NCBI GenBank assembly: GCA_024742495.1
Contig: JANSYJ010000001.1
Coordinates: 558,001 to 622,000, forward strand
Reading direction: 5' to 3'
DNA from: Bacteroidota bacterium
Lineage (GTDB): Bacteria > Bacteroidota > Bacteroidia > Flavobacteriales > Schleiferiaceae
Length of the DNA stretch: 64,000 bases
Under the pieces are notes generated by a model. That model did no database searches and was not told the DNA's origin. It saw only the letters and a program-made list of their open reading frames with translations. Made by a program: the position numbers and the translations under genes. Each line of letters starts with the position of its first letter. Positions within the stretch are counted from its first letter, which is position 1. Below, piece after piece: positions 1-64,000 of the stretch.

Positions 1-58
1 AAGTCAATTGGCCAAGGCTAAAAAACTATTGGTTAAAAAGCTGAGAGGCGAAGCATAA
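1..58 (+). CDS. C-terminal end of an upstream gene, probably an ECF-type RNA polymerase sigma factor (partial)
   Basis: The window opens inside an open frame (codons from base 2) that ends at TAA 56-58. The visible tail is SQLAKAKKLLVKKLRGEA. Sigma-70 family region 4 commonly ends in this kind of sequence: the recognition-helix serines, then a basic helix with AKKLL. The ECF sigma factor at 44581-45120 ends in a similar way. The next gene starts on the base after this stop, and its product has the layout of a membrane partner of a sigma factor, which agrees with the reading. Only 18 residues are visible, so the assignment is tentative. Confidence 0.45.
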   Translation, partial: SQLAKAKKLLVKKLRGEA

Positions 59-1495
59 GTGAACAAGAAACTGCAACATATCGAAGATTTTGTCCGAGCT
101 AAACTAGGTTTAGTTGAGGGCGCTAGCCAGCCAGACTGGTTAGACTTTGAGCGCAAATTGCGGAAAGCCACGCGAATCCGTCAAATGAAGCGGGCAGCGG
201 GTATGGTTGGTGTTCTTTTATTACTGGGCTTAAGTCAAACCCTTATTAGTGGCGATTGGCCCCTGAGAACTCGAAATTCTGAGTCGGCATTAAGAGTCTT
301 ACAGAATACCGAATCGGAGCCAAATAAGGCTAATTCCCCAAAAAGGAATAAACAAAATGGGGAAAGCCCCGAGCACTTAAAAGTACTGCACAGTCCGAAA
401 GCGGCAGACCATACCGTGGTTAGTACTTCCACTTCGCCTAATAATCAAAATCCATCGGCAGCGAGTTTAAACAAGAGTTCATCTCCGAGTACCCGGCGTT
501 TAGCCATGGCGGAGCCGAATGATCAAAAAAACGCAGCGGTCCAAAAATCGGAATTAGCAGAAGCAAGGATCCCGCAGGAGCGGGAAATTGTGCGTTTAAA
601 CAACTTCAGTTACGAGTTAGAGGTATTGGATCTTCCAAAAGGAGAAATTATTGAGAATGGTGAAGTGGTGGGAAGGATGCCACTTCCTTTTGATTACACC
701 GCTCCAAAGGCCACAATAGGATTAAGGGACATGGCTAATCGCGCCCCTAACTACAAAGTTCTTGAAGGGGCATCGGGCCCTTATATCAGTCCTTTGCAGG
801 AAAAACGACCCTGGACCTACAGTCTTAACCTATACCCCAATTTCGCCTTTAGAGAGTTTAAAATTGACCCCACAAAGAGGGCCTTATTGCACAGCGACTT
901 TATTGACGCCATGCAGCATTCTGAAAGCTCGGGTGTAAATTTAAATGTGGGTTTTGAAGTAAGTCGCAGAATAGGTCCTATTACCTACTTTAATACTGGT
1001 ATCGAATACATCAACAACAGTTACAATGCCGAGTACGACTTTGTAAACTTTAGAGATGCAAATTTTGATAGCCGTGGTGAGATCATTAATTACACCCTCC
1101 TGGATGATCCTCAAAGGATAATATTTAATGATTTAAACAGTTTCCACTTTTTAAATTTCCCGGCCAGTATTAGCTACCAACCTTGGGCAACCGATCATTT
1201 GCGGATTAACTTAGAGTTTGGATTTAGCATGCTCTATTTCCTTAAGGCGCAAGGTTCCACCATTGATTATCGTACCCTGGAACAAATTGATTTAAAAGAC
1301 CGGGGGTATCGGAAGTTTATTGCTTCCAGCAGCTTGAAAATTGGGGTGCAGTATTATTTAAGTCCCAACATGAATATTGGCTTTGAGCCCACCCTAATGT
1401 ATTTTACCAATAGCATTTACACGGAAGAATACCCCTTTGAGGTGATTCCATATTCTATGGGTCTCAATGTAAATTTACAGATGAAGCTTCAGTAA
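59..1495 (+). CDS. Membrane-anchored protein with a C-terminal outer-membrane beta-barrel-like domain, possible sigma-factor partner
   Basis: A 478-residue protein starting at GTG, directly after the TAA of the upstream sigma-factor-like gene, so the two are very likely translationally coupled. Residues 1-43 are basic and cytoplasmic-like. Residues about 45-62 form one transmembrane segment. A Ser/Asn/Lys-rich low-complexity linker follows (about 70-170). The last 230 residues alternate aromatic and polar positions, as in the PorT/outer-membrane beta-barrel families. A short cytoplasmic head, one membrane pass and a large envelope domain is the layout of anti-sigma-like proteins that sit beside ECF sigma genes in Bacteroidota. 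I infer an envelope-sensing role but see no anti-sigma motif. The gene abuts the convergent aminotransferase gene with no bases between the stop codons. Confidence 0.5.
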   Translation: MNKKLQHIEDFVRAKLGLVEGASQPDWLDFERKLRKATRIRQMKRAAGMVGVLLLLGLSQTLISGDWPLRTRNSESALRVLQNTESEPNKANSPKRNKQNGESPEHLKVLHSPKAADHTVVSTSTSPNNQNPSAASLNKSSSPSTRRLAMAEPNDQKNAAVQKSELAEARIPQEREIVRLNNFSYELEVLDLPKGEIIENGEVVGRMPLPFDYTAPKATIGLRDMANRAPNYKVLEGASGPYISPLQEKRPWTYSLNLYPNFAFREFKIDPTKRALLHSDFIDAMQHSESSGVNLNVGFEVSRRIGPITYFNTGIEYINNSYNAEYDFVNFRDANFDSRGEIINYTLLDDPQRIIFNDLNSFHFLNFPASISYQPWATDHLRINLEFGFSMLYFLKAQGSTIDYRTLEQIDLKDRGYRKFIASSSLKIGVQYYLSPNMNIGFEPTLMYFTNSIYTEEYPFEVIPYSMGLNVNLQMKLQ

Positions 1496-2659
1496 TTAGA
1501 GCTTCGTTAATCGGCTTACTCCTTCTTCTAAAGTCTCATTGTTTTTAGCAAAGCAAAAGCGCAATACCTTGTGATCTACAGGATCTCTGTAAAAGGGACT
1601 AAGCGGGATGGTGGCTACGCCATATTCGGTCGTAAGCCTTTCGGCAAATTCCAATTCCGGAGCATCACTAATTTCTGAGTAATCTACCAGCATAAAGTAG
1701 GTACCATCACTTTTTAAAGGTTTTAATCTTGTTCGCTCCAAGAGGTTTTGATAAAGCCAATCGTGTTTCGTTTTAAAGAGTTGGCTTAGGCCATCAAGAT
1801 CCAGTTGGGGTAAATAATCAGCTAAGGCCTTTTGCAAGGGGTGATTAATACTAAAGACCTGGTATTGATGTACTTTTTTAAACTCCTTCATTAAGTATTC
1901 AGGCGCCATGCAATAACCAATTTTCCAACCGGTAACATGGGCCGTTTTCCCTAAGGAACCCACCACAAATGAGCGGTTTCGGAGTTCGGGAAACTGTCGA
2001 ACGCTACGTTTTTCCTGGGGGTCAAAAACCAAATGCTCATAAACCTCATCAGCGAGTATAAGGATTTTGGAGCCAGCCACCAGTTCCTGTAACTTTAAGA
2101 AATCCGATTCCGACCAAAGTTTACCACTAGGGTTATGCGGGCTGTTTACGATAATCATCTTGGTACGATGACTCAGCAAACGCTTCACCTGCTCCCAATC
2201 CACTGAATAGTTAGGATGCTGCAATTTGATTGTAATTGGCGTTCCGCCATATAATTCAATCATGGGGAAATAAGAATCGTAGGCAGGGCTAAAGACTATT
2301 ACTTCATCACCTTCTCTAATTGCCGTTGCAATGGCAGTGCCCAGGGCCTGGGTAGCTCCTGCGGTAATGCAAATTTCCGATTCAACGCGGTAAACATGGT
2401 CAAAGGTCTTTTCGCTTAATTCCACCAGTCGCTTACGAAAGCCTAAATCGCCAGGCATAGGCGCGTATTGATGCGGACCTTTCTGATGATAATGCTGAAC
2501 CCTTTCCAATAATTCCGGATCTGGATTGAAATCGGGGAAGCCCTGGGATAAATTAATGGCCTGATGCGCTTGTGCAAGAGCAGACATTTTACTGAAGATG
2601 GTTTCCTTTACGTGGCTCAGGTTGCCATTGAAACTCATATTTACGGTGCTATCAGACAT
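1496..2659 (-). CDS. ybdL: Methionine aminotransferase, YbdL-type PLP-dependent enzyme
   Basis: A 387-residue fold-type I aminotransferase. Motifs seen are the GATQAL nucleotide-phosphate loop (101-106), NSPHNPSG (172-179), the cofactor-ring aspartate in LADEVYEH (D204) and the Schiff-base lysine in SLGKTAHVTGWK (K238). This last motif, the following IGYCMAP and the downstream KVHQYQVFSINHPLQKALADYL pattern are typical of the YbdL/kynurenine aminotransferase III group. In E. coli YbdL transfers the amino group of methionine and aromatic amino acids to 2-oxoacids, including conversion of 4-methylthio-2-oxobutyrate to methionine. The enzyme should be cytoplasmic. An alternative start lies at Met8. 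It is a single gene, convergent with its left neighbour. The substrate is inferred from family resemblance. Confidence 0.85.
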   Translation of the reverse strand: MSDSTVNMSFNGNLSHVKETIFSKMSALAQAHQAINLSQGFPDFNPDPELLERVQHYHQKGPHQYAPMPGDLGFRKRLVELSEKTFDHVYRVESEICITAGATQALGTAIATAIREGDEVIVFSPAYDSYFPMIELYGGTPITIKLQHPNYSVDWEQVKRLLSHRTKMIIVNSPHNPSGKLWSESDFLKLQELVAGSKILILADEVYEHLVFDPQEKRSVRQFPELRNRSFVVGSLGKTAHVTGWKIGYCMAPEYLMKEFKKVHQYQVFSINHPLQKALADYLPQLDLDGLSQLFKTKHDWLYQNLLERTRLKPLKSDGTYFMLVDYSEISDAPELEFAERLTTEYGVATIPLSPFYRDPVDHKVLRFCFAKNNETLEEGVSRLTKL

Positions 2660-2717
2660 AATTTGTGGATTTCTCCTCTATTTCTAAACTTAGGAACAGC
2701 TTTCGGGTTTAAAAGAC

Positions 2718-3248
2718 ATGAAGGCGATTGAACCCAATAAAATTGTAGAGCTAAAGTACACACTTCGAGAAGGTGGTGAAAGCGGCAATGTAATGGAAAT
2801 TATGGATGAGCATTGGCCCATAAAATTTTATTTTGGAGCAGGGAAGATGCTGGCCGCTTTTGAGTCCAATCTACTCGGGAGAGCAGAAGGGTCGGCCTTT
2901 AGCTTTACCCTTAAGGCAGATGAGGCCTATGGATTATTAGACCCCCAACTTATAAAGGAAGTGCCCTATAATGAAATGCCAGAAAGTGAGCGTTTCCCCA
3001 ATCGTAATTTTGAAGCAGGTGATCGTTTGGTGTTTAATCTCGGTCAAAAAGATGAACGTTTAGGAACAGTGAGTGAGGTGCTCAACAACAGCGTCTTAAT
3101 TGATTTTAACCACGCCCTGGCTGGAAAAGATTTGCATTTTTCGGGTCAGGTACTCTATATCCGCGACCCTCGAGAGGAAGAGCTAGTAGCAAAACGCTAT
3201 ATAGAACCAAATGGAATTCGTTCCGATAGTCGTTTAAGAGATGAATAA
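2718..3248 (+). CDS. FKBP-type peptidyl-prolyl cis-trans isomerase, SlyD-like
   Basis: A 176-residue protein with the SlyD layout. An N-terminal FKBP half contains VELKYTLREG and a YFGAGKMLAAFESNLLG stretch, where the family has an IPGLE-like core. A chaperone 'insert in flap' segment follows (about 65-125: KADEAYGLLDPQLIKEVP through the NHALAGKDLHFSG return strand). Such proteins catalyse proline isomerisation and hold unfolded clients in the cytoplasm. The C terminus lacks the histidine-rich metal-binding tail of E. coli SlyD. Its last 8 bases overlap the next gene, so the two are probably co-translated. Confidence 0.85.
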   Translation: MKAIEPNKIVELKYTLREGGESGNVMEIMDEHWPIKFYFGAGKMLAAFESNLLGRAEGSAFSFTLKADEAYGLLDPQLIKEVPYNEMPESERFPNRNFEAGDRLVFNLGQKDERLGTVSEVLNNSVLIDFNHALAGKDLHFSGQVLYIRDPREEELVAKRYIEPNGIRSDSRLRDE

Positions 3249-3882
3249 GGGGCAGTGGCTCCCGCAAAGTTTTCAGATCCTAGAAGACTTCTTTAGCCAA
3301 AATGGCTATCACTTTTTACAAATCGGCAACCAATTCCGCAAGGAAACAAAAGGAGGTTGGCAGAATGTGATCCTTGGTTTTGGGCACTATGAAGACTGCA
3401 CCTATGTGGAGGTTAGTTTTGGTAGCAGACTTAATATCGTTGAGCAATTAATCGCTCCATATAGCCATGGCCTAAGGGGTTATCAGGCAGAAAGCAATAC
3501 CACCATTACCAATTTGGCCAAGTTTCAAAAAGAAGCGCATTTACGTTTTGAAATAAGGGATGAAGCCGATTTATTTCGAATGGCCGCTCATCTGCGTGAC
3601 TTTTTCCGAAAGGAAGGCTTCGCTTTTTTAGACTCTTTAAGCAATATTGGAGAGTTGGATAAACTTTTTAATCAAGATCCAACTGGTGCCTGTTTAGTCA
3701 GTTTTAATCATCAGCTTCGAAGCTTTAGAGCCTTGGCCATTGCCAGCTTAAACCAAAATCCCAACTGGGAGGAATTGGCTGAATATTACCGGGGATTATT
3801 GGACAAGTACAGCAGTCCAAGAGTTGTGATAGATCGATTTAATGATTTTAGCCGCTATCTGGCCACTACCGCCCTTAACTAA
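3241..3882 (+). CDS. Conserved-looking hypothetical protein, cytoplasmic, 213 residues
   Basis: I do not recognise this family. The protein has no signal peptide or membrane segment. It is rich in aromatic residues, with an alpha/beta-like pattern: an N-terminal helix, a GxGHYEDCTYVEVSFGSR strand pair, and a C-terminal helical half ending in DRFNDFSRYLATTALN. It overlaps the SlyD-like gene by 8 bases, which suggests coupled expression. Codon use looks like that of its neighbours. It is judged a true gene because of its length, the overlap, and the promoter-like box plus start of uup that directly follow it. Confidence 0.6.
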   Translation: MNKGQWLPQSFQILEDFFSQNGYHFLQIGNQFRKETKGGWQNVILGFGHYEDCTYVEVSFGSRLNIVEQLIAPYSHGLRGYQAESNTTITNLAKFQKEAHLRFEIRDEADLFRMAAHLRDFFRKEGFAFLDSLSNIGELDKLFNQDPTGACLVSFNHQLRSFRALAIASLNQNPNWEELAEYYRGLLDKYSSPRVVIDRFNDFSRYLATTALN

Positions 3883-3886
3883 TCCT

Positions 3887-3894
3887 TATTTTCG
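3887..3894 (+). promoter_or_regulatory. Bacteroidota-type -7 promoter box upstream of uup
   Basis: TATTTTCG matches the TAnnTTTG consensus (one substitution) 11 bases before the uup ATG. It lies just after the stop codon of the preceding gene, so uup can have its own promoter with a very short leader. Confidence 0.45.
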
Positions 3895-3905
3895 CGCTTA
3901 TCGCG

Positions 3906-5783
3906 ATGAATTACCTCTCTGTAGAAAATATTGCCAAAAGCTATGGCAGTCGGAAGCTATTTAGCCAAATTTCATTTGGTTTAGCGGAAGGCGAAAAAGC
4001 AGCCCTTGTGGCCCGTAACGGAAGTGGAAAAACCACCTTACTCAATATCTTGGCGGGAAAGGAAACACCCGATCAGGGCAATGTTACCTTTCGCAAATCA
4101 ATCCGGGTTGAATTTTTGGCCCAGGACCCTGACCTAGATCCCGAGGCAACCGTTATCGCGGCCGCCTTAGCAGCTGAAAACCCCATGAGCAAGGCTCTAA
4201 TAGCCTATGAGCTGGCCTTAGAGAATATGGAGGATTCCGAGGGCTACCAGAATGCCTTTGATCAGATGGAGCATCTTAAGGCCTGGGATTTTGAAGGACA
4301 AGTAAAAACCGTTCTTGGCAAATTGGGCCTGCACGATGTAAAACAAAAAATTGCAAGCTTATCTGGAGGACAGCAGAAACGCGTAGCCCTGGCTCGAATT
4401 CTTATTTCTAAACCCGACTTGCTAATACTGGATGAGCCAACCAACCATTTAGATCTTGATATGATCGAATGGCTGGAGACTTATCTCGGGCAAAAAGGCA
4501 TGACGCTTTTGATGGTTACGCATGACCGTTATTTTTTAGAAACCATTTGCGATACCATCTTGGAGATGGATCAAGGGAATTTATACCGACATCCCGGAAA
4601 TTACAGCGATTTCTTAGAGCGTGTGGCAGAGCGTCAGGAAGTAGAATCTACCAATGTAGATAAGGCGCGTAACCTTATGCGCAAGGAACTCGAATGGATA
4701 CGCCGACAGCCTAAGGCCAGAGGAACCAAAAGCAAAGCACGAATTGATGCTTTTCAGGATATAAAGAAAGAGGCCTCCAAGGATCTAAAGGAGGATCAGC
4801 TTAAGCTGAATATTAAAATGACCCGCTTGGGGAGCAAAATCATTGAGCTTCACAAATTGAAAAAGGCTTATGGAGATAAGCTCCTGCTGGAAGGTTTCAA
4901 TTACGTTTTTAAGAAAGGCGAGAAGATTGGCATTGCCGGCGCCAATGGTAGTGGTAAATCGACCTTATTACGCATGATCACTGGCCTGGAAGAACCCAGT
5001 GGAGGAAAGATAATAATTGGCGATACCGTGCAGTTTGGTTTTTATACGCAACAGGGCTTAAAGGTGCCAGACGATAAGCGCGTGATTGATGTCGTAAAGG
5101 ATATAGCCGAATACATTCCACGCGAAGGGAAGGGAGGCGATTTAAGTGCTTCTCAATTATTAGAGCGCTTTTTATTTGACGGTGATAAGCAATACACCCA
5201 TTTCGCCAAGCTTAGCGGGGGCGAACGACGAAGGCTTTACCTCTGCACCGTGCTTATGGCCAATCCAAACTTTTTGATCTTGGATGAGCCGACCAACGAT
5301 TTGGACATTTTAACCCTAAATGTTTTAGAAGACTTTTTGCAAGAATTTCCAGGCTGTGTATTGGTGGTTACTCATGACCGTTATTTCATGGATAAGATTT
5401 GTGATCACCTGTTTGCCTTTGAAAAAGAAGCCAGCATAAAGGATTTTCCAGGGAACTATACGGAGTATCGTCAGTTTAAGCAAAAAGAAGAAGCGGAACG
5501 CAAGCTGCGGAACGAGAGTATGGTGAAGGCCAGTGCTTTAAAGCCAAAAAAGTCGGAAAAGAAATCTAAACTCACCTATGCTGAAAAGCTGGAATTTGAG
5601 GCTTTAGAAGCGGAAATTGAAGCGCTGGAAGAGCAAAGAAAGAGCTTAAGCAAAGAATTAGAATTAGGCGGAAGTGAAGCCCAGGTTGTAATGGATCTTT
5701 CCAAGCAATTAGAAGATTTGCAAACAAATTTGGAGGCTAAAGAAATGCGATGGCTGGAACTAAGTGAGTGGATGGAGGCTTAG
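3906..5783 (+). CDS. uup: ABC-F family ATPase, Uup-like
   Basis: A 625-residue soluble protein with two ABC ATPase domains and no membrane segments. Domain 1 has Walker A RNGSGKTT (38-45), signature LSGGQQKRV (152-160) and Walker B LLILDEPTNHLD. Domain 2 has GANGSGKST, LSGGERRR and FLILDEPTNDLD. The linker (about 240-300) carries the arginine-rich KELEWIRRQPKARGTKSKARIDAF pattern typical of Uup. The last 70-80 residues form the charged coiled coil (AEKLEFEALEAEIEALEEQ) that in Uup binds branched or structured nucleic acid. ABC-F proteins act on the ribosome; Uup has also been linked to precise excision of transposons and DNA stability. The role here is inferred from the family. Confidence 0.92.
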   Translation: MNYLSVENIAKSYGSRKLFSQISFGLAEGEKAALVARNGSGKTTLLNILAGKETPDQGNVTFRKSIRVEFLAQDPDLDPEATVIAAALAAENPMSKALIAYELALENMEDSEGYQNAFDQMEHLKAWDFEGQVKTVLGKLGLHDVKQKIASLSGGQQKRVALARILISKPDLLILDEPTNHLDLDMIEWLETYLGQKGMTLLMVTHDRYFLETICDTILEMDQGNLYRHPGNYSDFLERVAERQEVESTNVDKARNLMRKELEWIRRQPKARGTKSKARIDAFQDIKKEASKDLKEDQLKLNIKMTRLGSKIIELHKLKKAYGDKLLLEGFNYVFKKGEKIGIAGANGSGKSTLLRMITGLEEPSGGKIIIGDTVQFGFYTQQGLKVPDDKRVIDVVKDIAEYIPREGKGGDLSASQLLERFLFDGDKQYTHFAKLSGGERRRLYLCTVLMANPNFLILDEPTNDLDILTLNVLEDFLQEFPGCVLVVTHDRYFMDKICDHLFAFEKEASIKDFPGNYTEYRQFKQKEEAERKLRNESMVKASALKPKKSEKKSKLTYAEKLEFEALEAEIEALEEQRKSLSKELELGGSEAQVVMDLSKQLEDLQTNLEAKEMRWLELSEWMEA

Positions 5784-5798
5784 CTTTTAATAGATTTC

Positions 5799-5825
5799 AA
5801 AAAAAAAGGAGCCCTAAGACTCCTT
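5799..5825 (-). terminator. Rho-independent terminator of msrA
   Basis: Read on the minus strand, AAGGAG, an 8-base loop, then CTCCTT form a 6-bp hairpin followed by a run of T residues (the A-tract at 5799-5807 on the plus strand). It lies 17 bases beyond the msrA stop. The convergent uup message would also end near here. Confidence 0.75.
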
Positions 5826-5841
5826 CTTCCAATTCCATTTT

Positions 5842-6405
5842 TTAGAAACGTTTTTTATAGGTATGGCAATAGGGTGTGCCTCCTTTTTTCTCGTAATAAT
5901 CGTGATGGTATTCTTCTTTCTCGCGATAGAATGTTGCACCTCCAGTAATTTCCGTTGCCACCTCTAAGCCATTGTCTTCTAATTGCTTTTTAAGTTTTAA
6001 GGCAACGGCCTTTTGCTCATCGTTAAGGTAAAATATTGCACTGCGATACTGAGTACCAATATCTGGACCTTGGCGATCAACCTGACTAGGATCATGGGTT
6101 TCGAAAAACAATTTGCAGAGGGTTTCATAATCGGTTATTTCCGGATCATAAACCACTTCTACCGTTTCTGCATGCCCCGTTTTACCAGAACAAACTTCGC
6201 GATAACTAGGGTCGGCAACATGTCCACCGGCGTAACCCACGCTAGTTTCAATTACACCTTCGGCTTGTTGTAAATAATACTCTGTTCCCCAGTAGCAACC
6301 GGAGGCAAACAGGGCACGGGCATATTCTTTATTCTCACTCATTTCTTGGGCATTCATTGTAAAGGCACTTACTGCTGTTATAAAAAGGCTCGTTAATTTT
6401 CGCAT
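5842..6405 (-). CDS. msrA: Peptide methionine sulfoxide reductase MsrA, exported form
   Basis: A 187-residue MsrA that reduces methionine-S-sulfoxide residues. The catalytic cysteine is C37 in ASGCYWGTEYYLQQ. Most family members have GCFWG, and Phe to Tyr is a mild change. GVIETSVGYAGG, YREVCSGKTGHAE and the HDPSQVDRQGPDIGTQYRS segment are classic MsrA. The C terminus keeps GGTPYCHTYKKRF, where a cysteine can act as resolving residue. The first 20 residues (basic start, hydrophobic stretch, MNAQ end) look like a signal peptide, so the enzyme probably works in the periplasm or envelope. A strong terminator follows. It is a single-gene unit. Confidence 0.93.
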   Translation of the reverse strand: MRKLTSLFITAVSAFTMNAQEMSENKEYARALFASGCYWGTEYYLQQAEGVIETSVGYAGGHVADPSYREVCSGKTGHAETVEVVYDPEITDYETLCKLFFETHDPSQVDRQGPDIGTQYRSAIFYLNDEQKAVALKLKKQLEDNGLEVATEITGGATFYREKEEYHHDYYEKKGGTPYCHTYKKRF

Positions 6406-6522
6406 AGCTTTGAATTTCCTAATAGACGGAGAGCAGTAGCTTTTGTTTAGGGCATTATCATTTTTTTAACATATTCCCTTTTACAGAGGCTAAAAATAGT
6501 AGCTAAAATTTAGGCATTTGAC

Positions 6523-7524
6523 TTATGAAGCCCGCTCATTTAGCAACCCTTTTTCGAGTAGCTTCTCCAAAATTTGCACCGCATTAGTGGCGGCTCCTTT
6601 GCGAAGGTTATCCGCTACTATCCATAAATTTAGGCTGTTCACTTGACTTAAGTCACGGCGGATTCGACCAACAAAAACCTCATCTCTACCTTCGGCATAG
6701 CGCGGCATCGGGTATTGGTTTACATCCGGGTTATCTTGTAATTGAAGTCCTTCGCTTTCTGATAGAAGCCTTTTTAAATCGCTTAATTGAAACTCCTTTT
6801 CAAACTCAATATTAACGCTTTCGCTATGCCCACCTTTTACAGGAATACGAACCGAAGTTGCAGTTAAGGCAATACGTGGGTCTAAAATTTTATGGGTTTC
6901 CCGAACCAGTTTCCACTCCTCTTTGGTGTAGCCATTCTCCTCAAAACTGTCGCAATGCGGAAGCGCGTTCTGGTGTATTGGATAAGGATAGGCCATCGCT
7001 CCTTTTAAACCTTTTTGCTCGTTTTCTAATTGTTGAACCGCCTTAAGCCCGGTGCCGGTAATACTTTGATAGGTACTCACAACCACCCTTTTTACCTGGT
7101 ATTTGTGATGCAATGGCTTAAGAACCATCACCAATTGTATAGTAGAACAATTTGGGTTTGCGATTATATACTGCCCTTCTCGAATGGTATTTGCATTAAT
7201 CTCCGGTACCACTAAAGGTACCGATTCATCCATCCGCCAAGCAGAAGAATTATCGATCACATAACAGTTTTGAGCCGCAAATTTTGGTGCCCATTCCTTG
7301 CTGGTATCGCCACCAGCGGAGAACAAAGCCACATCGGGTTTGGCTGCTACCGCACTTTCCAGGTCTATAACACTAAGCTCTCTTCCGGCAAAATTTAGCT
7401 TTTTACCAACCGATCGTTTAGAGGCGACCAGCAAGATTTCGTGATGCTCAAAATTACGCTCTTGCAAAACTTGCAACATTATGTTGCCAACCATTCCTGT
7501 TGCGCCTACCACGGCAATTTTCAT
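6523..7524 (-). CDS. asd: Aspartate-semialdehyde dehydrogenase
   Basis: This 333-residue cytoplasmic enzyme converts L-aspartyl-4-phosphate and NADPH to aspartate semialdehyde, a shared step to lysine/diaminopimelate, threonine and methionine. The N terminus MKIAVVGATGMVG is the NADP-binding loop. The catalytic cysteine is C126 in ANPNCSTIQ. The substrate-binding RIPVKGGHSESVNIEF segment and the C-terminal DNLRKGAATNAVQILE are typical. Length matches the family. Its start lies 34 bases from the divergent gene at 7559, so the two share a promoter region containing overlapping TAnnTTT(A) elements (for the plus strand TAACTTTA at 7550-7557). Confidence 0.95.
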   Translation of the reverse strand: MKIAVVGATGMVGNIMLQVLQERNFEHHEILLVASKRSVGKKLNFAGRELSVIDLESAVAAKPDVALFSAGGDTSKEWAPKFAAQNCYVIDNSSAWRMDESVPLVVPEINANTIREGQYIIANPNCSTIQLVMVLKPLHHKYQVKRVVVSTYQSITGTGLKAVQQLENEQKGLKGAMAYPYPIHQNALPHCDSFEENGYTKEEWKLVRETHKILDPRIALTATSVRIPVKGGHSESVNIEFEKEFQLSDLKRLLSESEGLQLQDNPDVNQYPMPRYAEGRDEVFVGRIRRDLSQVNSLNLWIVADNLRKGAATNAVQILEKLLEKGLLNERAS

Positions 7525-7558
7525 GATACTAGATTTAGAGCGGTAAAATTAACTTTAA

Positions 7559-10153
7559 ATGCGGCCAATCCATTATTCCTTCTTCTTCCCTTTATCGACT
7601 ACTATTTCCATACTTATGATTTTGTCCATTGAGACAGGCGCCCAAAGCATCGTATTTGAGGATTTTAGTCAAGGTCAATGGAATAGTACTTCTTGGTTTG
7701 GCGATAGCAGTAATTTTCAAATTATCAATCAACAATTGGTTTTAAAGGATAGCCTTGCGGCGAGCTCCTGCTTGTATCACCCGAGCGCGGCTATGGCTTT
7801 CGCCCGATGGGAATATCATGGCAAACTAGACTTTAACCCGAGTAGTTCTAATTATTTGGAAATCTCCTTGGCCCTTGATCATCCCAATCCCGATAGTGTA
7901 TATTTTTCCTACTTCATCCGCATTGGTGGTAATTCCGAGGATCAGCTTCGATTTTATCGGCAAGATTTAAACGAACAGGTTCTATTACTTAGCAGTAATT
8001 CCGATTTGCTAGATCGAGACCCACTAAATTTTCATCTGCTAGTACTAAGGGACAGTTTACACAGATGGTCAGTTTTTACGGATACCGGGGCATTTAATCA
8101 ATGGCAAGCCCTGGGAACCATCGTGGATAGCAACCACAGATTCTCTATTGCCAGCGGCTTCTCTTGCAATTACACCAAAACAAGGAGTAGTCATTTTTAC
8201 TTGGATAGCTTGCGTATTAGTGGCAGGCCGGTAGCAGATGTGCAGGCTCCAAAGCTCATCGACCTTCTGTTGGATTCCAATCGGCTGAAAATGACTTTCA
8301 ATGAAAAGTTAGCCGCCCCTGCAACAAATGCGCAGTTTAGCAGCGAACCGCCCATTGCTCTTCAAGGCTTCAGCTGGCATCGATCCAATCCCAAGGAGCT
8401 TAGCTTATTACTCGATAGCCTTCCCAAGGCCAATCAAGCCTATAAACTATATTTAAGCGGGGTGTATGATTTATTTGGCAATGATTTTTCGGATAGCCTA
8501 AACCTGCTTCGTAGAGTCGTGGAAACTGGGGATATCCGAATAAATGAGCTTATGCCCGACCCAAGTCCCAAGGTTGATCCAAACCCCAACAGCTTTCCAG
8601 AGGTTGAATACCTAGAATTAGTCAACACTTCTGCGCTAGCAATTGAACTTTTGGGATTTAAAATAAGAGTTGGTAATCGCGAATATCCCCTTCCTAAAAC
8701 AACCGTGGAGCCAGAAGAGTTTATAATCTTAAGTGCCGCTAATAGCCTGGCCCTTTGGCCTAGCGCCATAAAAGTGCTGCCCTTGGAGTGGTCCTCCAGC
8801 GCTCTTAACAATTCTTCAGCCGCTATTGCTCTTATAAGTCCCGAAGGTCTTGTAATTGATGAACTTATTTATTCTGATTCTTGGTATAATGAACCTAATA
8901 AAGCGGAGGGAGGCTGGAGTTTAGAAAGGGTCGATGTAAACTCTAACTGTGCCAATGAAAAGAATTGGGCTCCTTCTCAAGATCCAAGTGGCGGCAGTCC
9001 AGGAAGGCAAAACTCTATTGCCGGTGACTACCATGACAGCATTATGCCCCAATTACTGTACTACGAGCTCCCAAGTGTAAGGAGCCTGGCCCTCCATTTC
9101 GATAGGAGCCTAAATGTATTGGCCCAAAACTTACAGGTATGGGAGAACCTGCAAATCGACAGCATAGTACTTGCAAATGAAGCCAAGGTGTGGACCCTTT
9201 ATTTTAATTCTGATTTGCAAGTTGGAGACCTTTACCAGCTGAGATTAGGAGAACCTATTTTTGATTGCAATGGGGCTGCTTTGGTCATGGATACTATAAT
9301 CTTTGGCTTAGCTTTAAAGCCTGAGCAAGGTGATATCCGAATCAGTGAAATTCTTTTTAATCCCTTTCCGGATGGAAGTGACTTTGTGGAGTTGAAAAAC
9401 CTGAGTGCTAATTTTATCGACCTAGCAGATTTAAGCCTGGGAATTTGGAACCAGGAAAATGACTTATTGACTAATATTGCGCCCATTAGTTTCCAACATC
9501 GCATACTAGCGCCGGGAACCCTGGTGGCTCTCACTGAGGATATTGTAGCCCTTAAGAGGGATTATAGCTTAGCCCTAAATAGCGTTCATGAGGTGGCCGA
9601 ACTTCCTTCTTTAGCCGATCAAGGGGTGGCCTTGGCTTTAATCCGTAATGACTTTGAAGTACTGGATCGAATAGTAGTTGAAGATGATTTTCACTTCCCC
9701 CTATTAGGAGATCAGGAGGGTGTAAGTCTATACCGTCTCGATTTTTCTCAAAATGCCATCAATAGCGCTCAATGGCAGAGCACCGCCCGCATACACAATT
9801 TCGCAACTCCTGGCTGGGAAGTTACGCTTAACGAAAATCATTCCAGCTCAAATTGGTTTCCCGACCCTGAATATCTCAGCCCGAATAATGACGGCTATAA
9901 TGACTTCATTCGACTAAACTATAATTTGGCCTCTAGCGCCTGGGTGCAAGTTTACATTTACGATCGTTATGGTAATTTGGTAAAAGATATTTGCCACGGA
10001 GAGCAGGTTCCGGAGCGAGGAAACTTTATTTGGAAAGGTTTAAATAATGCCAATGAACTTTGTCCAAGGGGCGTCTATATAGCGGTCCTTTCCTATTTAA
10101 ATCCCAATGGTAAAAATGGCTACTATCGATGTAGCTTTGTTTTAAGTCAATAA
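7559..10153 (+). CDS. Secreted lamin-tail-domain protein with gliding-motility-type (T9SS type B, CHU_C) C-terminal domain
   Basis: An 864-residue extracellular protein. Residues 1-28 form a signal peptide ending near ETGAQ. A jelly-roll-like domain (about 30-220, with VFEDFSQGQWNSTSW) is followed by a bacterial Ig-like segment (about 225-320). Two lamin-tail domains then appear (about 323-470 with GDIRINELMPDPSP...EYLELVN, and 591-740 with GDIRISEILFNPFPDGSDFVELKN), separated by another Ig-like segment. The last 95 residues (YLSPNNDGYNDF...VYIYDRYGNLV...W.G) are the CHU_C gliding-motility-associated domain, a type B signal for T9SS. Such proteins are surface-attached or secreted; the molecular function is not known. 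The ATG lies 1 base after a TAACTTTA box. Confidence 0.85.
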   Translation: MRPIHYSFFFPLSTTISILMILSIETGAQSIVFEDFSQGQWNSTSWFGDSSNFQIINQQLVLKDSLAASSCLYHPSAAMAFARWEYHGKLDFNPSSSNYLEISLALDHPNPDSVYFSYFIRIGGNSEDQLRFYRQDLNEQVLLLSSNSDLLDRDPLNFHLLVLRDSLHRWSVFTDTGAFNQWQALGTIVDSNHRFSIASGFSCNYTKTRSSHFYLDSLRISGRPVADVQAPKLIDLLLDSNRLKMTFNEKLAAPATNAQFSSEPPIALQGFSWHRSNPKELSLLLDSLPKANQAYKLYLSGVYDLFGNDFSDSLNLLRRVVETGDIRINELMPDPSPKVDPNPNSFPEVEYLELVNTSALAIELLGFKIRVGNREYPLPKTTVEPEEFIILSAANSLALWPSAIKVLPLEWSSSALNNSSAAIALISPEGLVIDELIYSDSWYNEPNKAEGGWSLERVDVNSNCANEKNWAPSQDPSGGSPGRQNSIAGDYHDSIMPQLLYYELPSVRSLALHFDRSLNVLAQNLQVWENLQIDSIVLANEAKVWTLYFNSDLQVGDLYQLRLGEPIFDCNGAALVMDTIIFGLALKPEQGDIRISEILFNPFPDGSDFVELKNLSANFIDLADLSLGIWNQENDLLTNIAPISFQHRILAPGTLVALTEDIVALKRDYSLALNSVHEVAELPSLADQGVALALIRNDFEVLDRIVVEDDFHFPLLGDQEGVSLYRLDFSQNAINSAQWQSTARIHNFATPGWEVTLNENHSSSNWFPDPEYLSPNNDGYNDFIRLNYNLASSAWVQVYIYDRYGNLVKDICHGEQVPERGNFIWKGLNNANELCPRGVYIAVLSYLNPNGKNGYYRCSFVLSQ

Positions 10154-10160
10154 TGCAATT

Positions 10161-10883
10161 ATGATTTCACCACAACAAATTCAGCAGATTCTATTCTTAG
10201 ATATCGAAACGGTAAGTGCCCATAGCGACTTCGAGCAAATGGATGCCGAATGGCAAGAATTATGGAACTTGAAAACACGCTTTCAACGACAAGATGAAAG
10301 CCCAGAGGAATTTTATCCGAAAAGGGCCGGCATACTGGCGGAGTTTGGGAAGGTGGTGTGCATTTCTTGTGCTTTTATAAGCAATCAAAATGGCCATTGG
10401 GAACTGCGTATGAAGAGTTTTTCCGGCGAAGATGAAGCGGCCCTTTTATTGGATTTCGCGAATCTTTTGGAGCGCCTACCAAACTTTCGCTTGTGTGCGC
10501 ATAATGGTAAGGAATTCGACTTTCCCTATCTAAGCCGACGCATGATTAGTTTGGGTATCAAATTGCCAGGCCAACTAAACAATGCCGGAAAAAAGCCTTG
10601 GGAAGTTCCCCATATCGATACCATGGAACTCTGGAAATTTGGCGATTATAAAAGCTTCACCAGTTTAAGGTTATTGGCTGCTTTATTTAATATTCCTACT
10701 CCTAAAGATGATATTGATGGCAGTATGGTTGGCGATGTTTATTGGAAGGAAAATGACCTAAACCGCATTCGAGTGTATTGCGAAAAAGACGTGCTTACGC
10801 TGGTTAAGGTGTTTTTAAAAATTAGCCAATCCGATGTGCCCGCCGATATGGAGGTACTTATTAGCGATTCGGATCAAAGCTAA
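10161..10883 (+). CDS. PolB-like 3'-5' exonuclease domain protein
   Basis: A 240-residue soluble protein resembling the predicted 3'-5' exonuclease family related to the proofreading domain of family B DNA polymerases (PF10108 type). The DEDD pattern is visible: ExoI FLDIETV (D14, E16), ExoII in LCAHNGKEFDFPYLSRR, and ExoIII in IRVYCEKDVLTLVKVF. Bacteroidota carry this protein as a stand-alone nuclease, so it probably trims DNA 3' ends in repair, but the substrate is unknown. It starts 7 bases after the stop of the T9SS gene, although the two functions are unrelated. Confidence 0.8.
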   Translation: MISPQQIQQILFLDIETVSAHSDFEQMDAEWQELWNLKTRFQRQDESPEEFYPKRAGILAEFGKVVCISCAFISNQNGHWELRMKSFSGEDEAALLLDFANLLERLPNFRLCAHNGKEFDFPYLSRRMISLGIKLPGQLNNAGKKPWEVPHIDTMELWKFGDYKSFTSLRLLAALFNIPTPKDDIDGSMVGDVYWKENDLNRIRVYCEKDVLTLVKVFLKISQSDVPADMEVLISDSDQS

Positions 10884-10942
10884 GCTTCGATTTCAATATT
10901 TGAAAGGCTCTTTATTATGAGGCTTCTATCACAACCTAGATT

Positions 10943-10962
10943 CGCTTTAGTCGAATAAAGCG
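10943..10962. repeat. 7-bp perfect inverted repeat in the intergenic region before the oligopeptide ABC gene
   Basis: CGCTTTA and TAAAGCG flank a 6-base centre (GTCGAA). No T-tract follows, so it does not look like a terminator. It could be a weak hairpin or an operator for the downstream gene. There is no further support. Confidence 0.3.
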
Positions 10963-11012
10963 GCACAAGAGCGAAGGTGATTTTAAGGGCTGTTTTAGCG
11001 GAGCCTAATTTG

Positions 11013-11020
11013 TACCTTCG
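11013..11020 (+). promoter_or_regulatory. -7 promoter box that decides the start of the oligopeptide ABC gene
   Basis: TACCTTCG (TAnnTTTG type) ends 4 bases before the ATG at 11025. Because a promoter here would lie inside any longer reading, the frame upstream (back to 10977) is probably untranslated, and the transcript may be leaderless. Confidence 0.5.
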
Positions 11021-11024
11021 TGTT

Positions 11025-12683
11025 ATGAGCAACACGCCCTTGCTTGAGGTTGAGAAGCTTCAGATAAAAAATGGTAATCAAGCCCTGGTGCAGGATTTAA
11101 GCTATTCCTTAAATGCTGGAGAAACCCTTGGTTTAGTAGGAGAATCAGGTTCGGGAAAAACCCTAAGTACTTTAGCCCTGATGGGCTTATTAGCACCTAA
11201 TTTAAAGGTGCAAGGCCAATTAAAATTTAAAGGCCGCGATTTAAGTAGCTATCAGTCTTCCGATTGGACAAAAATCCGCGGAAAGGAAATTGCCATGGTT
11301 TTTCAAGAGCCTATGTCGGCTTTAAACCCTTCTATGAAATGCGGAATGCAAGTGGCGGAAATGCTTCAGAATCACGGTCAAAAGGAAGGAGTAAAGGCGA
11401 GCGTATTAGAGCTATTTGAAAAAGTAGAGCTCCCTCGAATCACAGAAATATACAATAGCTATCCTCATCAGCTAAGTGGCGGACAAAAGCAAAGAGTGGT
11501 AATTGCTATGGCCATCGCTAATAATCCTTCATTACTTATTGCCGACGAACCAACCACAGCCTTGGATGTGAGTGTTCAGGCGAGCATATTAAAGCTATTA
11601 AGCAAACTCCAATCTGAGTTTGGAATGGCATTAATTTTTATTTCCCACGACCTGGGGGTAGTGCGGGATATTGCCGATCGAGTGATGGTAATGTATCATG
11701 GAGAATTAAAGGAAAGCGGGCCAACTAAGGAAGTCTTTGAGCAAGCTAAGGACCCTTATACCAAAGGTTTATTGGCTTGTCGCCCTAATCCGGATACCCA
11801 CTATAAACGACTGCCTCTAGTGCAAGACTTTATTCTGGGCCATGTGCAGGATTTAGAGCAAGTTTCACCCCGGCAAAAGGAAAAGCAGGCCCAAATGAAA
11901 ACAAAGCAAAGCCCAATTCTAAAAATCAAGGGGCTGGCAAAGGTGTATCGATCAAAGTCTGGGATTTTCGGAAAAGCCAAGGAGCTAAAGGCGGTTGATG
12001 ATGTGAGCTTTCAAATATTTAAGGGTGAAAGCCTAGGCTTGGTAGGTGAGTCTGGTTCTGGCAAGAGCACTATTGGGCGGATATTAGTTGGATTGGAGAA
12101 ATTAAATGCGGGAAGTCTGGAGTTTGAAGACCAGCTCCTAAGCGACCTTAAAAACTCGGATTGGCGAAAGCTTAATCGCTCCATTCAGATTATTTTCCAA
12201 GATCCCTTTGGCAGTCTTAATCCCAGGTTAACAGCAGGTGAAAGTATTGCTGAGGTTCTTAGGGAGAACGGCCATTTATCAAAAGCAGATGCCCGAGAAA
12301 GAGCCTTAGAATTATTGGAGAAAGTAGGGCTTTTAAGAGATTATGCGGCTAGATATCCCCACGAGTTTAGCGGCGGACAAAGGCAACGAATTGGCATTGC
12401 ACGAGCCTTGGCCATGTCTCCGAAAGTTTTGGTTTGTGATGAGTCAGTTAGCGCGCTTGATGTGAGTGTACAAGCTCAAATCTTAAACCTTTTAAACGAT
12501 TTGAAGGAGGAGTTTGATTTTACCTACCTCTTCATTTCCCATGATTTACAAGTGGTTCGTTATTTCTGTGATCGCGTTATCGTGCTCAAGGATGGCAAAT
12601 TGGTGGAAGAGGGTTATGCCGAATCTTTATTCCGCAATCCACAGCAAGACTATACCGCAAATCTTATTGCAAATCAGCATTAG
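11025..12683 (+). CDS. Fused two-domain oligopeptide/dipeptide ABC transporter ATPase (DppD-DppF/YejF type)
   Basis: A 552-residue soluble protein from the chosen start; the frame opens at 10977 but a promoter box sits between. Two complete ABC domains are present. The first has GLVGESGSGKTLS, YPHQLSGGQKQRV and LLIADEPTTALDVSVQA; the second has GESGSGKSTIGR, YPHEFSGGQRQRIGIARAL and VLVCDESVSALDVSVQA. In the second Walker B the usual DEPTSALD reads DESVSALD, which is common in DppF/OppF. The C-terminal part of domain 1 (DPYTKGLLACRPN) is the Opp/Dpp signature. It energises uptake of peptides or related solutes. Permeases and binding protein are not adjacent, so they must be encoded elsewhere. 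Its end lies 20 bases past the stop of the convergent gene, so the two 3' ends overlap. Confidence 0.9.
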   Translation: MSNTPLLEVEKLQIKNGNQALVQDLSYSLNAGETLGLVGESGSGKTLSTLALMGLLAPNLKVQGQLKFKGRDLSSYQSSDWTKIRGKEIAMVFQEPMSALNPSMKCGMQVAEMLQNHGQKEGVKASVLELFEKVELPRITEIYNSYPHQLSGGQKQRVVIAMAIANNPSLLIADEPTTALDVSVQASILKLLSKLQSEFGMALIFISHDLGVVRDIADRVMVMYHGELKESGPTKEVFEQAKDPYTKGLLACRPNPDTHYKRLPLVQDFILGHVQDLEQVSPRQKEKQAQMKTKQSPILKIKGLAKVYRSKSGIFGKAKELKAVDDVSFQIFKGESLGLVGESGSGKSTIGRILVGLEKLNAGSLEFEDQLLSDLKNSDWRKLNRSIQIIFQDPFGSLNPRLTAGESIAEVLRENGHLSKADARERALELLEKVGLLRDYAARYPHEFSGGQRQRIGIARALAMSPKVLVCDESVSALDVSVQAQILNLLNDLKEEFDFTYLFISHDLQVVRYFCDRVIVLKDGKLVEEGYAESLFRNPQQDYTANLIANQH

Positions 12684-14073
12684 AGCCGAGCTTCATTAAG
12701 CCCGACATTTGACCGGAATCATCATATTTTAATTGATAGACCTCTAAATTAAGACGACTAGTTTGCATTTTATAGGCTCTAGCCAGGGCCGGGTCAAGAA
12801 TAACATGCTTGGAATAAAACATGCCTTCAATTTGATGAAGATCTTTAGCCCCAAGAATTAAAATAGGTTCGGAATACTTCTTATCCAGGGCCATGAAAAA
12901 TTCGGCGCGCCCATGTTGTGAGGGGAATCGCTCAGAAAAGTTAATAAATGGCATATAGGCCATTTGGGCAATGGCCAAAACTATAAAGCCCAAACTCAAA
13001 TAATGTGACTTCTTTTGAGAGCTGATCCAACTGGCAAGTACTACAAGGAAGATGGGCAAGAGAATAAAGGTAAAGGCTTGAAGCTTGGTTTGGGCAATGC
13101 TAAAAAACAAAAACACAAAACCGATAGAAAGGTAAGCTGATCTTAAGCTTGCGGTGTTTTCAGGGATTGCGGTTTTTGCACGAAACCGCAGTACTATCAG
13201 GCAAAATAAAAGAAGCAAGCTTAAGAAGTAATGCTCGCCCCATTGCGCAAAGTGATAGTACCATTGATGACTGTGTCCTTCAAGGGCCTCGAAAAAATGG
13301 CGTCCGTTATAATTTAAAGCTTGCATCGCTTTCTGCGGAAAGCGTTGATGGATGTATAGATGCCATGGACTTACCATTAGCGTTATTAGCAGGAGGCTAA
13401 TAAGCGTGGGCTTAATATTCTTCCAACTAAGAGAGGGCCTGAGTCCAATCCAGAAAAGTAATGGCAGCAAACCCGCAAGCCATTTTGTTAATATGGCGGC
13501 GGCAATGGCCATTGAAAATAATAAGAGCTTTACGAAATGGGGTTTATTGTGATAAGACAATGCTGCCAAAACGCCAAGACTGATATAGGTGATAAAGGCC
13601 AAATCGTTATGATCCATTCCTTTCCATCCCATCATTAATTTAAGTAGAAAGGGATTTAAACAGATACCCAAGGAAATAAAGGCCGCGTTAAAAGGGCTGG
13701 CTTTGCATAAAATTGAAATACGCAGAAAGCACAAGTATAGCAGGCTTACACTTAAGGCGCTGGCCATTCTAAATTGGAACAGACCAAGTCCAAACAGTTT
13801 TAAGAATAAGGCCTCAATGTAAGTAAAAAGGGGTGGCTTATGCAGCCAAACGGCACTCTGATACCAGGCTGTTTCGCTTTGAGCTAGCTCTTCAAAACCT
13901 TGTGGTAACAGCCTTGGAATAGTAGGATCCTTTAGCAAGTTTTTTGCGACTAAAGCATGAAAACGCTCATCCCAATTGAAAAGGAAATCGGCCTTTTGAA
14001 TTAAAAAGAGGTTTAAGGCCGTAAGCATTAATGGTATTCCCAAATAAAGGATAAAAGTGCTGCTCTTCCTCAT
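12664..14073 (-). CDS. Integral membrane glycosyltransferase, ArnT/PMT (GT-C) type
   Basis: A 469-residue protein with about ten to twelve hydrophobic segments. The first periplasmic loop contains WDERFHALVAKNLL, the acidic motif expected for GT-C enzymes of the ArnT/PMT group, and HKPPLFTYIEALFLKLFGLGLFQFRMAS, close to the ArnT signature. Such enzymes transfer a sugar from a polyprenyl-phosphate donor to lipid A, protein or another acceptor on the periplasmic side. The acceptor here is unknown. It is the last gene of a compact minus-strand run and overlaps the previous gene by 4 bases (ATGA-type coupling). Confidence 0.75.
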   Translation of the reverse strand: MRKSSTFILYLGIPLMLTALNLFLIQKADFLFNWDERFHALVAKNLLKDPTIPRLLPQGFEELAQSETAWYQSAVWLHKPPLFTYIEALFLKLFGLGLFQFRMASALSVSLLYLCFLRISILCKASPFNAAFISLGICLNPFLLKLMMGWKGMDHNDLAFITYISLGVLAALSYHNKPHFVKLLLFSMAIAAAILTKWLAGLLPLLFWIGLRPSLSWKNIKPTLISLLLITLMVSPWHLYIHQRFPQKAMQALNYNGRHFFEALEGHSHQWYYHFAQWGEHYFLSLLLLFCLIVLRFRAKTAIPENTASLRSAYLSIGFVFLFFSIAQTKLQAFTFILLPIFLVVLASWISSQKKSHYLSLGFIVLAIAQMAYMPFINFSERFPSQHGRAEFFMALDKKYSEPILILGAKDLHQIEGMFYSKHVILDPALARAYKMQTSRLNLEVYQLKYDDSGQMSGLMKLGSNADLQ

Positions 14074-15401
14074 TCTTCGGCACCTTTAAGCGCCGCATCA
14101 TAGTCTGGGGGATCGAGATATTTGCCATGATCCTTAATATGGTGATCAATGAAGAATTGCTTCCAAAACAACTCTTTTGTCATGCTATCCCAATGAAGAA
14201 TGGAGCTTTTATATTGCTTATTCATAAAAATGGACCAAAGGGCCAGGAAGCTAATTAGGCTTAAAGCGGGGATTTTCAAATAGAGCTTTTGCCCGAGAAG
14301 CCACTGCAGGCTAAAAGCTAGGGCCAAGGCCATAAAAGGTAAAAACTCAATTAAGGCTCTTGCTCCAAAACTACCGCCATACCACCAGCACCACCAACTA
14401 AATGTTACCCATAAAGCAAAGGCTAGACTTAGCATTGCGGCTAAGGCCTCTTTTTTTCTTTCCTTAAAGAGGAAATAAAAACCAGGTATGCAAATGAAAA
14501 GCAAAGGACTGTAAACAAACCAACCCTTGCGGTAGCTAAAAAGACCTTTCCAAATTTCGGGATCAAGGAAGAAAAAACCTTCTTCGGTATAAGAGTACAC
14601 GATCCAATGGCCGGTCATGTATTTCCAGTAAAAAAGCTGAGGACTTACGGCAAGAAATATTAGTAGGGCTGCCACTAGGGGATGACTAATCCACTGCTTG
14701 CCTTTTAAAGGTTTATCAATGAAAATAAGTAGTAATGGAAAGAGTAAGACTATAATATTAGTGGGCCGGCTCAGGATAATAAAGCCCGCACTTAGAGCCA
14801 TAATAATTACTTCCTTCATTGAGGCCTTCCTGCGGTATATTTCAAAACGCCATAGTATGAGGCAAACCAGAGCAAAGCTGAAAACATGGCTCATGGGTTC
14901 TACAAAACTGTAATGCGGCAAGTTGGTGCCGGCAAAGATGAGTACGGAACTTAAAGCCGCGATGCCCGCACTTACATAATGCTGAAGGAAGCGTTTTAAG
15001 AAATAGAGTCCGGCAAGAGCATAAGCCAGGGCTGCCGCTAATAAGGCAAAACGGTAGGGTTCGCTAAAGCCATCCGCTACATATTGATCTGTAAAAGTAG
15101 CATAGGCATGAGCCATAAAAAAGAAGGGACTGTATAAAATGGCTGGCCCAGCGGTCATCTTTACAAACTGATTACCCTCAGCATCAGTTTTCATGTAAAA
15201 GTGTCGTTTACCCCACTCGGCTACTGGCTGCTCAAATTTAAGGTCATCGTAGATAAATAAAGCCGGTAAATAATGGTAATAGAGCGTGATATCCCAATCT
15301 ATTACGGGCTTTTTAATCCAAAACTTAGAGCTGAGGAATACTACAAGGCAAACTACAATTAGAAGCTGATAAAGGCGCTCCAGCCTAAAGATGGCGGACA
15401 T
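14070..15401 (-). CDS. Multi-pass membrane protein, probable GT-C type glycosyltransferase
   Basis: From the preferred ATG at 15401 the protein has 443 residues. The frame stays open to 15443, but the longer form would add a polar stretch and overlap scoB more deeply. About ten transmembrane segments are visible. An early loop reads KPVIDWDITLYYHYLPALF, with acidic residues placed as in GT-C enzymes. Other parts (RPTNIIVLLFPLLLIF; SWWCWWYGGSFGARALIEFLPFMALAL) match hypothetical Bacteroidota membrane proteins of the DUF2029/GT87-like kind. Donor and acceptor cannot be predicted. It sits between scoB and an ArnT-like gene, with overlaps at the 3' side, so the three membrane proteins may serve one envelope glycan pathway. 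Confidence 0.6.
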   Translation of the reverse strand: MSAIFRLERLYQLLIVVCLVVFLSSKFWIKKPVIDWDITLYYHYLPALFIYDDLKFEQPVAEWGKRHFYMKTDAEGNQFVKMTAGPAILYSPFFFMAHAYATFTDQYVADGFSEPYRFALLAAALAYALAGLYFLKRFLQHYVSAGIAALSSVLIFAGTNLPHYSFVEPMSHVFSFALVCLILWRFEIYRRKASMKEVIIMALSAGFIILSRPTNIIVLLFPLLLIFIDKPLKGKQWISHPLVAALLIFLAVSPQLFYWKYMTGHWIVYSYTEEGFFFLDPEIWKGLFSYRKGWFVYSPLLFICIPGFYFLFKERKKEALAAMLSLAFALWVTFSWWCWWYGGSFGARALIEFLPFMALALAFSLQWLLGQKLYLKIPALSLISFLALWSIFMNKQYKSSILHWDSMTKELFWKQFFIDHHIKDHGKYLDPPDYDAALKGAEE

Positions 15402-15408
15402 GGCAAGA

Positions 15409-16065
15409 TTAATCCAATTGCATCGTTGGAATGTCGCCCTCAATAATTAAGCGTCCTTCGGTAGCGTTCCGAACTTCGTCCACGCTAATTCCGGGGGCCA
15501 CTTCCCTGAGGTGAAAGGCATTATCCTTAATGTCGAGAACGGCAAGGTTGGTCACCACTTTCTTTACACAACTTACCCCAGTTAATGGGAGGGTGCAGCT
15601 AGTAAGAAGCTTGGACTCTCCTTTCTTGTTCGTATGCATCATGGCAACAATGATGTTATCGGCAGAAGCCACTAAGTCCATTGCTCCGCCCATGCCTTTA
15701 ACCATTTTGCCTGGGATTTTCCAGTTGGCAATATCTCCAGACTGCGATACTTCCATGGCCCCTAAAACGGTCATTTGTACGTGCTGGCCGCGAATCATTC
15801 CAAAGCTTGTGGCTGAATCGAAAAAGGTAGCGCCTGGCATGGCGGTTATGGTCTGTTTCCCAGCGTTAATAAGGTCTGCATCCACGTTCTCTTCGGTAGG
15901 AAAAGGACCCATTCCCAAGATGCCATTCTCACTTTGAAACTCTACGGAAATATCATTGGGAATATAGTTTGCCACCAAAGTTGGGATGCCAATACCTAGG
16001 TTTACATAATAACCATCTTGCATTTCTCGAGCTATGCGCTGAGCGATTCCGTTCTTATCGAGCAT
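15409..16065 (-). CDS. scoB: 3-oxoacid CoA-transferase, subunit B
   Basis: A 218-residue beta subunit of the succinyl-CoA:3-ketoacid (acetoacetate) CoA-transferase family. The catalytic glutamate lies in [14 protein letters not shown] (E47), which forms the glutamyl-CoA thioester. The [18 protein letters not shown] start and the [17 protein letters not shown] segment are typical. With subunit A it moves CoA between succinyl-CoA and acetoacetate, linking ketone-body and fatty-acid breakdown to the TCA cycle. It is separated from scoA by an intact 566-residue membrane-protein gene, which is unusual because the two subunits are normally adjacent. It starts 6 bases after the stop of that gene. 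Confidence 0.93.
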
Positions 16066-16071
16066 GATTCT

Positions 16072-17772
16072 TTATTTTTCTATTCTAATTAGGGCCTCTC
16101 CACGAAGATTTTGAAGCTTAAAATATTCTGATTTAGGATTCCAGCAGATTAAGCGCAAGGAATCTACATCCATTTCTAAGCCTTCCAAAACTACAAAAAG
16201 CCGCCATTCTTGCCATTCAATTGAAGGCTTTAAATAATGCTTGGCCTCAAATGCCTCAAAATAGATGGATTGCCCTTGTTCATCAAAACCTTGAACAACA
16301 AATGAAAGCTTTTGGGCCTGCTTCGGAATTTGAATTTGAACCTTCAGCTCCAGGGCATCAGGAATGGAATCGCCAGTGAATTCAATAATTTTTAAGCCCT
16401 CATTTCCTTGATAGGAATTTAAATGTAGCGGCATTATTGCCCCATAATCGATTGAACCGAAATCGGTATATAAGGGCTCAGATTGTCCGGTCAAATTTCT
16501 TTGATTCAGCATGATTTGATGCTGGGCCTGTTTTGTTTTTTGAAGAGCCGGCAAAGACTTTCCAAACTTCAATTGATAATAGTACCACTGTGGCGCCAGT
16601 AAATAGCTAGCACCAATACTTCGGGGCTCGATAGTGGCGATCGAATCATAATCAATTTCGGAAATTTGCTCCTTTGCCCATGATTCAAAAGTGGCTTCTG
16701 TTAGTCGAATTTGCGATAGGGCCACAAAAGGGAATACCAAGGTCCAAGCAAGCAATAGAAGGCTCCATTTAGACCCTGCCGACTGCAGGGCATTTACGAT
16801 GGCAAAAAAGCTAAGTAAACCAAAGTAAAGCCAATAAATCAAAGCGCGATCAAAGGGGAATTTGAGGTTTAGAATCCAGTGCCCGATAGGGTAAAAAAGA
16901 GTGATTAGGAAAAAACAAGCACCAAACCACAGGGCATAAATACGGCTTGGGCTCCTTTGATTTTGCACGATAACTAAAATCAAGCTTAAAGCTAGAATTA
17001 GACCTGCCCCAAGAAATAGCCAGTGGGAAAAATAGGGACCAAAGGCGGATTGCGCCAAAGTTCCCAAGCTATTTTTTATAAAGCCTTCATTAGCCCCATA
17101 GTACAATTGATGATGGCTCTTTAGGCCCCAGGAAAACCATAGAGCATAACTTAGGGGAAGGAGGTATAAAAGCAGAAAGGCCCATCCTTTTTTTTCCTTA
17201 AAAATTTTAAGCAAGGCCGTAGCGCATAGCAGACCGATTAAAGGCAAACAACTTACATTGCTTAAAACTGCCAAGCTAAGGGATAGTCCTAATTTTAAAT
17301 GATTTAGCCATCGAGGCTTTTGCCAAACCTTGTACAAAAACCAAAGGCTTGCGCTGATGAAGGCCAGCATTAAACCATAACCTCGGGCATAGGAGAAAAA
17401 CTCCAATAAATAATGGTTGGAAAAAAGCACTAAAGTGGCAATAAGCCTTAAGTCGCCGCTGTGTAGGAGGGATATCAGCTTAAAGCTGAAATACGCAAAA
17501 ATGGGAAAGCAGAGTAAATTAGGCAGTCTTAGCACCCATTCGTCCATCCCAAATACACTATAGCTTAGGTAGGCTAGAGCCGAGTTTAGAACATGGTTAT
17601 TTGCCGACCAAAAGGCTTGACCAGGCAGGAAAACCCCACTGAGTATATAGTTGAAAAAGCTGCTTGCCTCATCAAAAACCAAAGGATTGTAAATGGCTCT
17701 AATCCAGAGGTAAGTCCAAACCAAAAGAGCAGATGCCCAGAAGAAGGCAGTTTGTTTTTTAGCTATGTGCAC
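16072..17772 (-). CDS. Multi-pass membrane protein with C-terminal beta-rich domain, GT-C/PMT-like
   Basis: A 566-residue protein starting at GTG, 5 bases after the scoA stop. Residues 1-350 hold about ten transmembrane segments. The first loop contains FDEASSFFNYIL, then NNHVLNSALAYLSYSVFGMDEWVLRLPN, which resembles the acidic and 'LRLPN' motifs of PMT-type glycosyltransferases. The last 190 residues are soluble and beta-rich, as in GT-C enzymes that carry a periplasmic carbohydrate-binding domain. The substrate is unknown. It is inserted between scoA and scoB and is followed by two further membrane glycosyltransferase-like genes downstream of scoB. Confidence 0.6.
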   Translation of the reverse strand: MHIAKKQTAFFWASALLVWTYLWIRAIYNPLVFDEASSFFNYILSGVFLPGQAFWSANNHVLNSALAYLSYSVFGMDEWVLRLPNLLCFPIFAYFSFKLISLLHSGDLRLIATLVLFSNHYLLEFFSYARGYGLMLAFISASLWFLYKVWQKPRWLNHLKLGLSLSLAVLSNVSCLPLIGLLCATALLKIFKEKKGWAFLLLYLLPLSYALWFSWGLKSHHQLYYGANEGFIKNSLGTLAQSAFGPYFSHWLFLGAGLILALSLILVIVQNQRSPSRIYALWFGACFFLITLFYPIGHWILNLKFPFDRALIYWLYFGLLSFFAIVNALQSAGSKWSLLLLAWTLVFPFVALSQIRLTEATFESWAKEQISEIDYDSIATIEPRSIGASYLLAPQWYYYQLKFGKSLPALQKTKQAQHQIMLNQRNLTGQSEPLYTDFGSIDYGAIMPLHLNSYQGNEGLKIIEFTGDSIPDALELKVQIQIPKQAQKLSFVVQGFDEQGQSIYFEAFEAKHYLKPSIEWQEWRLFVVLEGLEMDVDSLRLICWNPKSEYFKLQNLRGEALIRIEK

Positions 17773-17777
17773 CCGCT

Positions 17778-18479
17778 TTAAGCTGATGGGCGGACGGTAC
17801 GTTGTTCAATGCGTTTTTCGTAATTCTGACCTTCAAACAATCTTTGTACAAAAATACCGGGCGTGTGAATTTCATTGGGGTTTAAGCTCCCTACTGGAAC
17901 CAATTCCTCCACTTCGGCAACGGTGATTTTTCCAGCCATGGCCATTAAGGGATTGAAATTACGGGCGGTTCCCTTGAATATTAGGTTTCCAGCTTCATCA
18001 CCTTTCCAGGCTTTCACGAAAGCAAAATCTGCCTCAAAGGCATGCTCTAAAATATGGGGCTTGCCATTAAACCAGCGTACCTCTTTGCCATGGGCTACTT
18101 CGGTTCCATAACCAGCGGGAGTGTAAAAAGCGGGAATACCAGCTCCAGCAGCTCTGCATCTTTCTGCCAAGGTACCTTGGGGAATAAGCTCCACTTCTAA
18201 TTCGCCGCTAAGCATTTGTTTTTCGAAGGTGTCATTTTCACCAACGTAGGAACTAATCATTTTTTTGACTTGCCGGGTTTGCAAAAGAAAACCTAAGCCA
18301 AAATCATCTACCCCAGCATTATTGCTAATGCAGGTAAGTCCTTTAACGCCGCTGGCTCGAATAGCTTCAATAGATTTTTCGGGAATACCACAAAGTCCAA
18401 AGCCACCCAACATGAGGGTCATATCGTCTTTTAAACCTTGCGCTGCTTCCTCAGCGTTTGCTACTACTTTGCGTATCAT
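17778..18479 (-). CDS. scoA: 3-oxoacid CoA-transferase, subunit A
   Basis: A 233-residue alpha subunit of the succinyl-CoA:3-ketoacid CoA-transferase. Typical parts are [12 protein letters not shown] (24-35), the [19 protein letters not shown] segment, [27 protein letters not shown] and the closing [18 protein letters not shown]. Length is normal. It begins 11 bases after the stop of the penicillin-binding protein gene and ends 5 bases before the membrane-protein gene that separates it from scoB. It acts in the cytoplasm as a heteromer with ScoB. Confidence 0.93.
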
Positions 18480-18490
18480 AAATAGCTTCC

Positions 18491-20827
18491 TTATTGGTAG
18501 TTAAATGGATCGTCGTTCGCAGATTGAGAGTTTAGGCTATCCTCAACAGCACTGGCTCCCAAGCTTGTTTTATATCGTTCGCAGTTAAGCTCTATGCTTA
18601 AAGGGTCAATGGGCTTTTCAAAATCCGATTTGCTAATATGAAGATCCTCATCGGCATAGCATTTTTTCATATAAAGCGCCCAAACCGGAAGGGAAACAGT
18701 GGCCCCTTGTCCATAATAAGTGGAACCAAAATGTGCCGATCGATCTTCGCAACCGCCCCAAACGCCGGTTACCAAATTTGGGACCATGCCCATAAACCAG
18801 CCATCAGCATTATTTTGAGTAGTGCCCGTTTTCCCGGCAATGGGATTGTTAAAAGCCCAAGGGAATCCAGTTACAACATCATAGCGATATGAACCCCAGC
18901 GCGACTTTAACCTGGCGCCAGTTCCGGTTCTTGTAACGCCTTTCAGTAAATCCAACACCACATAGGCATCTTGCTCACTCATTACCTCATTGGTTTTAGG
19001 ACTAATTTCCTCTAAAACAACGCCATTTCGATCTTCGATTCGGGTTAAGAAGATGGGCTCGGTATACACTCCCTTATTAGCGAAGGTGGTATAGGCGCCA
19101 ACAATATCGTAAACGGAAAGATCCACGGTTCCCAGGGCGATGGAAGGTTGGGGGTCAATGTCTTCTTCAATTCCCATTTCATTTAGCAAGCGAATCACCG
19201 GAACGGGCCCCACTTGTTTCATCAGATAGGTAGTAACCGTATTTATAGAGCCTGCTAAGGCGTCTTTAAGGTTTAGAACACCACCATATTTACCATCGGA
19301 GTTTTTTGGACACCAATCCTTCAACAAATTATACTTTCCCTTTTCGATGCAGGTGCGCACATTGGGCACTTCAAAACAAGGAGAATAGCCTTTTTGGCGC
19401 ATGGCCGTGGTGTACACGAAGGGTTTAAAAAGTGAACCCACTTGCCTTTTTCCTTGAATAACATGATCATACTGAAAGTGGCGGTAATCGATGCCACCCA
19501 CCCAGGCCTTTATAAAGCCAGTTTGAGGCTCTACCGACATCATCCCGCTTTGGTAGAAGTGCTTGTAATATCGAATGGAATCCCAAGGACTCATTAGCGT
19601 ATCAATATCGCCACCCCAGGCAAAAACACTCATTTGCCTTGGCGTTCGGAATACCTTTAATACGCTGTCCATCGGCAAATCCTTAGCGCGCATTTTTCGA
19701 AAACGCGGGGTGCGACGCATCGCTGCTCCTATTACATCTTCTATGGCTCCTTCGGTTAAACCGTGGAAAGGGGCTTGCTTGCGATTTTTCTCAAGTTTAA
19801 AGAAAGCATCTTGCAAGTTGCTTACATGTTCATTTACGGCTTCCTCGGCATAAGTTTGCATTCTGGAGTCGATGGTGGTAAATATTTTAAGGCCATCGGT
19901 ATAAAGGTTGTATTCGCTGCCATCGGGCTTGGGATGTGTTGCAATCCACTCCTTCATATACTGACGAAGATACTCGCGGAAATAGGGCGCTACTCCATCG
20001 CGATGTCCTTGTCGTACATATTCTAATTCAATCGGTCTTTTCTCCAAGGTATCCACCGCCGCTTGATCAATCATACCATTGCGCAACATTTGGCGATATA
20101 CTTGATTGCGACGACCTTCCATCCTTTCCATATTGATTTTAGGATTGAAGTAGGCCGGGTTTTTTAGCATTCCCACAAAAACCGCAGATTCCTCAAGACT
20201 AAGGCTATCCGTTGGCTTATTGAAGTAAATAGCGGCTGCAGAGTTTATCCCATCAGCATTGTAAAGGAAGTCCACCTGATTGAGGTACATCGCTATAATC
20301 TCCTGCTTGGTGTATTGTCTTTCGAGTTGAACGGAAATAACCCACTCTTTAAATTTCTGGCCAATTCTTTTGGTGAGTGAAATTCTTTTACCCGGCTCGT
20401 GGAAAAGCTGTTTTGCCAGCTGCTGAGTTATGGTAGATCCACCACCGCCACCGCCTAGTTTGGCCACGGCACGGGCTAGGGCTTCAAAATCAATTCCGCT
20501 GTGGTCATAATAGCGCTCATCTTCTGTAGCGATTAAGGCGTTTACCAAATTTGGGCTTAAGTCCTTATACTCAATATGGGTGCGGTTATCGCGATAGAAC
20601 TTACCCAAAAGCTTACCATCGGAGCTAATGATTTCAGTGGCCACATTGCTTTTTGGGTTTTCAATTTCCTCGAAGCTAGGGAGATCACCAAAAACGCCAA
20701 AGGTGGTTAGGGTAACAATTAAGGCAATACCGAGAATGCCGGTAATAAATAGAAGCCAGAGGTATCGCACCAATTTGCGATAGTCGTTTTTTTTAGAAGC
20801 GGGACTTTTAGTTTTCCTTTTTGCCAT
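18491..20827 (-). CDS. mrcA: Bifunctional penicillin-binding protein 1A (glycosyltransferase/transpeptidase)
   Basis: A 778-residue class A penicillin-binding protein that polymerises and crosslinks peptidoglycan. One N-terminal membrane anchor (about 23-45) follows a lysine-rich cytoplasmic tail. The GT51 domain has the catalytic glutamate E102 in [21 protein letters not shown] and the [14 protein letters not shown] motif. The transpeptidase has serine S465 in GSLFKPF (SxxK), the second motif SIN in [12 protein letters not shown], and [17 protein letters not shown] (KTG). It overlaps gldH by 20 bases and follows ricT-gldH. This order is one I recall from other gliding Bacteroidota. Confidence 0.95.
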
Positions 20828-21305
20828 CTGCCACTTTGTATATAGTAATGCCTACATCTTTAATACCCGGTAGTGGGTTTTCGCGCATGGCCTGTTGTAG
20901 CTCAAAACGGTATTTCCCTTTTTGGTTAAACCGAAGGGGCTGCCGGCGATACATGCGCACGAAGGTTTTTACAGCGCCCATTCCTTCGCCCAGCCATTTG
21001 CCATATGGATCGGCCATGATGAAGTTAACGGTGTCGCTATAGGCTTCGCTACCTTTATTATAAATCTTTCGAAAAAGATACAAATTGGAAAAGGGATAAT
21101 CATTAGTTCCTCTAAAATTTAAGAATATGCGATAGCTGCTGAGGGTATCCTCAATTTCAACTTCGAAACTGATAAGGCTATCGGCATACCATCCTGCTTT
21201 AGCCACGGGCTGGTACTCCTCGTAATAAGGTTTTTCGCTGCAAGCAAAAAGACTTATAACAAGCACCACAAGTGTGATAAGGGATCTAGCTCGTCGGCTT
21301 ATCAT
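20808..21305 (-). CDS. gldH: Gliding motility lipoprotein GldH
   Basis: From ATG 21305 the protein has 165 residues. The open frame upstream to 21485 is only antisense-free read-through within ricT. The signal peptide ends in the lipobox VISLFAC, so the protein is a lipoprotein. The body (residues about 25-150) matches GldH: EVEIEDTLSSYRIFLNFRGTNDYPFSNLYLF, then GKWLGEGMGAVKTF and FNQKGKYRFELQQAMRENPLPGIKDVGITI. GldH is required for gliding and chitin use in Flavobacterium johnsoniae, and its exact role is unknown. It overlaps ricT by 20 bases at its start and PBP1A by 20 bases at its end. Confidence 0.88.
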   Translation of the reverse strand: MISRRARSLITLVVLVISLFACSEKPYYEEYQPVAKAGWYADSLISFEVEIEDTLSSYRIFLNFRGTNDYPFSNLYLFRKIYNKGSEAYSDTVNFIMADPYGKWLGEGMGAVKTFVRMYRRQPLRFNQKGKYRFELQQAMRENPLPGIKDVGITIYKVADGKKEN

Positions 21306-22560
21306 TGTTATTATTACTTTTTCGACGATTATTACGGTTTCGATTGCGATTGCGGTTTCGGTTTTCGGTCGGCTTGTTTTTTTCAGCTGGCTTTTCGCCT
21401 GAGCCGCCTTGCTTCTTTGCCTGTGGTTTTCTGGGGCCACTCGGCTTTCGGCGACCTTTTCGGCGACCTTTATTTTGAGAATCAAATCGCGTCAATTCAT
21501 CTTGACCGACCACATTTTCGTAGGCTACACTCTCTTCCGAAGGTTTTAGGGCATTAAAGTCGCTAAGCGATTCCGGTTTTTCACCTTTCTCATTCATAGC
21601 CATAATGCGCTTAACATCTTCCAATTTTACTGCCAGCCATTCATTTCCCTGATCTGGAAGGGCATACCATAGCAGCTCCTTAAAGATGTCCATTTTTTGG
21701 AAGTAAGCTTTACCAGCCTTTGTTTCCAAGTTCTTATTGGTATCGGGAAAGTTCTTTAAAGCATCTAAGTAGGTATCCAGCTCGTAATTAAGGCAGCATT
21801 TTAGTTTGCCGCATTGCCCTGCCAACTTAGTTGGATTTAAAGAGAGTTGCTGATAGCGTGCGGCAGCTGTATTCACCGAACGGAAATCCGTTAGCCAGGT
21901 GCTGCAGCACAGTTCTCGACCACAAGAGCCAATGCCGCCTATTTTCCCTGCTTCCTGCCGAGTTCCAATCTGCCGCATTTCGACCCGAATTTTGAACTCT
22001 CCGGCCAATACTTTTATAAGCTCTCTAAAATCTACTCGCTCATCGGCGATGTAATAAAAAGTAGCTTTAGCATTATCACCTTGAAACTCAACATCGCTGA
22101 GCTTCATGTTTAAATTCAACTCTTTAATTATTTCGCGACCGCGCACCATACTGCCGTGCTCTCGTTCCTGAGCCTTGCGCCAAATATCAACATCCCTCTG
22201 ATTTGCCTTTCGAAAGAGCTTACGCACATCGGGAGACTCCGGGCGAAGTCGTCTTTTGTTCATCTGTAAACGCACCAATTCACCGCTAAGTGAAACCGCG
22301 CCAATGTCGTGCCCAGGACTTCCTTCCACGGCCACCACATCACCCATATAGACTCGGATGTTGTTTACATTCTTATAATATTCTTTGCGCCCATTTTTAA
22401 AGCGCACTTCTACAAAATCGAAGGGAATCGCTGCTCCCGCTTGTTCCATATCGCTCAGCCAGTCGAATACGGTGTGCTTTTCACAACCATCAACTCCGCA
22501 CGAGCCATTATTGCGACAGCCTTTGGGAATCCCACTACTGCTACAACTTCCACATCCCAT
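21286..22560 (-). CDS. ricT: RicT/PSP1-family iron-sulfur regulatory protein
   Basis: The ATG at 22560 (MGCGSCSSSG) gives 424 residues and follows the -7 box TATCTTTG at 22603-22610. The longer frame to 22614 would include the promoter, so it is rejected. The PSP1/RicT core (about 60-270) contains GDVVAVEG, HDIGAVSLSGELV and the two cysteine clusters GSCGRELCCSTW (C213, C218, C219) and AGQCGKLKCCLNYELD (C250, C255, C256). In Bacillus the equivalent Ric complex binds iron-sulfur clusters and affects RNA processing. A cysteine-rich N terminus (CGSCSSSGIPKGC) and a C-terminal R/N/K-rich tail (RNRNRNRNRNN) look nucleic-acid-binding. It heads the minus-strand run. Confidence 0.85.
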   Translation of the reverse strand: MGCGSCSSSGIPKGCRNNGSCGVDGCEKHTVFDWLSDMEQAGAAIPFDFVEVRFKNGRKEYYKNVNNIRVYMGDVVAVEGSPGHDIGAVSLSGELVRLQMNKRRLRPESPDVRKLFRKANQRDVDIWRKAQEREHGSMVRGREIIKELNLNMKLSDVEFQGDNAKATFYYIADERVDFRELIKVLAGEFKIRVEMRQIGTRQEAGKIGGIGSCGRELCCSTWLTDFRSVNTAAARYQQLSLNPTKLAGQCGKLKCCLNYELDTYLDALKNFPDTNKNLETKAGKAYFQKMDIFKELLWYALPDQGNEWLAVKLEDVKRIMAMNEKGEKPESLSDFNALKPSEESVAYENVVGQDELTRFDSQNKGRRKGRRKPSGPRKPQAKKQGGSGEKPAEKNKPTENRNRNRNRNRNNRRKSNNNNDKPTS

Positions 22561-22602
22561 GTTTAAGGTCCTTTTAATTTCTCCGCATTTCGCGGTTTCC
22601 CG

Positions 22603-22610
22603 CAAAGATA
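22603..22610 (-). promoter_or_regulatory. -7 promoter box of ricT-gldH-mrcA
   Basis: On the minus strand TATCTTTG fits TAnnTTTG exactly and lies 42 bases before the ricT ATG at 22560. It is divergent to the porZ promoter 48 bases away. Confidence 0.55.
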
Positions 22611-22657
22611 CCATTTCACATCTTTGGCAATTTCAACAAGTCACTATCATTTTTGGC

Positions 22658-22665
22658 TACTTTTA
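22658..22665 (+). promoter_or_regulatory. -7 promoter box of porZ
   Basis: TACTTTTA (one mismatch to TAnnTTTG) lies 8 bases before the ATG at 22674. It supports that start over the upstream ATG at 22653. Confidence 0.45.
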
Positions 22666-22673
22666 GCGTTTCA

Positions 22674-25007
22674 ATGCAAAAACGCATTTCCTGCATGAGA
22701 CTTAGCCTTGGATTTTTATTGTTTTTCAGCGCTTTTAAACTGAGCGCTCAGGTATCCAATAGCCTAGGAGTTTGGGTAGATCATTTGAGCTACGCTCGAA
22801 CGGTGGATATCGTTGAAAACAACGGTATTGCTTATGTTGCAACCGAACAGGGGCTTTACAGATATGAGCTTTCGGACCGTAGTATTCAGCGCATTTCAAA
22901 GGTGAATGGCCTAAGTGATGTTGGCCTCAGCTGTTTGGCTTATAGTTCGCGTTATGATCAATACTTTGTAGGTTATGCGAATGGAAGCTTGGATATTATT
23001 ATTGGCACTGAGGTAAGCAGTTTCCCAGATTTGCGACTTTCCAATAATTTTAGCGGACTCAAGCGAATTAATCATATTCACATCTTAGACTCGGTAGCTT
23101 ATATCGCTACCGACTTTGGCATCTTAGCCTACGATATTGAGGCGGGCTTAATCCGCGAGGCACCTTATGTTATTGGTCCAGGAGGCAGCACCCTTGCGGT
23201 TTATCAAGTGGAGGACGATGGCGAAAAACTATATGCCGCAACCCCAGATGGTTTGTACAGCGCGGATTTAGATGCAGCGAAGTTCTTTTTTGCAAATTGG
23301 TCTTTGGATCCGAGTATGGCACGTGAAATTGATCACTTGGCCTATTTCGATGGTAAGCTCTTTGTAAATCGCAATATTGGCGCTAATACCGATTCTATAC
23401 TCTATCGTGAAAATGGAACGTGGAACTGGTTTCCTAATAATGAGATAGCAGACAATCAGGATTTAAGAGAATCGAGAGGCAGCTTAATAGTGGTGAATAC
23501 TTTCAGCGCTAGGGCTTATGACAAGGATTTTCAATTTTTAAAAAACTGGAATAGCACTACCGTTGGGGATACGGCTTTTTTCCCTGTGGCCGCAGAACTG
23601 GGCTCTAATGATCAGAATTTTTGGATAGCAGATGCCCTTAATGGCATTTATAATGTCTTTCAGATTTTCCCATTTTCCGTGGTTCCAAACAGTCCTCGTT
23701 CTAAAAACACTTTTCGATTACAGCAGGATGAAGGTCGAATTTGGGTAGCCCCCGGTGGTTACGATGCGGTGGGTTCTCCTGTTTTTAATAATGATGGAAT
23801 TTTTACGGTTGATGGCCTTAATTGGACCAATTACCCTAGCGCTAGTTTGCGTTGGGCCAAGGATATTGTTCAAATTATTCCCAATCCCAATGTGGAGGGT
23901 AATTATTACGCTTCTTCATTTGGCAATGGTATTTTGGAGCTTAGCCTGCAAAATGGACAGATTTCGGTTCTTCGCACTATAAACGAAGCCAGCACCAATG
24001 GCGTTTTGCCTTCGGTAAGTGGCGGGGGTACGCATCGCGTGGCGGAAATGGCCGCTGATGAAGAAGGAAATGTCTGGTTTAGCAATGCCCTTACAGATAG
24101 GCCATTGGGAGTAATTCGACCTGATGGAACAGTAGAGAGCTACTCCCTTGGAGCCAGCGGTTCTGGGGCCAATGTGCTCAGAATCATGGTAACTTCCGAG
24201 GGACAGGTTTGGCAGCAAGTTCGCAATAATGGAGTTTTAGTTAGCCGCCTAGAGGACGGTGTGCCCCAAGAAACCATTCGATTAAGCTCTTCTGAAGGTA
24301 GCGGAAACCTGCCTTCTGAGTCGGTGCTTTCCTTTGCGGAGGACCAGGATGGAGAAATTTGGATTGGCACCAATGAAGGTTTAGCGGTTCTGTTTAGTCC
24401 AGAGAATATTTTTGAACCCAATCGCAGCTACGATGCGAATATCATTGTAATTGACGACGATGGCGACAATAATGGCGACCGCGTTTTAGGTTCTGAAGCG
24501 ATTACGGACATTGAAATTGATGGGGCCAATAAGAAGTGGTTTGCCACCGCCAATAATGGCGTGTTCTATACCAGTGCCAATGGAAGGGTGCAGTTGGCCC
24601 GCTTCAACAGTAGTAATAGTCCTTTGCCTAGTGATGTTTTATTGGATATGGAAATTGACGATAAAACCGGTATGGTCTTTTTCGGAACCGATCAAGGTAT
24701 TGTCTCCTATCAAGGTCAGGCTACAGCCGGAGAAGAGCGCATGACCGACGTTTTTGCTTATCCTAATCCAGTGGAGCCCGGTTATAATGGCCCCATATTA
24801 ATCCGAGGTTTGGTAACCAATGCTCAGGTGAAGATTACGGATATGGAAGGCAATATTGTTTTTGAAACGGTTGCTGAAGGTGGTCAGGCGATATGGGATG
24901 GATTAAATTTCGATGGAATTAAAGTGGCCTCTGGCATTTACTTGGCTTATATAAGCGATGATCTAGGTGCCAATACCGAAGTGGCGAAGATTATGATTCT
25001 CAATTAA
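22674..25007 (+). CDS. porZ: PorZ-like T9SS component, beta-propeller protein with C-terminal sorting domain
   Basis: A 777-residue exported protein. The signal peptide reads through FFSAFKLSAQ. Residues about 25-690 form beta-propeller repeats of the two-component-regulator type, with typical motifs IAYVATEQGLYRYELSD, KVNGLSDVGLSCLAYSS, ANGSLDIIIG and IWIGTNEGLAVLF. A C-terminal domain (about 700-777: VFAYPNPVEPGYNGPILIRGL...ITDMEGNIVFE) is the type A T9SS signal. PorZ is part of the T9SS attachment machinery in Porphyromonas, where it binds A-LPS. The gene directly precedes recO, with the stop and start overlapping (TAATG). The PorZ name rests on overall architecture and gene neighbourhood. 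Confidence 0.7.
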   Translation: MQKRISCMRLSLGFLLFFSAFKLSAQVSNSLGVWVDHLSYARTVDIVENNGIAYVATEQGLYRYELSDRSIQRISKVNGLSDVGLSCLAYSSRYDQYFVGYANGSLDIIIGTEVSSFPDLRLSNNFSGLKRINHIHILDSVAYIATDFGILAYDIEAGLIREAPYVIGPGGSTLAVYQVEDDGEKLYAATPDGLYSADLDAAKFFFANWSLDPSMAREIDHLAYFDGKLFVNRNIGANTDSILYRENGTWNWFPNNEIADNQDLRESRGSLIVVNTFSARAYDKDFQFLKNWNSTTVGDTAFFPVAAELGSNDQNFWIADALNGIYNVFQIFPFSVVPNSPRSKNTFRLQQDEGRIWVAPGGYDAVGSPVFNNDGIFTVDGLNWTNYPSASLRWAKDIVQIIPNPNVEGNYYASSFGNGILELSLQNGQISVLRTINEASTNGVLPSVSGGGTHRVAEMAADEEGNVWFSNALTDRPLGVIRPDGTVESYSLGASGSGANVLRIMVTSEGQVWQQVRNNGVLVSRLEDGVPQETIRLSSSEGSGNLPSESVLSFAEDQDGEIWIGTNEGLAVLFSPENIFEPNRSYDANIIVIDDDGDNNGDRVLGSEAITDIEIDGANKKWFATANNGVFYTSANGRVQLARFNSSNSPLPSDVLLDMEIDDKTGMVFFGTDQGIVSYQGQATAGEERMTDVFAYPNPVEPGYNGPILIRGLVTNAQVKITDMEGNIVFETVAEGGQAIWDGLNFDGIKVASGIYLAYISDDLGANTEVAKIMILN

Positions 25008-25735
25008 TGTCGGAAACGAGGGAAGGCATTGTTTTACGCAGCGTACCCTACGGTGAAAACCGATTAATTGTAAATATTTTCACCGCCGATCGCGGAACAT
25101 TCGGTCTTATTGCCACCATTTCAAAAAAGGGAAAGGCCGGTTTAAAGAAGGCGCATTTTCAAAACCTCCAAATCTTAGAGTTTAGTCATGCTGAGAAAAG
25201 CAAGGGTGAACTAAAACGTTTAGAAGAAGCCCGAATTCACTACAGTTATCAAAACCTATTTTTCGACCCTATACGATCTTGTTTAAGTCTTTTTTTAGCC
25301 GAACTCCTCTATAAGGTTCTTAAAGAGGAGGAGCCACAAGCCGAGCTTTATGCCTTTATAAAGGAGAGTTTAATTCAGCTAGACCAGGCGGAAGGGAGCT
25401 TAGCGAATTTTCACCTCGCTTTTTTAATGGAGCTAAGTGGTTTTTTAGGCTTATTCCCGGATCTAAGTCAAAGTGATCAAAAGCCTTATTTCGATTTATT
25501 GGAGGGTCAAAGTTGTTTAAAGCCGCCTCAGCATTCCTACTATTTAATGCCCGAAGAAACCTTGCTTTGGCAGGAAATACAAGTTCAAGGAATGCGCAAT
25601 TGGCAAGATATTAAGCTTAATAAATCGAGCCATCGACGCCAAGTACTGCAAAGTTTAGTGGATTATTTTCGACTACACCTCAATGATTTCGGAGAAATAC
25701 GTTCCCTTTCTATCTTGCGAGAAGTGATGGCTTAA
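25007..25735 (+). CDS. recO: DNA repair protein RecO
   Basis: A 242-residue protein of the RecFOR pathway that helps load RecA on SSB-coated DNA. The N-terminal OB-fold part has EGIVLRSVPYGENRLIVNIFTADRGTFGLIA. The C-terminal helical part includes SCLSLFLAELLYKVLKEEEP and LAFLMELSGFLGLFPDL, as in Bacteroidota RecO. The zinc-binding cysteines of some RecO proteins are not obvious here. Its ATG overlaps the porZ stop. Its own stop overlaps by 4 bases (TTAA) the stop of the convergent DUF4837-type gene. Confidence 0.9.
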   Translation: MSETREGIVLRSVPYGENRLIVNIFTADRGTFGLIATISKKGKAGLKKAHFQNLQILEFSHAEKSKGELKRLEEARIHYSYQNLFFDPIRSCLSLFLAELLYKVLKEEEPQAELYAFIKESLIQLDQAEGSLANFHLAFLMELSGFLGLFPDLSQSDQKPYFDLLEGQSCLKPPQHSYYLMPEETLLWQEIQVQGMRNWQDIKLNKSSHRRQVLQSLVDYFRLHLNDFGEIRSLSILREVMA

Positions 25736-26736
25736 AGAAGTTCTAAACTGCGCACCAGAGCCTCCAATTCGAATAAACTTTTGCGCTTTTTCTTCTGAGG
25801 AGCTAAAATGAAGGATTCAATGTAAATCATTCTTCCTTTTTCCTCATCGTAAATGGTATAGCTAACGAATGGGCCACCCATAATATCACCAACTGTTCGC
25901 CATAAACCTCTTGCCTCTATGGCAAAATGCCCCTCAAATTCTATGGTGTTAAACTGTGGTTTGATGAGCGTTTCAGTAACCATATAGCTGCCCTCTCTTT
26001 CACCAGGTACATAGAGCTTGGTTAAACTGTCGCGTAAGGGAATAATTTCATTACCAATAATAGATCCTTCTGCTGGTAGATCACCAACGTAAATGAGGAG
26101 ACCGTTATCCGAACGGGTAGTGGTTTTCCAATAGACCACTACATCTTCTTCGGCAACGGAAACACCAAAGTCTTTCGGGATTTCCAGCTTCAATCCATGT
26201 TTATTGAAAAACTCCGGGTATTCTTTTAAGGTGAGGGGAGTAATTTTCGCCATTAAACGATCGCGTTCTAAAGATTCAATGCGATCACCAATAGCTTTTC
26301 GACTGCTTTTAATCGCACGGCTGAGGGAAACTTCATCGGCAGCGCTCATGTGCACCACCAACTGCCCTCTGGCCCATTTATCCTTTTCATAGAGAAATTC
26401 GGCACTATCAGTTTCGGCGCTTACTAAGAATATATAACGAGAACGTTGCAGTAGATCGCTAAACTCCTCATTGTTTACTTGACGCAGCGTAAAACGAGGT
26501 TCAGGTTGCGGCAGGCCATAAACCATACCTATGAAATGCTCCTCCAAGGCACTACCAACATCACCTTGCCACATGGCGTCATCACATACTACTAAAACAT
26601 CTAAAATCCCACCGTTGGCAGGAGGAAGGGTAGTGTCGGTTAGCATTTTGGTGATTACAGAATCTTCACCCTCCGGCCCGCTGCAGGCCATAAAGGAAAA
26701 CAGAGCAAGGAATAATAGGCCGGATTTTAATTTCAT
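25732..26736 (-). CDS. DUF4837-type lipoprotein
   Basis: A 334-residue lipoprotein with lipobox ALFSFMAC. The body matches the DUF4837 family as I recall it: GGILDVLVVCDDAMWQGDVGSALEEHF, GLPQPEPRFTLRQV, then a series of charged helices and VYWKTTTRSDNGLLIYVGDLP. No function is known. It starts 4 bases after the stop of the lytic transglycosylase gene, so the two form one operon and may act together on the cell envelope. Confidence 0.7.
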   Translation of the reverse strand: MKLKSGLLFLALFSFMACSGPEGEDSVITKMLTDTTLPPANGGILDVLVVCDDAMWQGDVGSALEEHFIGMVYGLPQPEPRFTLRQVNNEEFSDLLQRSRYIFLVSAETDSAEFLYEKDKWARGQLVVHMSAADEVSLSRAIKSSRKAIGDRIESLERDRLMAKITPLTLKEYPEFFNKHGLKLEIPKDFGVSVAEEDVVVYWKTTTRSDNGLLIYVGDLPAEGSIIGNEIIPLRDSLTKLYVPGEREGSYMVTETLIKPQFNTIEFEGHFAIEARGLWRTVGDIMGGPFVSYTIYDEEKGRMIYIESFILAPQKKKRKSLFELEALVRSLELL

Positions 26737-26740
26737 GCGA

Positions 26741-28258
26741 TTAGCTTTTCGGATAGATCTTAAGCGTCATCCCTGGTTTTAGGCGACGAGCATTGTTTAT
26801 ACCATTCCAGGTCATGATGTTTTGAGCACTAACCCCTGGAAATTTGCGAGCAATGGAGTAAAAAGTTTCGCCGGTACTTACGCGATAAGTTTTATGATCT
26901 CCTTTGGCCACTACCTTAGTTTCGTTGTTTGCAGCAGTACTGCTTTTACTGGCCGTTGTGCTAGGCATTCTGCGCGGGTAAATCGTTAAACGTTGTCCTA
27001 CGCGAATGGTATTTCCTCTTAAGCCATTCCATCGGCGGATGCTGCTTACGCCTACCCCATATTTTTCGGCAATGGTACCGAGAACTTCTCCTCTACGAAC
27101 CTTATGGCGAATGCGGTCATTCATTTCCACCACTACCGGTGCTTTGGCTTTGTTTTGATCAAAGTGCTGAGCGGCAATGCTGTAGATGGAATCTTCATTG
27201 GCGATAAAAAGACCAAGCTTATCAGCGGGTAGAATAATATTATAGGGACGAGATTTTATCTTCGGGATAACTTTATAGCGGTAAGCGGGATTAAGAAACT
27301 GCAGCTCCTCTTCACTTACGGCAATCAGTTTTGAAAGTTGCTCAAAACTTACCTTTTCACGAATCACAACCGTATCGGTGCTAAAAAAGGAAGGCTTCAA
27401 ATCTTGGGGGAAAATCAGGTGATCTTCATGATAATTCATGATGTAGTTTACCGCGATGAAGACAGGTACATAACCCGCTGTTTCGCGTGGTAGAAAGGGA
27501 CGAATTTCCCAGTAGTTGGTTTTCCCTCCCGAGCGACGAATGGCCTTATTTACATTTCCTGGTCCAGAATTATAGGCCGCCAAGGCCAAATTCCAATCAT
27601 TAAAAATACCGTACAAGGTGGTGAGGTATTTACAGGCTGCTTCGGTGGATTTTATAGGATCATGGCGCTCATCAACATAGCTATTAACCTGGAGGCCATT
27701 TAGTTTCCCCGTGGCATACATAAACTGCCAAAGGCCAGCAGCTCCTGCTCTAGATCGAGCGGTAGGATTAAGGGCCGACTCTACCACTGCCAAATATTTT
27801 AATTCCAGAGGCATATCGTATTTATCCAAGGCCTGTTCAAACATTGGAAAATAGTAATGGGCTAATCCCAACATTCTACTCACTTGCTCACGGCGCCTTT
27901 TACTGTAAAGGTCTATAAAGGAACGCACCACAGGATTATAGTCGAGCGCCATAGGGCTAAGGGCATCCAAATCTTTTATTCGCGCTTCATAAATGGTATC
28001 ATGCCAATCTGGAATTTCGGCGGAAGCCAAAACGGAAGAATCGATGGAGGCCATCTGATTGCTCAACTGAAAGTAGTTGAGGTAGAGCAAAGAATCTAAA
28101 CGCGCCGCAACCGGATGGTCTTTTAGGTCGATAGAATCTAAGTCCAAAAAGCTGGGCTTAACGATGGTATCCGTATCACCTTTGCCTTGATCGCTTGAAC
28201 GAGCCATGGAGGAATACATCCCTAGTGAGAGACAAAGAATAATAAATTTGAACTTCAT
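26741..28258 (-). CDS. Membrane-bound lytic murein transglycosylase, MltD-like, with two LysM domains
   Basis: A 505-residue exported muramidase. A signal peptide (1-20) is followed by a helical region and an SLT domain. Its catalytic glutamate is E160 in LAVVESALNPTARSRAGAAGLWQFM, followed by AALAAYNSGPGNVNKAIRRSGG. Two LysM domains lie at about 386-432 and 457-502 (KVRRGEVLGTIAEKYGVGVSSIRRWNGL and YRVSTGETFYSIARKFP) and bind peptidoglycan. It cleaves murein to anhydromuropeptides. The operon includes the DUF4837-type lipoprotein. Confidence 0.9.
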   Translation of the reverse strand: MKFKFIILCLSLGMYSSMARSSDQGKGDTDTIVKPSFLDLDSIDLKDHPVAARLDSLLYLNYFQLSNQMASIDSSVLASAEIPDWHDTIYEARIKDLDALSPMALDYNPVVRSFIDLYSKRRREQVSRMLGLAHYYFPMFEQALDKYDMPLELKYLAVVESALNPTARSRAGAAGLWQFMYATGKLNGLQVNSYVDERHDPIKSTEAACKYLTTLYGIFNDWNLALAAYNSGPGNVNKAIRRSGGKTNYWEIRPFLPRETAGYVPVFIAVNYIMNYHEDHLIFPQDLKPSFFSTDTVVIREKVSFEQLSKLIAVSEEELQFLNPAYRYKVIPKIKSRPYNIILPADKLGLFIANEDSIYSIAAQHFDQNKAKAPVVVEMNDRIRHKVRRGEVLGTIAEKYGVGVSSIRRWNGLRGNTIRVGQRLTIYPRRMPSTTASKSSTAANNETKVVAKGDHKTYRVSTGETFYSIARKFPGVSAQNIMTWNGINNARRLKPGMTLKIYPKS

Positions 28259-28282
28259 TGTGTGAGTAGAAAATGTGAGGGA

Positions 28283-28290
28283 AAAAGGTA
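28283..28290 (-). promoter_or_regulatory. -7 promoter-like box upstream of the lytic transglycosylase
   Basis: On the minus strand TACCTTTT lies 24 bases before the ATG at 28258, giving a short leader. It is a one-mismatch fit to TAnnTTTG. Confidence 0.35.
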
Positions 28291-28338
28291 CTTTAATGCT
28301 TTTGACCCTCCAAGAACGGATAACGAGTTTATTAACCT

Positions 28339-29757
28339 CTAATTGTGAACTAAAGTTTGAACGAATTGCAAGAGCTCCGCCTCCTGATATTTTGGCGCAG
28401 AAAACTGCATCCCAAGGGGTAGGCCATTGCTATGGGTGGCGCTAGGAATGCTAATCGCCGGAATACCGGTGATATTGGCATGCACCGTAAAAATGTCCTC
28501 CAAATAGGCTTGGGTAGGATCATCTTCTTTCTGGTTTATAGGAAAAGCGGTATGCGGAGTAGTAGGTGAGAAAATAAGGTCGTAGTCTTTAAATAGCTCA
28601 TTGGTTTTATCCAATACTATTCGTCTCGCTTTTTGGGCTTTGCTGTAATAAGCATCGTAATAGCCGCTGCTTAACACAAAGGTTCCCAGTAAAATTCGCC
28701 TTTTCACTTCCGGTCCAAAACCTTCTGTACGCGATAATTTGTAGGTGCTCTCTAGGTCGTTAGCATTGCCGCTGCGATAGCCATAATGAATACCATCATA
28801 GCGCGCCAAATTGGAGCTCGCCTCAGCGGTAGTTAATATGTAATATACGGGCACCATATAGTCTAAAAACGGAAAGTCCACCGCTTCAACACTGTGCCCA
28901 TCAGCTTTAAGCTTCTCAATAAAGGCCTCACTTTCTTTGCGCACTTCGGGGTCTAACTTCTCCGACTCCAAAACATCACGGAAATAGGCAATTTTCTTTT
29001 TTCCCGCCTTTGGAAGGTCTTTTACAGACACAACTTTCTTGCGGCTTAAGGTATTATCATAACCATCAGCACCAGCCATTACTTCATAAAGTAAGGCGAT
29101 ATCCTCTACCGATTTTGCAAAGGGTCCGATTTGATCGAAGCTGTTGGCAAAGGCAATTAAGCCATGACGTGAAATTCGACTATAGCTAGGTTTAAAACCA
29201 TAAATTCCGGTGAAGCTAGCTGGTTGACGAATAGAGCCCCCCGTATCACTTCCCAAAGAGGCCATGCAAAGTCCAGCGGCTACCGCCGCCGCACTACCTC
29301 CCGATGAACCGCCAGGAACACGGTTTTTATCTAAGGGGTTTTTTACGGGGCCAAAGGCACTAAAGCGGTTGGAAGAGCCCATGGCAAACTCATCGCAGTT
29401 TAAGCGACCAATAATTATGGCGTCCTCCTCTAAAAGGCGTTCTACCACCGTTGCTGAAAAAAGAGATTGGAAGCCCTCAAGGATTTTTGAAGAAGCCGAA
29501 ACAGGATGATCCTTGTACACGATATTGTCTTTAATACCGATAACCATTCCAGCTAGTTTCCCGCTAGTTCCGTGTTTCAATTTAGCGTCGAGTACCGTGG
29601 CCCTAGCCCTAGCGTCATGAGCATAAACATCTAAAAAAGCATTTAGATCCTGATTTTGCTCAATCTTCTTTAAATAGTCTTCAACAAGTTGGACACAGGT
29701 AGTTGCCCCTGTTTCAAGGTCATTTTGGACCTCACTCAGCTTCTGATAATCCTTCAA
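28339..29757 (-). CDS. gatA: Asp-tRNA(Asn)/Glu-tRNA(Gln) amidotransferase subunit A
   Basis: A 472-residue amidase of the GatCAB complex, which amidates Glu-tRNA(Gln) or Asp-tRNA(Asn). The amidase triad is K76 (GIKDNI), S151 (PGGSSGGSAAA) and S175 (DTGGSIRQPA), with spacing as in known GatA. SYSRISRHGLIAFANSFDQIGPFAKSV is also diagnostic. Its start is 9 bases from the tatA stop, so the two are probably co-transcribed. gatB and gatC are not nearby. Confidence 0.95.
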   Translation of the reverse strand: MKDYQKLSEVQNDLETGATTCVQLVEDYLKKIEQNQDLNAFLDVYAHDARARATVLDAKLKHGTSGKLAGMVIGIKDNIVYKDHPVSASSKILEGFQSLFSATVVERLLEEDAIIIGRLNCDEFAMGSSNRFSAFGPVKNPLDKNRVPGGSSGGSAAAVAAGLCMASLGSDTGGSIRQPASFTGIYGFKPSYSRISRHGLIAFANSFDQIGPFAKSVEDIALLYEVMAGADGYDNTLSRKKVVSVKDLPKAGKKKIAYFRDVLESEKLDPEVRKESEAFIEKLKADGHSVEAVDFPFLDYMVPVYYILTTAEASSNLARYDGIHYGYRSGNANDLESTYKLSRTEGFGPEVKRRILLGTFVLSSGYYDAYYSKAQKARRIVLDKTNELFKDYDLIFSPTTPHTAFPINQKEDDPTQAYLEDIFTVHANITGIPAISIPSATHSNGLPLGMQFSAPKYQEAELLQFVQTLVHN

Positions 29758-29766
29758 GGTTCTGAA

Positions 29767-29958
29767 TTAAGATTTCTTTTCGCTTTCGCCTTCTTTATCG
29801 TCTTCTTTTACCGCGTCCTTAAATTCTTTAATTCCGCCGCCTAAGCCGCGCATTAATTCTGGAATTTTACGTCCACCGAAAAGTAAAAGTACCAAGGCTA
29901 CAATCAGAATGATTTGCCAAGGTCCTACAAAGCCCAATAATATAGATGCCATCGTCAT
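29767..29958 (-). CDS. tatA: Twin-arginine translocase protein TatA/E family
   Basis: A 63-residue protein from ATG 29958 (an alternative ATG is at 29952; a TTG at 29967 is less likely). One membrane helix (GPWQIILIVALVLLLFGG) is followed by the hinge RKIPELMRGLGGGIKEFKDAVKE and an acidic/basic tail. TatA forms the pore for folded-protein export. A minus-strand -7 box TACCTTTG lies 23 bases upstream at 29981-29988. Confidence 0.93.
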   Translation of the reverse strand: MTMASILLGFVGPWQIILIVALVLLLFGGRKIPELMRGLGGGIKEFKDAVKEDDKEGESEKKS

Positions 29959-29980
29959 TATTCGCAAATTTATTGAGGCA

Positions 29981-29988
29981 CAAAGGTA
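29981..29988 (-). promoter_or_regulatory. -7 promoter box of tatA-gatA
   Basis: TACCTTTG on the minus strand matches the consensus exactly and sits 23 bases before the ATG at 29958. Confidence 0.55.
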
Positions 29989-30225
29989 TGAATTAAACCG
30001 CCCCGAATTGGGCCTAATAATGCATTGAAACTTTCAAGCATTATTAAGCTTAACTAAGCCGCTTTTACCATGGATTTCTGCCGCGATTGATAATGATGTT
30101 ATTGGGGAAATCAAAAAGCTGAAAAAGACTAATACAACTCTCCCAAGGAATCGCCATAAACTGAAGGAGATAAAAACTGATGGCTCCTAATGCCCTTTTC
30201 CCCTAGAAGCGATTGCAGAAGCTGC
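29989..30225. other. Largest gene-free stretch (between tatA and the next ABC gene), carries a strong dyad
   Basis: About 315 bases separate the tatA start and the ABC ATPase start. Besides the promoters at either end, the middle holds the near-perfect palindrome at 30015-30046. The remainder (about 30050-30200) has no open frame with a recognisable product, no tRNA-like cloverleaf that I can see, and no T-tract terminator. Confidence 0.5.
30015..30046. repeat. 32-base near-perfect palindrome (15-bp stem with one bulge)
   Basis: TAATAATGC, bulge A, TTGAAA, centre C, then TTTCAA and GCATTATTA. Nine plus six bases pair exactly. It is not followed by T residues in either direction, so a simple Rho-independent terminator is unlikely. 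It may be an operator, a cruciform or an RNA hairpin. Confidence 0.5.
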
Positions 30226-30233
30226 TACTTTTG
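30226..30233 (+). promoter_or_regulatory. -7 promoter box (distal) of the LolD/MacB-like ATPase gene
   Basis: TACTTTTG fits TAnnTTTG exactly and lies 40 bases before the ATG at 30274. A second, slightly weaker box is TATCTTTC at 30248-30255, so two start points are possible. Confidence 0.5.
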
Positions 30234-30247
30234 CGCAGTCAATATTG

Positions 30248-30255
30248 TATCTTTC
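30248..30255 (+). promoter_or_regulatory. -7 promoter box (proximal) of the LolD/MacB-like ATPase gene
   Basis: TATCTTTC, one mismatch to TAnnTTTG, 18 bases before the ATG. Confidence 0.4.
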
Positions 30256-30273
30256 GCAGCCAGAATCTAAAAC

Positions 30274-30969
30274 ATGGAAGAAATCATCAAGCTTCGCCAG
30301 ATTAGACGTGATTTCCCTTTGGGTAGTCAAATCGTAAAAGTCCTTAAGGGGATTGATCTGGAGGTGAAACCAAATGAATACGTGGCTTTAATGGGCCCCT
30401 CGGGTTCGGGAAAGTCAACCCTAATGAATTTGCTAGGTTGCCTCGATACTCCCACCAGTGGCGAGTATTGGCTTAATGGCAAAGATGTAAGCCAGATGAC
30501 GGATAATGATTTGGCGGAAGTACGAAACTCAGAAATCGGTTTTGTATTTCAAACCTTTAATCTCTTACCGCGTAGCACCGCACTCGAAAATGTAGCCCTG
30601 CCCTTGGTTTATGCCGGCATGCCTAGTTCCGACCGCCAGAAAAGGGCAGAAGAAGTATTGGAATCGGTTGGTCTTGGCGACCGGATGGATCACCGCCCCA
30701 ATCAACTTTCAGGTGGTCAACGCCAAAGAGTGGCGGTTGCCCGTGCCTTGGTAAATCACCCCTCCATTATTTTGGCCGATGAGCCTACCGGTAATTTGGA
30801 TTCAAAAACCTCTATTGAAATCATGAAGCTCTTTGGCGATATTCACGCCCTTGGAAATACGGTGATTTTAGTAACCCACGAAGAAGATATTGCACAGCAT
30901 GCCCATCGAATTATTCGACTTAGAGACGGCATGATTGAATCAGACGAAAAAACCAAAAATGGATCTTAA
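30274..30969 (+). CDS. ABC transporter ATPase, LolD/MacB type
   Basis: A 231-residue soluble ATPase. Walker A is [12 protein letters not shown] (40-51), the signature is [15 protein letters not shown], and Walker B is [13 protein letters not shown]. The Q-loop and the [22 protein letters not shown] segment are typical of the LolD/MacB/FtsE group, which powers extraction of lipoproteins or export across the envelope. No cognate permease is next to it, so the partner is elsewhere. It overlaps the following dehydrogenase gene by 11 bases. Confidence 0.88.
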
Positions 30970-31747
30970 TTTAGTTGGAAAACAAGCCCTTATTTGTGGC
31001 AGTAGCGATGGAATTGGAAAGGCATCGGCAGAGGAAATTGCGCGCATGGGCGCTTCCGTTACCCTCCTGGCCCGAAACGCCGAGAAGCTAGAAAGTGTAA
31101 AAGCTCATTTAAGCACGGCTCATCAGCAAGAGCATAAAATTCTTGTAGCCGATTTTGATGACCCCGTTGGCCTTGAAGCAACCATAGCGGAGCATTTACG
31201 CGGCGGAATAGACTATAATATCTTAGTAAACAACAGCGGTGGCCCTCCTGCCGGCCCCGCGCATAAGGCCGATTTAGAAGAATACCTGGTGGCTTTTCGC
31301 AGGCATTTAATGGCCAATCAAATTTTAAGTCGAGCCCTTTTAGAGGGAATGCGAAAAACGGGCTATGGCCGAATCATAAACGTAATCTCTACTTCGGTTA
31401 AAGCGCCTTTACCCAATCTTGGGGTGAGCAATACCATTCGCGGTGCGGTGGCCAATTGGTCGAAAACCCTAAGCCGCGAATTAGGTCCGGATGGAATTAC
31501 GGTAAATAATGTCCTTCCCGGTGCCACGGAAACCGGCCGCTTAAGTTCGATCATTGCCAATAAGGCCTCCAAAACAGGAATGTCTGAGGCGGAGGTATCG
31601 GCAGAAATGACATCCGAAGTGCCTTTAGCGCGTTTCGCTCAACCTGAAGAAGTAGCAAATGCAATTGCATTTTTAGCATCACCAGCGGCCTCCTACATTA
31701 GTGGAATAAATATCCCAGTTGACGGCGGTAGGACGCCAAATCTTTAA
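30959..31747 (+). CDS. Short-chain dehydrogenase/reductase with non-canonical active site
   Basis: A 262-residue SDR from ATG 30959 (MDLNLVGKQ); the frame open from 30935 would add 8 polar residues inside the ABC gene. The cofactor motif is SSDGIGKA, the NNSGG strand follows, and the substrate loop closes with GINIPVDGG. In the active-site region ([26 protein letters not shown]) the usual YxxxK appears as SNTIR, so the catalytic tyrosine is serine and the lysine is arginine. A divergent branch with this SN..R pattern exists in bacteria, annotated loosely as 3-oxoacyl-ACP reductase-like. It is followed after 2 bases by an aldehyde dehydrogenase, so the pair probably shares a pathway. The substrate is unknown. 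Confidence 0.8.
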
Positions 31748-31749
31748 TT

Positions 31750-33192
31750 ATGGAGAAACTGCAAAACTATATTGGTGGAGCTTTAGTAGCACCTGCAGAT
31801 GGCACTTATCTTGACAATTACGAGCCCGCTAAAGGTGAAGTTTACTCCCTGATTCCACGTTCAAAATCGGCCGATGTGGAAGCGGCAGTTGAAGCTGCAA
31901 ATAAGGCCTTCCCCGCTTGGTCTGCCTTAAGCAATGCCCAGCGCAGTAAGCATTTAATGGCATTAAGTAATCGCATTTCCGAGCGCTTGGATGAACTGGC
32001 GCATGCGGAAAGTCGTGATAATGGCAAACCCTTTAAGCTAGCGCAAAGTGTGGATATCCCACGAGCGAGAGATAATTTCGCTTTCTTCGCTACCGCCATC
32101 CTTCATCAGGAAGATGAGTTCCACAGTATGGGAAGCAAGGGCTTTAATTATACCCTTCGCCAGCCGCTAGGTGCAGTAGCCTGTATCTCGCCATGGAATT
32201 TACCGCTCTATCTATTTAGTTGGAAAATTGCACCCGCCTTAGCCAGTGGTAATTGTGTGGTTGCTAAGCCTTCGGAGGTAACTCCATACACCGCCTATTT
32301 GCTTTCGCAGATTTGCATAGAAGTAGGCTTTCCAGCAGGAGTATTAAATATTGTTCATGGCTTAGGCGCCGAGGCAGGTCAGGCCATGGTAGAGCATCAA
32401 AACATTAAGGCCATTTCTTTTACGGGTGGTACTCAAACAGGAGCGCGAATCGCTAGCATTGCCGCACCTCGTTTCAAAAAACTGTCTTTGGAATTAGGAG
32501 GTAAAAATCCCAATATAATTTTCGATGATTGCGATTTTGATCGAGCGGTAAAAATCAGCACCCGTGCAGCATTTGCAAATCAAGGGCAAATTTGCCTATG
32601 CGGTAGCCGAATATTTATCCAAAAAGGAATCTACAATCAATTTAAGGAAGCATTCCTAGAACGGGTAAAAGGATTAAAAGTAGCACCGCCAGAAAATGAT
32701 GATTCCCGCATGGGAGCGGTGGTTTCTGAAGATCACATGAATAAGGTGCTTTCTTATATTAAACTAGCGCAGGAGGAAGGCGGCACTATTCTTCATGGTG
32801 GGAATCGGGTGCAAATGCCCGCGCCACATGCTAAGGGTTACTTTTTAGAGCCAACGGTTATTGAGGGTCTTAGCTATGATTGCAGAACCAATCAGGAAGA
32901 AATTTTTGGGCCAGTAGTTACACTCACCCCTTTTGAAAGTGAAGAGGAAGTTTTGATGATGGCCAATAGCACCGAATACGGATTGGCTTGCACCATTTTT
33001 ACGCAAGATTTAAATCGGGCGCATCGGGTAGCCAAAGATATCCATAGCGGTATAGTTTGGATAAATGATTGGCTCGTTCGCGATTTAAGAACTCCCTTTG
33101 GTGGCGTGAAAAACAGTGGCGTGGGCCGCGAAGGAGGTTTTGAAGCCCTCAAGTTTTTCACCGAAGCAAAAAACGTTTGTTTTAACTTTTAA
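31750..33192 (+). CDS. Aldehyde dehydrogenase, 2-aminomuconate/2-hydroxymuconate semialdehyde dehydrogenase-like
   Basis: A 480-residue NAD(P)-dependent aldehyde dehydrogenase. ISPWNLPLYLF, FTGGTQTGARIA, the general base in LELGGKNPNIIF and the catalytic cysteine in NQGQICLCGSRIFIQ are all present. The motif around the cysteine (GQICLC.SRIF.Q) is characteristic of the ALDH8/2-aminomuconic semialdehyde branch, which acts in the tryptophan-kynurenine or aromatic meta-cleavage pathways. The other genes of those pathways are not in the window, so this reading is an inference. It is cytoplasmic and co-transcribed with the preceding SDR. Confidence 0.85.
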   Translation: MEKLQNYIGGALVAPADGTYLDNYEPAKGEVYSLIPRSKSADVEAAVEAANKAFPAWSALSNAQRSKHLMALSNRISERLDELAHAESRDNGKPFKLAQSVDIPRARDNFAFFATAILHQEDEFHSMGSKGFNYTLRQPLGAVACISPWNLPLYLFSWKIAPALASGNCVVAKPSEVTPYTAYLLSQICIEVGFPAGVLNIVHGLGAEAGQAMVEHQNIKAISFTGGTQTGARIASIAAPRFKKLSLELGGKNPNIIFDDCDFDRAVKISTRAAFANQGQICLCGSRIFIQKGIYNQFKEAFLERVKGLKVAPPENDDSRMGAVVSEDHMNKVLSYIKLAQEEGGTILHGGNRVQMPAPHAKGYFLEPTVIEGLSYDCRTNQEEIFGPVVTLTPFESEEEVLMMANSTEYGLACTIFTQDLNRAHRVAKDIHSGIVWINDWLVRDLRTPFGGVKNSGVGREGGFEALKFFTEAKNVCFNF

Positions 33193-33272
33193 AGCCTTGC
33201 CCTTTCTTTTAGTAATTGGTTTTAATTCATAGTCAGTGGCTTAAATAAAGCCTCTATTTTGCCGCCCTTTCT

Positions 33273-33280
33273 TACCTTAG
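33273..33280 (+). promoter_or_regulatory. -7 promoter-like box directly before the cysteine-motif gene
   Basis: TACCTTAG ends 4 bases before the ATG at 33285, which suggests a leaderless or near-leaderless transcript. Confidence 0.35.
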
Positions 33281-33284
33281 AGGG

Positions 33285-33968
33285 ATGTTTCGCATTGCCT
33301 CCATTCACCATTACTGTAACCGCTGGTGCGCGCGTTGTTCTCTAAAAACGATGTGTGGCTTTTACCAGGCCAAAGAGCAAGGTACTAGTATTGAGGCCCA
33401 ACAATGGTCGGAAAATATTCCCGAACCTAAAGTAAAAAACGAGTTTCAAGAACTAGACTTTTCTAAGCTGGACCAGCTGGAGGAAGCGCTATTAAAGAAG
33501 GAAGGCCAGGGCGATTTCGACCCTAATCAATCTAATTTGTTGTCCATTTATGACCAGTGGCAAAACTACTACGGTCAGGTACTGACTTTTGTTAATCAGG
33601 AATGGGAATTGGAAAAAGCTAAACAGAGTGCTTATGTGGAAGGCTCACGGTTTTTTATCCTGTGGAATGCCCGGGAGTTTTTATTGCATTACCGAAATTA
33701 TGTAGGTCCTAAACTTCATCGAGCTCTTGGAGGACTGTTTGATGCTGGAGGGGAGATTCCTTTACAAAGCGACTGGAATGGCAGTGCCAAAGCCATTTTA
33801 TTAGTGCTAAAGGATTTGCAACTAATAATTGAGAAGCTAGTAATTCAATTTCCCGAAAATCAAGTACTCAAAACCTGGCAAATCTGCCATCATGATTTTA
33901 AGCTGCAAATGGAAGCAACCTTTCCAAAGCATACGCATTTTATACGACCAGGATTTGATCAGTTTTAA
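33285..33968 (+). CDS. Hypothetical protein with N-terminal cysteine cluster
   Basis: A 227-residue cytoplasmic protein without a membrane segment. The first 24 residues contain four cysteines in HYCNRWCARCSLKTMC (C-x3-C-x2-C-x5-C). I recall similar N termini (C.RWCERC.FTSRC) on conserved hypothetical proteins of Bacteroidota, so this may be a small zinc or iron-sulfur site. The rest is mostly helical with aromatic residues (YDQWQNYYGQVLTFVNQEWELEKAKQ). The function is unknown. It stands alone, about 90 bases from the ALDH gene. Confidence 0.6.
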   Translation: MFRIASIHHYCNRWCARCSLKTMCGFYQAKEQGTSIEAQQWSENIPEPKVKNEFQELDFSKLDQLEEALLKKEGQGDFDPNQSNLLSIYDQWQNYYGQVLTFVNQEWELEKAKQSAYVEGSRFFILWNAREFLLHYRNYVGPKLHRALGGLFDAGGEIPLQSDWNGSAKAILLVLKDLQLIIEKLVIQFPENQVLKTWQICHHDFKLQMEATFPKHTHFIRPGFDQF

Positions 33969-34002
33969 ACCTTTAGGACGTGGAACATTCTTATAGCACA
34001 AG

Positions 34003-35256
34003 ATGAAGTACTATCTCTTTCTTTTACTCCTTTTTAAAGTTTGCTTTGCCGAAGCTCAGTTGTATTTTCCCGGTAATCAGTGGGATACCCTTAGTCCCAG
34101 TACTTTAAATTGGTGCCCAAATGAAATTGCCGCTTTAGACAGTTTTTTAATCGAGGCAAACTCTAAATCTTTCATCATTTTAAAGGGAGGCAAAATTGTG
34201 CATGAGGCTTATTATGGTACTTATACACAAGATTCACTTTGGTATTGGGCCTCTGCGGGAAAAACGCTAAAAGCCTTCCTAATTGGCAAAGCACAGGAAG
34301 AAGGTTATTTATCAATTCAAGATTCTAGTTCAAAATATTTAGGTCAGGCTTGGACGAGCCTTAGTCCGGCTAAAGAAGGCCTGATTAGCATAGAAGACCA
34401 ATTGCAAATGACCACCGGCCTTGATTATTTAATTCCCGACTTAGACTGCACCGCGGATAGCTGTTTAAAGTACAAGGCGGATGCTGGTAGTCAGTGGTTT
34501 TACCATAATGCCCCTTATTTATTACTTAAGGATGTGCTGGAAAATGCTACCGGCCAAAGCCTAAATCGTTATACCCAAATTACCTTGGCGGGAAGCATTG
34601 GTTTTAGAGGATTATGGTTTGATAATCTTTACGTTTCCACCGCTCGTCAAATGGCAAGGTTTGGATTGCTGCTGCTGGCTGAAGGCCAATGGAATGGCAA
34701 TACAATTTTAGCCGACACCAACTATTTTAATGCGATGATAAGTAGCAGCCAAAGTATAAACCCGGCTTATGGTTATTTAACTTGGCTTAATGGAAGTTCA
34801 AGCTACATGCAGCCGGGTTGGCCCTTTAGCTTTAATGGGATGATGATCCCAAGTGCCCCAGCAGATTTATACATGGCAGCGGGAAAAAATGATCAAAGGA
34901 TATATGTAGTCCCTTCCCAGCAATTGGTGGTTGTTCGCCAAGGTAATGCTGCCGACTCAAGTACTTTTGCCCTATCTAGCTTTGATGATGAGCTATGGCA
35001 GCGGATTTCCGCTTTAAATTGCCAGGGAGTAGCGCTAAGTGAGAATAAGATTAAGCCAAGCATTTATCCTAATCGAGGTCAAGGAATTATCCATCTTCCC
35101 GAGGAAATAAAGCTTATTCAAGTAAGTAATGTTGCCGGTCAGCCCATAAAACACTTAAGGACCAATTCTAATTTAGACCTTCGCGGTCATCCCCCAGGAG
35201 TTTACTACTTGAGCTTTGAAGACGGCAGCACCCTGCCTTATGTTTTGCTGCCTTAA
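34003..35256 (+). CDS. Secreted serine hydrolase of the beta-lactamase class C/esterase fold, with T9SS sorting domain
   Basis: A 417-residue exported protein with a signal peptide (1-18). The catalytic serine-lysine motif is SAGK (S84, K87), preceded by LWYWA. A Tyr-x-Asn-like element YHNAPY sits at about 165-170. This is the arrangement of the serine hydrolase/penicillin-binding-protein-like (class C) group, whose members cleave esters or peptides. The last 75 residues (SIYPNRGQGIIHLP through GVYYLSFEDG) form a type A T9SS domain. The substrate is unknown. The stop abuts the stop of the convergent lipoprotein gene. Confidence 0.75.
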   Translation: MKYYLFLLLLFKVCFAEAQLYFPGNQWDTLSPSTLNWCPNEIAALDSFLIEANSKSFIILKGGKIVHEAYYGTYTQDSLWYWASAGKTLKAFLIGKAQEEGYLSIQDSSSKYLGQAWTSLSPAKEGLISIEDQLQMTTGLDYLIPDLDCTADSCLKYKADAGSQWFYHNAPYLLLKDVLENATGQSLNRYTQITLAGSIGFRGLWFDNLYVSTARQMARFGLLLLAEGQWNGNTILADTNYFNAMISSSQSINPAYGYLTWLNGSSSYMQPGWPFSFNGMMIPSAPADLYMAAGKNDQRIYVVPSQQLVVVRQGNAADSSTFALSSFDDELWQRISALNCQGVALSENKIKPSIYPNRGQGIIHLPEEIKLIQVSNVAGQPIKHLRTNSNLDLRGHPPGVYYLSFEDGSTLPYVLLP

Positions 35257-35997
35257 TTATTGAATATTAAAAACAGGAGGCATTAGATAGCGCGTTTCGT
35301 TGCCAGCTAGGTCGTAGGCCTTAATCTCCACTTTAAAAGCGGCACCAACAGTATAGCTAGGATTGCCAAGCGCTACATATACATTGGAATAGGAAGTTAC
35401 ACCATTCATTTGGATGGTGCCACCATCAAACTCGGCTCCTAAATTTGCTCCATCCCAAGCCCGAAGGCTAAATTCGATCCGACCTAAACCTTTGTCATCT
35501 GTTAATGAATAAACAATTTCAAAGGCCGTATTGGGGCTGCGGCTAAGGAAGCCATTGTGGTAAACATTTTGGAACTGCGGTGGAACATTATCGGGGTTTA
35601 TCACCACAAAGGGTTTTTCCGCAATGCTTTGATTGCCATCTTCGTCCTCACATTTTACCAGAATATAATTAGACCCCGTAATATTAATTACGGCTGGAAC
35701 TAAAGCTCTAAACTCTAATTCGTCATTTAATCCACTTAATCCACGTTGAGAACTGTGGTAAACAGTATTGCCGCCGCTCTCGGTACCCAGAGTGACTTCG
35801 GTAAAGCTTAAACCGCTATTGTCGTTGTAAAGAATTTTAACCGCTACACTGTCGCCGAGACTTATGGTGTCCAATGGCTCCACTATGGTAATTTCCGGTT
35901 TTATACTAGTCGGGTCTGTGGCATCATCGCTGCTGTCGTCGCCACAAGCGCTAAGCATAAACAAGCTGAGGCAAAAAACTAAAATTCTATTTATCAT
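35257..35997 (-). CDS. Lipoprotein with Ig-like repeats
   Basis: A 246-residue lipoprotein with lipobox LFMLSAC followed by an acidic GDDSSDDAT stretch, typical of exposed lipoproteins. The body has two Ig-like beta-sandwich domains (about 33-130 and 138-245: PEITIVEPLDTISLGDSVAVKILY; PPQFQNVYHNGFLSRSPNTAFEIVYSLTDDKGL), resembling DUF4625-type lipoproteins. It overlaps the rmuC gene by 11 bases and is probably transcribed with it, although the function is unrelated. Confidence 0.65.
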   Translation of the reverse strand: MINRILVFCLSLFMLSACGDDSSDDATDPTSIKPEITIVEPLDTISLGDSVAVKILYNDNSGLSFTEVTLGTESGGNTVYHSSQRGLSGLNDELEFRALVPAVINITGSNYILVKCEDEDGNQSIAEKPFVVINPDNVPPQFQNVYHNGFLSRSPNTAFEIVYSLTDDKGLGRIEFSLRAWDGANLGAEFDGGTIQMNGVTSYSNVYVALGNPSYTVGAAFKVEIKAYDLAGNETRYLMPPVFNIQ

Positions 35998-37318
35998 CTT
36001 CCTGACTTTGGTCTAACAATCTATTATCAATACTTTTTTGGGAGCTAACCGCTCCTAGGTCCTGCAGTTTTTGGGCCCTGCTCACGAGGTTTCCTTTTCC
36101 ATCGCTAAGCTTATTCATGGCCGAATCGTAGGTCTTTTGTGCGGTTGCCATTTGGCCTCCGAGTTTAAGGAGATCTTCTGTAAAATTTCTGAATTTATCG
36201 TACATCAATCCCGCTTGACGGGCAATTTCCTCCGCATTCTTATTTTGTGCCTCTTGTCGCCAAATGTAAGATATGGTGCGCAAGGTAGCCAGTAAGGTTG
36301 AGGTGCTAACCAGCACAATATTCTTGCGAAGGGCTTTGTCGAAAAGCTCTATATCTTCGGCCAAAGCCAAGTGTAAAGCCGGTTCATTGGCCACAAAAAG
36401 CATCACATAATCCGGTTGGTTGGTGCCGGGTAATTCTTGGTAATTCTTTTTGCTTAAGCCATCAATATGCCCGTGAATGCTTAGCAAATGCTCCTTTAGG
36501 GCCTTGGCTTTTTCGTGTTCATCTTCACTTTCGCTGTAACGCAGATAGGCGCTTAGGGAAACTTTAGAATCTAATATTAAATGCTTTCCATCGGGGAGGT
36601 CCAAAAAGAAGTCAGGCCTTTGATTTTGATTCTCGGCATTTTTAAAGTTTTCCTCCCTGCGGTAATGAACACCTTCCTGCAGGCCTGCCGCGTTTAAGAT
36701 GCGCTCGAGCTGATATTCGCCCCAATTACCTTGAGTTTTGCTTTCTCCACGCAGGGCTTTGGTTAAAAGTTGCGCTTCTGACTGCAGGTTATGATTAAGC
36801 TCTTTGAGGTTGTTAATCTGCTGCATCAGAGCGGAGTTTCTTTCGGCACCTTCCACATTTGTTTTGTGCACTCTTTCCTGAAAGTCCTTGATTTTATCGT
36901 TTAGTGGCTTTAAGATGCCTTCGATGTTTTCCTTATTACTCTGGGTGAATTTGGCGCTTTTTTCCTCCAATATCTTTTGAGCGAGATTTTGAAACTGCTC
37001 ACTAAATTGCTTTTGAAGCTTGCCGAGTTCTTCTTTTTGATTGCTAAGCCTTTCTTGGCTATAAGCCAAATCACTTTTTAAATGGGCCAATTGCTGCCCG
37101 TCTTTCCGGTAATCTTCCCGCAGTTTTTCCAGCTCTAAGTCTAACTTGGCCTTATCATTTTGGGCGCTCTGCAGCTGCGATTCTAATACCATTCGGCTCG
37201 ACTCTAAAGCCTGTTGCTCTTTTAAAAATCTGGGATGCGGTCTTTTTTGGGAAATCAACCAAGCTAGCGCAAAGCCTACAGCAAAAGCTGCGATTATATA
37301 AATAGAAGTGAGCATCAT
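35987..37318 (-). CDS. rmuC: DNA recombination protein RmuC
   Basis: A 443-residue protein with an N-terminal membrane helix (1-20), a long coiled coil (about 25-180), and the RmuC nuclease-like core (GNWGEYQLERILNAAGLQEGVHY, PDFFLDLPDGKHLILDSKVSLSAYLRY, YVMLFVANEPALHLAL). The family limits recombination between inverted repeats; the PD-(D/E)xK-like residues in this core are consistent with a nuclease. It starts inside the last codons of marC (4-base overlap). Confidence 0.92.
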   Translation of the reverse strand: MMLTSIYIIAAFAVGFALAWLISQKRPHPRFLKEQQALESSRMVLESQLQSAQNDKAKLDLELEKLREDYRKDGQQLAHLKSDLAYSQERLSNQKEELGKLQKQFSEQFQNLAQKILEEKSAKFTQSNKENIEGILKPLNDKIKDFQERVHKTNVEGAERNSALMQQINNLKELNHNLQSEAQLLTKALRGESKTQGNWGEYQLERILNAAGLQEGVHYRREENFKNAENQNQRPDFFLDLPDGKHLILDSKVSLSAYLRYSESEDEHEKAKALKEHLLSIHGHIDGLSKKNYQELPGTNQPDYVMLFVANEPALHLALAEDIELFDKALRKNIVLVSTSTLLATLRTISYIWRQEAQNKNAEEIARQAGLMYDKFRNFTEDLLKLGGQMATAQKTYDSAMNKLSDGKGNLVSRAQKLQDLGAVSSQKSIDNRLLDQSQEDDK

Positions 37319-37959
37319 CCGAGATAGCTTTTATAAAGTCCAAACAAGCCTTCAAGAAAAATTTGAGCCGCTAGAGAACCTACTACTAAGCCCATAACTC
37401 GGTTAAACACCTTTAGCCCGTTTACGCCCAAACCTTTTTTAATTAGCTGCATGTTCTGTAAAATGAGCAAGGCGGCAATAGAACAGAGGATAATGGCAAT
37501 TACCCCACTGAGATAATCTTCCCAGCCCTGGGCTTCAATACTCATGTTTATTAAGGTGGTAAGCAGGCCTGCTCCCACTAAAACGGGAATGGCTAGTGGC
37601 ACTACGCTAATATCATCGCGATCCATCGCCGCTTCTTGATCCTTAAGGGTATGATTAACCTTTTTACCATGACCTTGAACCATATTTAAACCCATCATAA
37701 AAAGGATGGTACCACCAAAAATCCGCAAACCATTGGGGGAAATCCCAAAGAATTGAAAGATGTAATTCCCCAAGAGGAAGGCCACAATCATAGCGATAAA
37801 GGCCGCCCGTGTTGTTCTGGAGCTTACCCTGCGAATCTCACTTTTAGGCGCATCTTCGTCTAAAAGCCCAAGCATAATAACGCCCACCGATAATGGATTC
37901 ATAATGGTAAAAATGGAAATAGCATCGGCTAAAATGCTGCGGAGCAGGTCCAATATCAT
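37315..37959 (-). CDS. MarC family integral membrane protein
   Basis: A 214-residue protein with six transmembrane segments. The start is taken at ATG 37959, because a minus-strand -7 box (TACCTTTG, 37975-37982) lies between it and the longer frame that opens at 37998. Family parts: IFTIMNPLSVGVIMLGLL, VLLGNYIF-type helices, the GTILFMMGLNMV segment, PLAIPVLVGAGLLTT and NRVMGLVVGSLAAQ. MarC proteins are poorly characterised and are no longer thought to confer multiple antibiotic resistance. Confidence 0.88.
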   Translation of the reverse strand: MILDLLRSILADAISIFTIMNPLSVGVIMLGLLDEDAPKSEIRRVSSRTTRAAFIAMIVAFLLGNYIFQFFGISPNGLRIFGGTILFMMGLNMVQGHGKKVNHTLKDQEAAMDRDDISVVPLAIPVLVGAGLLTTLINMSIEAQGWEDYLSGVIAIILCSIAALLILQNMQLIKKGLGVNGLKVFNRVMGLVVGSLAAQIFLEGLFGLYKSYLG

Positions 37960-37974
37960 TCGGCTTATTTTGGC

Positions 37975-37982
37975 CAAAGGTA
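37975..37982 (-). promoter_or_regulatory. -7 promoter box of marC-rmuC
   Basis: TACCTTTG on the minus strand, exact consensus, 15 bases before the ATG at 37959. It decides the start of marC. Confidence 0.55.
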
Positions 37983-38058
37983 AAAATTTGACCAGCATGG
38001 ATTTTTAGAGGCTTAAGGTCTTTAGCAGATTTTTAGCAGCCTTGTAGGGATCAATTTA

Positions 38059-38066
38059 TACTTTTG
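38059..38066 (+). promoter_or_regulatory. -7 promoter box of the hydroxylase-protease-CBM48 run
   Basis: TACTTTTG, an exact consensus match, ends 4 bases before the ATG at 38071. The transcript would be leaderless or nearly so. Confidence 0.5.
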
Positions 38067-38070
38067 GGAG

Positions 38071-38946
38071 ATGGATTTCAATTTCCCGAATTTAATCCAC
38101 CACGCTATCCCCTTTTTTGTGGGTTTCGTATTGTTGGAAATCGTGCTTACGTCAATTCGGCGTATTGCCACCTATGAAGCTAAGGATGCCCTAAGTAGCA
38201 TTGGCATGGGTTTGGGAAATGTTGCAGTGGGCATAGTGAGTAAGACTCTTATTTTCGGCGCCTACCTCTTTGTTTATGAATACCGCATCTTTACCTTGGA
38301 AAGCACCTGGTGGATGTGGCTTCTACTTTTTTTAGGGGATGACTTCAGTTATTATTGGTTTCATCGCAGTTCGCATAACATCCGCTACTTCTGGGCCAGC
38401 CACGTTGTTCATCATAGTTCCCAGAAGTATAATCTGGCCACAGCCTTACGCCAAACGTGGACGGGAGGAATAAGCGGGAGTTTTATTTTCTATCTGTGGA
38501 TGCCCTTGCTGGGTTTTCATCCTTTGGCCATCTTGTTCATGCACAGCATTAGCTTATTATATCAATTTTGGATTCATACCGAGTTAATTGATCGGATGCC
38601 CCGATGGTTCGAGTATATTTTTAATACCCCTTCTCATCACCGGGTACATCACTCTAGTGATGCGAAGTATTTAGATCGAAATCACGCTGGCATTTTAATC
38701 ATTTGGGATCGAATGTTTGGCACCTTCACCGAGGAGGAAGAGCATCCAACTTATGGCCTAACAACAAATATTAAAAGCTTTAATCCGCTGTATATAGCGA
38801 GCCACGAGTGGCTAGCGATTTTTAAGGACTTATGGGCCCACCCGCGTTATGCTTGGCAGTATCTCTTTGGTCCTCCCGGTTGGAGTCATGATGGCTCTCG
38901 TAAAACCAGCGCTCAATTGAGGGCAGAAAGAAATAAGGCTCTTTGA
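38071..38946 (+). CDS. Fatty acid hydroxylase/sterol desaturase superfamily membrane protein
   Basis: A 291-residue membrane protein with about four hydrophobic segments and the di-iron histidine clusters of the family: HRSSH (HxxxH), HVVHHSS and the third cluster SHHRVHHSSD, with an additional NHAG. Such enzymes hydroxylate or desaturate lipids or ether lipids with O2. The substrate cannot be told, and Bacteroidota often carry several. It overlaps the next gene by 4 bases and starts the three-gene run with the aspartyl protease and CBM48-like protein. Confidence 0.82.
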   Translation: MDFNFPNLIHHAIPFFVGFVLLEIVLTSIRRIATYEAKDALSSIGMGLGNVAVGIVSKTLIFGAYLFVYEYRIFTLESTWWMWLLLFLGDDFSYYWFHRSSHNIRYFWASHVVHHSSQKYNLATALRQTWTGGISGSFIFYLWMPLLGFHPLAILFMHSISLLYQFWIHTELIDRMPRWFEYIFNTPSHHRVHHSSDAKYLDRNHAGILIIWDRMFGTFTEEEEHPTYGLTTNIKSFNPLYIASHEWLAIFKDLWAHPRYAWQYLFGPPGWSHDGSRKTSAQLRAERNKAL

Positions 38947-39908
38947 TTAGTCGCTTCCTCATCTTGACCCTTTGTGCTCTTAACCTAAGCTTAGAAGCCT
39001 TTAATCCTCCACTGGAGCTAAAGACCTTTGCTTATAATCGCCGCTTAATTGCACAGCGACCAGTGCCAAAGGGCGACTTTAAAAAATTGGTTATTCCCGT
39101 AAAGAGAGTGGGGAACCTTATAATCGTAGAGGCCACTGTGGACGGCATTAAGGGAAATTTTATATTTGATACTGGAGCGCCATATTTGGTTTTAAACGCC
39201 ACTTATTTTAGAGATTATGAAGAGGATCCACAGCATTTGGCTACCGATGTAACCGGGAATTTAGTGCCTCAAAAAATCACTAAGGTGGATCGCCTAAAAA
39301 TGCTGGGGATGCATTATGAGGGCTTAGAAGCCGATGTGGCCGATCTCTCAACTATAGAAAACCGCAGAGGTATTCAGATTTTAGGACTTTTAGGGGTAAA
39401 CCTCTTTATGCGAATGGAGATTGAACTCGATCTTCAAAATGAGCAATTGATTGTTTACCGCGTTGATCGCGATGGCCGGAGGTTGGATAAGCCCTACCTT
39501 CCGCAGACCGGCGAGTACCGAAAAAAGTTTGAACTGGAGAACAATGCAATTATCGCTGAAGGCAGTATCGCTGGTATTCCTTTAGATATGTGCTTTGATA
39601 CCGGTGCAGAAGTACTACTCTTAGATAATGATTTATCAGCGCAAGCTTATGAACAGATGCGCATATTGAGAACAGCTGAATTAAATGGTGCTGGAGGGAA
39701 TAGCACCGAAGTACTATTTGGCGCATTACGGGCATTGGAGTTTGGGCCTAGCTTAAAAAGCTGCCAAGTAATGATAGCGGACCTCGAAGAAATTGGTCGC
39801 GCTTATGGCCATCCGGTTGATGGATTTGTAGGCTTTGACCTTTTACGGCGAGGCTCCGTATGCATAAATTTTAAAACTAAGGAATTGATTATTAATGTTT
39901 ACCCGTAG
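38943..39908 (+). CDS. Exported aspartyl protease-like protein with two DTG motifs
   Basis: A 321-residue protein starting at TTG in a 4-base overlap with the preceding stop. A stop lies in frame just upstream and no ATG occurs near, so TTG is the only plausible start for the hydrophobic signal-like stretch (ISRFLILTLCALNLSLEAF). Two repeats of the retropepsin type follow: FIFDTGAP (D76) with GLLGVNLF, and MCFDTGAE (D219) with GFVGFDLLRRG. One chain thus has two catalytic-lobe signatures, as in pepsin-like duplicates. The signal points to periplasm or outer surface. The substrate is unknown. It overlaps the CBM48-like gene by 14 bases. Confidence 0.75.
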   Translation: MISRFLILTLCALNLSLEAFNPPLELKTFAYNRRLIAQRPVPKGDFKKLVIPVKRVGNLIIVEATVDGIKGNFIFDTGAPYLVLNATYFRDYEEDPQHLATDVTGNLVPQKITKVDRLKMLGMHYEGLEADVADLSTIENRRGIQILGLLGVNLFMRMEIELDLQNEQLIVYRVDRDGRRLDKPYLPQTGEYRKKFELENNAIIAEGSIAGIPLDMCFDTGAEVLLLDNDLSAQAYEQMRILRTAELNGAGGNSTEVLFGALRALEFGPSLKSCQVMIADLEEIGRAYGHPVDGFVGFDLLRRGSVCINFKTKELIINVYP

Positions 39909-41325
39909 ATACATAGGGCTGCTATTTGTGCTTCTTCTGGGTGCGATTCGTTTTGCATCGGCTCAAGAGATGGAAGGGGTGGAGTATAAAATAGAAGGCA
40001 CCGACCTCTATTGCTACATTGACCGCGACATTGAAAGCGCGCAACTAGATAGTTTATTAGGCACCTGCGGTATCGATTTTAATCAATTATTAGAATTGCA
40101 GCGCAGTGGGGCTTTAAGTCCACAATATTGGTCGGTAAGCGCTTTAAGTGAAGAGCAGATTGTGTTGCAAAAATCAATGCTTAAGTTAAAGGGGAAGCCC
40201 CAAAGTCAGAAAGAAATACTCAGCCTTTTTGTAGGAGAAGAAAAGAGCAATGCGGCCCATATTAAATTTGGCTACAACGACTTTATAAAACCCGCAGTAA
40301 TTGAACTGGACAATGGATTTACCCGCTTCTTTCTCAAAGTTCAGGGCAATGCGCAATCGGTATTGCTAAGTGGCACATTTAACGAATGGAGCACCAGCTC
40401 TCACCCGATGAATCCTTGTGATAGTGGTTTTTTCCTCGACCTTAAGCTGGCTGATGGCGCTCATCTATATAAATACATTGTAAACGGTTATTGGATACTA
40501 GATCCGCGCAATAGCGTAAAGGAGATGGATTGGGCCGGAAATGAGAACTCCGTTTACTTTAAAACCAATACTGAGTTTAAGCTAGAAGGAAATTTAGCTG
40601 CGAAGGAAGTGGTGCTGGCCGGTAGCTTTAATGATTGGAATGAACAGCTGTACACTTTGCAGAAAACCCCTTGGGGCTGGCAGCGAAAATGCTTTTTGAA
40701 GGAAGGTACCCATGCTTATAAATATATAGTTGATGGTGAATGGATCTTAGATCCCGGCAACAAAACGGTGCGATCCGATGGCGACGGAAATGAAAACAGC
40801 TTTATTGCGGTTGGGGATACCTTTTACTTTTTTTATCCGCGGCATTTAAAAGCCGAATACGTTATTGTATCGGGTAATTTTAACGACTGGAATGAGGAGG
40901 AGTTAAAAATGAGCTTGAGCGATTCGGGATGGGTATTGCCCTATGTTTTGCCTGCGGGAAATTATGAGTACAAGTTTAGAGTGGCCGGGCAAGCGCTGTG
41001 GCAGTTAGACCCTTTGAACCCCATTAGCACCGGCCTTGAAAAGCATCGGAATTCGGTATTGTGTATAAAGGCTAATCAACACTTCTTTTACCCGCATCAA
41101 GCTAATGCTGATGAAGTTCTTTTAAGTGGCGACTTTAACGGCTGGCAAGAGCATGGTTACCGCATGGAAAGAGCCTCCGATGGTTGGCATATCGATATAT
41201 ATCTACCCAAAGGTAAAACGCGCTATAAGTTTATTGCCGATGGCAAGTGGATACGGGATCCTTCCAACCCGCTTTTTGAACCCAATGAATACGATGGCTA
41301 TAATTCGGTATTATGGCGAAGGTGA
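39895..41325 (+). CDS. Exported protein with four tandem AMPK-beta/CBM48-like modules
   Basis: A 476-residue protein with a signal peptide (1-23), an N-terminal unknown region (about 25-140), and four modules at about 142-223, 225-306, 307-391 and 394-476. Each has the [VL]xxSGxFNxW core, a helical turn, and YK[YF]xxxGxW.LDPxN, typical of the AMPK-beta/CBM48 E-set family that binds glycogen or other alpha-glucans. No catalytic domain is seen, so it may be a glucan sensor, anchor or partner. There is no T9SS domain, which suggests a periplasmic location. It overlaps the protease gene by 14 bases. The glycan specificity is inferred. Confidence 0.75.
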   Translation: MFTRRYIGLLFVLLLGAIRFASAQEMEGVEYKIEGTDLYCYIDRDIESAQLDSLLGTCGIDFNQLLELQRSGALSPQYWSVSALSEEQIVLQKSMLKLKGKPQSQKEILSLFVGEEKSNAAHIKFGYNDFIKPAVIELDNGFTRFFLKVQGNAQSVLLSGTFNEWSTSSHPMNPCDSGFFLDLKLADGAHLYKYIVNGYWILDPRNSVKEMDWAGNENSVYFKTNTEFKLEGNLAAKEVVLAGSFNDWNEQLYTLQKTPWGWQRKCFLKEGTHAYKYIVDGEWILDPGNKTVRSDGDGNENSFIAVGDTFYFFYPRHLKAEYVIVSGNFNDWNEEELKMSLSDSGWVLPYVLPAGNYEYKFRVAGQALWQLDPLNPISTGLEKHRNSVLCIKANQHFFYPHQANADEVLLSGDFNGWQEHGYRMERASDGWHIDIYLPKGKTRYKFIADGKWIRDPSNPLFEPNEYDGYNSVLWRR

Positions 41326-41365
41326 GAAACTGATTAAGCAAGTTTTAATGTCCATCTCATAGTCT

Positions 41366-42124
41366 ATGCCCAGCAGAAAACTTCCTTTTACCGATAGTCT
41401 TTCCACTATTTTTAATGATGCCAAAGGCTTTACGGCCTTGTTCCTTTTCTTGGTTAGCGCTTTCATTATCCAAAGTCTGCTGCCTTATTTAGATTTAAAG
41501 GCTTTTTTCTTCTTGAGGGGAGAACTAGAAACTACTACCGGAATAATTAGCGACGTGGCGGTAATTGACGTGATGGATGATAATGGCCAGTTTAATGCCT
41601 ACACTTATAATTTCGATTCGCCAATAGGGCCATTGCAGTGGGTGTCTTACGGTGAAGGAGGGCTGATAAAATACAATATTGGCAAGCGCGTGAAAATTGA
41701 ATATCATCCTGATAATCCGCAGATTAGTCGCATTGTTGGTTTGACCAACACGCCCGGAGGAAAAACCTACATTTCCTTTTTATTAGGTCCCTTGATATCA
41801 GGCTTGTATTTGCTTTACTGCCTAATAGTAGGTTTTCGGAAGTATCAATTGCTGAGCAAGGGGATTATTGGCAAAGGGAAGCTAAAAGATAAAATTGGAC
41901 TTAGGGGAACCGTGGAAGATCGTCCGGTTTATAAAATGACTTTTGAGTTTAAAGCCAGAGATGGAATGAACTATATCGTAGAAGCGAAATCGCATCAGCC
42001 TGAAAAGCTGGAAGACGAGGAGGAGGAGTTGCTAATTTATTGGCCCAGCAATCCTAAACGCGCGGTATTAGTGGATGACTTGCCTTATAATTTACCTGAT
42101 TATATCCGATATAATTGCCTTTAA
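41366..42124 (+). CDS. DUF3592-like membrane protein
   Basis: A 252-residue protein with two transmembrane segments (about 22-40 and 130-150) and the extracytoplasmic pattern of DUF3592 proteins: TTGIISDVAVIDV, the VKIEYHPDNPQISRIVG strand, and a C-terminal second copy-like half (GKGKLKDKIGLRG...VYKMTFEFKA, then ELLIYWPSNPKRAVLVDDLP). The function is unknown. The ATG is 40 bases after the CBM48 gene. Confidence 0.6.
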   Translation: MPSRKLPFTDSLSTIFNDAKGFTALFLFLVSAFIIQSLLPYLDLKAFFFLRGELETTTGIISDVAVIDVMDDNGQFNAYTYNFDSPIGPLQWVSYGEGGLIKYNIGKRVKIEYHPDNPQISRIVGLTNTPGGKTYISFLLGPLISGLYLLYCLIVGFRKYQLLSKGIIGKGKLKDKIGLRGTVEDRPVYKMTFEFKARDGMNYIVEAKSHQPEKLEDEEEELLIYWPSNPKRAVLVDDLPYNLPDYIRYNCL

Positions 42125-42194
42125 AGGGCGGAGCCGAAACTAAGCCGGCCAATATATTCGTCCATTTTAGGGTTATGGCATTAAACGCAAGCAG

Positions 42195-42788
42195 ATGTTG
42201 CATCCATTAAAAAGGCTTGGGCTAATTCTAAGCCTTTGTATTACGCCCTTATTAGCGCAAACACCAGACGACTTTTATCGCGAATTAGCTATTGCCGCTA
42301 AAGCGATAGAGGATCCAAGTATATATTACGACCCCAGCTATTTTAGCATAGATTATCCAATGGGAGATATCCCCTCAACAAAAGGCGTTTGTACCGATGT
42401 TGTTATACGCGCCTATCGAAAATTGGGAATAGACTTACAGGAATTAGTGCATGAAGACATGCGCCAAAACTTTACGCTTTACCCTTCTAATTGGGGGCTT
42501 AAAAAGGCAGATTCAAATATCGACCATCGTCGAGTTCCCAATTTAATGTGCTTCTTTGGGCGAAAAGGAGAAACACTAGTAAAAAGCACCAGGGCCGAAG
42601 ATTACCAAGCTGGAGATATCGTTTGTTGGAGTTTAGGCGGTGGGATTACGCATATCGGCCTTGTTTTACAAGAGCGCTCCAGTGATGGGCTGCGTCCTTT
42701 GCTCATGCATAATATCGGTAATGGCCAAGTGGCGGAAGACCTATTATTCGACTTCACCATAATTGGCCACTACCGATATAAACCCTAA
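42195..42788 (+). CDS. DUF1287-type exported protein, YiiX/NlpC-P60-like fold
   Basis: A 197-residue protein with a signal peptide (MLHPLKRLGLILSLCITPLLAQ). The body carries the DUF1287 pattern: YFSIDYPMGDIPSTKGVCTDVVIRAYRKLGIDLQELVHEDM with a conserved cysteine, then the DYQAGDIVCWSLGGGITHIGLVL segment. Members resemble NlpC/P60 hydrolases that trim peptidoglycan peptides. The cysteine and histidine in these motifs could be catalytic, but the activity is not proven for the family. A TATATTCG box (42153-42160) could be its promoter. Confidence 0.72.
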   Translation: MLHPLKRLGLILSLCITPLLAQTPDDFYRELAIAAKAIEDPSIYYDPSYFSIDYPMGDIPSTKGVCTDVVIRAYRKLGIDLQELVHEDMRQNFTLYPSNWGLKKADSNIDHRRVPNLMCFFGRKGETLVKSTRAEDYQAGDIVCWSLGGGITHIGLVLQERSSDGLRPLLMHNIGNGQVAEDLLFDFTIIGHYRYKP

Positions 42789-44089
42789 TAGAGTTCTACT
42801 TTCATTTCGTAACCATCTATAAGAATATTAAAGCCTTCGCCTTCTTTGCGGGCAATGCTTCTCACTTTGGCGATGGTTTCATTTCCGTTTTCGCTAATCT
42901 CCCCGCTGGCGGCTGCTTTGCGGTAATCGATGTTTCCATAGCGCATATTGGCAACCAAGTCAAAAATGGCCTCGGCGGTGTTTATTTCCACCTTCATATA
43001 CTTTCCATTGATGCTAATGTTTCCTTTGGCGCCACTTAGCTTATCAATACGCACCGTGCTTTCATATCCATTGAGGCTGTAGCTTTCATCAAGGGCATCA
43101 ATCTCATGCTTGCAGTATTTGCTATCACCGGCATTCATCGCTTTCAGCACTTTAATGCGCATGCGATCCTCAAAGGCCTGCTCCACATTTACCTGCTCCA
43201 CCTGATCAATATCATAACGACTGTACTTGGAGTCGCTCAAATTCATTGACTTCACTTCCTTAATCTTAAAGCGACTTTCATAACTTACTACCGCAAAGCT
43301 TTTTACGCGTTCGGCGATTAAGCTAGAATACTTGAAGTTGCCACTAAAAGCCTTTAAACGTTGAAGTTCAATTTCACTTTCATAGGCCTCAACATCGAGG
43401 GTTTTAATATCCCTCGAGCGCAATTGGCAATACTTGATATTCAATTTCAGCTCGTCTATTTGCTCGGCTTGTAAGTCATTTTCATAAAGGTATATATCAC
43501 CTTTGTCGAGGCGTTTTAGATAAGCCTCGCCATATTTTAAACTTAGCTTGGCCTCTTTAACTTTATCCAAGGCCAAGCGACCGCTGTACTGGCTCAACTC
43601 CAGTTGATTCAAGTTTCCATCAATGCGAAGATCGCGGTAGGAATGCTTGATGTTCACCTTGCCTTTAGCCGGCATTTTAATGCGATACTCCAATTGCACT
43701 TCGTCCTTAGAGTAGGTATATTGTAGAATCACAAAATCGGCCACACCCAACTTCACCTTTTCAGGTAATGATCGGTAGGTTTCTATGCGAACTGCGCCTG
43801 GGGATTGGAGGATTCCCTCTTCAATATGCTGCTGAAACTGTCCTAGAAATTCGGTGATTTTATCGCTGTTCTTTTCTCCGCGATAGCGAAAGATTGCTTC
43901 AATTTCAATACGTGGCTCATCCCATATTTCAATGTGCATATCGGTATTGCTACCATCAATTTCAATATTTACATCTTTTTCAACCTCTAGGTTTACACTA
44001 GCGGTTTTTTCGATGCGCGTAAGTCCGGCGCTAGCCCAAGCCGTGCTGAGTGATAGGCCAAATAAGATACTATAAACTAAGCTTTTCAT
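42785..44089 (-). CDS. Exported beta-solenoid-like protein of the DUF4097 kind
   Basis: A 434-residue protein with a signal peptide (1-20). The body is built from many short beta strands with recurring 'Y-x-S/K-x-R/E' steps (KVNIKHSYRDLRIDGNL; FSGNFKYSSLIAERVKSFAVVSYESRFKIKEV; AMNAGDSKYCKHEIDALDESYSLNGYESTVRI), as in adhesin-like DUF4097 proteins. It is the last gene of a sigma factor/membrane protein/solenoid operon, overlapping the previous gene by 20 bases. Bacteroidota operons of this type often act as envelope-sensing units. The ligand is unknown. Confidence 0.62.
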   Translation of the reverse strand: MKSLVYSILFGLSLSTAWASAGLTRIEKTASVNLEVEKDVNIEIDGSNTDMHIEIWDEPRIEIEAIFRYRGEKNSDKITEFLGQFQQHIEEGILQSPGAVRIETYRSLPEKVKLGVADFVILQYTYSKDEVQLEYRIKMPAKGKVNIKHSYRDLRIDGNLNQLELSQYSGRLALDKVKEAKLSLKYGEAYLKRLDKGDIYLYENDLQAEQIDELKLNIKYCQLRSRDIKTLDVEAYESEIELQRLKAFSGNFKYSSLIAERVKSFAVVSYESRFKIKEVKSMNLSDSKYSRYDIDQVEQVNVEQAFEDRMRIKVLKAMNAGDSKYCKHEIDALDESYSLNGYESTVRIDKLSGAKGNISINGKYMKVEINTAEAIFDLVANMRYGNIDYRKAAASGEISENGNETIAKVRSIARKEGEGFNILIDGYEMKVELY

Positions 44090-44594
44090 TTTCTATGATT
44101 TTTTGATTTCGTTCAATTTCCATTTGTAGTCGACGCAAGAGGCGTAAACGTTTTTCGTAATAGTCGATAAGCACCCCAAGAAGCTCCTCCTTTGGAACCG
44201 GAGTATTTAAATCGGCGCGATATTGATTGTTAATGCCCTCGAGCTCCTCTAATTCTTCAAATACCCAAGCGTAATCGGGGTTCGAGGCAATTTGAGATAA
44301 GTCTATTTGCGCCTCAATCATTTGTAAGTCTTGCTGATAATTAGCCTCCTGCGCTAAAAAGCCAGCTGGTAAGTTCACCTTAGGATCCGCGTCTGCAATA
44401 GGCTCCGGATCGGCTTGATTCCACCAAAAGCCAATGCTCAGTAAAATCACCGCAGCGGCCGACCACTGCCAGTACATTTTTCCGGTTTTTTTCTCCTGAG
44501 GAATATGTTCTTTTAGTCCGGTCCATATTCCTTCTGGCGGCTCTGCCTCATCGAAGCTTTGGCGGTTCTCCCGCATCCAATTATCGAGTTTCAT
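44070..44594 (-). CDS. Small single-pass membrane protein, probable anti-sigma factor
   Basis: A 174-residue protein. Residues 1-38 are hydrophilic, as in an anti-sigma domain (KLDNWMRENRQSFDEAEPPEGIWTGLKEHIPQ). One transmembrane segment follows (about 45-60) with an external helical region rich in Glu and Gln. It lies between an ECF sigma gene and a solenoid protein, overlapping the sigma gene by 14 bases and the next by 20. This order strongly suggests that it holds the sigma factor at the membrane. No zinc motif (HxxxCxxC) is present. Confidence 0.6.
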   Translation of the reverse strand: MKLDNWMRENRQSFDEAEPPEGIWTGLKEHIPQEKKTGKMYWQWSAAAVILLSIGFWWNQADPEPIADADPKVNLPAGFLAQEANYQQDLQMIEAQIDLSQIASNPDYAWVFEELEELEGINNQYRADLNTPVPKEELLGVLIDYYEKRLRLLRRLQMEIERNQKIIENEKLSL

Positions 44595-45120
44595 AAACCA
44601 TCTTTAATTTTTCTTGCAATAATTGCTTGGCATAGCGCAACTGAGTCTTCGAGTTAGAAATACTCGTATTCAGTTCATTGGCAATCTCAGCATGACTGTA
44701 TTCCTCGAGGTAAAACAGTTGAAAGATTATCCTACATCCGGCAGGCAATTCATTAATGGCGCTTTGTATGGTGCCGAAAGCTAATTCGGGAATTTCCACT
44801 TCTTCCTCCCTGGCATCAAAATCATTTATTTCCTCTAAGGATAAAGGAAATTGTTTTTGTTTTCTAAGATGCTCAAGGCTTCTGTTAATGGCAATGCGTT
44901 TAATCCATCCGCCAAAGGCCTGCTCGTTTTCGAGTTTATCAATCTTTTCAAAAGCTTGGATAAAGCTTTCTTGCAAGAGGTCGCTCGCTATATCGCTCTG
45001 CGGCACAATTCGCAAAATCGTATTATAGGTTGCTTTGGCAAAATGCTGGTACAATTGAAAACCGGCTAGTTGGTTGCCTTTGCGAAGTGCTTTAATGTTC
45101 TTTTTAAGATCGATGCTCAA
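44581..45120 (-). CDS. ECF-type RNA polymerase sigma factor
   Basis: A 179-residue sigma-70 family factor, group 4. Region 2 contains DIASDLLQESFIQAFEKIDKLENEQAFGGWIKRIAINRSLEHLRKQ, and region 4 contains AINELPAGCRIIFQLFYLEEYSHAEIANELNTSISNSKTQLRYAKQLLQEKL. Its start is TTG at 45120: a TAA lies in frame just upstream and no ATG or GTG is available. It directs transcription of its own regulon, which probably includes its neighbours. It overlaps its likely anti-sigma gene by 14 bases. Confidence 0.9.
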   Translation of the reverse strand: MSIDLKKNIKALRKGNQLAGFQLYQHFAKATYNTILRIVPQSDIASDLLQESFIQAFEKIDKLENEQAFGGWIKRIAINRSLEHLRKQKQFPLSLEEINDFDAREEEVEIPELAFGTIQSAINELPAGCRIIFQLFYLEEYSHAEIANELNTSISNSKTQLRYAKQLLQEKLKMVYETR

Positions 45121-45222
45121 ACTGGGGCATTTACACCATTAGGATGCAGAATCTTGTAAAGGTTGTAAAAAGCACCAAAAAATTCCCATTAAAAAGGGTC
45201 AAATGCTAATCTGGGACGTCTT

Positions 45223-45241
45223 AAGGTCATCATGAGACCTT
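45223..45241. repeat. 6-bp inverted repeat between the sigma operon and DoxX
   Basis: AAGGTC and GACCTT flank a 7-base centre, 45 bases upstream of the DoxX ATG. It is a possible operator or hairpin with no T-tract. Confidence 0.25.
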
Positions 45242-45285
45242 TGATTAATGGTGCTTGCAGACATTCGCTCAAAACATTTAATAGC

Positions 45286-45798
45286 ATGAAAAAATACTTG
45301 GTCAAGATATTAAGGCCTTCGGTTTATCCAAATTATGGCGCTGAATTCTTAGCAGCCATTCCGCGTATTTTAGGGGGATTGCTTTTAAGCTTGGAGTTTG
45401 GGTCCAGCAAATTTGGTGTCCCCTGGTCGCAAGGAGATCAGGCTTTGGGTTTTTTTGAAGTAGCTACTTGGTTTCCCGAAGATGTGGCAAATTTTGGCGC
45501 GCCTTTTTCTTGGGCGCCGCTTTTCTTTGCGTGGATGGTGGCCTTTACAGAAACAATCGGTGGGCTATTTATAAGTTTGGGATTGTTTACCCGCTATTGG
45601 TCTTTTTTGCTGGCAGCCTCCATGTTAGGCGCCATTTTTTTACAAAAATGGCCTTCGGCTATAGAGTATGGCTCATCCTGGCCATTACTGCCTGCGGCGG
45701 GATTTTTATGGATTGCCATTTATGGTTTAATCTTCGGGTCTGGACGCACGGGTTTAGACTTTTGGTTTTTTGGCCGGCAAGCTTCAAATAATAACTAA
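45286..45798 (+). CDS. DoxX family membrane protein
   Basis: A 170-residue protein from ATG 45286 (MKKYLVKILRPSV); the frame is open to 45232 but that extension is polar. It has four transmembrane helices. The family pattern is visible: ILGGLLLSLEFGSSKFGVPW, WMVAFTETIGGLFISLGLFTRYWSFLLAASMLGAIF, and a final helix ending in GSGRTGLDFWFF. DoxX proteins support quinone or sulfur redox and envelope stress tolerance, but the exact role is not fixed. It precedes the AraC regulator by 9 bases, suggesting one transcript. Confidence 0.82.
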   Translation: MKKYLVKILRPSVYPNYGAEFLAAIPRILGGLLLSLEFGSSKFGVPWSQGDQALGFFEVATWFPEDVANFGAPFSWAPLFFAWMVAFTETIGGLFISLGLFTRYWSFLLAASMLGAIFLQKWPSAIEYGSSWPLLPAAGFLWIAIYGLIFGSGRTGLDFWFFGRQASNNN

Positions 45799-45807
45799 TT
45801 TGGAGCC

Positions 45808-46911
45808 ATGAGCTGGTATAGTACCCCACTGCAATTTGCCTATATATTTAGTCTTCTCTTTGCCTTAATTTTTGCCTTTCGCGGTTGGCAGGAGGAGCGT
45901 TTAAATAAAAAGCTCCTGGCCTTTCTCATGCTTATTATGGCTTTGGAGCTTCAGGATTACACCTTTGGCTTTTCTGGTATAAATATTTTATGGAATGAGT
46001 ACAATGGATTTCCTCGGGGCGTTAATCTGCTCTTTGGCCCGGCGATGTACTTTTACCTTAAAGCGCAGCTAAATCGAAATTTCAAGCTTAAGCCCTCCCA
46101 TGCCCTACATTTAGCACCTTGGGCTTTTTTCTTCCTACCTCAATTGCTGGTCTTTCTTATGGGTCCAGAGCAGGTCGAAAAAACGGCTAATACGGAGCTT
46201 CACCAATGGATGACTCAATTGGCTTATTGGATGCGGCTCTTTTCCTACGCCTGGTATTTTTATCAATCTTGGCGCCTTTTAAAAACCTTTCGTCTTTGGC
46301 TCAAAAATCGTTTTTCGCAGGTTGAAACGGTGAGCATGGCTTGGTTTCAGAACTTCATCTTTATTATGGTGAGCTGGGTAGTTTTTAGAGAGCTGATGAA
46401 TATTATTGATAGCATGGCGGATCTACCTTTTAAACAGGATTGGTGGTGGAATTTAGCCCTGGCCTTTGCGGCGGTTTATGTTGGGATTAGCGGATTAAAT
46501 CAGCGCCAACCGGCAGATTTAGTTTTTGAAGAGCCTTCTAAACAAAGTCCAGATGAGTCCACCATAACTGTGCAGGATGAGAATCAATCTTTAATGCAAA
46601 TGGTGGATCAGAAAATGGAGAAGGAGCGTTTTTTCCTGCAGCCGGAACTCACCTTAAGGGAACTAGCAGCCCAGTTGAAGCTCAGCGCCAGTGATTTGTC
46701 GGGCGCTATAAACGCAACAAAAAAGGTGAATTACAATGATTATGTAAACGCTTGGCGGGTGATGGAATTTATACGGGTTTATCCCTTGCCAGAGAATAAG
46801 GCCTATACCATTCTTTCCATTGCTTACGATTGTGGTTTTAACTCCAAAGCCACCTTTAATCGAGCCTTTAAAAAGGAAACTGGTAAATCGCCCAAGGAGT
46901 ATTTTGCTTAA
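45808..46911 (+). CDS. Membrane-integrated AraC-family transcriptional regulator
   Basis: A 367-residue protein. Residues 1-240 contain about seven hydrophobic segments (start YSTPLQFAYIFSLLFALIFAFRG). The last 110 residues form the AraC DNA-binding domain with two helix-turn-helix parts: LTLRELAAQLKLSASDLSGAIN and YTILSIAYDCGFNSKATFNRAFKKETGKSPKEYF. Such fusions sense a signal in or through the membrane and bind DNA directly. It follows DoxX by 9 bases and could regulate it. Confidence 0.85.
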   Translation: MSWYSTPLQFAYIFSLLFALIFAFRGWQEERLNKKLLAFLMLIMALELQDYTFGFSGINILWNEYNGFPRGVNLLFGPAMYFYLKAQLNRNFKLKPSHALHLAPWAFFFLPQLLVFLMGPEQVEKTANTELHQWMTQLAYWMRLFSYAWYFYQSWRLLKTFRLWLKNRFSQVETVSMAWFQNFIFIMVSWVVFRELMNIIDSMADLPFKQDWWWNLALAFAAVYVGISGLNQRQPADLVFEEPSKQSPDESTITVQDENQSLMQMVDQKMEKERFFLQPELTLRELAAQLKLSASDLSGAINATKKVNYNDYVNAWRVMEFIRVYPLPENKAYTILSIAYDCGFNSKATFNRAFKKETGKSPKEYFA

Positions 46912-46938
46912 GCTTAAAGCTGATGGATTAGCAGCTAC

Positions 46939-47316
46939 TTAATCCCAATAGTCGTGCTTGCTGAGGTCGGCAATAAGAGGCATTCCAATTTTTTTAATTC
47001 GCAAATGCTCGGGATGCTCTTGGTAAACTTGTAATGCCGATTCATCCGAAAACCGCATCAAAATTAAAAGACTATGACCTTTATTGGAGCGAATAAGCTT
47101 TTTGAATGAGACCGCTTCAAAGCCGTCAATTTTAGAGGGTAGGTTCTTAAAAATTTCGAGTACTTTATTTTTATCGTCTTGAGCCGCGTCTTCCTTCCAT
47201 TCAATAAGCAATGCGTGGTAGAGATTCTTAGATTCGGATAAGTCTTCCTGTGCTAAAGGCGAATTAGTGGCTATAAAGAAAAACAGGAATAAAGGGTAAA
47301 GGGCTTTTGTTTGCAT
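46939..47316 (-). CDS. Small exported protein with Dabb-like (alpha/beta barrel dimer) fold
   Basis: From ATG 47316 it has 125 residues; the frame opens at 47343 but that part overlaps the terminator hairpin of the upstream gene. A signal peptide (MQTKALYPLFLFFFIATNSPLAQ) is followed by a compact domain with LYHALLIEWKEDAAQDDKNKVLEIFKNLPSKIDGF and LLILMRFSDESALQVYQEHPEH, the Dabb/stress-responsive A/B-barrel pattern. The function is unknown. Confidence 0.6.
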   Translation of the reverse strand: MQTKALYPLFLFFFIATNSPLAQEDLSESKNLYHALLIEWKEDAAQDDKNKVLEIFKNLPSKIDGFEAVSFKKLIRSNKGHSLLILMRFSDESALQVYQEHPEHLRIKKIGMPLIADLSKHDYWD

Positions 47317-47320
47317 TGCC

Positions 47321-47363
47321 CTAAAATAAAAAAACCCCGACACTCCTTTCGGAGGTCGGGGTT
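47321..47363 (-). terminator. Strong Rho-independent terminator of the T9SS three-module gene
   Basis: A 9-bp stem (plus strand AACCCCGAC with GTCGGGGTT, 47333-47341 and 47355-47363), one bulged A, a further 4-bp stem (CTCC/GGAG) and a TTTC loop. Read leftward it ends in a long T-run (the A-rich stretch before 47334). It lies 24 bases after the stop of the gene at 47387. Confidence 0.88.
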
Positions 47364-47386
47364 ACCAAATGTAACCTACTAATGAA

Positions 47387-49591
47387 CTATTTGGTGATGA
47401 TCAGTCTACGACTTGCCGAGCTATTCTCATTGGCAAGGGTAATCATATAAATACCGTTGTTCAACTTACTTAGGTTCAGTTCCCCTTGGTTTAGTTGCTT
47501 AGTATTAGTTTCAAGGATTAAACGTCCGTTAAGGTCGCGCACTTGAACGGCGTAATCTCCCTCTAAAAGACCTTCAATGCGCACAAGACCCGTACTTGGG
47601 TTTGGTGCAAGACTTAAGTTTTGAGCCCAGCTAGCCTCAGTTAAGCCAACGCTGTTGTCAAACTCAATATCGTCGATGTAGTAAGTTTTTGCACCTACCG
47701 CGATTCCTGGAGTTCCGAAATTCGGGAATACAACAACTACATCATAGGTAGCTGCGGGATCAAATGAAGGAGTACCCATTGGCGTATTCGAAAGATCGAA
47801 AGTTAGTGTTTCCCAAGCGCCAGCCATAGTAGTGGTAGCGATAGTTTCGGCCGAAATAGTGGCATCGTTCTTATCTTCCACTTTTAAAAGGAAGTCAGTA
47901 CCTGCATCAGGAGACCAAACACGCATAGTCATTTTGGTCATGGTTGATGTAAATGGTACTGCGTTTTTCATTCCGCCACTCGTTACAACAATACCACCCC
48001 AAGTTTCAGCACCGGCAGTTTTCTCAATTCCTAAAACGTTGTTAGTAGGATCAGTAGGATCTACTTGTAAGCTGTCAACACAACCACCGAATTGACCGGT
48101 AACATTATAGTTAACATTAGGATCATCAAAGCTAATTGGAAGATCAATAGTATCCATAGCTGGAGATGGAGGCATAATCATACCGAAGGTGATATCATCT
48201 ACATAGTATGTTTTAGCACCAGCAGTAGGGCCATCCACACCGAAGTTAGGGAATACTACTACTTTGTCGTAAGTGTTAGCATAGTTGATAGCTGCGGTAC
48301 CAGTGGCAACGGTAGTAAAGTCGAATACAAGGGTATCCCAAGCTCCGGCAGTACTAATAGTGTCAACCGTTTCAACAGAAATTGTTGGATCAGTGGCGTC
48401 TTCTATTTTCATACGAATTTCGATTCCAGCATCTGGAGACCAAACACGCATGCTTACAATATTATCATTCATGGTAAATGGTACTGCATTAGCCATACCA
48501 CTGTTAGTAATTACAATACCGGCCCAAGTTTGAGCAGTGGCATCTTTAGTAATTTCAGAAACCATGTTAGAGGCATTGGTAGGATCGGCTACGATAGTAT
48601 CAGAAGCTCCACCAAACTCACCACTAGTATAATCTACATTGGGGTCGTCGAATGTAATTGGGAGACTAGGTAAAACCATGCTTGGCCCGCTACCCATACC
48701 GAACATTAGATCGTCGATATAAAAAGTTTTAGTTGTGCCAGTAGCTCCGAAATTCGGGAATACCGCAATCTTGTCATAGGTGCTACCAAAGTTAATGGCC
48801 GCGGTACCTGAAGCTTGATTTGAAAAATCAAAAGTTAGGGTATCCCATCCGCCAGCAACAGTAGTAGAATCTACAGTTTCAACCGAAATAGTAGGATCGG
48901 TAAAGTCTTCAACTTTTAAGCGAATTTCTACACCCGCATCTGGAGACCATACCCGCATCATCATAGTGGTGTTTCCTGGACCAAAGCCAATTGGAGCCGC
49001 TAAGCCACTGTCACCTACAATAGAACCAGCCCAAGTTTGAGCACTTGCGTCTTTAGTAATTTCCAATACCATGTTGGTCGGATCGGTTGGATCAACAACA
49101 AGGGTATCAGCCGCTCCTCCGAAAGAAGAAGAGTAATAGGTAATGGTCGGATCATCAAAAGTGATAGGCAGGCTTAATTGGCCGCCCATACTTCCACCGC
49201 CGCTTCCACAAGCCATGCAAGATTCCCAGCATACTACTGGTAATACGGTATCTCCGGTGAAAACAAGCTCACGGTTGGTAAAACCACCAGTAGTAATAGT
49301 ACAAGGCATACCAGAAGTTAAGTTTTCCTGATCTGTCCAGCCATCAATGGTGAATTTGTACTCAATAGTGCCAGCCGTTAAAGGAAGGGCAACATCCCAA
49401 ACACCGTCGTTATCGGCATCAGTCATCGGGTTGCAAGAGCCACACCAGCCATTAAATGTCCCATTAACATGGGCAGAAGTAAAGGTACCGCCAGTGTAAC
49501 CATTAAGGTCAACCTGGAAGGTTACCGTATCCGTCTGAGCCGACAAAGAAAGTGCGGCAAAGAAGAACATCAATAAAGTAATCTTTTTCAT
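47387..49591 (-). CDS. T9SS-secreted protein with starch-binding-like N-terminal module and three tandem carbohydrate-binding-like modules
   Basis: A 734-residue protein with a signal peptide (1-19). Residues 20-113 form an E-set module (VTFQVDLNGY...VNGTFNGWCGSCNPMTDADNDGVWDVALPL..GTIEYKFTIDGW), seen on flavobacterial carbohydrate-active enzymes. Three homologous modules (about 140-299, 309-470, 483-646) each hold LPI[TS]FDDP, EITKDA.AQTWAG, MRVWSPDAG, KVED, a TLTFDF-like strand, and VFPNFG...TYYIDD. The fold looks like a beta-sandwich carbohydrate-binding module. Residues 659-734 (LSLAPNPSTGLVRIEGLLEGDY) form a type A T9SS domain. No catalytic residues are seen. It is divergent from the NUDIX regulator of the glucan cluster. 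I infer extracellular glucan binding. Confidence 0.72.
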   Translation of the reverse strand: MKKITLLMFFFAALSLSAQTDTVTFQVDLNGYTGGTFTSAHVNGTFNGWCGSCNPMTDADNDGVWDVALPLTAGTIEYKFTIDGWTDQENLTSGMPCTITTGGFTNRELVFTGDTVLPVVCWESCMACGSGGGSMGGQLSLPITFDDPTITYYSSSFGGAADTLVVDPTDPTNMVLEITKDASAQTWAGSIVGDSGLAAPIGFGPGNTTMMMRVWSPDAGVEIRLKVEDFTDPTISVETVDSTTVAGGWDTLTFDFSNQASGTAAINFGSTYDKIAVFPNFGATGTTKTFYIDDLMFGMGSGPSMVLPSLPITFDDPNVDYTSGEFGGASDTIVADPTNASNMVSEITKDATAQTWAGIVITNSGMANAVPFTMNDNIVSMRVWSPDAGIEIRMKIEDATDPTISVETVDTISTAGAWDTLVFDFTTVATGTAAINYANTYDKVVVFPNFGVDGPTAGAKTYYVDDITFGMIMPPSPAMDTIDLPISFDDPNVNYNVTGQFGGCVDSLQVDPTDPTNNVLGIEKTAGAETWGGIVVTSGGMKNAVPFTSTMTKMTMRVWSPDAGTDFLLKVEDKNDATISAETIATTTMAGAWETLTFDLSNTPMGTPSFDPAATYDVVVVFPNFGTPGIAVGAKTYYIDDIEFDNSVGLTEASWAQNLSLAPNPSTGLVRIEGLLEGDYAVQVRDLNGRLILETNTKQLNQGELNLSKLNNGIYMITLANENSSASRRLIITK
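47654..49174 (-). repeat. Three tandem protein-coding repeats of about 480-500 bp within the T9SS gene
   Basis: Residues 140-299, 309-470 and 483-646 of the product align well (shared FDDP, RVWSPDAG, KVED, VFPNFG and YIDD/YVDD motifs), so the DNA carries three diverged direct copies. Recombination between copies could change module number. Confidence 0.75.
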
Positions 49592-49703
49592 TAGTATAGA
49601 TTTTAGGCCCCTAAATTATAACTTTTGGTAAAAATGACATTAAGTAAGTCAAAATAATTTCAAATACCCTGAAAATAAAGGCCTCCCAACAGATGTAAGA
49701 AAT

Positions 49704-49720
49704 ACACTTATGGTAAGTGT
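49704..49720. promoter_or_regulatory. Perfect 7-bp palindrome, candidate operator of the NUDIX regulator
   Basis: ACACTTA, spacer TGG, TAAGTGT. It ends 17 bases before the -7 box at 49738-49745, where the -33 element would be, in the divergent region between the three-module gene and the regulator. NUDIX-type regulators (NrtR, AraR) bind such dyads, so this is a good candidate site. Confidence 0.5.
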
Positions 49721-49737
49721 TACTAAATGAATTTTGT

Positions 49738-49745
49738 TATTTTTG
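49738..49745 (+). promoter_or_regulatory. -7 promoter box of the NUDIX regulator
   Basis: TATTTTTG fits TAnnTTTG exactly and lies 21 bases before the ATG at 49767. Confidence 0.5.
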
Positions 49746-49766
49746 ATTTTTGACTAAATCAGCAAG

Positions 49767-50522
49767 ATGGCCGACAATACACTTACACCAGACGATACCG
49801 GGCGAAAATCACAATTCGCAGTGCCTTATTATGAGATTTCTTACGACAAGTTCTTTCAATTTGGCGTTTCAGTCGACTGTGTGGTTTTTGGATACCACGA
49901 TAATCGCCTAAAGTTACTACTTATAAAAAGAGGCGCGGCACCTTTTAAAGGAATGTGGGCCTTGCCGGGCGATTTAGTTTATCCAAATGAAAATATTGAT
50001 GTAGCGGCTCAAAGAACCTTGCGAGATCTTACCGGTATCGAAGATCTATATATGGAGCAGACCAAGGTTTACGGTAAGGTAGACCGACATCCCGCCGGAC
50101 GCGTAATTACAACCGGCTATTATTCCTTAATAGATATTGCCAAACACGATCCCCATGCTTCGGCTTGGGCCGATGGGGTTTATTGGGTAGACCTAGAAGC
50201 AGTTCCCGAATTGGCCTTTGACCATAGTGAGATATTAAAAGACGCCTTGCAGTTATTACAACAACGAGTACGTCATCAGCCAGTAGGCTTTGAGCTTTTG
50301 CCGGAAAAATTTGCCTTGGCCGATTTGCAAGCCCTTTATGAGGCATTGCTCAACGAGAAATACGATAAGGCCAATTTCAGAAAGCGAATATTAAGTATGA
50401 ACCTTCTGCTTTCGCTCAAAGAAAACCAAAAGGATGTACCGCATCGACCGGCCCGTCTCTATAAGTTCGATACCCAGCGATATGATGAGCTTATCGCCAA
50501 GGGATTCTCTTTCGAACTTTAA
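49767..50522 (+). CDS. NUDIX-type transcriptional regulator (NrtR/AraR-like), degenerate Nudix box
   Basis: A 251-residue cytoplasmic protein. Residues about 30-150 form a Nudix fold (VSVDCVVFGYHDNRLKLLLIKRGAAPFKGMWALPG), and about 155-251 form a winged-helix-like C-terminal domain (LADLQALYEALLNEKYDKANFRKRILSMNLL), as in NrtR/AraR-type regulators of Bacteroidota. In the Nudix box (69-91) the canonical REUxEE glutamates are changed (T84, D87, L88), so hydrolysis is unlikely and the domain probably senses a sugar or nucleotide ligand. It starts the glucan cluster, 31 bases before the MFS gene. The palindrome at 49704-49720 is the likely target. Confidence 0.8.
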   Translation: MADNTLTPDDTGRKSQFAVPYYEISYDKFFQFGVSVDCVVFGYHDNRLKLLLIKRGAAPFKGMWALPGDLVYPNENIDVAAQRTLRDLTGIEDLYMEQTKVYGKVDRHPAGRVITTGYYSLIDIAKHDPHASAWADGVYWVDLEAVPELAFDHSEILKDALQLLQQRVRHQPVGFELLPEKFALADLQALYEALLNEKYDKANFRKRILSMNLLLSLKENQKDVPHRPARLYKFDTQRYDELIAKGFSFEL

Positions 50523-50552
50523 AATTAACCACAGTCTCCAAACAACACCAAC

Positions 50553-52112
50553 ATGAAACAAAGCAATTCTAATGTAGTATTTCTCATTGCCCTTATTGTA
50601 GCCCTTGGGGGCTTATTAATGGGTTTCGATGCCTCAGTAATTTCTGGGGTGGTAGGTTTTATAGAGGAAGAGTTTGAACTTACAAAACTTCAATTGGGTT
50701 GGTCGGTTGCCTCACTTACCCTTACGGCAACCTTAGCAATGATGTTTGCTGGTCCGCTTAGCGATCGCTTTGGAAGGAGGGCAGTTTTACGAATTGCGGC
50801 CATCCTCTATGCTATCTCGGCAATCGGTTCGGCGGTAGCACCAGACTTTAATACCCTTGTTATTGCCCGAATGCTTGGGGGCTTTGGTGTTGGTGCCTCA
50901 CTTATTCTCGCTCCTCTTTACATCGCGGAAATATCCCCCAAGGAGTTAAGAGGCCGCTTAGTTTCCTTTAATCAACTAAATATTGTTATTGGTATTTCCC
51001 TAGCCTTCTTTACCAATTACTTAATTCTTCAGCTTGGTAAGAGTAGTGCTTCTTGGGTAGAGAGTTTAGGCTTGGCAGAGCATAATTGGAGATGGATGCT
51101 TGGCTTGGAAACCTTACCCGCCATCCTGTACTTTTTTGGCTTGTACTTTGTGCCGCGCAGTCCAAGGTGGTTAATAATGAACGGCCAGGAAGAGGAAGCC
51201 CAAAAGGTGATGTCTCGCATTGCTGGGAACGAAAGAGCCCTGGAGGAATTAGACCGTATTCGTAAAAATATTGAAGAAGATCAAGATAAAGAAAAGGCCA
51301 GTGTTTGGGATCTCTTCCAGCCTTCTTTAAAACTAGTACTCAGTATTGGTATAGTGGTAGCCGTGCTCCAGCAGATTACCGGAATTAACTCGGTGTTTTT
51401 CTATGCACCAATGATTTTTGAGCAAAGTGGTTTAGGTACTGATGCCTCTTTCATGCAAGCTATCTTGGTAGGCTTGGTCAATTTGCTTTTCACCGTTTTA
51501 GCCATCTTATTTATAGATAAACTGGGCCGCAAGCCGCTCCTGGTTTTTGGAGTAGCGGGAATTGTGGTCTCCATGTTCGTGCTGAGCTATGGTTTTAATT
51601 CGGCGACCTATACTTTAAAAGGCGAAGACATTCAGAGTCTGTCCTTAGCAGTGGATCTCAGTAGCGTAGAAGGTCAGGTGTTTGAATCATCGGATGATTT
51701 TAATGCCGCAGTTGAACCCTTAATGGCCGCGGAGCTTTGGGAAGAAAAAGGTCAAGATGTAATTAATGCCGCTATTGAGTTAAACACCTATCTTATCCTA
51801 ACGGCGATTTTGGCTTTTGTGGCCTCCTTTGCCATCTCTATTGGACCAGTTATGTGGGTCCTCTTTTCCGAGCTTTTCCCCAATCGTATCCGGGGAATTG
51901 CCATCTCTTTTGTAGGGCTAATAAACTCAGCGGTAAGCCTGGCAGTTCAATGGATATTCCCATGGGAGCTTGAGGTCTTGGGTAGTGCCACAACTTTTAT
52001 GCTGTATGGAATATTTGCCCTCGCTGGCCTAGTATTTATTATTAAAGTAGTTCCCGAAACCAAAGGCCGTTCCTTGGAAGAGCTGGAAAAATTACTAGTG
52101 AAAAATGACTAA
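50553..52112 (+). CDS. MFS sugar transporter, sugar porter family
   Basis: A 519-residue protein with 12 transmembrane segments. Sugar-porter motifs are DRFGRRAVLR (loop 2-3), PRSPRWL after helix 6, QQITGINSVFFYAP in helix 7, DKLGRKPLL in loop 8-9 and the C-terminal PETKGRSLEELE. A large loop of about 60 residues between helices 9 and 10 (YTLKGEDIQSLS through NAAIEL) is common in Bacteroidota porters. It imports a sugar with protons. Set between the regulator and glucanases, its substrate is probably glucose or a short beta-glucan product. It overlaps the GH16 gene by 8 bases. Confidence 0.88.
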   Translation: MKQSNSNVVFLIALIVALGGLLMGFDASVISGVVGFIEEEFELTKLQLGWSVASLTLTATLAMMFAGPLSDRFGRRAVLRIAAILYAISAIGSAVAPDFNTLVIARMLGGFGVGASLILAPLYIAEISPKELRGRLVSFNQLNIVIGISLAFFTNYLILQLGKSSASWVESLGLAEHNWRWMLGLETLPAILYFFGLYFVPRSPRWLIMNGQEEEAQKVMSRIAGNERALEELDRIRKNIEEDQDKEKASVWDLFQPSLKLVLSIGIVVAVLQQITGINSVFFYAPMIFEQSGLGTDASFMQAILVGLVNLLFTVLAILFIDKLGRKPLLVFGVAGIVVSMFVLSYGFNSATYTLKGEDIQSLSLAVDLSSVEGQVFESSDDFNAAVEPLMAAELWEEKGQDVINAAIELNTYLILTAILAFVASFAISIGPVMWVLFSELFPNRIRGIAISFVGLINSAVSLAVQWIFPWELEVLGSATTFMLYGIFALAGLVFIIKVVPETKGRSLEELEKLLVKND

Positions 52113-53334
52113 AATGAAAAGACTTTTATTCGCACTTTCTATCCTTATTTTAGGGGCTTGTCAGAATGCCAATTCGGCGGAAACAAAAGCTCCGTCGGAT
52201 GATCCCTTAGAAATTACGGCGCTGGAATTGGGAGGCGATAGTCTCTATAAACTGGAAGGTCAAAGCCATGTTGATTTCCAGCTTAAAATTAGTGAAGCGG
52301 GCCGTTACAAGGTAGAGCTTATGGCCCAAGGAGCAGATAGCGCAGCGCTTTGGCTGGAGGATTATATTGACAACAAGGATGGCCGCACCTACAATATCAC
52401 TGGTATGCTAAGTCCTAGTGGTGAAATGGGTACAAGCACTATAGATGGCAGTCCATTAAATATCGGTGTGCACCCCATGCGTTTGCACCTCGATCGCGGT
52501 TCGGCTTCGATTAAATCGATAAAGTTCAGTCTTATTAAGCCGCATCAGCAAACCCAGAATATCCTCTATCAAAACATGGCAGGAGAAGAATGGGAATTAG
52601 TATGGAGCGATGAATTTGATGGGGAAGGATTACCAGATACCAGCAAATGGTCCTATAATATTGGCGATTGGGGCTGGGGTAATAATGAACCTCAATATTA
52701 CACCGAGAATAAAGTGAAGAATGCGCGTCAAGAAAATGGACATCTAATTATTGAAGCCCACCGTAATGATGATGGGCATGATTGGACTTCAGCGCGCCTC
52801 ACCACCCAAGGTAAATACGCTTTTACATATGGGAAAATAGAGTTTAGAGCCATGGTGCCCGAAGGCCGTGGTACTTGGGCTGCCGGTTGGCTTTTAGGCA
52901 ATGATTATCGCGATGAAATTTCCTGGCCTTATTGTGGCGAAATAGACGTTTTAGAAACCGTGGGCTATGAAATTGACGATAGCACGGGTAGCGGTCTTAA
53001 TCATGCTACCTGCCACACCCGGGCTTATTATTTCAAACAAGGAAACCAAATTGGTTCTGAGATTGCCGTAGATAGCATGAATACAAAGTTTCATACTTAT
53101 GAGGTGCGTTGGTACCCCGACCGTATGGAAGCTTACTTAGATGGAGAATATTATTTCACCTATGATAAAAATGCTAATGACTTGGAATGGCCATTCCACA
53201 ACGCACAGAATATTATTGTCAATCTCGCGGTAGGCGGCGGTTGGGGTGGCGCCAAGGGTATTGATCCCAATTACGACAGCCATCAGTACATTTTGGATTA
53301 TGTGCGCGTCTATCAAGCAAAAGTTCAAGAATGA
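52105..53334 (+). CDS. GH16 endo-beta-1,3-glucanase (laminarinase) lipoprotein
   Basis: A 409-residue lipoprotein with lipobox SILILGAC (C19). Residues about 35-145 form a CBM6-like beta-sandwich (LEGQSHVDFQLKISEAGRYKVELMAQG). The GH16 domain (about 160-405) has the catalytic signature CGEIDVLETVGYE (nucleophile E279, D281, acid/base E284), preceded by WELVWSDEFDGEGLPDTSKW. GH16 of this type hydrolyses internal beta-1,3 bonds of laminarin. The start may be the first ATG or the one at 52114. It ends in a 4-base overlap with the GH30 gene. It is attached to the cell surface or periplasmic face by its lipid. Confidence 0.92.
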   Translation: MTKMKRLLFALSILILGACQNANSAETKAPSDDPLEITALELGGDSLYKLEGQSHVDFQLKISEAGRYKVELMAQGADSAALWLEDYIDNKDGRTYNITGMLSPSGEMGTSTIDGSPLNIGVHPMRLHLDRGSASIKSIKFSLIKPHQQTQNILYQNMAGEEWELVWSDEFDGEGLPDTSKWSYNIGDWGWGNNEPQYYTENKVKNARQENGHLIIEAHRNDDGHDWTSARLTTQGKYAFTYGKIEFRAMVPEGRGTWAAGWLLGNDYRDEISWPYCGEIDVLETVGYEIDDSTGSGLNHATCHTRAYYFKQGNQIGSEIAVDSMNTKFHTYEVRWYPDRMEAYLDGEYYFTYDKNANDLEWPFHNAQNIIVNLAVGGGWGGAKGIDPNYDSHQYILDYVRVYQAKVQE

Positions 53335-54821
53335 AAATAAAAAACCTCCTAAGCTTAGCAGCCTTATTAATTGGCGCATCAGCTTGCCAGCAAGAAGGTG
53401 AATTAGGTATGCAGGTCATTCAAAGTTCCGCAAGTGGCGATCGCCTTAAAGAGGTTCCTACAAAAAGCCAAAACGGAGATTACCTCATTCAAATTGATAC
53501 CAGCATAAGCTATCAGGAGATAGAAGGTTTCGGTGGCGCAATTACCGAATCAAGCGCCCATTTACTGCAACACTTACCAGTAGAAAAGCAGCAGGAAGTT
53601 CTAGCCGCTTATTTTAGTGATAGTGCGGCGGCTTACAATATTGTGCGACTTCACATCAACTCTTGCGACTTTTCCTTAAGCAAATATGCCTATGTGGATA
53701 GCGGCGATACCAATCTCAGTAGCTTTTCAATTGCCCCCGATAAGGACGATATTATACCGATAGCTAAAAAGGCTTTGGCCTTAGCCGGAGAGGATTTACG
53801 GTTTTTCGCATCGCCCTGGACTGCCCCTCCTTATATGAAAGACAATCAAGATTGGTACGGCGGGAAGCTGCTACCGGCCTATTATGACCTGTGGGCGCGG
53901 TACTTTGTAAAGTACGCCCAGTCTTACGAAAAGGAAGGCCTTCCCATTTGGGGATTTACCGTGGAAAATGAACCTCTGGGGAATGATGCCAATTGGGAGA
54001 GCATGCATTTTACTCCAAGTGAAATGGCCTCATTCATTAGCAATAACTTAGTTCCTCAGTTGGCGGCGGCAGAAATGCCACAGAAGATTTTTATTTATGA
54101 TCAGAATCGAGGCGAAGAGCTAGAAGAGTGGGCTGATCTTATGATTAAGGATCCTCAAGTGCGCGAAAGTGTTTATGGAACCGCCGTGCATTGGTATACC
54201 AGTACTTTTAAATGGTTCCCAGAGTCATTGCAGCATACCCATCAACTGGCGCCCGAAAAGAAAATTTGGAATACTGAGGCCTGCGTCGACGCAGAAGTAC
54301 CGCATTGGCAGGATGATGCTTGGTATTGGAAGAAAGAAGCGACCGATTGGGGCTATACTTGGGCCAAAGAAGAGGATAAGCCCGATCATCCTAAATACGT
54401 TCCGGTATATCGATATGCCCGTGATATCATTGGCTGCCTTAATAATCAAGTTAGTGCTTGGGTCGATTGGAATATTGTTTTAGACCGTGAAGGAGGGCCA
54501 AATCATGCTTCCAATTGGTGCGTTGCTCCAGTAATAGCAGATACCACTGCGGGTGAGGTTTACTTTACACCTCTTTACGATGCCCTGCGCCACTTTAGTC
54601 ACTTTATTGAGCGAGGAGCGCAAAGACTAGAATTTAATGGCGAGCTTCCTGAAGGCTTACATCTTACTGTGGTTCAAAACCCCAATGGAGAAATTGTAAT
54701 TCCCGTTTTGAATACTAGCGAAGAATCACTAAGCTTAACTTACCAAATAGGAGCTGAAAAACTGCAATGTCAAATTCCTTCAGCCGCCTTGCAAACTATA
54801 GTGATTTCGCCAAAAGATTAG
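53331..54821 (+). CDS. GH30 family beta-glucosidase/endo-beta-1,6-glucanase lipoprotein
   Basis: A 496-residue lipoprotein with lipobox ALLIGASAC. The (beta/alpha)8 domain shows the acid/base glutamate E214 in GFTVENEPLGND and the nucleophile E316 in IWNTEACVD. The beginning, YQEIEGFGGAITESSAHLL, is the GH30 signature. GH30 members of laminarin clusters cut the beta-1,6-linked glucosyl branches, or act as exo-beta-glucosidases. Here the debranching role is inferred. A small beta-sandwich closes the protein (about 420-496). It overlaps GH16 by 4 bases and precedes GH149 by 6. Confidence 0.9.
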   Translation: MKIKNLLSLAALLIGASACQQEGELGMQVIQSSASGDRLKEVPTKSQNGDYLIQIDTSISYQEIEGFGGAITESSAHLLQHLPVEKQQEVLAAYFSDSAAAYNIVRLHINSCDFSLSKYAYVDSGDTNLSSFSIAPDKDDIIPIAKKALALAGEDLRFFASPWTAPPYMKDNQDWYGGKLLPAYYDLWARYFVKYAQSYEKEGLPIWGFTVENEPLGNDANWESMHFTPSEMASFISNNLVPQLAAAEMPQKIFIYDQNRGEELEEWADLMIKDPQVRESVYGTAVHWYTSTFKWFPESLQHTHQLAPEKKIWNTEACVDAEVPHWQDDAWYWKKEATDWGYTWAKEEDKPDHPKYVPVYRYARDIIGCLNNQVSAWVDWNIVLDREGGPNHASNWCVAPVIADTTAGEVYFTPLYDALRHFSHFIERGAQRLEFNGELPEGLHLTVVQNPNGEIVIPVLNTSEESLSLTYQIGAEKLQCQIPSAALQTIVISPKD

Positions 54822-54827
54822 TCTAAT

Positions 54828-57800
54828 ATGAGCCGCATTAAAATCGGAAAACAAGTTTTAAACTTTAGTGATGCCCATCCTGAAGGGGCCTTTGTAAAGA
54901 TTGAAGGTCAAGAATTTTACCGAATCTCCAAGGTGGATCAAATGCCACCTTTTTTCATGACTTTGGTTAGCCCTTTCGATCATTGGATGTTTATTTCCAG
55001 CAATGGAGGCTTAACCGCAGGACGTAAGGATGCAGACCATTCCTTATTTCCCTATTATACGGATGATAAGCTGGTTGATAATGCGGATTTTACGGGCCCT
55101 AAAACCCTTATCCGGATGCGTGATCCAGAAGATGCTTCGGCCGCATTTTTATGGGAGCCTTTTTCGGATCGTCAAATAGGACTTTACAATTGCGAACGGA
55201 ATTTATACAAAAGCCTAAGTGCTGAGCAGCTGATTTTTGAAGAGCTGAACAAAGATTTGCAATTGCGCTTTAGATACAGCTGGGGTTTTTCGGAAAAGTT
55301 CGGATTTGTCCGAAAAGTGAGCCTTAAAAACATGGCCTCCGAAGATCGAGAATTGGAATGCCTCGATGGCTTGCAAAACATATTACCTTCTAACGTTGAT
55401 GGTCTCATGCAAGACCGTCGCTCTACCCTGGTAGATGCCTATAAAAAGAATGAACTAGACCAAGATTCCGGAATGGGAATCTACAGTTTAAGTTCCAATA
55501 TTGTGGACAAAGCGGAGCCCAGTGAGTCGCTAAGTGCTAATGTTGTTTGGAGTCCAGATAAGGCCGCTTTCCACTTACTAAGTGACTTTCAATTAAACCA
55601 ATTTAGAAGAGGCTCCAGCTTAAAGGGAGAGTCTTTTTCCAAAGCGGTAAAAGGGGCTTGGTTCACGATGCGTAATCATCAGCTTGCGGCTCTTGCCGAA
55701 GATAGCTGGTATCTCATTGCCGAAACGGCATTGTCTAGCGCCGCGGTACATGATTTAAAAGCGCTCATTTCCAAGGAGATTGGACATCAAGAATTAGAAG
55801 CGGAGCTCCTGAAGACCAAAAAGGAATTGGAATCTTTGGTAGCTCAGGCTGATGGTCTGCAATTATCTCAGGAAAAGCTGGTGCAAACCCGCCACTACGG
55901 GAATGTGCTTTACAATATTATGCGCGGAGGAATCTTTGAGGATAGCTATGCTATTGACATTGAGGATTTTAAAGCATACCTAAATTTAAGTAACTCTAAA
56001 TTATCAAAGCAATTTGCCCAGGATTTAGAACAGCTACAAGGCCCAATATCCTATTCAGCATTGCAAGAATGGCTAGAAGAAAAGGCTAATGCAGATTTAT
56101 GCCGCTTGGGAGCCGAATACCTCCCATTGAGCTTCAGCCGCAGGCATGGCGACCCTTCTCGTCCCTGGAACAGGTTTAGCATTACCCGTTTAGATGCCCA
56201 GGGAGATAAGATTTTAAATTACGAAGGTAACTGGCGCGACATCTTTCAAAACTGGGAGGCCTTGGCTTTTTCCTATCCTCGTTTTATAGAAGGAATGATC
56301 TTTAAATTCCTTAATGCCAGTACTATTGATGGTTATAATCCTTATCGAATTGCTAAGAATGGCATTGATTGGGAGTTGATTGAACCACATGACCCTTGGT
56401 CATTTATTGGCTACTGGGGCGACCATCAGATTATCTATTTATTGCGTCTTTTAGAACATTCCGAGAAACACTATCCTGGCATGCTAAAACAGCTAAATCA
56501 GGAATTTAGCTTTGTTTATGCCGATGTGCCCTACCGCCTTAAATCGCATCGCGAGATTATGGAGGACCCTCAGGATACTATTGAGTTTAATGATGAGCTC
56601 AACCGCAATGCCGAGAAGCGTTATGAGGAGTATGGAACCGATGGGAAGTTAATTTGGAAAGATGGCGATCCATTGCGCGCCAATTTAGCGGAGAAGTTAT
56701 TATTGACGGCCCTCACCAAGCTTTACAACCTGGTGCCAGATGGCGGTATTTGGATGAATACCCAAAGACCAGAGTGGAACGATGCCAACAATGCTTTGGT
56801 GGGTAACGGCCTAAGTATGGTAACACTTTCTTACCTCCGTCGTTATTTGCGATTCTTGGAGTCTTGGCTTAGTACTCAAGAGGAAGACTTGCATGTTAAT
56901 GCGGCGCTGCTAGATTTGATTCTTTCCGTTTCAGATGTCCTTAGGCAGCATCAAGCTTATAGCGAAATGACGAGCCAAGAACGCCTGGAATTCATGAATA
57001 AAATGGGTGAGGCAGGCGAACGCTATCGCAGGAAGGCCTATGCATTAGACCTTGGTGCTAATCAGGCTTTAGGCGTTATCGAAACCCGTGAGTTTTGCGC
57101 GCGTACCATTCGCTTTTTAGATCGCAGCATTGAAAATAATGAGAAGGAGAATGGTCTATACCACGCCTACAACCTCTTAAAACTTGAGGACTCCGAAGCT
57201 AAGATTGAATATCTCTACGAGATGCTAGAAGGCCAAGTGGCGGTGCTAACTTCCGAAACACTTTCCCCTGAAAAAGCCTTAGCGGTTTTGGACGGCTTAA
57301 AAAAGTCGGCGATGTATCGTGAGGATCAGTATTCTTATATGCTTTATCCCGATCGTCAATTGGCAGCTTTCTTAGAAAAGAATCGCATTTCACCGGCCGA
57401 GGTCGAAGGGAAGACACTCAAGGATGAATTGTTAGAGCGAGACTTTCAAGGTCATTATCACTTCAAAGCCCATCATGCCAATGCCAAAGAGCTAAATGCA
57501 GATTTAGAGGCTTTAGCCAGCGCTGGACATGAAGAGGCAGTGAGAGCGGAAACTGATTTTTGGTTGGCCCTTTACGAGGATAAGTTTATTCATAGAGCGT
57601 TTACCGGTCGATCAGGAACTTTTTATGGCTATGAAGGCCTGGGAAGTATTTACTGGCACATGGTGTCTAAACTTTTATTAGCGGTTCAAGAAAATTTAAT
57701 TGGCGCCAAAAAGCGTGGTGCAGATCCGGCGATAATTGGACGATTGATTGACCATTACTATGAAATTAGAGCCGGCATTGGGGTTAATAAATCACCCGAT

Positions 57801-58238
57801 CTTTATGGGGCTTTTCCTTTCGATGCCTATTCCCATACGCCATCAACCGCTGGTGCACAACAACCCGGAATGACCGGGCAGGTAAAAGAGGATGTTTTAA
57901 ATCGCTGGGCTGAACTTGGTTTACAAGTAGCCAAAGGCCAATTACAGATTGATCCATTTTTCCTTTCCGAACAGGAGTTTTTAAAGGAGTCGCAGACCTT
58001 TCGCTATTTGAACCTCCATGGCAATTGGAGTGAGCTAAAGCTGGAGCAAGGGGAACTGGCCTTCACCTATTGCGGAGTGCCATTTGTTTATCGTAAAAAG
58101 GGACAAGCCCTATTGCGAATCCTAAAAGAAGGCGGCGAAATCCATCAGCAAAACTCATTAATAATGGATAGCGACCATAGCAAGGCCTTGTTTGCACGCT
58201 CGGGAAGCATCCTTCAAATAGAGGTAGAGCTGCCTTAG
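54828..58238 (+). CDS. Beta-1,3-glucan phosphorylase of family GH149
   Basis: A 1136-residue cytoplasmic protein without a signal peptide. Layout: N-terminal beta-sandwich (about 1-310), a helical linker (about 310-380), and a large (alpha/alpha)6 barrel with a C-terminal beta domain. The general acid is D652 in RPEWNDANNALVGNGLSMVTLSYL. The phosphate site is likely GRSGTFYGYEGLGSIYWHMVSKLLLA (927-952), with the later PDLYGAFPFDAYSHTPSTAGAQQPGMTGQVKEDVL. These match GH149, known from Euglena and from bacterial laminarin clusters, better than GH94 (about 800 residues). It converts beta-1,3-glucan oligomers and phosphate to glucose 1-phosphate and the shorter chain, saving ATP. It lies between GH30 and GH81, with 6 bases to its left. 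Confidence 0.87.
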   Translation: MSRIKIGKQVLNFSDAHPEGAFVKIEGQEFYRISKVDQMPPFFMTLVSPFDHWMFISSNGGLTAGRKDADHSLFPYYTDDKLVDNADFTGPKTLIRMRDPEDASAAFLWEPFSDRQIGLYNCERNLYKSLSAEQLIFEELNKDLQLRFRYSWGFSEKFGFVRKVSLKNMASEDRELECLDGLQNILPSNVDGLMQDRRSTLVDAYKKNELDQDSGMGIYSLSSNIVDKAEPSESLSANVVWSPDKAAFHLLSDFQLNQFRRGSSLKGESFSKAVKGAWFTMRNHQLAALAEDSWYLIAETALSSAAVHDLKALISKEIGHQELEAELLKTKKELESLVAQADGLQLSQEKLVQTRHYGNVLYNIMRGGIFEDSYAIDIEDFKAYLNLSNSKLSKQFAQDLEQLQGPISYSALQEWLEEKANADLCRLGAEYLPLSFSRRHGDPSRPWNRFSITRLDAQGDKILNYEGNWRDIFQNWEALAFSYPRFIEGMIFKFLNASTIDGYNPYRIAKNGIDWELIEPHDPWSFIGYWGDHQIIYLLRLLEHSEKHYPGMLKQLNQEFSFVYADVPYRLKSHREIMEDPQDTIEFNDELNRNAEKRYEEYGTDGKLIWKDGDPLRANLAEKLLLTALTKLYNLVPDGGIWMNTQRPEWNDANNALVGNGLSMVTLSYLRRYLRFLESWLSTQEEDLHVNAALLDLILSVSDVLRQHQAYSEMTSQERLEFMNKMGEAGERYRRKAYALDLGANQALGVIETREFCARTIRFLDRSIENNEKENGLYHAYNLLKLEDSEAKIEYLYEMLEGQVAVLTSETLSPEKALAVLDGLKKSAMYREDQYSYMLYPDRQLAAFLEKNRISPAEVEGKTLKDELLERDFQGHYHFKAHHANAKELNADLEALASAGHEEAVRAETDFWLALYEDKFIHRAFTGRSGTFYGYEGLGSIYWHMVSKLLLAVQENLIGAKKRGADPAIIGRLIDHYYEIRAGIGVNKSPDLYGAFPFDAYSHTPSTAGAQQPGMTGQVKEDVLNRWAELGLQVAKGQLQIDPFFLSEQEFLKESQTFRYLNLHGNWSELKLEQGELAFTYCGVPFVYRKKGQALLRILKEGGEIHQQNSLIMDSDHSKALFARSGSILQIEVELP

Positions 58239-58263
58239 AACAATTACTCTTTAGAACCAAAGC

Positions 58264-61200
58264 ATGATTAAGACTTCCCTTTTTAGATTCATTTTTTTTA
58301 TTCTAGTTGGAGGTCTTCTTCAAGCTCAGGTAGTACAAAAAGGATCAGGCTCCTATACCACTAATTTTCCCGGTACGGATGCTGCCGGTAGAAATGGATT
58401 TCCATCGGGCACACCCTATGTAACGGGAGCAGCCGCTTTAAAGCCAGTGCCAACCAATGAGTGGTGGTCGCATAAGGTTAAAAATGCGCATTCCTCCAAT
58501 CTCTTTAACTATCCCTTCACCTTAAAAACAGTGAATGCGGGGCTGGTCGCCACTTATATTCCTTGGGGTCCCATTGATAATATTGAGCCGGTTCAAATGG
58601 GCTTGACGGGTCTTAATGCGAGTTCTGTTAAAATAGCTGATCATGATGATTGGATGATCACCATGGATTGGCAAAATGGAAACCGTCACATGCAAGTGAA
58701 AACGGGTATTGGTATGCCTTTCCTTTATTTTAATAAGGACAGTGCCAGTGTTGCGGAGCTTGTGGTAAACCAAGGTACCGTAACCGATTCGGGTTCTTTC
58801 CTAATAATTAAAGGGGTGCGGAATGGTGCCGATTTCGTGGTTTATGGCCCAAGCGGTAGCAGCTGGCAGAAAAACGGTAATACCTATACTTCCAGTTTAA
58901 ATGCAAAAAACTATTGGTCATTAGCCTTTATTCCTCCCGGTGGAAATATTGATCAAAAGGCAGCGGACCTAAAAAAGTATGCTTTTGTATTTCCGAAAAA
59001 ATGCCAGGCCGATTATCAGTATAATGAGCAAAGCGCAACGGTACGAACCGATTTCCATATTGATACCGAAATCATGGAAGGCAGCGATAGCCTTTTTCTG
59101 CAAGGCTTACTACCGCATCATTGGTCGAAATTAGCGACGGGTTCCGCAGTTAATACCAGCCACAGTTTTAGCACGGTACGCGGTGATTTAAAACTTATGG
59201 CAGCCAATGATTTTGCCACGGAAGCTACTTTTTATGGGATTCTGCCAACCTTGCCAAATGTAAATTGCAGAAGTGCTAGCTATGATCCAGGATTATTAAA
59301 GGAAAAAATTGACCTTCTAAAAAATGAGGGCTTGGCTACTTGGACCGACTCCTACAATGAAGGGCAGTCCATGAACCGATTAATCCAAACCGCACGAATA
59401 GCAGAACAGATAGGAGATACCGCAGCCCTAAATAGCCTACTGAAAACGGTAAAAGAACGTTTGGAGGATTGGTTGTCTTATCAATCTGGGGAAGTAGCTT
59501 TTCTATTTTACTACAATCAAACTTGGGATGCTCTTATCGGCTATCCCGCGGGTCATGGTCAGGATGTAAATATCAATGACCACCATTTTCATTGGGGATA
59601 TTTTATTCACGCTGCTGCTTTTATGGAGCAGTATGAACCAGGTTGGGCCGCAAATTGGGGACCAATGATTAATATGCTGGTTAGGGATGCTGCCAGTTCA
59701 AACCGACAGGATAGTCACTTCCCTTATCTACGTAATTTCAGTCCATTTGCCGGACATTGTTGGGCTAATGGCTTTGCTAGCTTCCCGCAAGGAAATGATC
59801 AGGAATCGACCTCTGAGAGCATGCAGTTTAATTCCGCCTTAATACATTGGGGGGAGGTTACCGGGAATGACTCAATTCGAGATTTAGGCATTTACCTTTA
59901 TACCACTGAGCAGGCGGCGGTAGAAGAATATTGGTTTGATAAAAACCAGCGAAACTTTGGTCCAAATCAGCAATACAGCTTGGTGTCGAGGGTTTGGGGA
60001 AACAGCTACGACAATGGTACTTTCTGGACATCGGACATTGCCGCATCCTACGGAATTGAGCTCTATCCCATCCATGGTGGATCCCTTTATTTGGGTCATG
60101 ATCAGAGTTATGCCACTAGTCTTTGGGCGGAAATTGAGCAGAATACTGGAATCCTAAACAATACACCCAATGTAAATTTATGGCATGATGTAATGTGGCA
60201 ATACCTGGCCTTTACTGATCCCGATAAGGCCCTAAACCTTTACGATTCCTATCCCAATCGCGCATTGAAATTTGGCGTTTCAGATGCCCAAACTTATTAT
60301 TGGTTACACAGCATGAAGGTGCTAGGCGGTGCACCAGACCTTACGGTTACTTCAAATCATCCTTTGGCCACCGCTTTTCAAGGAGACGGTAATCGCGTTT
60401 ATGTCGCACAGAATTATTCAAACAGCCCCTTAACCGTTCAATATTCGGATGGTTACCAATTAAGCGTTCCTGCTGGAGAGCTGGTAAGCTCTTTAGATGC
60501 TGACTTAGAAGGTGATTTAGCCCTGCTTTTCGATCGAGCCTATACCTGGGGCAAGGCACAATTAAGCTTTAATCTCACCGCGGGTAACCCCGATCATTTA
60601 ATCTTATACCAAAATGGCGATAGTATTGGGAGCTTACTGCAAGCACCTTACAGCTATACCGTTGATAGTTTGCCGGCGGGAATTCATAGTTTTTATGTGC
60701 AAATGATTAAGGGCAGCAGCTGTGCGACTTCCAATTTGGTGAGCATTAGAGTTGGAGAGCAATTACCTTATGCGGGGCAGCCCAGCGTGATACCCGGGAA
60801 GGTATTTGCCGGAGAATACGATCTTTTTGAAGGAGGCTTTGCCAATGGTATAAGCTATGCAGATGTAAGCCCGGGAAATAATGGGAACTTCCGTATGGGC
60901 GAATGGGCAGATGCCAGCCTTGAGCCGAGCGAAGGAGCGGTTATTGGCTGGATTGATGCGGGCGAATGGCTGGAGTATACCGTGGATGTGAAAACCGCCG
61001 GCCTTTATGATGTAGCGATTCGCTATGCCAGTGGTAATAGTGCTGGCGGTGGCCCGATGCGCATGGACTTAGAGGGTCAAGTCATTCGGGATAATATCAG
61101 TTTTAATTCAACTAATGGATGGAGTAGCTGGTCAACAAAAACCCTTAGCAATGTGCCTTTAAAGTCTGGAGTTCAAATTCTTAGGCTTTACTTTAAGTCG

Positions 61201-62370
61201 GGGGAGTTTAATATAGGAGAACTCGATTTCCAGTTAAAGGGACCATTAGGCTATAACCAGCCGATCGCCGATGCTGGTCCGGCCCAGGTTATCCTTTGGC
61301 CACAAAGCCAAGCAAATTTAGATGGGAGTTTAAGCTCCAGTCCGGGTGGCTTGGCATTAAGCTATCAGTGGACTCAAATTTATGGACCAAGTGCAGCCTC
61401 TCCTTTAAATAGTCAGGCTGCTAGCACCAGTATTAGCAATTTGCAAAAGGGTGTTTATAAGTACAAGCTTCTTGTAGATAATGGCACTTATCAGGATCAA
61501 GATGAGGTTTTTATTGTGGTTGGAGATAGTCCAAATGTTCTGCCTACCGCTAGCTTTTTAAGTCCTTCCAATGGCGATCACTTTTTTGAGGGGGAAATCC
61601 TTCTCTTAAATGCCACGGCGAATGACTTAAATGATAGTGTACAACATTTAGACTTTTACCTGAACGGGCAGTTTTATCAGCGTTTGAACTCGCATCCTTA
61701 TCAAGTTAATTGGACCGCTGGTTTAGGCCCCGCGGTATGGACTCTTTTGGCCCACGATTATTACGGCGACTCGGCTTGGTCGGCGCCATTAAGTTTACAA
61801 ATCGATACCGCGCCATCTTGTTCAGGAACCAGCTATAATGGCGATTTTGATTGGAAGTTTAGTTCGGATGACTCTAATCCCACTTTAACCTTTATACCTT
61901 CTCAGGCGGGAGTAGGGGTGCCAACTTGTATTTTATATTACGGCACCGACCCTGGAGCGATGCCCGGTTATCCAGTTAGTCCAAACCAGCCTTTTCAAAT
62001 AAATGCCAATAAAGGAGATTTGATTTATTTCTATTATACCTATTCCTTTCCCGGAGCAGGTGAAAGAAACAATTCTGGCAATAAGGATACTTATGTGGTA
62101 GGCACCTGCAGCGATATAGGACTAGACCAGTACTGGGAAAACTCCATTGCGGTTTATCCAAATCCGGCTAAGGGAATGCTAAAAGTGGACTTGCCATTTG
62201 AGGGAGCCAACTTGCAATTACTGGACCTCCAAGGTCGGCTGCTTTTAAATTTAAATAACGCTGCTTTTCATAATGAACTAAGTCTGCCTGCTTTAGCAGA
62301 TGGCATGTATTATCTAAATGTAAGCTATGATCAAAAATCTACGAGCGTCAAGCTTATCATCCAAAATTAA
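58264..62370 (+). CDS. Secreted multidomain GH81 endo-beta-1,3-glucanase with carbohydrate-binding modules and T9SS domain
   Basis: A 1368-residue protein. A signal peptide (1-22) is followed by the GH81 catalytic domain (about 55-690), with PTNEWWSHK, then GHGQDVNINDHHFHWGYFIHAAAF and ANGFASFPQGNDQESTSESM; the glutamates of the last motif (about 513-517) are the expected catalytic ones. A CBM6 (about 855-992: IGWIDAGEWLEYTVDVKTAGLY) is followed by a PKD/REJ-like domain (about 1000-1088), an Ig-like domain (about 1092-1180), a CBM56-like domain (about 1184-1282: YNGDFDWKFSSDD...ILYYGTDP) and a T9SS sorting domain (1292-1368). It cleaves insoluble or long beta-1,3-glucan outside the cell. Its 3' end overlaps the GH17 gene by 44 bases. 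Confidence 0.9.
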   Translation: MIKTSLFRFIFFILVGGLLQAQVVQKGSGSYTTNFPGTDAAGRNGFPSGTPYVTGAAALKPVPTNEWWSHKVKNAHSSNLFNYPFTLKTVNAGLVATYIPWGPIDNIEPVQMGLTGLNASSVKIADHDDWMITMDWQNGNRHMQVKTGIGMPFLYFNKDSASVAELVVNQGTVTDSGSFLIIKGVRNGADFVVYGPSGSSWQKNGNTYTSSLNAKNYWSLAFIPPGGNIDQKAADLKKYAFVFPKKCQADYQYNEQSATVRTDFHIDTEIMEGSDSLFLQGLLPHHWSKLATGSAVNTSHSFSTVRGDLKLMAANDFATEATFYGILPTLPNVNCRSASYDPGLLKEKIDLLKNEGLATWTDSYNEGQSMNRLIQTARIAEQIGDTAALNSLLKTVKERLEDWLSYQSGEVAFLFYYNQTWDALIGYPAGHGQDVNINDHHFHWGYFIHAAAFMEQYEPGWAANWGPMINMLVRDAASSNRQDSHFPYLRNFSPFAGHCWANGFASFPQGNDQESTSESMQFNSALIHWGEVTGNDSIRDLGIYLYTTEQAAVEEYWFDKNQRNFGPNQQYSLVSRVWGNSYDNGTFWTSDIAASYGIELYPIHGGSLYLGHDQSYATSLWAEIEQNTGILNNTPNVNLWHDVMWQYLAFTDPDKALNLYDSYPNRALKFGVSDAQTYYWLHSMKVLGGAPDLTVTSNHPLATAFQGDGNRVYVAQNYSNSPLTVQYSDGYQLSVPAGELVSSLDADLEGDLALLFDRAYTWGKAQLSFNLTAGNPDHLILYQNGDSIGSLLQAPYSYTVDSLPAGIHSFYVQMIKGSSCATSNLVSIRVGEQLPYAGQPSVIPGKVFAGEYDLFEGGFANGISYADVSPGNNGNFRMGEWADASLEPSEGAVIGWIDAGEWLEYTVDVKTAGLYDVAIRYASGNSAGGGPMRMDLEGQVIRDNISFNSTNGWSSWSTKTLSNVPLKSGVQILRLYFKSGEFNIGELDFQLKGPLGYNQPIADAGPAQVILWPQSQANLDGSLSSSPGGLALSYQWTQIYGPSAASPLNSQAASTSISNLQKGVYKYKLLVDNGTYQDQDEVFIVVGDSPNVLPTASFLSPSNGDHFFEGEILLLNATANDLNDSVQHLDFYLNGQFYQRLNSHPYQVNWTAGLGPAVWTLLAHDYYGDSAWSAPLSLQIDTAPSCSGTSYNGDFDWKFSSDDSNPTLTFIPSQAGVGVPTCILYYGTDPGAMPGYPVSPNQPFQINANKGDLIYFYYTYSFPGAGERNNSGNKDTYVVGTCSDIGLDQYWENSIAVYPNPAKGMLKVDLPFEGANLQLLDLQGRLLLNLNNAAFHNELSLPALADGMYYLNVSYDQKSTSVKLIIQN

Positions 62371-64000
62371 GCTCGGCCTTAGCGGCTTGTTGGCTGCTTT
62401 ATTAATCGCCTGTCAAGGCCCAAAAGATAAAAACGCCTCAGAAATTCTGGGCCATCCGGATTACCCTGCTATTGCTTATGGCGGTTATCGTAATGTAGAT
62501 CGTTCTCAAGCGCCAAGCATTGACGACATCAAGGAAGATTTACTTCTTTTAGATGCCATGGGAATTCGAGTTCTTAGGACCTATCATGCCCGGCTTTATG
62601 AGCATACACCCAATTTGCTTCGAGCGATACGCGAAATGCGGGCGCAGGACCCCAGCTTTGAAATGTATGTAATGCTGGGTGCTTGGATGCAATGTGAAGG
62701 CGCCTTTAGCGATTCCCCAGATCATAATAAGCCGGATAGTATTGAAAATCAAGCGGAGATCGATCAGGCGATTAAATTGGCTAAAGAGTATCCCGAAATC
62801 GTTAAGGTTATTGCGGTAGGAAATGAGTCCATGGTGCATTGGGCGGCTTCTTATTATGTTCATCCTCGCATTATTCTTAAGGCGGTAAATCATCTGCAGC
62901 AGCTTAAGGTAGCTGGTGAATTAGCTAGCGATTTATGGATTACCAGTTCCGATAATTTTTCCAGCTGGGGAGGTGGAGAAGAAGCCTACCATGTAGCAGC
63001 CTTAGATTCGTTGATAAGGGCCGTGGACTACCTTTCTGTGCATTCTTATCCCTTTCACGATACGCATTACAATCCAAATTGGTGGTGGATGCCAGAAGGG
63101 CAGGATACGCTTCCCAGGTTTAAAATCTTAAAATTGGCGGTCGGCAGGGCGGTCAACCGAGTAGATGAACAAATTGCTGCGGTAAGGTCCTACCTGCAAG
63201 ATCTTGGACTAGAAAAGGAAATTCATATTGGTGAAACCGGCTGGGCAAGCAGCGATAATAATCTCTACGGAAAGGAGGGATCGGGGGCAGCGGACGAGTA
63301 TAAGCAAATGTTGTATCATTTGTGGATCCGCTCTTATTGCCACGAGAATGAAATGGCCTGTTTTTATTTTGAGGCTTTTGATGAGCCATGGAAGGATGGC
63401 AATAATCCGGGAGGATCAGAGAATCATTTTGGTGTAATTACCGTGGATGGAGCGGTGAAAATGCCCTTATGGAATAGTTTCGATCAAGGAGTTTTTGAAG
63501 GATTAAGTCGCAATGGCAAGCTCATTCGCAAAAGTTTGGAGGGCGATGTAGATCGAGCCATAGAAGAATCGACTTTACCGCCCTTACTGGAGGATCAGCC
63601 GGCCATTCGGCTTCAGCGAAATGATAGCCTAATTGAAGCGGTGTCGATTTGGGGCAATGCCGGAGATCGCGCCGCTTATGGAGCGGATGCCTTTTTGACG
63701 ATTAGTCCTTGGGAAAGTACCTGTAAAATGATCGTCAATGAGAATCAAGAGCTGCTTATTATCGGTGGCACCGGCGATTGGTGGGGTGGTTCATGCAGTT
63801 TAAAGGCCGCTCTAGATTTGAGTGAATTTAGCGATGGTTATATGGAGCTGGATATTTGTGGCTCCAGCAAAGCGACTTTTCAAATAGGCTTTCAAAGTGG
63901 CCAGTACAATGAAGGTGATCAAGAGGATGCTTTTATTAGCATTGGACCCAAGGAAGAATTTCACTTAGAGCCAGAAATTAAAAGGATTCGGGTAGCGCTT
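62327..64000 (+). CDS. GH17 family beta-1,3-glucanase lipoprotein, truncated by the window end
   Basis: An open frame of 558 codons that runs off the window. The ATG at 62327 lies inside the GH81 sorting domain in another frame (44-base overlap) and is the only start that keeps the signal: a basic N terminus, a hydrophobic stretch and the lipobox AALLIAC (C29). The GH17 barrel has the acid/base E167 in VIAVGNESMVHW and the nucleophile E303 in IHIGETGWASS. VLRTYHARLYE and YLSVHSYPFHDTHYNPNWWWM fit the family. After about residue 420 a beta-sandwich-like extra domain begins (LLIIGGTGDWWGGSCSLKAALDLSEF). It probably releases laminari-oligosaccharides for the GH149 enzyme. Confidence 0.87.
   Translation, partial: MIKNLRASSLSSKIKLGLSGLLAALLIACQGPKDKNASEILGHPDYPAIAYGGYRNVDRSQAPSIDDIKEDLLLLDAMGIRVLRTYHARLYEHTPNLLRAIREMRAQDPSFEMYVMLGAWMQCEGAFSDSPDHNKPDSIENQAEIDQAIKLAKEYPEIVKVIAVGNESMVHWAASYYVHPRIILKAVNHLQQLKVAGELASDLWITSSDNFSSWGGGEEAYHVAALDSLIRAVDYLSVHSYPFHDTHYNPNWWWMPEGQDTLPRFKILKLAVGRAVNRVDEQIAAVRSYLQDLGLEKEIHIGETGWASSDNNLYGKEGSGAADEYKQMLYHLWIRSYCHENEMACFYFEAFDEPWKDGNNPGGSENHFGVITVDGAVKMPLWNSFDQGVFEGLSRNGKLIRKSLEGDVDRAIEESTLPPLLEDQPAIRLQRNDSLIEAVSIWGNAGDRAAYGADAFLTISPWESTCKMIVNENQELLIIGGTGDWWGGSCSLKAALDLSEFSDGYMELDICGSSKATFQIGFQSGQYNEGDQEDAFISIGPKEEFHLEPEIKRIRVAL

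Follow-up and report, generated by a model that had tools for sequence, protein, structure and literature searches.

Two of three overlapping genes in the window, the 64,000-nucleotide stretch of Bacteroidota DNA that was analysed, were found to form one two-gene module, which Bacteroidia genomes either carry whole or lack altogether. The first of the two encodes a predicted exported, two-lobed aspartic protease, and the second encodes a predicted exported protein with four AMPK-beta-type CBM48 modules. We propose, with a probability of about 0.45, that the exported CBM array is a targeting scaffold that holds the active protease at alpha-glucan. The pairing, gene order, domains and residues were observed, and from these we infer the docking and the cleavage of a protein.

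The three open reading frames lie on the + strand, as do all features described below, at 38071-38946, 38943-39908 and 39895-41325; the first two share 4 bases and the last two 14, and the start codon of the protease gene is TTG. Pfam searches assigned them to an FA_hydroxylase-superfamily membrane protein (PF04116, 6.1e-29), the pepsin/retropepsin-like aspartic protease (core gene 1; PF13650, 7e-20, and PF13975, in two stretches) and the CBM protein (core gene 2; PF16561, 6.7e-52, in four stretches). Both the overlaps and the families agreed with a preliminary description of this DNA, as did its exact Bacteroidota -7 box ahead of the run, TACTTTTG at 38059-38066, which begins 12 bases before the hydroxylase ATG.

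The search for neighbourhood co-occurrence across Bacteroidota that had been suggested there was run on the best 80 of 92 relatives, which were found with two peptide patterns from the CBM protein. In 77 of these 80 loci, a separate protease gene stood just ahead of the CBM gene in the same orientation. It was the immediate neighbour in 76 of the 77, and in L084 it adjoined a split CBM gene; in five loci (L060, L063, L095, L106 and L118) the protease reached a contig edge and was shortened in all except L063. A possible in-frame CBM start overlapped the protease gene in 68 of the 77 loci and was no more than 10 bases away in 7 more. The remaining three loci comprised an in-frame fusion of the protease with four CBMs (L133) and two loci cut by contig ends (L113 and L134), and the two proteins were therefore found together in 78 of the 78 loci that could be tested, 77 times as a pair and once fused. 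In the fusion, the N-terminal domain is gone and lobe 2 is incomplete, so it may be a decayed copy. Among 296 sampled Bacteroidia genomes (at least 90% complete, with the window's own genome included), the CBM protein was present in 15 and the protease was beside it in 15 of 15; three further carrier genomes were paired as well, giving 18/18. The search used cut-offs of 1e-40 for the CBM protein and 1e-20 for the protease and would miss more diverged copies, and these counts are not additive with those of the 80 loci, as the two sets may share species. Since the protease-CBM gene order recurs across the phylum, the locus is more than a chance arrangement.

The genes flanking the pair varied between lineages, and its carriers include the cultured isolates Mucilaginibacter flavidus and Rufibacter sediminis. 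No third gene family recurred near it in more than 10 of the best 80 loci, so that no pathway could be read from the context. DUF4097 and ECF-sigma genes were seen near the pair in two lineages (10/80 loci each, mostly close relatives) and were not counted as part of it. Protease distances correlated with those of the CBM modules (Spearman 0.74) and of the N-terminal domain (0.73), values that come without an unlinked control gene and were therefore not used as evidence of co-evolution. Literature searches returned no paper on the protease-CBM pair, which is a weak absence because most subscription papers lay outside their coverage.

The protease is predicted to be active, on the basis of its modelled fold and both catalytic aspartates. 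The AF2 model (pLDDT 90.8) revealed a bilobal all-beta fold, and the best Foldseek match was 9iy9 (E 2.1e-16, TMq 0.64, 18% identity), which is titled in the PDB as a putative endopeptidase of Bacteroides fragilis and differs from the window protease in having 420 aa; pepsins and tethered HIV protease followed at a probability of 1.00. Each lobe carries the Asp of a D-T/S-G motif, as in clan AA, and the window protein has DTG twice, at 39168-39176 (D76) and 39597-39605 (D219). In an alignment of 73 proteases (A5), both aspartates were kept in 73/73. The lobe 1 motif was otherwise almost uniform (G78 in 73/73; T77 in 69, with 4 Ser). The lobe 2 motif, which is followed by an invariant Ala-Glu, was more variable: position 220 was Thr in 52, Ser in 13, Cys in 7 and Phe in 1, and position 221 was Gly in 64 and Ala in 9, such that the T/S was replaced in 8 proteins and the G in 9. 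Activity is therefore not certain in every family member. At locus L168, a protease of the same type had a different N-terminal region, with a weak, below-cut-off match to DUF3887, which fits a protease that is steered by partner domains. Two other assignments within the run were rejected: PADLOC matches to the anti-phage defence family PDC-M08B (best 1.4e-8) are most likely caused by nothing more specific than an aspartic protease domain, and an NCBIfam match to a T9SS plug protein was weak (E 6e-4, 18.9 bits vs 100).

In the CBM protein, PF16561 (AMPK1_CBM) scored 174 bits against a cut-off of 26.8, and a genome profile search likewise gave four separate matches over the cut-off in this frame. 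The AF2 model had a pLDDT of 91.0, and superposition of module 4 on the AMPK-beta CBM with VIA-align gave a Z-score of 14.4 and an rmsd of 1.4-1.5 over 79-80 residues. According to the available text of PMC9788615, W100, K126, W133 and N150 of AMPK contact alpha-glucan. We found the corresponding residues in module 1 (40321-40569; W165, K193, W200 and N218), module 2 (40570-40818; W248, K276, W283 and N301), module 3 (40819-41073; W332, K360, W369 and N386), where they were least strictly kept, and module 4 (41074-41322; W417, K445, W452 and N470), the module retained in the G015 remnant. Across 74 family members (alignment A4), these equivalents were kept in 1147 of 1184 cells. Their mean majority fraction was 0.97, compared with 0.63 at the 253 other module positions; 40 of these 253 were also kept at 0.95 or above, so the contact residues do not stand out by conservation alone. 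Taken with the fold, the residues strongly predict that the array grips alpha-1,4-glucan (glycogen, starch or maltodextrin). Best matches between modules stayed with their own position in 19527 of 21608 comparisons, and because the modules keep this positional identity, the four-module array is old.

The N-terminal domain and linker (39964-40278) belong to no Pfam family, and a search at E<=5 gave nothing over the cut-off. DSSP of the model showed a strand-strand-helix-helix-strand-strand order at residues 29-94, behind which residues 99-115 fell below pLDDT 50. Few VIA-align rows reached this domain, and its mean identity was 23%, a poor conservation that is unhelpful for a docking role. Alignments A4 and A5 omit truncated or split copies (L060, L084, L095, L106 and L118), duplicates of genomes (L056-L059, L061, L121 and L127) and the near-duplicate L042; L113, L133 and L134 are in neither, and G021 (L048) is in A4 and not in A5.

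Both products are predicted from their sequences to be Sec-exported, which would place them in the periplasm or outside the cell. The signal peptide of the CBM protein (39895-39963) ends near Ser-Ala-Gln and has no lipobox, and a simple lipobox pattern was found in 0 of 71 CBM proteins. A stricter signal-peptide heuristic recognised 67 of 71 CBM orthologues, compared with 198 of 534 neighbouring ORFs, a control set that itself includes exported proteins; a laxer one recognised 71 of 71 for both the protease and the CBM protein and is too lax, with no control. These counts omit the six loci L060, L063, L084, L095, L106 and L118. The view that the run encodes exported CBM48-type modules without an enzyme thus held, as a signal peptide was predicted and no glycoside hydrolase was found in the chain.

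The hydroxylase, in contrast to the pair, is a family-specific operon neighbour, and the conserved unit of the run is its last two genes rather than all three. The protein matched only the superfamily PF04116, with an invariant His in a 15-way alignment, and fell short of the OlsE ornithine lipid hydroxylase (46.7 bits vs the NCBIfam NF052566 cut-off of 475). A single function had been suggested for the whole run. The part that stood is that the protease and CBM genes belong together; a function common to all three genes was largely refuted by gene context, and we regard it as extremely improbable. In its favour, the promoter box precedes the hydroxylase, and both the three-gene order (in 6 of 7 genus genomes) and the 4-base hydroxylase-protease overlap recur in the genus and in G033, a member of the same family. 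However, the hydroxylase was present in just 6 of the best 80 loci, all from the window's family, and it occurred without the pair in G006, G009, G013, G022 and G035. In the genus member G006 (L051), the same site was without the pair, and in G009 and G035 the slot behind the hydroxylase was occupied by a secreted subtilase. Whether the pair was there or not, MarC adjoined the hydroxylase in 13 of its 15 loci; elsewhere the pair follows other genes, such as DNA ligase in L069. Of 15 orthologous loci, 11 had a TAnnTTTG in the 60 bases ahead of the hydroxylase, at -12/-13 in 7, counts that do not include a chance expectation, and such boxes are also seen before hydroxylase genes that lack the pair (e.g. 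L055). The box TACTTTTG is probably the hydroxylase's own promoter.

To place the pair among known systems, we compared it with four of them. The available part of PMC4339375 describes PTST of plant plastids as a non-enzymatic CBM48 protein that recruits a separate enzyme to alpha-glucan and needs a W100/W133-type Trp pair for binding. The window pair shares the CBM48 protein without an enzyme, the separate partner enzyme and the Trp pair, and docking would be a further likeness. PTST differs in having one CBM48, a coiled coil, a starch synthase partner and a plastid location, whereas the window protein has four modules, an N-terminal domain modelled as strands and helices rather than a coiled coil, a protease partner and a predicted export signal. 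The AMPK beta subunit is similar in fold and in the four contact residues of each module; it has a single module in a kinase complex, whereas the window protein is a predicted exported tandem array of four. From the accessible text of PMC12239564, RloA of Pseudomonas aeruginosa is a secreted retropepsin-like protein, a single-DTG dimer with RloB (an inactive transglutaminase) and RloC (an ATP-grasp protein), that cleaves polyglutamate. The window protease is likewise a DTG aspartic protease, predicted to be exported, that is encoded with an operon partner, although its single chain carries both DTG lobes and its partner is a CBM array, and neither RloB nor RloC was found among the ten window genes scanned.

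SusE and SusF of Bacteroides are surface starch-binding lipoproteins of the sus locus, with several modules and no enzyme. They resemble the CBM protein as exported, enzyme-free arrays of starch-binding modules in Bacteroidota, so that the oddity claimed for enzyme-free, exported modules that bind glucan holds for CBM48 and is tempered by this parallel. They differ as surface lipoproteins with other module families, whereas the CBM protein showed no lipobox, is of the CBM48 type and has a protease partner; no SusCD was found among the ten window genes scanned.

In the mechanism that we favour, the CBM protein would be a soluble exported array whose four modules hold alpha-glucan, its N-terminal domain or modules would hold the protease there, and the protease would cut proteins that coat, bind or compete for the glucan. 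We infer from the pairing that the array works with the protease, and it probably positions it. Alternatively, the CBM protein may be a substrate or inhibitor of the protease, with glucan occupancy exposing or shielding the N-terminal domain and cleavage releasing a signal or activating the enzyme. One-to-one pairing and overlapping genes would suit an enzyme that has its own partner; the title of a reference cited in PMC4339375, as its available text gives it, calls the AMPK-beta CBM a glycogen-sensing domain; and the low-confidence residues 99-115 could be a cleavage site, although low model confidence is not evidence of cleavage. Such sensing appears unlikely, as no regulator recurs near the pair in more than 10 of the best 80 loci.

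A capture array beside a housekeeping protease is a little less likely again. Here, separate amylases would use glucan that the CBM protein holds at the surface or in the periplasm, and the protease, unguided by glucan, would mature or turn over exported proteins. The same genome does encode elsewhere an alpha-amylase with one AMPK1_CBM (L004; PF00128 3e-40, PF16561 9e-10), and SusE/SusF are a known precedent, but this explanation leaves the constant togetherness of the two proteins, in the testable loci and in the genome sample alike, without a reason. That the modules now bind something else, be it a protein or a different polysaccharide, is quite improbable: feruloyl esterases also bear CBM48 modules (6rzn and 8bf3 are among the structural neighbours), but each module retains the four positions that contact alpha-glucan, at a level well above that elsewhere in the modules.

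Finding the protease and CBM genes side by side in scattered Bacteroidota suggests a so far undescribed system in which protein cleavage is directed to a sugar polymer. More doubtful is its extension to glucan-directed proteolysis across Bacteroidia, in which the CBM48 array would deliver a dedicated protease, for instance to remove the proteins that coat glycogen particles set free by cell lysis, or rival proteins that sit on the glucan. According to the available text of PMC11093988, alpha-glucans of dead bacteria sustain other marine Flavobacteriia, a way of life that would be a possible setting for the pair. The strict pairing and conserved glucan-contact residues make the glucan-targeting idea directly testable. 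If the proposed scaffold role is true, the protease would join the enzymes that are steered by carbohydrate-binding modules, CBM48 arrays would be seen to function without a glycoside hydrolase and beyond the cytoplasm, and a hypothetical gene pair that recurs in Bacteroidota would gain a function.

The three overlapping plus-strand genes of the window were found exactly at the positions of the preliminary description, with overlaps of 4 and 14 bases. Pfam matched the first ORF (38071-38946) to FA_hydroxylase, the second (38943-39908) to aspartyl protease in two stretches and the third (39895-41325) to AMPK1_CBM in four stretches. The hydroxylase reached no named equivalog, its OlsE score lying far under the cut-off. 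Behind the CBM gene lie a DUF3592 gene (41366-42124; just over the cut-off) and a DUF1287 gene (42195-42788), which follow it in only some genomes, even within the genus.

Named genome contigs were scanned, and the best 80 of 92 loci were used for comparison. Their titles covered Bacteroidales, Chitinophagaceae, Mucilaginibacter, Rufibacter, Cyclobacteriaceae, Flavobacteriales, unspecified Bacteroidetes and two proteobacterial records; the latter (L067 and L074, Beijerinckiaceae, Alphaproteobacteria) contain the pair on contigs that are perhaps mis-binned Bacteroidota. In 77 of these 80 loci, a same-family protease gene precedes the CBM gene on the same strand; it was the immediately neighbouring ORF in 76, the remaining locus (L084) differing only by a split CBM gene, and five of the 77 proteases extend to a contig edge. 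The other three loci comprised an in-frame fusion (L133) and two loci interrupted by contig ends (L113 and L134), such that protease and CBM protein occurred together in all 78 testable loci. A possible in-frame CBM start overlapped the protease gene in 68 of the 77 loci and was at most 10 bases away in 7 more, with L084 and L106 as the exceptions. In contrast, the hydroxylase profile matched only 6 of the 80 loci, every one from the window's family, and no third gene family was found in more than 10 of the 80 (neighbours annotated for L069 only). The conserved unit is the protease-CBM pair, to which the hydroxylase does not belong; the -7 box was present, but the suggested single function of all three genes was not supported.

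The L133 fusion (L133:5407-7224, from a MAG) joins a protease with a shortened lobe 2 to four CBM modules, lacks the N-domain and represents either a rare fusion event or a copy in decay. In two distant lineages (window, 42785-45120; L069, 7424-10451, and relatives), we also observed an ECF sigma factor gene, a small gene and a DUF4097-like gene that lie downstream of the pair and are oriented convergently with it; the families concerned occur in 10 of the 80 loci.

In the genome samples, the CBM protein was present in 15 of 296 class genomes, the window's own among them, and each of the 15 had an adjacent same-strand protease. At a threshold of 1e-20, the protease was matched in 21 class genomes, leaving six without the CBM protein; these unpaired proteases scored 93-194 bits versus at least 229 for paired ones, and some had a different N-terminal region. 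The phylum sample yielded 8 of 345 genomes (six common to the class sample) and a sample of one order 4 of 21 (three already in other samples); the pair was present in each of the three further genomes. Shorter CBM versions were also paired: in family f3, L147 and L173 have three AMPK1_CBM stretches and L148 has two, as do L149 and L150 of family f75. The N-terminal region of L147 and L173 itself looks like a CBM48 module.

Closer to the window, the three-gene order was retained, being contiguous in 6 of 7 genus genomes, the window's own counted. The seventh, G006, has the hydroxylase without the pair, directly before the gene that comes immediately after the CBM gene in two relatives (L043 and L044); thus, the site exists without the pair. 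In the family, the CBM-protein profile (E<=1e-20) matched 11 of 88 genomes, ten at full length and one as a remnant. The protease was directly upstream of the CBM gene in all ten, although in G021 only its C-terminal half lies beside the CBM gene, where a contig begins; an N-terminal half is found at the end of another contig, behind ABC-transporter genes rather than the hydroxylase. The hydroxylase overlapped the pair in seven of the ten; in G024 the gene of a subtilase bearing a type IX secretion tail intervenes, and in G019 about 7 kb separate the two. Three other family genomes have a subtilase with such a tail (Pfam) in the position after the hydroxylase (L046:7479-10088, L052:7607-10210 and L053:8606-11221), and MarC adjoins the hydroxylase in 13 of 15 hydroxylase loci. 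The G015 remnant (L050:8381-8824) is one short ORF in which the protease N-terminus, signal peptide included, runs directly into module 4, the sole CBM module left; the contact residues of this module are intact, and it is possibly a working single-module exported binder.

The -7 box (TACTTTTG, 38059-38066) begins 12 bases 5' of the hydroxylase ATG. Since 11 of 15 hydroxylase loci, pair-less ones among them, have TAnnTTTG boxes no more than 60 bases upstream, this promoter is probably the hydroxylase's own. In 20 of 70 loci, a same-strand ORF precedes the protease by no more than 50 bases; of the 50 pairs without one, 13 have a -7 box close to the start of the protease ORF, versus 4.1 expected from shuffles, and in many cases the pair therefore seems to have a promoter of its own.

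The AF2 model of the protease (pLDDT 90.8) had 9iy9 from Bacteroides fragilis as its top solved match, followed by pepsins and tethered HIV protease. The catalytic Asp of both lobes was invariant in all 73 proteases; in lobe 2 the motif reads D-[T/S/C]-[G/A]-A-E, with Phe once at the second position. A paralogous two-lobed protease, approximately 37% identical and with a lipoprotein-like signal sequence, was observed in G000 (contig 26, 22821-23663; L162:5690-6682) and in L163, L164 and L165; in L162 it directly precedes a TonB-dependent receptor gene and a DUF4249 gene, a context unlike that of the pair. L166 and L168 contain a protease of the same type with a differing N-terminal region, the DUF3887 match of L168 being weak and under the cut-off.

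The CBM-protein model (74 sequences; pLDDT 91.0) predicted a signal helix, a small strand-strand-helix-helix-strand-strand domain and four β-sandwich modules, with a low-confidence stretch at 99-115. AMPK-β CBM was the top solved chain in the profile search, and module 4 superposed on it with a Z-score of 14.4 and an rmsd of 1.4-1.5 over 79-80 residues; matches to CBM48 chains were likewise obtained for module 1, with a lower Z-score. In AMPK, W100, K126, W133 and N150 touch β-cyclodextrin, as described in PMC9788615. Their equivalents, assigned from the HMMER alignment, were conserved in 1147 of 1184 cells (a mean of 0.97 versus 0.63 at 253 other module positions, 40 of which were also kept at >=0.95), least strictly in module 3, and this mean was never attained in 20000 random draws of 16 module positions. 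In 19527 of 21608 comparisons between proteins, a module matched the one at its own position; the four-module array is therefore old and was not homogenised. Signal peptides were assigned to 67 of 71 CBM proteins and to 58 of 71 proteases, versus 198 of 534 neighbouring ORFs.

Because a predicted exported protease is dedicatedly paired with a predicted exported α-glucan-binding array, the pair is most simply read as a targeting system, in which the array would bring its protease to α-glucan. Alternatively, the pair may be a sensor, or the protease and CBM protein may be only loosely associated. Targeting would resemble plant PTST, which, according to PMC4339375, carries starch synthase to starch, but here a protease would be carried to α-glucan. 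Marine Flavobacteriia use bacterial α-glucan as food, as described in PMC11093988, and this feeding, without a direct link, offers a setting for the pair.
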